In this document: piece after piece, positions 1-20,967 of the stretch | How positions within the stretch are numbered: the first letter of the stretch is position 1 | How the letters are laid out: each line of letters starts with the position of its first letter | Virus record (IMG/VR): IMGVR_UViG_3300027911_000077 | Coordinates: 1-20,967 of that record | DNA length: 20,967 nt | Direction: 5' to 3' (one strand) | From: a virus | The notes under the pieces: model-generated | The model's input: only the letters and a program-made list of their open reading frames with translations | The model's database searches: none | What the model was told of the DNA's origin: nothing | Made by a program: the position numbers and the translations under genes

Positions 1-1
1 G

Positions 2-145
2 AAGCTCAAGATTACGGATGCTGCAAAGATTCCTCGCGAGTATCTCGTGGTCGATGAGAAGAAAGTGCTTGAAGCTCTGAAGGCCGGCATCGAAGTGAAG
101 GGAGCAGAAATCGAGCTTATCCAAGTGCCTATCAATTTCCGCTAA
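2..145 (+). CDS. C-terminal end of a Gp157-like phage protein (partial, 5' end outside window)
   Basis: An open frame enters from the left edge and stops with TAA at 143-145, giving 47 visible residues. The sequence KIPREYLVVDEKKVLEALKAG followed by a VKGAE segment matches the C-terminal signature that I recall for the Siphovirus Gp157 family, in which an IP-EY element precedes a D-K-(x)n-LKAG-E-(x)-GA segment. Members of that family lie in early phage gene cassettes, often beside recombination and single-strand-binding genes, and their biochemical role is not well settled. The gene next door starts 1 nt after this stop, so the two are probably co-transcribed. Only the tail is visible, so the family call is from memory of the motif and not from a full domain. 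Confidence 0.55.
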   Translation, partial: KLKITDAAKIPREYLVVDEKKVLEALKAGIEVKGAEIELIQVPINFR

Positions 146-146
146 C

Positions 147-311
147 ATGACATACATATTCAACGAGGGGCAGCTATGGAGGTCGCGCTATGAGCGAAAG
201 CTTCCCTGGTACGAAAGACTGCTTGAAGTAGGCATCGAAATCTCGGTTCTTGCAGCATTCGCGTGGATCGTTTGCAACATCGGATTACTCGCTATCGCTC
301 TCTTAAAATGA
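147..311 (+). CDS. Small single-pass membrane protein, unknown function
   Basis: A 54-aa ORF begins one base after the upstream stop and its TGA overlaps the next start codon by 4 nt (ATGA at 308-311), a layout typical of translationally coupled phage genes. Residues 1-27 are polar and rich in Arg, Glu, Trp and Tyr. Residues ~28-54 form one hydrophobic helix (ISVLAAFAWIVCNIGLLAIA) ending in a lysine. That fits a small inner-membrane protein with a cytoplasmic N-terminus. Tiny membrane proteins in early cassettes can be superinfection or host-takeover factors, but nothing here specifies which. I see no Shine-Dalgarno site. The gene is too short for strong coding statistics; the evidence is the tight packing and the clean membrane helix. 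Confidence 0.55.
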   Translation: MTYIFNEGQLWRSRYERKLPWYERLLEVGIEISVLAAFAWIVCNIGLLAIALLK

Positions 312-427
312 GCAACATTCCTCCGGGCTACGATAATGAAGGCAATTCACTTTCGGAAAGGCTTTGCAGCAAGTGCGGAAGCATTCCGGTAAGCGTAAGC
401 GGCGGAAGATGCTCTGACTGCATATGA
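308..427 (+). CDS. Mini zinc-ribbon-like protein
   Basis: A 39-aa ORF that overlaps its upstream neighbour by 4 nt (ATGA) and the next ORF by 4 nt (ATATGA region, next ATG at 424). It contains two cysteine pairs, CSKC at residues 20-23 and CSDC at 35-38, separated by 11 residues. That spacing is what a one-zinc ribbon needs. Small zinc ribbons of this kind are frequent in phage early regions and usually act in protein or nucleic-acid contacts, but no partner can be named. The cysteine spacing and the double overlap are the whole case for it being a gene. Confidence 0.55.
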   Translation: MSNIPPGYDNEGNSLSERLCSKCGSIPVSVSGGRCSDCI

Positions 428-629
428 AATATAAATTCAAGAATTTCAAGCCGGAATTCGGCAATGAAGGGCATATCCGGATACTTGAAAAGATGCACGA
501 AAGGATGTGCTTGCCTACGAAAAGGTGCTTGAAGACCGGAGGGAGAGCAAAACCCTCCTAGCAAGGATCAGAAAAGGCAAAAAAGAGATACAGGAAATGA
601 TCGATTTTTCAATCAAAAAGGAGGCGTAA
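424..629 (+). CDS. Small helical protein, frame apparently broken by one base
   Basis: From ATG 424 the frame reads MKYKFKNFKPEFGNEGHIRI then LEKMHER and continues to a stop at 559-561 through an unconvincing tail. If one base is added near 501-506 (an agg-atg junction, for example a third g), the reading passes into the frame VLAYEKVLEDRRESKTLLA and on through a Lys/Glu-rich helix to the TAA at 627-629. The joined product would be about 68 aa, charged and largely helical. The TAA falls exactly in the loop of the terminator that follows, as expected for the true 3' end of an operon. So I read this as one gene with a sequencing error or a real indel, rather than a 45-aa protein. Its function is unknown. 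Confidence 0.45.
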
Positions 630-640
630 GCCTCTTTTTT
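621..640 (+). terminator. Intrinsic terminator closing the early cassette
   Basis: GAGGC (621-625) and GCCTC (630-634) form a perfect 5-bp stem around a GTAA loop, which is of the stable GNRA type, and six T residues follow at 635-640. The stop codon of the preceding frame sits in the loop. An A-run just before the stem (616-619) gives further pairing with the T-tract. It separates the early cassette from the iteron region. Confidence 0.85.
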
Positions 641-817
641 GCTATATTATACCATTTTCGTGTCAAGGTCCGGCCAGGTTTTCATGGCTAGGAATATAGC
701 TGTCCAGACCTGTCCAGACGGCCAGACCTATTTCCTATAACCTCCCCCGTGGTGTATCCCCTGCGTGCCTGTCCCTCCTCTCTCTATTACTATCTCTTAT
801 ATAAATTATATATAGGT
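641..817. other. Non-coding control region
   Basis: This 177-bp stretch holds no credible ORF. It contains the first iteron pair (701-721), a repeated GGCCAG word (672-677 and 719-725 region), a pyrimidine-rich run (about 770-800) and an A+T-rich segment at roughly 786-814. These are the ingredients of a phage origin or regulatory intergenic region. Confidence 0.5.
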
Positions 818-902
818 ATGGACAATAAGGATAGTACGGCTCCGCAGAGCTGTGAAAAGTGTCCGGACGTACCTAAAAATGAGGTATGGACAGGTATGGA
901 CA
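701..902. repeat. Five iterons, consensus AGGTMTGGACA, in two inverted groups
   Basis: On the + strand AGGTATGGAC occurs exactly three times: 814-823, 882-891 and 892-901, the last two in direct tandem with a 10-bp period. On the opposite strand, 701-711 reads AGGTCTGGACA, differing at one position, and the abutting unit 711-720 reads CGTCTGGACA, again with a 10-bp period. Between them lies a GTCCGGAC palindrome at 861-868 followed by GTACCT. One-turn spacing and inverted grouping are what is expected of binding sites for a phage replication initiator or repressor. The second group lies inside the possible small ORF 818-955. Confidence 0.7.
786..814. other. A+T-rich segment, possible DNA unwinding element
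   Basis: The stretch is almost wholly A and T, centred on TTATATAAATTATATATA (797-814), in a window that is otherwise of balanced composition. It lies between the two iteron groups and about 90 bp from a DnaA box. It could serve as an unwinding element, or as a -10 region for the ORF that starts at 818. Confidence 0.4.
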
Positions 903-955
903 GGTTTATCCACACTTTGCGTGCTTTTCCTTCTAGCGGTATATTTTCCGCATGA
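818..955 (+). CDS. Possible 45-aa protein overlapping the iterons
   Basis: ATG 818 opens a 45-aa frame (starting MDNKDSTAPQSCEKCPDV) that ends with TGA at 953-955, overlapping the next start codon as ATGA. It has a CEKC pair but no second pair, so a zinc site is not assured. Two of its GMD tripeptides are simply the translated iterons. A frame start is also present farther upstream at 749, but the intervening sequence is the A+T-rich tract and gives an implausible LYYYLLYKLY stretch, so 818 is preferred. The ATGA coupling argues for a gene; the overlap with iterons and a DnaA box argues that this may be non-coding origin sequence. Confidence 0.35.
   Translation: MDNKDSTAPQSCEKCPDVPKNEVWTGMDRFIHTLRAFPSSGIFSA
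906..914 (+). other. Perfect DnaA box TTATCCACA
   Basis: TTATCCACA at 906-914 matches the bacterial DnaA-box consensus at all nine positions. It directly abuts the tandem iterons (882-901) and lies about 90 bp from the A+T-rich tract. Binding of host DnaA next to iterons is the classic arrangement of iteron-type plasmid and phage origins, so this would couple phage replication to the host initiator. A 9-mer can occur by chance; its position is what makes it convincing. Confidence 0.6.
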
Positions 956-1122
956 GTGAAAAACAGAAAATATCAGCGAGGAAAAGGCAGCTTGCCATTC
1001 CGAAGGAAGAGCTGTCACGGAGGATGAGAGAGATCGGAATCCTTCGATGGGAGCGAATGAGCAGGAAGGAGCGCAAGGAGTGGCAGGATCGGATGCAAGC
1101 AGCTAGGAATAAAAACAAATGA
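952..1122 (+). CDS. Small basic helical protein, unknown function
   Basis: A 56-aa ORF whose ATG overlaps the preceding TGA (ATGA, 952-955) and whose own TGA overlaps the next ATG (1119-1122). It is rich in Arg, Lys and Glu (for example RRMREIGILRWERMSRKERK) and should be largely alpha-helical, with an overall positive charge that suits nucleic-acid contact. No recognised family. Its double overlap makes it very likely part of the same operon as 1119-1496. Confidence 0.6.
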   Translation: MSEKQKISARKRQLAIPKEELSRRMREIGILRWERMSRKERKEWQDRMQAARNKNK

Positions 1123-1496
1123 AAATAACCATCGAGACTATTCCTCATGAGGATCAGCGATACGAGACTGTTGGTGATTGGATGTTCAATTCTTTAGGTG
1201 ATCTTTTCATCCGAGTATCGGACATGGGAGATTGGAAAAAGGAATTTCTGGTTGCTTTGCATGAGCTTGTCGAAGTTGCCTTGTGCAAGGACAGAGGAAT
1301 CACTCAGGAGCAGGTAGACGCTTTTGATAAGGCTTTTGAAGCGAATCGTGCCGAGGGGAATCACGATGAACCGGGACACGATGGCAAGGCTCCTTATCGC
1401 AAAGAGCATTTCATTGCTGACATTGTGGAGCGTCTCATGTGTTCTGAATTTGGAATGGTTTGGAAGGAATATGATGATACGATAGTTAATATTTAA
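1119..1496 (+). CDS. Conserved-type phage protein with HELVE motif, unknown function
   Basis: A 125-aa protein. Residues 45-58 read VALHELVEVALCKD and are followed by GITQEQVDAFDKAFE, an EPGHDGKAPY element and KEHFIADIVERLM. I recognise this pattern as a hypothetical protein often found near terminase genes in phages of diverse hosts. HELVE resembles the start of a zinc-protease HExxH, but the second His is a Glu, and though His81, His87 and His97 could complete a metal site, catalysis cannot be claimed. The start overlaps the upstream gene by 4 nt. The gap to the next gene is only 6 nt, so the block 952-1976 reads as one operon. Confidence 0.7.
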   Translation: MKITIETIPHEDQRYETVGDWMFNSLGDLFIRVSDMGDWKKEFLVALHELVEVALCKDRGITQEQVDAFDKAFEANRAEGNHDEPGHDGKAPYRKEHFIADIVERLMCSEFGMVWKEYDDTIVNI

Positions 1497-1502
1497 TTTT
1501 TT

Positions 1503-1976
1503 ATGTCTATACTTTTCGAGATTTTCGAGTTGAAGGATTTCAAGAAGGCGAATGCTTTCATCAAGAAGCACACGCCGTATTCCGATGCGAAGCAGTCAGG
1601 TCTCATCATCGCTGAAGGCAGCATTATCATCCGTTACGATGACGGCGAGGATAACGAGAAGCCTGAGCGAAAAGTGGTGCTCATGGGTCAGGCCTCTCGC
1701 GAGAAGGGAGGATTGCTCAATCAGGAAGTCGAGTTGCGTAAGGCAACGAATGAGCTTGCCCGTCTTACGAGCCATATTGCCGGCTACAAGGAAGGAATGG
1801 AAATTTCTGCATTGCGCAAGATTTTCCGCGATAATAATTTTTCACAGAGCCAAGCTGATCAGGCTGTCGCGAAGATCGAGTCACTGAATAACATTATTTT
1901 CATGTCAGGTCTTGAGATCAAGCGAATCAATTGCGCTATCGAGACTATTGAGGAGATGATTAAGGAATTGGAATAG
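1503..1976 (+). CDS. Hypothetical protein with beta-rich N-terminus and helical C-terminus
   Basis: A 157-aa ORF six bases after the preceding stop. Residues ~30-65 look like beta strands (GLIIAEGSIIIRYDDGE and RKVVLMGQASRE). Residues ~73-157 are helical with heptad-like hydrophobics (VELRKATNELARL, KEGMEISALRKIF, ETIEEMIKELE), suggesting a coiled coil or helical hairpin. No known family is recognised. The position directly before the terminase small subunit is common for small assembly or regulatory proteins, but that is only context. The upstream sequence is an A/T run with no Shine-Dalgarno site. Confidence 0.7.
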   Translation: MSILFEIFELKDFKKANAFIKKHTPYSDAKQSGLIIAEGSIIIRYDDGEDNEKPERKVVLMGQASREKGGLLNQEVELRKATNELARLTSHIAGYKEGMEISALRKIFRDNNFSQSQADQAVAKIESLNNIIFMSGLEIKRINCAIETIEEMIKELE

Positions 1977-1985
1977 TGATATAAT
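1977..1985 (+). promoter_or_regulatory. Consensus extended -10 promoter, probably leaderless start of terS
   Basis: TGATATAAT (1977-1985) is a perfect extended -10 element (TG-n-TATAAT). It overlaps the last codons of the upstream gene, and only six bases separate it from the ATG at 1992. Transcription would therefore begin at about the A of the start codon, giving a leaderless mRNA. No good -35 box lies 16-18 bp upstream, which is usual for extended -10 promoters. The packaging and structural genes downstream would be its transcription unit. Confidence 0.6.
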
Positions 1986-1991
1986 CAGGGC

Positions 1992-2429
1992 ATGAAAAAG
2001 AACGGTCGTCCATCTATTTACTCTCAAAAATTAGCGTCTGAGCTTTGTAAAATACTTTCTCAGGGTATTTCCTTGCGAAGAGCCTGTGAAATGAAGGGCA
2101 TGCCTGACGCTTCTACCGTGTTTCGATGGCTAGCTGATAAGCAAGACTTCCGCGAGCAGTACGCGCGCGCAAAAGAGGAAAGTGCCGATGCTCAGCATGA
2201 GATTCTTTCCGATCTCGGAGACGAAGCTATAAAGCTTTCTCAAATAGTTGATCCGAAATCTTCAGGAGCCGTCGTTCAGGCAGTGAAATTGAAAGCGGAC
2301 AACATGAAATGGAGCATGTCGAAAATGAAACCGAAAAAATACGGAGATAAATTAGACTTAACAACTGATGGCAAAGCCCTTCCACAACCTATCTACGGAG
2401 GAACAGCCTCAACCGGCAAGAAAGTTTAA
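1992..2429 (+). CDS. terS: Terminase small subunit
   Basis: A 145-aa protein with the layout of Sf6/P22-class small terminases: an N-terminal GRPSIYS element (residues 5-11), a helix-turn-helix region (ISLRRACEMKGMPDASTVFRWL, about residues 26-47 in two parts), a helical oligomerisation segment with an AREQYARAKEE-type stretch, and a C-terminal KADNMKWSMSKMKPKKYGDK element followed by a flexible tail. The small subunit binds the packaging start site on concatemeric phage DNA and passes it to the large subunit. It precedes terL and overlaps it by 62 nt. The start follows a strong -10 box by six bases. Confidence 0.9.
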   Translation: MKKNGRPSIYSQKLASELCKILSQGISLRRACEMKGMPDASTVFRWLADKQDFREQYARAKEESADAQHEILSDLGDEAIKLSQIVDPKSSGAVVQAVKLKADNMKWSMSKMKPKKYGDKLDLTTDGKALPQPIYGGTASTGKKV

Positions 2430-3603
2430 TTTCGTTGACACGACGGCCACGAAAAAAGTTTTTGCATTGAGCAAGCGCATTCGCGCCGTGTGCGGAGGAA
2501 CATCGGCATCGAAAACAATATCAATTCTCGTTTGGATTATTGATTATTGCCAGGTGAAGCAAGAAAGAGAAAAGCTCGTACACGTTGTGTCCGAGACTTT
2601 TCCTCATTTGGAGATGGGCGCGATGCTTGATTTTCAGAACATCATGAAGGATAGGGGGTATTGGAACGAAGAGCGATGGCATGCGACGCTGCATACGTAC
2701 ACGTTTGAGACAGGGAATAAAGTACGTTTTCTTTCTGTGGATACGTATGGAAAAGCGCACGGCCCGAGGCGCGATGTTTTGTTTGCCAATGAGTGCAATA
2801 ATATCGATTACAATATTATCGATCAGCTCATTACTCGAACGCGCGAGATTGTCTGGCTTGATTGGAACCCGAGCGAGGAGTTTTGGTTCGAGGAACAAAT
2901 GAAGCCGAACCGCTCTGATATTGATTTCATTCGTTTGACGTACAAGGATAACGAGGCGCTTGATGAAGTGACTATCAATGAAATCGAATCGCACAGAAAT
3001 AATAAGAATTGGTGGCAAGTATACGGTCTTGGTTTGAATGGAACGACCGAAGCGCGAATATACAAGGATTGGAAAACAATCGATGAAGTGCCGCATGAAG
3101 CTCGTCTTATTTCATACGGCCTCGATTACGGATACACGAATGATCCGACGGCGATTGCTGCTATTTATTATCTGAATGGAGGATATGTTGTCGATGAAAT
3201 AGCATATCAAAAAGGATTATCGAATCGGCAAATAGCCGACATTCTTCAAGCATTACCTGCTGCGCCTCTTTATCCCGATTCTGCCGAGCCGAAGTCGAAT
3301 GATGAGCTTCGTTCGTATGGAATTACTGTCATGCAGGTTACGAAAGGAAAAGGATCGGTGACGCAAGGAATTTCATTCGTTCAGGCGCAGAGCGTTTCGA
3401 TCACGAAGCGATCGGTGAATCTCATTAAGGATTACCGGAATTATATGTTCAAGACGGATAAGGACGGCAAGATAACCAATGAGCCTGAACACGCATTTTC
3501 CCATGGTCCTGATGCCGTTCGTTACGGATTTCAAATCAAGCAGGTCGTACCGGTCGTCTCGACCTATGAACAGCCCGAATATGAATCACCCGGACTTCGA
3601 TGA
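2368..3603 (+). CDS. terL: Terminase large subunit (packaging ATPase and nuclease)
   Basis: A 411-aa DNA-packaging motor protein. The ATPase half shows a Walker A-like GGTSASKT (43-50), Walker B with the catalytic glutamate LFANE (138-142) and the LDWNPSEEFW coupling motif (164-173). The nuclease half has an RNase H-like set of acids: D253 in ISYGLDYGYTNDPTA, D304 in YPDSAEPKSNDELRSYG and D382 in FSHGPDAVRYG. It translocates DNA into the procapsid through the portal and cuts the concatemer. Walker A is unusual in having Ser where Gly normally precedes the Lys. The chosen ATG lies 62 nt inside terS; the next in-frame alternative is a TTG close to the ATPase core, which would remove the N-terminal strand. 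The stop overlaps the next start by 4 nt. Confidence 0.95.
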   Translation: MAKPFHNLSTEEQPQPARKFNFVDTTATKKVFALSKRIRAVCGGTSASKTISILVWIIDYCQVKQEREKLVHVVSETFPHLEMGAMLDFQNIMKDRGYWNEERWHATLHTYTFETGNKVRFLSVDTYGKAHGPRRDVLFANECNNIDYNIIDQLITRTREIVWLDWNPSEEFWFEEQMKPNRSDIDFIRLTYKDNEALDEVTINEIESHRNNKNWWQVYGLGLNGTTEARIYKDWKTIDEVPHEARLISYGLDYGYTNDPTAIAAIYYLNGGYVVDEIAYQKGLSNRQIADILQALPAAPLYPDSAEPKSNDELRSYGITVMQVTKGKGSVTQGISFVQAQSVSITKRSVNLIKDYRNYMFKTDKDGKITNEPEHAFSHGPDAVRYGFQIKQVVPVVSTYEQPEYESPGLR

Positions 3604-3875
3604 TACGAAGAATGCTCGTCTTGTGCGGAGCTTGCGGCTTTCATTACAAGATAGAGTATTCGCCACGCTTGACGACGTTCTCGAAAATCCTCGACTATTC
3701 CATCTGCTCGAATTGCAACGTTGCTCGCTGTCCGTATCTGCACACTCGCGTCGAATGCCGGCTTTGCCATGCTCCTGTGCCTGATGGGCTGCGAAAGATG
3801 AGGCTTTGCTCTATGCACTATCAGCGTCGAAATAAAATTATGAGAAAAAGAGGATATGATATTCTGAAAAAATGA
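3600..3875 (+). CDS. Cysteine-rich zinc-binding mini-protein between terL and portal
   Basis: A 91-aa protein coupled to both neighbours by 4-nt ATGA overlaps (3600-3603 and 3872-3875). It has CxxC pairs at C9/C12, C36/C39 and C53/C56, plus C44, H57, C70 and H73, enough for two zinc sites. The C-terminus is basic (YQRRNKIMRKRGYDILKK). Small zinc proteins next to terminases are often HNH endonucleases that cooperate in packaging, but I see no HNH core here, only the ribbon-like scaffolding. A role in terminase regulation or DNA contact is inferred from position and charge. Confidence 0.75.
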   Translation: MIRRMLVLCGACGFHYKIEYSPRLTTFSKILDYSICSNCNVARCPYLHTRVECRLCHAPVPDGLRKMRLCSMHYQRRNKIMRKRGYDILKK

Positions 3876-5884
3876 CAAATATCGAAACTACTACGCTGCC
3901 GGACGATATCTCCTATGGCGGCAAGACGAAAAAGGAATTTTTCGACGAGCTGACGAAGATTGCCGCTCAGCAATTGCTCGCGTCCGAAGCGTTCAAGAAA
4001 CCTTTGCTTGAAAAGTGGAAGAGCTATGAGGAATTGAAGGCAGGAAAGGTGAAGAAGAAGCTTCGCACGCCGTTTCAGGTTGCATTCCCTATTTTTTCAG
4101 GCATGCTCGACACGCTTGCGGCGTCCTTTGATGAGCCGATTGAGCTTGAATTCTATCCGACGAAGCCGGCAGATTTCTTCAAGTCGAAGAAAGTGCAGGG
4201 CGCGTGGAACACGGAAAAGTCGAAGACTGATGTCACGTCGCGATGGGATTATAAGTCGCGCATCGAGAAGAATCTTGCTTTGATTTACGGACGAGGAATC
4301 GCGACGAATTTCGCGGAAAGCAGCCCGACCTATCGCTCTGTGCTCGAAATCATCGACCCTCTCTATTTTCATTGTCAGCCCGAGGGAGGAGGATTGCTTG
4401 AAAATCATCTTTTCTGCGGACGCGAAGATATCTTCAAGAGCGAGGCGGAAATTACGGAGCTTGCCGCGTCGAAAATCTATGATGAAGATCAATGGAAACA
4501 GCTCAAAGAAAAGCAGTCAGGCGATTCGACTGTGCTTTCAAACGCATCGGACAATCTTCAGTCAAAACTTACTCGCTTCAAGGCGCTCGGATTGAATCCT
4601 GAGAGCAATGGCTATGTCGGAGAGAAGATTTTCAATCTCGTCGAATGGTGCATGCAGTATAAGAACAAGCGATATTATCTCGTTTTCGATCCATTCTCTC
4701 TCACTTGGCTTCGCGGAGAGAAATTGCGCGATGTCTATTCGCTTGATCTCTATCCGTACACGTCTTGGGCAACGCATGAGGATGCAAAAGTATTCTGGTC
4801 GAAGTCGTATGCCGATGATTTGTATCCTATTTCGGACGCAATCACGACCCTTTTCAATCAAGAGCTTACGAACCGAGAAAAGCGCAATATGGGCGCTCGC
4901 GCTTATGATAAGGACATGTTCCCTGATGTTGCGAAGCTCGACGCGGCGCAGTATCGTCCTGACGCGCTCGTGCCTGTGGATACGAAAGGTGGCACTCGCA
5001 AGATTCAGGATGGCATTTATTATTTCCAAACGGCAGAGCTCGAAGGCACGATCAATCTCCTTGATTGGGTGCAGAAATCTACAGCAAAAGACACTGGCAT
5101 CAGCGATATTGCGCAGGGTTCGGCGATGCAGGCGACAAAAAAGGTCAATGTCGCTTACATGGAGCAGGCTTCTATCGCAAAGCGCATCGGTTACAAGTCG
5201 CAGTCATTCAGCGAATGCTGGGGCGAGCGAGGCGTACGCTATTTTCAGGGCTTGCGCGATCATATGACTCCCAAAATGGCAATTCAGACCATCGGAGACT
5301 TAGGTCTTGAATGGGATGAAATCACGCGAGAGGATCTTGACCTTGAAGGAGACATCGGAGTTCGCGTCATTTCTTCCACGGCTCGAAAGGAAGAGATGGT
5401 TCAGAAGAAAGCCGGGCGCATCGAAGCACTCAAGCTTATGGCGACGGACCCGACGCTTGTTCAGGCATTGAATCCTCAATGGAAAGCATCGGCTATTCTT
5501 CGTGATGTCGGCAATTACGATGACGATGAGATAAAGCTTGCTCTTGATACCAAGAATTCCGCTTCGCGAGAGAGCGTCGCGCATGCGCATGTCGCGATTC
5601 AGAAGATTATTTCAGGCATGAAACCCGATATCAATTTCGAGGCTGATTCCGTATTCCTGAAAATAATCCGCGATTACGCTATCGAGCATCGCGAGACGCT
5701 CATGAAGAAGGGGAAGTTCGAAGCTTTGTGGTCGTATTTCACCATGTCTTCGCAAATGGCTCTTCAGAATTCACAAACAGGTCAGGCAGGAAGCCAATCA
5801 AAGCCAGGGGAAGCGCAGCCTGCGCAGGCAGGGGGAGCGCCTTCTTCGAACGTCGCGCGTCCTATGCAGCCAATGAGCCGATAA
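3872..5884 (+). CDS. Portal protein
   Basis: A 670-aa protein directly after terL and the zinc mini-protein, the usual portal site. Size and style fit the long portals of short-tailed phages. Helical N-terminus (residues ~15-65), a mixed core containing SVLEIIDPLYFHCQPE (about 153-168) and FCGREDIFKSE, the WLRGEKLRDVYSLDLYPYTSW segment in the wing, and a long helical stem/crown region. The last ~40 residues are rich in Gln, Gly, Pro and Ser and likely disordered. Twelve copies would form the ring through which DNA enters and leaves the capsid and to which the adaptor binds. Identity rests on position, size and the family-like wing motifs, not on a single diagnostic residue. Confidence 0.85.
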   Translation: MTNIETTTLPDDISYGGKTKKEFFDELTKIAAQQLLASEAFKKPLLEKWKSYEELKAGKVKKKLRTPFQVAFPIFSGMLDTLAASFDEPIELEFYPTKPADFFKSKKVQGAWNTEKSKTDVTSRWDYKSRIEKNLALIYGRGIATNFAESSPTYRSVLEIIDPLYFHCQPEGGGLLENHLFCGREDIFKSEAEITELAASKIYDEDQWKQLKEKQSGDSTVLSNASDNLQSKLTRFKALGLNPESNGYVGEKIFNLVEWCMQYKNKRYYLVFDPFSLTWLRGEKLRDVYSLDLYPYTSWATHEDAKVFWSKSYADDLYPISDAITTLFNQELTNREKRNMGARAYDKDMFPDVAKLDAAQYRPDALVPVDTKGGTRKIQDGIYYFQTAELEGTINLLDWVQKSTAKDTGISDIAQGSAMQATKKVNVAYMEQASIAKRIGYKSQSFSECWGERGVRYFQGLRDHMTPKMAIQTIGDLGLEWDEITREDLDLEGDIGVRVISSTARKEEMVQKKAGRIEALKLMATDPTLVQALNPQWKASAILRDVGNYDDDEIKLALDTKNSASRESVAHAHVAIQKIISGMKPDINFEADSVFLKIIRDYAIEHRETLMKKGKFEALWSYFTMSSQMALQNSQTGQAGSQSKPGEAQPAQAGGAPSSNVARPMQPMSR

Positions 5885-5888
5885 TCTC

Positions 5889-6239
5889 ATGGATATAGAC
5901 CTCAAAGAAAAGCTCGACAAAGTGAAAGAGGAATACAAGGATGACGAGGATTTGCCGTCAAAGGCTTTGGAGTGGGAAGAAAAAATCCGCAAGAGCTCAT
6001 CGTGGAAGGAGTTTTCCGAGAATGAAGTAACGAAAGAGATCGTTGCTTCGCTTCGCAAGCGAGTCGTTACGCTTCGCATCATGCTTGCCCGTTCGAGGGA
6101 TACGGAAGTCATGGCGAATGTCGGGAAATACTGGGCTGTCATCGATGAGGCGCAGTATTGGCTTAAGACAATATGCTTCGATTACAAGGCGGAATTGAAG
6201 TCTATCGAGGCAGAGCTCGCTTTGTATCTCTCGCAATAG
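5889..6239 (+). CDS. Small helical protein after portal, unknown function
   Basis: A 116-aa protein that is almost entirely alpha-helical and charged, with several Lys/Glu-rich helices (LKEKLDKVKEEYKDDED; ASLRKRVVTLRIMLARSRDT; YKAELKSIEAELALYLSQ). It starts 4 nt after the portal stop (TAA-TCTC-ATG) with no Shine-Dalgarno site, suggesting reinitiation by the same ribosomes. Such short helical ORFs between portal and scaffold are frequent in podovirus-like genomes; their function is not established. A role in head assembly is inferred from position only. Confidence 0.75.
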   Translation: MDIDLKEKLDKVKEEYKDDEDLPSKALEWEEKIRKSSSWKEFSENEVTKEIVASLRKRVVTLRIMLARSRDTEVMANVGKYWAVIDEAQYWLKTICFDYKAELKSIEAELALYLSQ

Positions 6240-6258
6240 TTATCACTTATCATTGTTT

Positions 6259-6267
6259 TGGTATCAT
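6259..6267 (+). promoter_or_regulatory. Extended -10-like element, near-leaderless start for the 6277 gene
   Basis: TG-G-TATCAT at 6259-6267 matches the extended -10 consensus at all but one position. The ATG at 6277 is nine bases past its end, so the mRNA would carry only about 2-3 leader bases. It lies in the 37-bp gap after 6239, one of the few intergenic spaces in the head region. Confidence 0.4.
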
Positions 6268-6276
6268 CAAATCATT

Positions 6277-6501
6277 ATGGAAATATCAAACGCGAAAAAG
6301 GAGTGGTTCCCTCGGCAGGCAAGTCCGGTCGGGGCGATGTCGTCTTCGAAGCAAGGAAAATCGAAAACGAAGCGTCCGAATGCCGGACTTGCCTATCGGC
6401 AGAAGTCGAAGGGCAAGAAGAAGTCCAAGCGCTATATGCGCAAGGCGGGTTCGGATTCGCAGCAGTATGATTTTAATCGCAAGAATAAGGCACTCGTCTA
6501 A
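6277..6501 (+). CDS. Small, strongly basic protein
   Basis: A 74-aa protein with 21 Lys/Arg against 4 acidic residues; the core reads QGKSKTKRPNAGLAYRQK then KGKKKSKRYMRK. It should bind nucleic acid or an acidic partner and is likely disordered in isolation. ATG 6277 is preferred to the in-frame upstream ATG 6253, which falls before the -10-like box; ATG 6337 (a 54-aa product) is possible. It stands two genes before the very acidic scaffold-like protein, so a charge-based interaction is worth considering. Other frames here are open too (6258-6470, and the upstream extension of 6506-6724), but they lack sensible composition. Confidence 0.6.
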   Translation: MEISNAKKEWFPRQASPVGAMSSSKQGKSKTKRPNAGLAYRQKSKGKKKSKRYMRKAGSDSQQYDFNRKNKALV

Positions 6502-6505
6502 TCTT

Positions 6506-6724
6506 ATGGCAAAAGCAAAAGTCGAAGGAGATGAACCAAGCAAGGAATTTTCAATCGTTACCTTTCTGCTTCGAAGCGGAGCAAAAAGGTCGTTCTCGTT
6601 CGCTGAGCATGGAGAGAATTATAAGGAATTGGCAGCGGAGTTCGAGAAAAATAATTTGAATGAAACAGATGTCGAGCGCAAGGCGAATCGAATCGATAAC
6701 ATTGTGAATCGAGAAGAGGCGTAG
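6506..6724 (+). CDS. Small hypothetical protein before the scaffold gene
   Basis: A 72-aa ORF that starts 4 nt after the previous stop (TAA-TCTT-ATG). It has a short strand-like segment (FSIVTFLLRSGAKRSFSFAEH, in two parts) and a charged C-terminal helix (ELAAEFEKNNLNETDVERK). The frame is open much farther upstream (to 6173) but that part is the shadow of two other genes, so the ATG at 6506 is taken. No family is recognised. It belongs to the head module by position. Confidence 0.65.
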   Translation: MAKAKVEGDEPSKEFSIVTFLLRSGAKRSFSFAEHGENYKELAAEFEKNNLNETDVERKANRIDNIVNREEA

Positions 6725-6734
6725 AGGATAGTTT

Positions 6735-6812
6735 GGGAGGCGGCAATCCCTTTTACAAAACCGTTACGGTATTAGTCTCCCCGTAAAGACTAAAAGAGGC
6801 GTTAATCTTTTA
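6735..6812 (+). promoter_or_regulatory. Cluster of hairpins, two mutually exclusive, before the scaffold gene
   Basis: Four inverted repeats lie in the 94-bp gap: GGGA/TCCC (6735-6738 with 6747-6750); TTACGG/CCGTAA (6764-6769 with 6781-6786); TTAGTCT/AGACTAA (6772-6778 with 6787-6793); and TAAAAGA/TCTTTTA (6791-6797 with 6806-6812). The second and third cannot form together because each stem lies in the loop of the other, and the third and fourth share bases 6791-6793. The last ends 6 nt before the ATG at 6819. This layout recalls attenuators or translation switches and could tune scaffold or capsid output. Confidence 0.45.
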
Positions 6813-6818
6813 AAACGT

Positions 6819-7793
6819 ATGAATCCAGATGAACAGAAGCTTTTCGATGCCCGGCAAGCAGAGAAAGAAGCTCTCGGCATTTCAAGTCCTGCTGAAGAAA
6901 CCGAAAAGAAGGACGAGAAAGAGCCGAAAGAAGAGGAAACCGAAGCCAAGTCTGAAGAGGAAGAATCCGAAGAGGAAGAATCAGAGGAAGACGAATCCGA
7001 AGAGGAGGAAATCGCCGATGATGATTCCGAAGAGGAGGAGGACTCGGAAGATGAGGAAGAGGAGGAATCTTCAAAACCTACGCGTGCGCCATCAAAAGAT
7101 GATTTCAAGTCGATGAAGCGCGAATACAAGGATGAGATTCGCAAGCTCAAAGACGAGTTAGCCAAAGCAAAGACTCCGCAGGAAAGGAAGGAAGTCATCG
7201 AAGACCTTGATAAGTACATGTCCGAACGGGCCCAAAAGCTCGGACTCAAGCCTGAAGTTCTCAAGGAGTTGACCGAAATTTCTGAAAAGGCTTTTGAAAA
7301 GAAATACGGCGACAAATTGAAGAAAATTGACGAGTTTGAGAAGTTCAACGAGTCAAGGACGAAAGAAGAGGCCTTGAAGCAGGACGAGCAAGTTTTCAAT
7401 TCCGAGTGGGGCAAAACGGAAGCGGCAATCAAGTCCGAATATCCGAATGCCACTCCTGAGCAGATCGCATCTGCTCGCAAGGAAATGGACAGGCTCGCTC
7501 ATTCGAAGGATTATCATATGTTTCCGATGGATTACATCCTGTACCGGGAAAAAACGAAGTTCGAAAAAGTGCTCTTTTCCCCGAATAAAAGGTCTTTCGA
7601 GACAGGCCGGCCTTCGCGGTCGCCTGAGCGAAAGGAATTCGAGGGAATGCCTTCCGATCTTTCAGACATGACTCCGGCGCAAGTCGAGCAGTTTGAAAAG
7701 GAACGCAACGAGCACATGTCAACCTACGGGAGAGATGCAATGATTCTCACCACGAAGGATAATGACGGGAACATCGTTCAGCGGAAAGTCTAG
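6819..7793 (+). CDS. Scaffold-like head assembly protein with poly-acidic domain
   Basis: A 324-aa protein immediately before the major capsid gene, the standard place for a scaffold. Residues ~35-85 are nearly all Glu, Asp and Ser, built from SEEEE repeats. Residues ~93-210 form charged helices (KDDFKSMKREYKDEIRKLKDE) able to make a coiled coil, then a further helical part (EVLKELTEISEKAFEKKYGD). The C-terminal ~70 residues have a basic patch (RSFETGRPSRSPERK) and a helix. Scaffolds are typically elongated, helical and charged, and their C-terminal basic helix contacts coat protein, which fits. No protease is visible, so it may be expelled intact as in P22. Identity is from composition and position. 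Confidence 0.75.
   Translation: MNPDEQKLFDARQAEKEALGISSPAEETEKKDEKEPKEEETEAKSEEEESEEEESEEDESEEEEIADDDSEEEEDSEDEEEEESSKPTRAPSKDDFKSMKREYKDEIRKLKDELAKAKTPQERKEVIEDLDKYMSERAQKLGLKPEVLKELTEISEKAFEKKYGDKLKKIDEFEKFNESRTKEEALKQDEQVFNSEWGKTEAAIKSEYPNATPEQIASARKEMDRLAHSKDYHMFPMDYILYREKTKFEKVLFSPNKRSFETGRPSRSPERKEFEGMPSDLSDMTPAQVEQFEKERNEHMSTYGRDAMILTTKDNDGNIVQRKV
6951..7010 (+). repeat. Four tandem 15-bp units encoding SEEEE
   Basis: Four consecutive 15-bp units (tctgaagaggaagaa, tccgaagaggaagaa, tcagaggaagacgaa, tccgaagaggaggaa) encode SEEEE, SEEEE, SEEDE and SEEEE in the scaffold-like gene. Units differ mainly at third positions, which suggests the protein pattern is under selection. A further SEEEE-type unit follows at about 7024-7041. 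Confidence 0.8.
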
Positions 7794-7845
7794 TCTTTTG
7801 ATGAGGCATGCGTAGGGGCAGAATTATTACCTTTACACATTACTC

Positions 7846-9117
7846 ATGACGAATACCCAAACCCTCAAGCAGGTGTGGATGGATGAGTACCAGCTCACTC
7901 ACTACAAGCAGCCTGTTTTCCGCTCCATCACTGAAGAGAAGATGGTTGAAGGCAAGCTGACGAAGGGCGATACGATTCACTGGTCATACAAGTCCGATTT
8001 CTATGTCAACGACATGGGTTCGGATGGCGCTTACACGACGCAGGCACAGACGGATACCGACGAGACGCTCGTTATCAACAGCGTCAAGGAAGTTTCGTTC
8101 TATGAATTCCAGAAGGACCTTGAACAGGCTCACTACCCTGTGAAGGTCGCGTACGCTCAGAAGGCGATGAACAAGATCTTCCTTCAGATCGATGCAGACG
8201 TGCTTTCAGCAGCGTATCTCGGTGCAACCTCGACGATTACGGCAGCGGATTTCGGCGGTTCAGCAGTTGGCGTCGCTCTGTCTTCGACGGGAGCGAACAT
8301 TCCGCAGATCTTCTCGACGGCAAACCTCAAGCTTCAGCTCGCGAATGTCATTTACGACCCGAACCTCACTTTCACGAAGGATGTGAAGCTTGAGAAGGTC
8401 GTCGGCATGCCAGTTGCGCTTATTTCGCCTCAGATGTATCAGGCGCTTATCGTCTTCCTCGGCGGCAAGACTACCGTTCTCGGCGATAAGGTTTCGACGA
8501 CTGGCCACGCTGGCTCGTACATGGGCTTCAACCTGTTCGTTTCGAATGCTCTTCCGTGGACCGCTCAGATCACGATCGCAGCGACTCCTACGACGGGCGA
8601 TACCATCACCATCAACGGAATGGTATTCAAGTTCGTCACTTCGGCGACGAATCCAGGCGAAATGACGATTTCAGGCACCTCGCAGGCGATTCTCCGCTCG
8701 GCTATCAATGCTCCGTTTACAGCAGTTTCCGGCTATGTAGCGCAGACGGATAACGCGACGAACCGCAACAAGCTTGCAGGTCTCTCGCTCAGCACTTTTG
8801 CGGCGAACGTTGCGACGTTCTCGCAGAAAGGAATCGGAAATGCGATCATCTCGACATCGTTTACGTCAGGCTCGAACCTGCTTACGACCGGATTGCAGCT
8901 TCAGCACAACATCTTCGGGGTTTCCCGATCCGTTGCGCTCGTGCTTCAGAAGTATCCAGAGCTCTACGTCAATCCTGTGTCCGGCAAGGTCGGCAAGGAC
9001 TACGTGACCTGGTGCTACTACGGCATCAAGGTGTTCACGTATCAGGCTCCGCAGCTTGTCGACTGCCAGATCGACGCATCGAGCTTCACTTCGCAGCCTG
9101 CGGTAGGAACCAACTAA
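7846..9117 (+). CDS. Major capsid protein, HK97-type, with inserted beta domain
   Basis: A 423-aa coat protein following the scaffold. N-terminal VWMDEYQLTHYKQPVFRSIT resembles capsid N-arms. Residues ~76-118 carry the long helix region, and ~185-238 (VVGMPVALISPQMYQALIVF, GSYMGFNLFVSNALPWT) are the expected A-domain elements. After SNALP the normal continuation (NIFGVSRSVALVLQKYPEL, 355-373) is delayed by about 110 residues of inserted sequence (240-350) with the pattern GDTITINGMVFKFVT and SGTSQAILRSAINA, a small beta domain I recognise from other phage structural proteins. Such insertions can form surface decoration or stabilising contacts. The gene has no Shine-Dalgarno site; a TACACA sequence ends 6 nt before the ATG. 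Confidence 0.88.
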   Translation: MTNTQTLKQVWMDEYQLTHYKQPVFRSITEEKMVEGKLTKGDTIHWSYKSDFYVNDMGSDGAYTTQAQTDTDETLVINSVKEVSFYEFQKDLEQAHYPVKVAYAQKAMNKIFLQIDADVLSAAYLGATSTITAADFGGSAVGVALSSTGANIPQIFSTANLKLQLANVIYDPNLTFTKDVKLEKVVGMPVALISPQMYQALIVFLGGKTTVLGDKVSTTGHAGSYMGFNLFVSNALPWTAQITIAATPTTGDTITINGMVFKFVTSATNPGEMTISGTSQAILRSAINAPFTAVSGYVAQTDNATNRNKLAGLSLSTFAANVATFSQKGIGNAIISTSFTSGSNLLTTGLQLQHNIFGVSRSVALVLQKYPELYVNPVSGKVGKDYVTWCYYGIKVFTYQAPQLVDCQIDASSFTSQPAVGTN

Positions 9118-9129
9118 CCAATCCACATC

Positions 9130-9768
9130 ATGACCAAGACACAAAAAATCGTGGTTGCGGTCGTCGGAGTGGCTCTTGGCTTCTTCGCTCTCGCAGCTTA
9201 CTTCAGGGCTCCTTCGGTCGCTCCGACAGGCCAGTCTTCGAATCTGGGCGGCGCAGACATCGTAGAGCAGTATCCTTCGTACTGGGTGAACGGAATCAAT
9301 ATCGGAGGGCGTTTCACGAATAACGTGAAGCTCGTTCTCGGCGATGGTCAGAATCAGGTAGCTTGGAAGAACACGACCGGACAGGTGGTCCTTGCCTCAG
9401 GAGTCCAGGGATTCATTTCCCCTTCGGCAAAGACTTCTCCGGCAGTCGCTTCCTCGACGCTCGCTTTCTTCGTCGGCACTTCGACGACTTCGACTATTAC
9501 CGATAGCGCAGCTCCTGTTTTCGGATCGCTCATTGACACTTATCTCATAGCGACTTCGACGACGAATACACTCGCCATCGATAGCTTCGGAGATAAGGGT
9601 ACGAATGGCCAGCAGGTCATTACCGTGCTTCCGAACCAGTACGTCATTGCAGTGCTTGAGAATCCATACAATCAGGCATGCACGGGCGCTACGTGCGAAA
9701 CCGCTACGTCGACGAACCGAGGGTACAACCTTCCGTTCTCGTTCAATTATTCCTTCTTGAATAATTGA
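9130..9768 (+). CDS. Signal-anchored virion protein, possible decoration or head fibre
   Basis: A 212-aa protein with an N-terminal lysine pair and hydrophobic helix (KIVVAVVGVALGFFALAAYF, about residues 6-25), followed by a Ser/Thr/Gly-rich beta-type region with TSTTSTIT and IATSTTNTL stretches. Two cysteines close together (ACTGATC, about 186-192) could form a disulphide outside the cytoplasm. It sits between capsid and adaptor genes, the place of decoration proteins, but an export signal is unusual there. The hairpin at 9778-9797 follows. It may be virion-associated or displayed on the infected cell; the sequence does not decide. Confidence 0.65.
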   Translation: MTKTQKIVVAVVGVALGFFALAAYFRAPSVAPTGQSSNLGGADIVEQYPSYWVNGINIGGRFTNNVKLVLGDGQNQVAWKNTTGQVVLASGVQGFISPSAKTSPAVASSTLAFFVGTSTTSTITDSAAPVFGSLIDTYLIATSTTNTLAIDSFGDKGTNGQQVITVLPNQYVIAVLENPYNQACTGATCETATSTNRGYNLPFSFNYSFLNN

Positions 9769-9777
9769 CGGTTCACA

Positions 9778-9797
9778 GAGGGGCTTTAGGGCCCCTC
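9778..9797 (+). other. Strong GC hairpin after the 9130 gene
   Basis: GAGGGGC (9778-9784) pairs perfectly with GCCCCTC (9791-9797) around a 6-nt loop. No T-tract follows, so it is not a typical intrinsic terminator. It begins 9 nt after a stop codon and may act as a partial terminator, an mRNA stabiliser or a processing site that sets the ratio of capsid-region to downstream products. Confidence 0.6.
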
Positions 9798-9825
9798 CAA
9801 TGAGCCGCCAATTTAAATCAAAATC

Positions 9826-10206
9826 ATGCAAAAATATCTTTACATCGCGATTGCAACATTTCTTCTCGGAGCAGGAATATCCCTGTTCACCTCGATGCCG
9901 ACAAAGACATCGCTCGGAGACACGAATAGCCTGACCACGTTCGCGCTTGGAAACGCTACGAGCGCCTCGTGCCTGACTTCCTCGACTCTTGCTATTGCCA
10001 CTTCGACCGGAGCGCGTCTCGGCCTTCGAATGTATAACGACAGCCCGAACGGAATCTATCTCGCTCTTGGCCAGGCAGCCGTATTGCATACCGGAATCTT
10101 CCTCTCAGCGAGCTCGACTGTGGAGCTGAAAGACCCGATTTACGAAGGAGCAGTCTATTGCATTTCAGGAGCGACTTCAGCGTTGTCTATCGAGGAAATA
10201 AAATAA
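9826..10206 (+). CDS. Small secreted-type virion protein
   Basis: A 126-aa protein with a signal sequence or anchor (YLYIAIATFLLGAGISLF, residues 4-21), then a compact beta-like domain: ASCLTSSTLAIATSTGARLG, LRMYNDSPNGIYLALGQAAV, GIFLSASSTVELKDPIYEG and AVYCISGATSALSIEEI. Two cysteines, in ASC and VYC, could form one disulphide. The domain resembles small phage head or fibre proteins that give spatially even beta sandwiches, known to me from Patescibacteria-associated phage contigs. An alternate -10-like TTAAAT at 9813-9818 lies 7 nt before the ATG. The ORF is followed 7 nt later by the adaptor gene. Confidence 0.65.
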   Translation: MQKYLYIAIATFLLGAGISLFTSMPTKTSLGDTNSLTTFALGNATSASCLTSSTLAIATSTGARLGLRMYNDSPNGIYLALGQAAVLHTGIFLSASSTVELKDPIYEGAVYCISGATSALSIEEIK

Positions 10207-10213
10207 CCTATCC

Positions 10214-10912
10214 ATGAACGGAACCGACTACTATAATCAGGTTAAGACTCTTTTGCACGGATTCGGAATGGACGAGGGTATGTTCTATATGCTTCTCAAT
10301 ACTGCTCGCGTTATGCGAGAAATGGAGCGTCCGTGGATGGTTCTTCGCAAGCTTCAGTCATCGCAGCAAGCGATTCCAGGAAATACCTATCAGACTCAGT
10401 ACGTCATTCCTGCTGATTTCGATCGGCTCACTCGGGATGGAAAGATTCTTCTTTTCGATGGTCAGCAAGTGTGGCAGGAGGCAATTGAGATTCCGGTCGA
10501 GCTTCAGGTGCAATACAAGGATCAGAACCTCAACTTCTTCATGGATCATAATGCCGGCAAGTTTGGAATTACCGGTATTATCGATCGCGTATACAATATT
10601 TATATCAACTATGTGGTCGCAAATCCGGATATTGCCGCAACTACTTCATGGATCAATATTCCGACTCGCTTTCAGCCAATTCTTGCATACGATGTCGTTG
10701 CCATGTATGAGCTCGGAGTCGATTACGATGACACCAATGCTCGCAATGCGAACAAGAATGACCAGATTTCCGAGCGATTGTTCAATGCCATGAAAGTCTG
10801 GGACGATTATTTGCAGCGTTCGGCAGTCACTCTCCTCGATTATCCTGTCGTTGGAGACGTTCCTACATTCGTTCCTCACAAGATAAATATGTTCGGTCCT
10901 TCAGGCACCTAA
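10214..10912 (+). CDS. Head-tail adaptor-like protein (gp4/gp11 type)
   Basis: A 232-aa protein in the adaptor position after the head genes. It begins with helices (YYNQVKTLLHGFGMDEGMFY), has the RPWMVLRK segment and a beta part (GNTYQTQYVIPADFDRLTRD, ILLFDGQQVWQEAIEIPVEL), and ends with helices (RFQPILAYDVVAMYELGVDY; SERLFNAMKVWDDYLQR). The pattern of helix, RPW, strand segment with P-x-DF-x-RL, and helix is what I associate with adaptor proteins of short-tailed phages such as P22 gp4 and T7 gp11, which bind the portal ring and form the first tail layer. Length is close to T7 gp11 (196 aa). The hub-like protein follows 3 nt later, as gp12 follows gp11. Confidence 0.65.
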   Translation: MNGTDYYNQVKTLLHGFGMDEGMFYMLLNTARVMREMERPWMVLRKLQSSQQAIPGNTYQTQYVIPADFDRLTRDGKILLFDGQQVWQEAIEIPVELQVQYKDQNLNFFMDHNAGKFGITGIIDRVYNIYINYVVANPDIAATTSWINIPTRFQPILAYDVVAMYELGVDYDDTNARNANKNDQISERLFNAMKVWDDYLQRSAVTLLDYPVVGDVPTFVPHKINMFGPSGT

Positions 10913-10915
10913 TTC

Positions 10916-13132
10916 ATGGCAAAAGATAAAATACCGTCACAGGGCAAGAATTATGGAGGGAAGAAGCGAGCGCTCATTCCTGATTTTGTCGTGAGTGAAT
11001 GGAACGGTATCAATACTTCAATAAAGGATCAGACAGATCTTCCGATCGGAGCATCTCCTGACGCACTCAATTGGATCACTGGAAAATACAAGGACCATAT
11101 CGAGCTTCGACGCGGATATGCGCTGCTCGGCAATACGCGTGTTTCGAATGCCGGCAAGATAACGGGTATTGGAATTGGAACGAGGCCCGACGGCACTCAG
11201 ATTCCTTTTTTTACCTATGCTCAGAAAATAAAATACTACAACGCCACTACTCAGGATACGGCTGAAATAGGAACGAATACGCTTCCTGCGACTGCAAACG
11301 GGGAAGATGTTGCAATCATGCCGTATCAGAACCTTGCCGGCGCGTCGACGTACATCACGAGCCCGAGCTCTTCCATTTACAAGATCATGAATGCCAATCC
11401 GGCAAGCATTACCGACCTTATGTCGCTCGCTTTCCGAGGAAAAGCGAAAATCGATACGAACCGCATGTTCCTGTGGGATCGTCGCGATGTTCAGCTTTCC
11501 CGGTATCAGACGGAGCTTTACCTTTCTCTGTCTGATCAGACTTCGATTTCACAATATACACAGACTGTCGCGGAATCAGCAGGAACGGGAGACGGCGCGA
11601 CAAAGGCTTTTTCAGGAACGCTCGCTTTCAAGGCAAGCAATCCTAAGCAGACTACTTTTTTTAATGAATTTTTTTCTCCGGTTTTTGCCGGAGTGTCAAT
11701 TACGGGAATCACGAATGCCGTTCAGGCAGTCGTGACTGTCGGTTCTCATTCTCTTCAAACCGGAGATATAGTATTTTTCGATGGAGTATCGGGAATGACG
11801 CAGATAAACGATACATTCGGGGTTGTCGAATCGACGACCGCAACTACCATTACGACTTCGATAAATTCGACGACTTATGGCGTGTATTCCTCAGGGGGAA
11901 GCATTTATAAATCGGAGTATTTTCATGATGATAAGAATGGGAATCTGACAAGTAATCTCGGAGGAACGGGAACCATCAACTATACGACGGGAGCGTATGT
12001 CCTGAATTTCAACACCGCCCCTTTGAATGGAAAGGGCATTTTTTCCAATTATTATGTCGAGGATTCGACGAATGGGGGCATTGCCGATTTCACGATTGAC
12101 GGATCGACGACAGGAAAAGGAAAGATTTTTCCTCAATTCGATGGCGGAGGAAACCTCAATGCCGTGCTTCCGTTCGACCAGACGCAATATTGCTTTCATA
12201 TAGTGAAGACCTGGTATCTTTCGCTCGGTACCGATGACACGAAAGCGGCTAACCTTCCGTATCGTTCGCAGTTCGGCATTCCGTATTGGCGTGCGGCATT
12301 CGCGACTCCGGATGGAATCGTGATGATTGATAATGCTCTTCCATCGAATCCGAAAGCGAAGATTCTTGAGATAGATGCTTCGCTTTCGACTGCGGTTCTT
12401 ACTATCGTCCCTGTCACTATTTCTGATCAGCTTGACCTCACTCCTTTCGGTTTCAATGCAGCGGTCGTGCGCCGGTGGGGAGATTATGACATCATTGCCT
12501 GCCAGAATGTCGTGAACGGAGTCGTTGATTCATTCAATACGATATTCTTTCTTCGAAACATCTATTCAGGCCAATGGGACAGGCTCGATTATATGGTGTC
12601 TTGCCTTGATGAGTTTTACGGGGCATTGCTCGGGGGTTCTTCCCTTCAGAACAATGTTTTTACTCTCTTTTCAGGAACCGATGATGATGGATCGAAAATC
12701 AATAATTACTGGACAAGCAAGCAATTCGATCTGCATGTCGAAGGCACGAAGAAATTCAATCGTTTCGTTATACGCGGGCTCATTCAGAATACGCAGAATC
12801 TCGACATCATGCTTTCTTTTGATTCGGGAGCATTCATCAAGATATTTACCGTGCAAGGCAACGCTTCGTACGTGAATCAGGGCAATCCCGTATTCGTCGG
12901 TTCGAATACGGTCGGTTCGCAGGTTGTTGGAGGAGGCAACGGGCAGGGTCCGGCAATTACGGCATATCCTTTCGAAGTAGAGCTTGAATTTTCAAGCGAC
13001 TATTTCGAATATGTCCAGGCGAAATTCGTCGCAAATAACATCGGATTCATTCAGATCGACGAGTATATCTTCAAGGACATTCGATACAAGGGGAGGAAGC
13101 TTCCTGCCGCGCGAGTCATTTCAACGACTTGA
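10916..13132 (+). CDS. Tail nozzle/hub-like protein with FCCH-like inserted domain
   Basis: A 738-aa protein directly after the adaptor, matching the order and size of T7 gp12 (794 aa) or P22 gp10. The N-terminus (VVSEWNGINTSIKDQTDLPI, then GASPDALNWITGKY and IELRRGYALLG) is typical of tail hub proteins that form a beta-propeller nozzle. Residues ~262-330 (VVTVGSHSLQTGDIVFFDGV, then TFGVVESTTATTITTSIN and YGVYSSGG) match a module annotated as a ubiquitin-activating E1 FCCH domain in phage proteins; here it is only a structural fold, not an enzyme. Next (~335-395) is a second small beta module (TINYTTGAYVLNF, APLNGKGIFSNYYVEDST). The rest is propeller-like strands. Start follows the adaptor stop by 3 nt. 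Confidence 0.65.
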   Translation: MAKDKIPSQGKNYGGKKRALIPDFVVSEWNGINTSIKDQTDLPIGASPDALNWITGKYKDHIELRRGYALLGNTRVSNAGKITGIGIGTRPDGTQIPFFTYAQKIKYYNATTQDTAEIGTNTLPATANGEDVAIMPYQNLAGASTYITSPSSSIYKIMNANPASITDLMSLAFRGKAKIDTNRMFLWDRRDVQLSRYQTELYLSLSDQTSISQYTQTVAESAGTGDGATKAFSGTLAFKASNPKQTTFFNEFFSPVFAGVSITGITNAVQAVVTVGSHSLQTGDIVFFDGVSGMTQINDTFGVVESTTATTITTSINSTTYGVYSSGGSIYKSEYFHDDKNGNLTSNLGGTGTINYTTGAYVLNFNTAPLNGKGIFSNYYVEDSTNGGIADFTIDGSTTGKGKIFPQFDGGGNLNAVLPFDQTQYCFHIVKTWYLSLGTDDTKAANLPYRSQFGIPYWRAAFATPDGIVMIDNALPSNPKAKILEIDASLSTAVLTIVPVTISDQLDLTPFGFNAAVVRRWGDYDIIACQNVVNGVVDSFNTIFFLRNIYSGQWDRLDYMVSCLDEFYGALLGGSSLQNNVFTLFSGTDDDGSKINNYWTSKQFDLHVEGTKKFNRFVIRGLIQNTQNLDIMLSFDSGAFIKIFTVQGNASYVNQGNPVFVGSNTVGSQVVGGGNGQGPAITAYPFEVELEFSSDYFEYVQAKFVANNIGFIQIDEYIFKDIRYKGRKLPAARVISTT

Positions 13133-13151
13133 TTATCCTTATGAAAAATTT

Positions 13152-13160
13152 TGATACACT
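13152..13160 (+). promoter_or_regulatory. Extended -10 element six bases before the 13167 gene
   Basis: TG-A-TACACT (13152-13160) is an extended -10 element. Exactly six bases separate it from the ATG at 13167, the same spacing as at terS. The 34-bp gap in which it sits separates the hub gene from the fibre gene, so this could start a second late transcript, again leaderless. Confidence 0.5.
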
Positions 13161-13166
13161 AAAATC

Positions 13167-14483
13167 ATGACTTTCTTAAAAACTATCGGCAGAATAATTC
13201 TCGGTCTCGGTCTCGCTATCTCGGGCGCGCTCGGGTATCATTCTCCTCTTAACAATCTGGGTTCGACGCTTCCGTCGAGTGTGCCGGCAGTTTTCGAGAC
13301 CTATCTTGCCAATCAGCAGGGAACAGGGGACACGACGATGACGCTTGCGAATGGAACGCTGCGCGATGGCTCGTCTCTTACAGGCTATGTCTGCTTCACT
13401 GTGGACTCGAATTCTACCTCGCTTGAATATGAATGCGGAACAGCAGCAGGACCAAATGTCACTAATATCGTTCGCGGCATAGATGCCGTGACGGGTACGA
13501 CCACGATTTCTTCTCTTACTTTCGCGCATCGTCTCGGAGCAGACGTGAAGATCACTGACTATCCGATTCTGACGATTCTTACTCGAATGGCGAACGGAAA
13601 CGACAGTTTCCCGAACCTCATGCAGTATGATCCGTCAGTGCTTATCACGAATGCTGCGCCGACTACGACCATCGCCACGAAATACTATGTGGATAACGTA
13701 GCGGTATCAGGAGCTCCGAATGCTAACACGACGACCAAAGGCATCGTTCAGCTCGCTACCGGAGCTCAGCTTGCAGCAGGCACGGCAAACGGGAGTACCG
13801 GAGCTGCTCTTGTTGCTGCTTCGACGAATGCGACCTCTACGTGTCAATCGGCGGCAAATAGTGTGCTCGTGACGCTCGTTTCGAGCGGCAAGCTTTCGAC
13901 CGGATGCATCGACCAGACGCAGGCGTATTCGTGGACCGGCAAGCAGAATTTCTCGACTGCCACTTCGACTTTCAATGCGACGACTTCCATCGCGGCAAAA
14001 TTGGGATCTCCTTTGCTTCTGAATGGAGTAAATCAGTATTGGCCTACGGCAGATGGAGCAAGTTCTACCGTCCCCATGACCGACGGATCGGGAAATATAT
14101 CTTGGAATTCGATTACGCATGCTAACAGCGCCGTAGTAGTCACTGCTACGTCTACTACTTCAACTGGCACAGTGAGCGTGCAAGGAAGCACGATTATCCT
14201 TTCAACCGGAGCAAATCGCGTGATGATAACTTACGCAGGCAGCGGGTCTAATTCTTCCACGGGAGATGGAATCAACCTCGGGTTCAGTATCGACGGAACG
14301 GATACCTTTACAGACGCTTCGCTTACTTCGGCAACCGGAGGCAACAAAGGCAACTTGAGCTTTTCTTATGTCACAACCCCGCTCACTCTTGGTTCGCATA
14401 CTTTCGTATTGCGCATGCAGGCGGTCACGGGGGGCACGGCGAATATAGACGGAGGCTCATTCGCAGTAACGGAAATAAAATAA
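13167..14483 (+). CDS. Secreted-type tail fibre-like protein of the Patescibacteria phage style
   Basis: A 438-aa protein with an N-terminal signal or anchor (TIGRIILGLGLAISGALGYH, residues 6-25). The region from ~42 (AVFETYLANQQGTGDTTMTL) through VCFTVDSNSTSLEYECGT, RGIDAVTGTTTISSLTFAHR and TKGIVQLATGAQLAA is a pattern I recall from many Patescibacteria-associated phage and genome contigs. Middle parts are Ser/Thr-rich. The C-terminal ~110 residues (from VSVQGSTIILSTGANRVMIT to GGTANIDGGSFAVTEIK) look like a beta-sandwich knob. Its cysteines, in YVCFT/YECGT and TCQS/GCID, suggest disulphides. Likely a receptor-binding or structural fibre on the virion. Confidence 0.65.
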   Translation: MTFLKTIGRIILGLGLAISGALGYHSPLNNLGSTLPSSVPAVFETYLANQQGTGDTTMTLANGTLRDGSSLTGYVCFTVDSNSTSLEYECGTAAGPNVTNIVRGIDAVTGTTTISSLTFAHRLGADVKITDYPILTILTRMANGNDSFPNLMQYDPSVLITNAAPTTTIATKYYVDNVAVSGAPNANTTTKGIVQLATGAQLAAGTANGSTGAALVAASTNATSTCQSAANSVLVTLVSSGKLSTGCIDQTQAYSWTGKQNFSTATSTFNATTSIAAKLGSPLLLNGVNQYWPTADGASSTVPMTDGSGNISWNSITHANSAVVVTATSTTSTGTVSVQGSTIILSTGANRVMITYAGSGSNSSTGDGINLGFSIDGTDTFTDASLTSATGGNKGNLSFSYVTTPLTLGSHTFVLRMQAVTGGTANIDGGSFAVTEIK

Positions 14484-14487
14484 TTCA

Positions 14488-16275
14488 ATGGCAACATCTA
14501 CCCCAATCACCGATCGCTCGAGTCCGTGGTACGGATATATCCCTACTCCGACCGGATATCAGCCGGCAAATCCTACATCGACGGCAACTCCTGGCCAGCC
14601 GAATTATTCTCCTGCTTCCTCAGGAAATTCACCGGCTGCGTCGACGCCTTCAGCTCCGAGCGCTACTGCTTCGGGAGGGTCTTATTCTTCAGGAGGCACT
14701 CCTTCGCAAGGCGTTATGGTAGATGATGTGACTCGTCAGCCGATTCCTCCGGCAGGTACTCCGGCATCAACTCCTGCACCTGTTCCTTATACGCCTATCA
14801 TTTCGGGTGCAGCTCCGGCAGGAGGGGGAGATCCTGCTTTCGCGGCAGCACAGGGTAATCTTGCGCCAAATGCGCCTCTTACCCAAGATCAGTGGTTTCA
14901 GAAGCTCTATGCGCAGTCTCAAAGCGTTATAGATGCAATATCAGCTCGCGAGCGTGCAGCAGAAAGCGCTGCGTCGATCGCATCGACACAAGAATCGAAA
15001 GCAAATGATTTCAGCCTGAATGCAGCAGGGCTTGCCGGTTCTTCCGAAGCGAATTCTATGGCAGCTCAGAATGAAGAAAAGCGCCAAGCGGCAGTCGATC
15101 AGGCGCTTGCGAACAAGACGACTGATCTCGCGAATCTGACTTCGACTATTGCATCGCAGGCTATCAATCTTGCACAAGCGGACCAGACTCGCTCGGATAC
15201 CAATTCCGCAAACTATATCGCTTCGAAAATCGCTCAAGGCCAGTCGTGGGTCAAGGCTCTTGCGACACAAGGACACACGCTTGATGATGTGAAGAATACT
15301 GACCCAAACACCTACGCGACGATGCTTCAGTATTTCAACGGCGATGAGAACGCGATGCGTGCTCAGTGGATTTCAGATGCAGCTCCGATTTCACTCGACG
15401 GAGGCAAGCCTATCCAAGCAGGAACCTCTCTTATTTTTACTTTTCAAGACCCGGTTACGAAAAAGACCTTCGTTCAGTCTGTGGATGCAGGCGTTCCTCT
15501 TTCATCCGACTGGACTTCGGCAAAAGCCGCTGACGGAAGCATTTACATGGTTAACAAGCTTACGGGAGAGACGAAGCAGCTTGGGGGAGGCGATCCTTAT
15601 TTCCTTGCGAACAAGGCTCTTACTGATCAGGTTAAGCAGCAGTCTCTTAAGAATTCCGCTATTCGTGATGCGAATTCGCTTCTTCGTTCATCAGGGCTTC
15701 TTACCGGGTCAGGCGGCTCGGGCGTGGGAGGTTCTATCCCTGCGCGATTCAATGCGGCAGCTTCGACAATCGGACGCATTCAAGCAGCAGCTTCGACCGG
15801 CTCGAACGCGGTAAGCGATGAGGATATTATCGATGCGCTTGTGCAAATCAATACCGGCGGCGGCAAGCCTTCTCAGGCGCAATTCGACCAGATTACTTCC
15901 AATTTCGGATTCCAAGACAAGGCAGGAATCGCTTATAACAAGTACATCAATAATAGCTCGTCATTCCTTCCGAAAGGAATCAAGGATGATGCAATCGCTC
16001 TTGCGAAAGCAAATTTCCAGTCGCTCGCGAAGCAGAAAAAGGCATGGGATTCGACGGCACAGGATCTTCTCAATAAGAATGGAATAAGCGGAGTCAATGT
16101 CAGCACCGATAGCTCATTCCTTAATCCTCCGGCACCTGACACATCTTCTGCTGCGACCGGAGTCGATGTCGGCACCGTGGTTCAGGATGCTTCAGGAGTT
16201 CCTGAAGGCACTACGGGAACCGATGATAATGGCAATTCGATGATTGTTCAGGACGGCCAATGGGTATCTCAATAA
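14488..16275 (+). CDS. Large low-complexity virion protein, candidate ejection/internal protein
   Basis: A 595-aa protein. Residues 1-~125 are rich in Pro, Ser, Thr and Gly and likely disordered. Residues ~140-265 are Ala/Ser/Gln-rich helix (QSVIDAISARERAAESAASI; AAQNEEKRQAAVDQALANKT). The middle has a compact domain (TFQDPVTKKTFVQSVDAGVP; DGSIYMVNKLTGETKQLGGG), then a helical part (ARFNAAASTIGRIQAAAST; DEDIIDALVQINTGGGKPSQ). It ends in VQDGQWVSQ. In short-tailed phages, long helical proteins after the hub are often the internal proteins ejected into the cell, so that is the best guess. Nothing in it identifies an enzymatic activity. It starts 4 nt after the previous stop (TAA-TTCA-ATG). Confidence 0.6.
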   Translation: MATSTPITDRSSPWYGYIPTPTGYQPANPTSTATPGQPNYSPASSGNSPAASTPSAPSATASGGSYSSGGTPSQGVMVDDVTRQPIPPAGTPASTPAPVPYTPIISGAAPAGGGDPAFAAAQGNLAPNAPLTQDQWFQKLYAQSQSVIDAISARERAAESAASIASTQESKANDFSLNAAGLAGSSEANSMAAQNEEKRQAAVDQALANKTTDLANLTSTIASQAINLAQADQTRSDTNSANYIASKIAQGQSWVKALATQGHTLDDVKNTDPNTYATMLQYFNGDENAMRAQWISDAAPISLDGGKPIQAGTSLIFTFQDPVTKKTFVQSVDAGVPLSSDWTSAKAADGSIYMVNKLTGETKQLGGGDPYFLANKALTDQVKQQSLKNSAIRDANSLLRSSGLLTGSGGSGVGGSIPARFNAAASTIGRIQAAASTGSNAVSDEDIIDALVQINTGGGKPSQAQFDQITSNFGFQDKAGIAYNKYINNSSSFLPKGIKDDAIALAKANFQSLAKQKKAWDSTAQDLLNKNGISGVNVSTDSSFLNPPAPDTSSAATGVDVGTVVQDASGVPEGTTGTDDNGNSMIVQDGQWVSQ

Positions 16276-16276
16276 A

Positions 16277-17845
16277 ATGAATATCAAAATAACTTCCATT
16301 CCGGGAAAGCCTCAAGCTTCGGCAGCAAAGCCGAAAGGCATTACCATTACGAAGCTCGGAACGCCGCAGCCTTCGTCATCTTTGGGCGATGTGCTTACTC
16401 AAGGCATTCGTGCTTCTTACGGAGCTCCTATGGGAGATGCTATATTCTCGCCGTCACAGCATCCTCTCATGAAACTCAAGGATTTCATCACGGGAGGGGC
16501 AAAAGGATTCAGCCAGGGCATTTCAAGCGCTTTAGACACCTCCTCTCAAGCAATGTCGGATGCAGTGACTCGCGGAGCTAAAAATATCAATGAAGCATCA
16601 GGCATCGTAAATAAGGCCGCGGCTGCCGGTCAGGCAGGATTCCAGACAGCCGGAGCAGTCGCCGGCGGAGCAATTTCAGGCCTTATGGCTCCTATTTCGG
16701 GCCTCGGAGGAGCTATAGGCACGCTCATTCCGAAAGAAGTGGCTAATTCAGCTCCGGTAAATGCCCTTTTTGACAGCCTGAATAAAGTGACTTCCGCTTG
16801 GCAGGATTTTGCCAAAGCACATCCTGATTTGGCTGCAAACGCGGAATCTACGTTCAATATCGCGACTCTTCTTGCTGGCGGAGAAGGAAACAAACCTCTT
16901 TCGGTTTCTGAAGGTGCCGGACAATTGAAAGGCGATCTGTCGAGCCTTTTTGATACGGCAAAAGGAGCAGCGAAAAACGTTGCTTCGGGAGTGAAAACTA
17001 TGGTTACTCCTACAGCTCCCGACATTCAAGAGCTTGTCGATACGACGAGCGGCGTTGCTGATAAGAAAGCACGCATCTCATCGCTTGAGCAAACAGGCGC
17101 GATTGGAAAGAATGGCAAGCCTCTCGGCGGTACAAAGCAGACTCTTCTTGGAGGCATAAAATCGGAACCGACCCCCTTCGATATTGCCCGAGCGGAATCT
17201 GTCCGAGGAATCGTAAAGCCCGGCGCATCTCCCGTGGAAAATCTTACGAATTTGAACAAGGAAATCGCTCGGATTTCGACTGATGAAGTTCGTCCTGCTC
17301 TTCGAGAAGCAGGGAAGACCATTCCGATTTCAGATCAGGCTCCCGGATGGAATTCGACAGTCAAGCGGCTTGCTGATATTGAAAAGCCAGACATCATTAA
17401 GGCAGATTCGACGCTTAATAAGACATACGATCTCGTTAGGCAAAGGATGATTGATCAAATCAAAAAGCAGCCCGCGACTGTCGAGGGATTGTGGGATGCT
17501 CGAATCGCTTTTGATAAAGTCGTTCAAGACCAGTTCGGAGATGTCGCTTTTGATTCCGAAAAGAATACCGCAATCAAACGTGCAGTATCGGACATGAGAA
17601 AAGAAGTGAACGCCATCATTGGCGAAAGGGTTCCTAAATACAAAGATCTCATGTCAAAGCTCACGAACATGTACGATGCTCGTTATAACATTGCTGAGCA
17701 ATTCCAAAGCCTTGTGGATAAGGGAGGATGGAAAGCTTTCAAGGGTCTCAACCCTAAAAAAGCTGCGCTCTTAAAGTGGGGAGTGACAGGCGCAGGTTAC
17801 GAGGTCTTGAAACACACGGTTTTGCCGATTCTTCCAGGAATCTAG
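16277..17845 (+). CDS. Candidate ejection/internal virion protein with glycine-rich hydrophobic segment
   Basis: A 522-aa protein. ATG 16277 (MNIKITSIPGKPQASAAKPK) is chosen over the in-frame ATG 16244 because it sits one base after the previous stop and removes 11 residues that are shadow. A hydrophobic Gly/Ala-rich stretch (AGAVAGGAISGLMAPISGLG, GAIGTLIPKEV; about residues 128-158) could insert into a membrane. C-terminal half is helical and charged (LNKEIARISTDEVRPALREA; DMRKEVNAIIGERVPKYKDL). A membrane-active segment within a long helical protein suits a DNA-ejection conduit component, like P22 gp7/gp16/gp20 or T7 gp14/gp15/gp16, but sequence similarity is not evident. The next gene is 5 nt on if the 29-aa ORF is real. 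Confidence 0.6.
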   Translation: MNIKITSIPGKPQASAAKPKGITITKLGTPQPSSSLGDVLTQGIRASYGAPMGDAIFSPSQHPLMKLKDFITGGAKGFSQGISSALDTSSQAMSDAVTRGAKNINEASGIVNKAAAAGQAGFQTAGAVAGGAISGLMAPISGLGGAIGTLIPKEVANSAPVNALFDSLNKVTSAWQDFAKAHPDLAANAESTFNIATLLAGGEGNKPLSVSEGAGQLKGDLSSLFDTAKGAAKNVASGVKTMVTPTAPDIQELVDTTSGVADKKARISSLEQTGAIGKNGKPLGGTKQTLLGGIKSEPTPFDIARAESVRGIVKPGASPVENLTNLNKEIARISTDEVRPALREAGKTIPISDQAPGWNSTVKRLADIEKPDIIKADSTLNKTYDLVRQRMIDQIKKQPATVEGLWDARIAFDKVVQDQFGDVAFDSEKNTAIKRAVSDMRKEVNAIIGERVPKYKDLMSKLTNMYDARYNIAEQFQSLVDKGGWKAFKGLNPKKAALLKWGVTGAGYEVLKHTVLPILPGI

Positions 17846-17850
17846 GCAGT

Positions 17851-17940
17851 ATGAAGCTTCCAAGCTACCCAAAAACAGAAGCAAGCAAAGACAAAACCGA
17901 TGAATTTAATAAGAGGGTCCATATAATCACTATACCATGA
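17851..17940 (+). CDS. Possible 29-aa peptide coupled to the ATP-grasp gene
   Basis: ATG 17851 opens a 29-codon frame (MKLPSYPKTEASKDKTDEF and NKRVHIITIP) ending in TGA at 17938-17940, which overlaps the next ATG as ATGA. The peptide is basic and polar. ATGA overlaps mark most real gene pairs in this genome, so it may be a real small gene or a coupling leader. It also contains the TATAAT at 17922-17927. Too short to be sure. Confidence 0.3.
   Translation: MKLPSYPKTEASKDKTDEFNKRVHIITIP
17922..17927 (+). promoter_or_regulatory. TATAAT -10 box, 9 nt before the ATP-grasp gene
   Basis: A perfect TATAAT at 17922-17927, nine bases before ATG 17937, in the 91-bp gap after 17845. No TG extension precedes it and no clear -35 is seen. 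It could start a near-leaderless transcript for the ATP-grasp and fibre genes, like the boxes at 1977 and 13152, or be chance sequence inside the 29-aa ORF. Confidence 0.35.
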
Positions 17941-19388
17941 AAGTAAATTTATTGCAAGAGCTTACGGACAAAGAACAGCAGGATCTTCATGATGTCCTCA
18001 TGGTAAAGGACACCTCTGAAAAAGAGCCTGAAATAGAGCCACAGAATGAAGAAGAGGGAGAATATGACCGGAAATTCCTCATTGTTTCGTCTTATGGAGA
18101 GCTTCTTGACCTTGCAATTCATCTCTCGCGCAACGAGAAGGAGAAAGTCGTCCTGTGCATAACTGAAAAAGAGTATCAGAAAATCGGCGAAGGCATCGTT
18201 GAAAAGGACAATGATTGGCACAAGTTCATGGGACAAGGTTGGACGTGGATCATTGACGGATGCGAGCATGCTGACCTTCAGGACTGGCTCCGCAAGCAGG
18301 GAGAGTATGTCGTTGGTACGAATGCGGAAATGAGCGAGCTTGAAGACAATCGTCAGAAGGGGCAAGAATGGTTCAAGGCGGCAGGATTCAAGCAGCCTGA
18401 GTCCCATAACTTCAAGGACATCGATGATGCGATCGCGTTCGTGTCTGAGAATGCCGACAAGCGATGGATCATGAAGCAAAACGGGTCCGCTCCGAAATCA
18501 TTGAATCACATGGGTAAGTTTCAGGGCTCGGAAGATATGCTTTACCATCTTGATGAGATGAAGAAGAAGTGGAACGAGCAGGAATACGGTGCATTCGATT
18601 GCGATCTGATGGAAATTGTCGATGGCGTGGAGATTGCTGCTTCAGCATTCTTCAATGGCCATGACTGGTTGCGGGATAAGGAAGGCCGAGTCGTCGGATT
18701 CCTCAACGGCGAAGAAAAGAAGGAATTCAATGGGAATATGGGAGAAACCACAGGCGAGACAGGCACGACATTCTACGGCTGCGATGAAACGAATGCCATC
18801 TTTGCCGATATTCTTTTGCGAAAGGAAATTACGGACAAGCTGCGCGAAACCGGCTTTCGCGGCGTGTTCGACATAAACGGAAGTCTCATCGATGACGGCT
18901 TTGTGGCGTTCGAAGCGACCTCGCGTTTCGGCATTCCTGCTACGTCTTACGAATTCATCGAAGGCTTGAAATCAAAGACAGCGGATCTGCTCTGCGCAAT
19001 GGCCTATGGAGACAATCCGGCAATCGAAGTGCGCAAGGGCTGGGGCATGTGCATCGTAGTTGCGGCAAAGCCGTATCCGATCGATGCAGACATGCCGAAA
19101 GAGCATACTTCCATCGGAGAGAAGCTGTGGATACTTGCTGATGGCAAGCCGACTGATCAATTCACAAAAGAACAGCAAAAGCATATTCATCTTGAGAATT
19201 TTTATTGCGATGAAGAGGGCAATTACAAAGTAGCAACTCCTTGCGGCTATCTGCTCGTGGTCACGGGGACTGGATCGAGCATAAAATCCACGAGAGAGAA
19301 ATTGCTAGGATATATCAAGGAGAACATCTATATCTCCGGCCAGAAATGGCGCACCGATATCGGAGCTCGCCTTGAGGAGCATATATGA
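17937..19388 (+). CDS. PurD-like (GARS-type) ATP-grasp protein in the tail module
   Basis: A 483-aa protein with the whole architecture of phosphoribosylamine-glycine ligase (GARS, PurD). After an acidic, flexible N-terminus (1-45) come a Rossmann-like strand-loop-helix (RKFLIVSSYGELLDLAIHL, 45-63), the pre-ATP-grasp region (GEYVVGTNAEMSELEDNRQK, 122-141), the lid/ATP segment (KRWIMKQNGSAPKS, 175-188), MEIVDGVEIAASAFFNGHDW (225-244), NMGETTGETGTTF (267-279), and FRGVFDINGSLIDDGFVAFE plus ATSRFGIP (307-334), then a GARS-C-like domain ending WRTDIG (471-476). In GARS the E-x-N metal motif reads ExN-x-RFGDPE; here E326 and R330 are kept but Asn is T328 and GDPE is GIPA. So ATP-grasp activity may be altered or lost. 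It overlaps the fibre gene downstream by 4 nt. Its substrate cannot be told. Confidence 0.75.
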   Translation: MKVNLLQELTDKEQQDLHDVLMVKDTSEKEPEIEPQNEEEGEYDRKFLIVSSYGELLDLAIHLSRNEKEKVVLCITEKEYQKIGEGIVEKDNDWHKFMGQGWTWIIDGCEHADLQDWLRKQGEYVVGTNAEMSELEDNRQKGQEWFKAAGFKQPESHNFKDIDDAIAFVSENADKRWIMKQNGSAPKSLNHMGKFQGSEDMLYHLDEMKKKWNEQEYGAFDCDLMEIVDGVEIAASAFFNGHDWLRDKEGRVVGFLNGEEKKEFNGNMGETTGETGTTFYGCDETNAIFADILLRKEITDKLRETGFRGVFDINGSLIDDGFVAFEATSRFGIPATSYEFIEGLKSKTADLLCAMAYGDNPAIEVRKGWGMCIVVAAKPYPIDADMPKEHTSIGEKLWILADGKPTDQFTKEQQKHIHLENFYCDEEGNYKVATPCGYLLVVTGTGSSIKSTREKLLGYIKENIYISGQKWRTDIGARLEEHI

Positions 19389-20341
19389 CCAAAAAACTAT
19401 CGAGCCTGGCGAATGAGGGAAGCTTGTCCGAGAATTTGGATAAGCGCTCTTCGGCCATGATTGAGGAAACCTTGAAGGAAGCGGTTGCTTCTCTTGAAAA
19501 AGATGCGGCTTTCATCGTGCAGAGCGCCGAAGAAAAGGTGGAAACTGTCACGGCAGTCGCAAAGGAGGAAATCAGGAAAGACGCGATGGTTCGTGTGGAT
19601 GAGCTGGTCCTTGAAAAGCATCTTCCCCTTCAGGAATCGATGGACGGTCTTTATCGCAGAATCGAAGAAGTTGATGATGAGATTGTCGCCTCGCTGTCAC
19701 TTAGCGAGAAGCAATACAAGGAGCTCCGCAGCCTCATTGATGGATTGAAAAATGAAATCGGAATTTCTTTCAAGTCTTTCTCGAAAGCAGACTCGAAGCT
19801 TGATTCCGAATTGCGTTCCATGCCGGAAATCGTTGAAAAGAAAGTCCTTGAGCTCCGCAAGCATGTGTCCGGAGAATTGAAGAAGATCAATGACTTGAAT
19901 ATCAGCAAGGAATTCCGTTCGGTATTCAAGAAAGTGGCTGAAATCGAGAAATACGCTAAATCTATTCCGTGGGGAGGCGCGAGTTATCCGCAGCTTGTGA
20001 ACAACAATGGAAAAGCGGTTTATCAAGGGGCAGTCATAAATTTCAAGAATGGAAACAATACGACGGCTGTTGTTTCTCAAAATGACCTGACAGGCAATGT
20101 TGATGTGACTTTCAATTCGACTGCTTCTTCAGGAAATAATGTCTACGGCGAGGTCCCTTCCGGCTCTGGAACGGGCTTCACGCTCGCTCATACCCCGGTT
20201 GCCGGCTCGGTCCGTCTCTATCGCGGCGGCGCGTATCAGCAAGCAGGAGCAGGCAAGGATTACGTCATATCGGGAGCAAACATCACGCTTGCAATCACCC
20301 TTGCGGCCGGAGAAGTCCTTTTGGCAGACTATTCATACTAA
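19385..20341 (+). CDS. Tail fibre with coiled-coil shaft and C-terminal beta domain
   Basis: A 318-aa protein overlapping the ATP-grasp gene by 4 nt. Residues 1-~195 are charged heptad helices (ETLKEAVASLEKDAAFIVQS; DGLYRRIEEVDDEIVASLSL; EVEKKVLELRKHVSGELKKI-like segments), fit for a trimeric coiled coil. Residues ~205-250 (YPQLVNNNGKAVYQGAVINF, GNVDVTFNSTAS) look like fibre strands. The end (GEVPSGSGTGFTLAHTPVAG, SVRLYRGGAYQQAGAGKDYV, ISGANITLAITLAAGEVLLA) is a recognised phage fibre module of the GxxxxFTLxxTPVxGSVxxYxxG type, ending DYSY. Likely a receptor-binding or fibre-shaft protein. It has no signal peptide, unlike the next gene. Confidence 0.75.
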   Translation: MTKKLSSLANEGSLSENLDKRSSAMIEETLKEAVASLEKDAAFIVQSAEEKVETVTAVAKEEIRKDAMVRVDELVLEKHLPLQESMDGLYRRIEEVDDEIVASLSLSEKQYKELRSLIDGLKNEIGISFKSFSKADSKLDSELRSMPEIVEKKVLELRKHVSGELKKINDLNISKEFRSVFKKVAEIEKYAKSIPWGGASYPQLVNNNGKAVYQGAVINFKNGNNTTAVVSQNDLTGNVDVTFNSTASSGNNVYGEVPSGSGTGFTLAHTPVAGSVRLYRGGAYQQAGAGKDYVISGANITLAITLAAGEVLLADYSY

Positions 20342-20343
20342 AA

Positions 20344-20967
20344 ATGAAAAAATATCTTAAATACATAGCGGGCGCGCTCATCGGAATCGCAGCAACTTTG
20401 GCGGTTCCGGTCCTTGCCGCAACGGTCCTTTTCCCTTCCGGAGGAGGAACAGGCACCTCTACGCCGCCAACGCTCGGCCAGGTACTTGTCGGAAACTCCA
20501 ATGGCACCTATAGCCCGCAGGCAACCTCGACGTTGGGGATCATAAGCGGAGGAACCCCGGGCGGATCGAGCGGACAGGTCCAGTACAACAACAATGGCGC
20601 CTTCGGAGCGACCACGACCTTTGCCTATGCCACGAGCACCAACACGCTCACAATCAAGGCAAAGACCGGGCAATCATCGAACATTTTTCAGGGACAGGAC
20701 TCCTCGGCCACAAACCAGTTTTATCTCGGCAGCAACGGCACGGCCAACTTTGGAAACAATCCGATATTTCACAATATAGCAGCGAGCTCTTTGGTCGCTT
20801 TGAACGGCTCCAATGCTCTGACGGGAATAAACATTTTAACAAACATCGTATATAGCTCGGGCGCATCCGCGCTCTCTGCGGTTCCTTCCGGCTCGGCGAC
20901 CGATTTCCAGTTTCAAAACAATAGCGGCCTTTTTGATGGTAATTCGCACGCCACGATAAACCTCTCC
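20344..20967 (+). CDS. Signal-peptide tail fibre of the Patescibacteria style (partial, 3' end outside window)
   Basis: An open frame of 208 codons runs off the right edge. It has a classic Sec signal peptide (MKKYLKYIAGALIGIAATLA then VPVLA with a likely cut after VLA). The mature part starts FPSGGGTGTSTPPTLGQVLV and GNSNGTYSPQATSTLG, a pattern I recall as characteristic of Patescibacteria (Parcubacteria-type) fibre or surface proteins, followed by SSGQVQYNNNGAFG, a motif common in phage tail fibres. Ser/Thr/Asn/Gly-rich beta repeats continue to the edge. Start is 2 nt after the previous stop. Probably the receptor-binding fibre or another host-range protein. Confidence 0.75.
   Translation, partial: MKKYLKYIAGALIGIAATLAVPVLAATVLFPSGGGTGTSTPPTLGQVLVGNSNGTYSPQATSTLGIISGGTPGGSSGQVQYNNNGAFGATTTFAYATSTNTLTIKAKTGQSSNIFQGQDSSATNQFYLGSNGTANFGNNPIFHNIAASSLVALNGSNALTGINILTNIVYSSGASALSAVPSGSATDFQFQNNSGLFDGNSHATINLS

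Follow-up and report, generated by a model that had tools for sequence, protein, structure and literature searches.

A putative ligase of PurD descent in a fixed virion-cluster slot of many uncultured short-tailed-type phages is likely to link two different molecules at a late stage of infection

Viral genes named purD or GART have been reported as purine auxiliary metabolic genes (PMC11097641, PMC11360552, PMC12043954), and GART has been found more than 2.8-fold enriched in viruses in the oceans (PMC11360552). In the PurD of A. aeolicus, glycine is bound by Asp212, Arg287 and Glu292, and the binding of PRA has been stated to be unresolved (PMC8880213); we mapped the three glycine-binding residues by alignment to D214, R290 and E295 of E. 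coli PurD. Here we analysed a 20,967-base fragment from IMG/VR, referred to below as the window, which carries a PurD-like gene among virion genes (Table 1). A preliminary description, made from the sequence, had placed this gene between ejection-like and fibre genes. The ORF is found there, following two ejection-like ORFs and overlapping the fibre gene by the bases ATGA, an arrangement that may couple translation of the ligase and the fibre gene. The gene-to-gene overlaps point to membership of the ligase in a late operon. Matches in the window to sigma-70 promoter and terminator consensus sequences did not exceed those in shuffles, and there was no sign of recent import by GC content, which was 0.483 for the ligase gene against 0.456–0.539 for its neighbours. 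The window also encodes a 125-aa protein with a HELxE-type motif (1119–1496), which precedes the terminase gene and had no match in Pfam; in four related loci, L008 to L011, this small protein adjoins the ligase (e.g. L008:6447–6824 and L009:11310–11687).

Table 1. Positions in the window of the ligase gene, its motifs and its neighbours
Feature	Position	Strand	Basis or remark
PurD-paralog ATP-grasp ligase gene (putative), 483 aa, ATG to TGA	17937..19388	+	ORF, profiles, AF2 fold, alignment
N-terminal extension, residues 1–44	17937..18068	+	Low-confidence, largely disordered in the model; most relatives are without it
Loop E259-x-K-K...G269-x-x-T-G-E274-x-G-T277	18711..18767	+	Alignment; opposite PurD D214-H-K-R...G-P-N-T-G-G-M-G; family-specific switches E259 and E274
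D312-I-N314, family-specific, on the strand facing E326/T328 (PurD: Y271, G273)	18870..18878	+	Alignment and model
Catalytic motif E326-A-T328-S-R330-F-G332-I-P334-A	18912..18941	+	Alignment
Y438 codon, at the place of R383 in the GGRVL motif of PurD	19248..19250	+	Alignment
C-terminal motif R472-T-D-I-G476, common to PurD	19350..19364	+	Alignment
ATGA, ligase stop overlapping fibre-gene start	19385..19388	+	Sequence
Downstream fibre-like gene, 318 aa	19385..20341	+	Weak trimeric-adhesin match
Upstream ejection-like gene, 533 aa	16244..17845	+	Assigned by gene order and composition, without a match to any family
Second ejection-like gene, 595 aa	14488..16275	+	A relative lies upstream of the ligase in L008
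Head-tail adaptor	10214..10912	+	Profile match (SU10_adaptor, slightly below cut-off)
Long tail/nozzle-like gene	10916..13132	+	phrog_584 tail match
Terminase large subunit	2368..3603	+	Basis of the co-occurrence test

The relationship of the window protein to PurD was seen in profile searches as well as in its predicted structure. TIGR00877 matched residues 114–478 at E=2e-15, with 56.5 bits against a cut-off of 288, and the Pfam domains GARS_C and GARS_A matched at 24.5 and 16.1 bits, likewise below their cut-offs of 34.8 and 27. When a profile built from 66 relatives was searched against the PDB, PurD structures were found at E=2.5e-41, and no PurK or PurT chain appeared under E=1. An AF2 model made with an alignment of 65 sequences (pLDDT 90.2, pTM 0.86) predicts the full GAR-synthetase fold: in Foldseek, its 15 best PDB matches were all PurD, with TM by target of 0.73–0.80 and E down to 1e-26. 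These results uphold the PurD-like order of motifs read in the preliminary description, and the superposition on PurD that it had proposed as a check came out in its favour. Among the viral predicted structures of BFVD there was no close match to the model, the best-ranked reaching a TM of only 0.54 by target, and PHROGs held no family for the window protein, with one weak match among the 66 members.

We compared the active-site residues of 97 family members with those of 10 true PurDs, carrying E. coli PurD positions over to window numbering. The residues that are kept (E. coli PurD/window) are E102/E136, K145/K180, E194/E232, K216/K261, E286/E326 and R290/R330; E136, K180, E232, E326 and R330 are found in 97/97 members and K261 in 96/97, while PurD K105 has become R139 in all 97. 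The fold and the ATP/Mg residues place the family among ATP-grasp enzymes, with this Arg replacing the Lys. Five further positions change as one block: D214 to E259 (97/97), G229 to E274 (E in 93, D in 4), Y271 to D312 (96/97), G273 to N314 (96/97) and N288 to T328 (97/97, with Asn in 10/10 true PurDs). The window protein reads E-A-T-S-R-F-G-I-P-A in place of PurD E-x-N-x-R-F-G-D-P-E, and translation and alignment both confirmed the T328 and GIPA first described for it. The counterpart of E295 is A335 in the window and A, L or T in the family, and the GGREH motif and R383 (GGRVL) are lost across the family. Of the glycine-binding triad, the Arg is kept, the Asp has become Glu and the Glu is lost. 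In the alignment, R362/R363 of PurT, which we take to have a phosphate-side role, fall in the motif matching the GGREH/R383 region, and by this analogy GGREH and R383 are presumed to be the phosphate (PRA) side of PurD.

The altered metal motif of the preliminary description is real; it is a family-wide switch that goes together with D312 and N314 and not a lone loss. The motif is E-x-A-x-R in E. coli PurK and E-x-S-x-R in PurT, neither with the Asn, and both enzymes carry a facing-strand Glu in the N314 slot; that they work without the E-x-N Asn makes its absence here compatible with activity. In the AF2 model, residues 308–318 and 321–328 form a hairpin, which would put N314 opposite E326 and D312 opposite T328. 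Based on the alignment, this strand assignment and the comparison with PurK and PurT, we treat T328 as part of the metal site, and this site is likely compensated by D312/N314 opposite E326/T328. Values of dN/dS across ten pairs were 0.04–0.09, and the motif change is the mark of a distinct PurD-paralog family, not of decay. Inteins and homing elements favour conserved sites. In one locus, an 814-aa ligase ORF (L019:9950–12394) contains an intein (TIGR01445, E=2.7e-6) exactly after T328, and in another (L020:9698–11902) the ligase is split by about 460 bases encoding a homing-endonuclease-like ORF, the two halves meeting almost seamlessly; no Rfam intron was found in this split gene. The N-terminal half of the split ligase also has a HAD-like segment (SDFDGVVTSG...ILTGR).

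The relatives in IMG/VR number at least 121, 80 of which were fetched; a single-sequence scan found none, and they came with an alignment query. Identity to the window protein is 54–62% in one group and 25–29% in a second, large group. Among the 50,697 phage records of INPHARED there was one convincing member, in the complete 43.8-kb spring-water phage MW202796; weak matches (22–27%), including annotated bacterial purD contigs of Salmonella and Acinetobacter, were excluded. The conserved ligase ORF of this phage (MW202796 42140–43471; L002:19887–21218) is unannotated in the GenBank record, which also has genes annotated as ubiquitin and chaperonin 10. A 160-kb viral contig, L044, carries two divergent ligase copies, at 3–1358 and 9692–11083. 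A scan of bacterial and archaeal genomes gave prophage copies in Paraburkholderia (L095 and L096) and lone chromosomal copies in Parcubacteria, Sungbacteria, Omnitrophota, Woesearchaeota, Acidobacteria, Spirochaetaceae and Betaproteobacteria, and these lone homologues of bacteria and archaea carry the complete active-site signature. Judged by score gap, the family is present in 11 of the 287 sampled Parcubacteria-phylum genomes; a tandem pair of the cellular paralog (L122:1447–2775 and 2806–4191) was seen in one of the 11 (G152). Plasmid copies occur in Halarchaeum (homologue WP_123078225), Roseomonas and Sphingomonas, the last annotated as two ORFs. The Roseomonas copy (L239:8001–9275) adjoins genes for a type III polyketide synthase, a methyltransferase and an aminotransferase, possibly a biosynthetic cluster that could hint at the class of substrate. 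In a quick tree search, to which long-branch warnings apply, the 97 members were split from true PurD by long branches with an SH-aLRT of 100, and by their sequences they form a distinct, previously unnamed family of PurD paralogs. The Patescibacteria host assumed at the outset remains putative: a search by terminase of the 287 Parcubacteria-phylum genomes returned only one short match, of 93 aa.

True PurD scoring over the cut-off was present in 12 of the 17 member-bearing genomes of the bacterial and archaeal scan, where TIGR00877 gave 71–125 bits for the family members and 405–574 for true PurD. The chromosomal members adjoin unrelated housekeeping genes and not purine genes, whereas a true PurD from the same search (L125) lies between purN-like and purF-like genes. 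Homologues placed consistently in purine operons, which the preliminary description had named as evidence against its view, were thus not what we found. In the complete relative MW202796, none of the genes is annotated as belonging to purine synthesis. PurD over the cut-off was found in 58 of the 287 Parcubacteria-phylum genomes, in keeping with the earlier remark that most Patescibacteria are without the purine pathway. The lost residues and the coexisting true PurD bear out the proposal that this is not a PurD for purine synthesis and that the fold was recruited elsewhere.

Across the phage loci compared, the gene order is adaptor, nozzle/stabilisation protein, ejection-like proteins, ligase, fibre and often endolysin, and the virion-module position reported for the window is therefore real and recurrent. 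Between the ligase and the gene before it there is usually an overlap of about 4 nt; at the BLAST level used, the proteins encoded by these preceding genes form 15 sequence clusters. Using an ejection protein of the second group as query, we obtained 80 loci, with the ligase next to the ejection gene in 47, absent despite downstream room in 20, and the locus too short in 13. After L221 (partial match) and L229 (no recognisable adaptor) were left out, 18 ligase-less loci remained, whose ejection proteins are 70–88% identical to those of ligase-bearing relatives. In 16 of the 18 loci, only 11–21 nt separate the ejection stop from the fibre-adaptor motif PIPQDKIGESFVWRDWF, and in L162 and L177 the slot is filled by small unrelated genes; in ligase-bearing loci the same motif lies, where found, 6–33 nt after the ligase stop. 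These clean empty sites indicate that the ligase of the second group is an accessory cassette of a single gene, showing there the clean presence or absence at a fixed site that is expected of a moron. In phage P22, the immI region is a one-gene accessory slot between the ejection and tailspike genes. We rejected an obligate link of the ligase to the terminase lineage, as none of the 17 records in which a related terminase occurs encodes the ligase, and a repeat with 7 of them detected 3/3 positive controls; the terminase relatives of the window are mosaic genomes. One terminase relative without the ligase, L156 (reverse complement, 9113–14158), has by eye a run of sugar/glycosyltransferase-like genes in its tail module. 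In the tail module of the Paraburkholderia prophage L095, an Asp/Asn beta-hydroxylase gene (L095:4251–4859; PF05118, E=1e-13) lies beside a GNAT-like gene; as a partner of the ligase, the hydroxylase was found in 0/24 phage records in a search run without a positive control.

We put the chance at somewhat better than even (roughly 0.55) that the window gene encodes an active ATP-grasp carboxylate-amine ligase of PurD-paralog descent, not a GAR synthetase, which acts on a host-derived substrate from a late cassette. By sequence and fold, the protein keeps the ATP- and metal-binding residues of PurD and has its metal/acyl-phosphate hairpin rebuilt, from Y271/G273 facing E286/N288 in PurD to D312/N314 facing E326/T328, with the residues holding the glycine ammonium and a substrate phosphate gone. 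Its place after the last ejection gene and ahead of the fibre-adaptor gene would give late expression, and late in infection the enzyme would phosphorylate a carboxylate with ATP and pass the acyl group to an amine. Because two acids are gained and a phosphate-type Arg is lost, this amine would be non-phosphorylated and probably neutral or cationic. As every active-site switch is found in cellular and phage members alike, the substrate would most likely be a common cell-derived molecule, either a metabolite or a component of the envelope, rather than a virion protein specific to the phage. This shared-substrate step is the weakest of the argument, as it rests on the invariant residues and specificity can shift outside them.

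The main rival to a host-derived substrate is that the ligase modifies the virion, adding an amide-linked group to the adjacent fibre or ejection proteins and thereby altering host binding or particle stability. A virion job would also agree with the recurrent place of the ligase beside ejection and fibre genes, which is fixed, with 4-nt overlaps, in dozens of phages and with ejection proteins of many sequence clusters, and possible modification genes are seen in the hydroxylase and GNAT-like genes of L095, in an annotated GNAT of MW202796 and in the sugar-type genes of L156. However, close phage relatives that have no ligase encode the same fibre adaptor, lone cellular homologues have the same active site and no fibre neighbour, and the hydroxylase was not general in the 24 phage records searched. 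The fibre-related job first suggested for this gene is therefore well founded as to position and doubtful as to function; we consider virion modification unlikely, with fibre modification possible but disfavoured. Superinfection exclusion, in which the ligase would alter a surface molecule of the envelope and block sibling phages, is a special case of the host-derived substrate reading and seems to us less probable again. It would suit an accessory slot that takes one gene and lies between the ejection and fibre genes, on the pattern of the P22 immI region, although late expression comes late for exclusion in a lytic cycle. A cell-wall modification against superinfection has been proposed for phage amidoligases, according to the citation of that proposal in PMC10580990.

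A divergent GAR synthetase that raises the purine supply for phage DNA, as an auxiliary metabolic gene, would be consistent with PurD being nearest in both fold and sequence and with the way in which viral purD/GART genes have been reported. We regard this as improbable, given the family-wide loss of the glycine-binding Glu and of the GGREH and GGRVL residues, bit scores far from those of true PurD in the same genomes, and a setting outside purine operons. Least probable by a wide step is a protein that has lost catalysis and serves the virion as a structural part, an option raised in the preliminary description. The altered E-x-N motif and the location among structural genes could be read that way, but the ATP-binding and catalytic residues are near-invariant in the 97 members, the dN/dS values are low, an intein sits inside the catalytic motif, and the clean empty sites indicate that the gene is dispensable for the module.

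Taken more broadly, we suggest, tentatively and at a little under even odds, that a PurD-derived family with a ligation reaction of its own, common to phages, Patescibacteria, other bacteria and archaea, is carried by phages as a late cassette. Its amide-linked product would be on the host envelope, on a virion protein or a new small molecule, and the family would have been wrongly counted as purine synthesis. The published viral purD metabolic genes may include members of this family, and where they were counted as purine synthesis the ecological reading would be wrong. The switch set E259, E274, D312, N314 and T328 is a ready diagnostic for the family. The family offers an ATP-grasp reaction yet to be assigned in phages, Patescibacteria and haloarchaea, and the phage pairs with and without the ligase are natural material for finding its function.

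Compared with known systems, the family shares with PurD (TIGR00877; PDB 5vev, 2qk4, 2ys6, 2yw2) the whole-length fold, the domain order, the RxDIG C-terminal motif, the ATP-binding Lys/Glu set and R330. It differs from PurD in the block of five switched positions and the residues lost with them, in its place outside purine operons and its coexistence with true PurD, and in the score of the window protein far under the TIGR00877 cut-off. PurK and PurT resemble it as ATP-grasp enzymes with an acidic residue on the facing strand, but the family aligns with PurD, and the PurD-type C domain GARS_C was matched by 64/66 members. The NCBI name 'phosphoribosylglycinamide synthetase C domain-containing protein' is carried by the Halarchaeum and Sphingomonas members; it is a mere domain label, and a search for the phrase found no paper in the literature library used. 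As in the P22 immI-type region, an accessory gene follows the last of the ejection genes and precedes the fibre gene, but in the window matches to sigma-70 promoter and terminator consensus sequences are not above chance and the overlaps point to a late operon. The small phage ATP-grasp/amidoligase/GATase cassettes of LUZ24-like phages, Pa11virus and OM43 phages are likewise phage-borne with their substrate unassigned. The UFV-P2 ATP-grasp protein, however, has 291 aa and is encoded in an early module with amidoligase and amidotransferase genes, whereas the present family, with 440–480 aa, is of PurD type and stands alone in the late module, with ejection and fibre genes as its neighbours.
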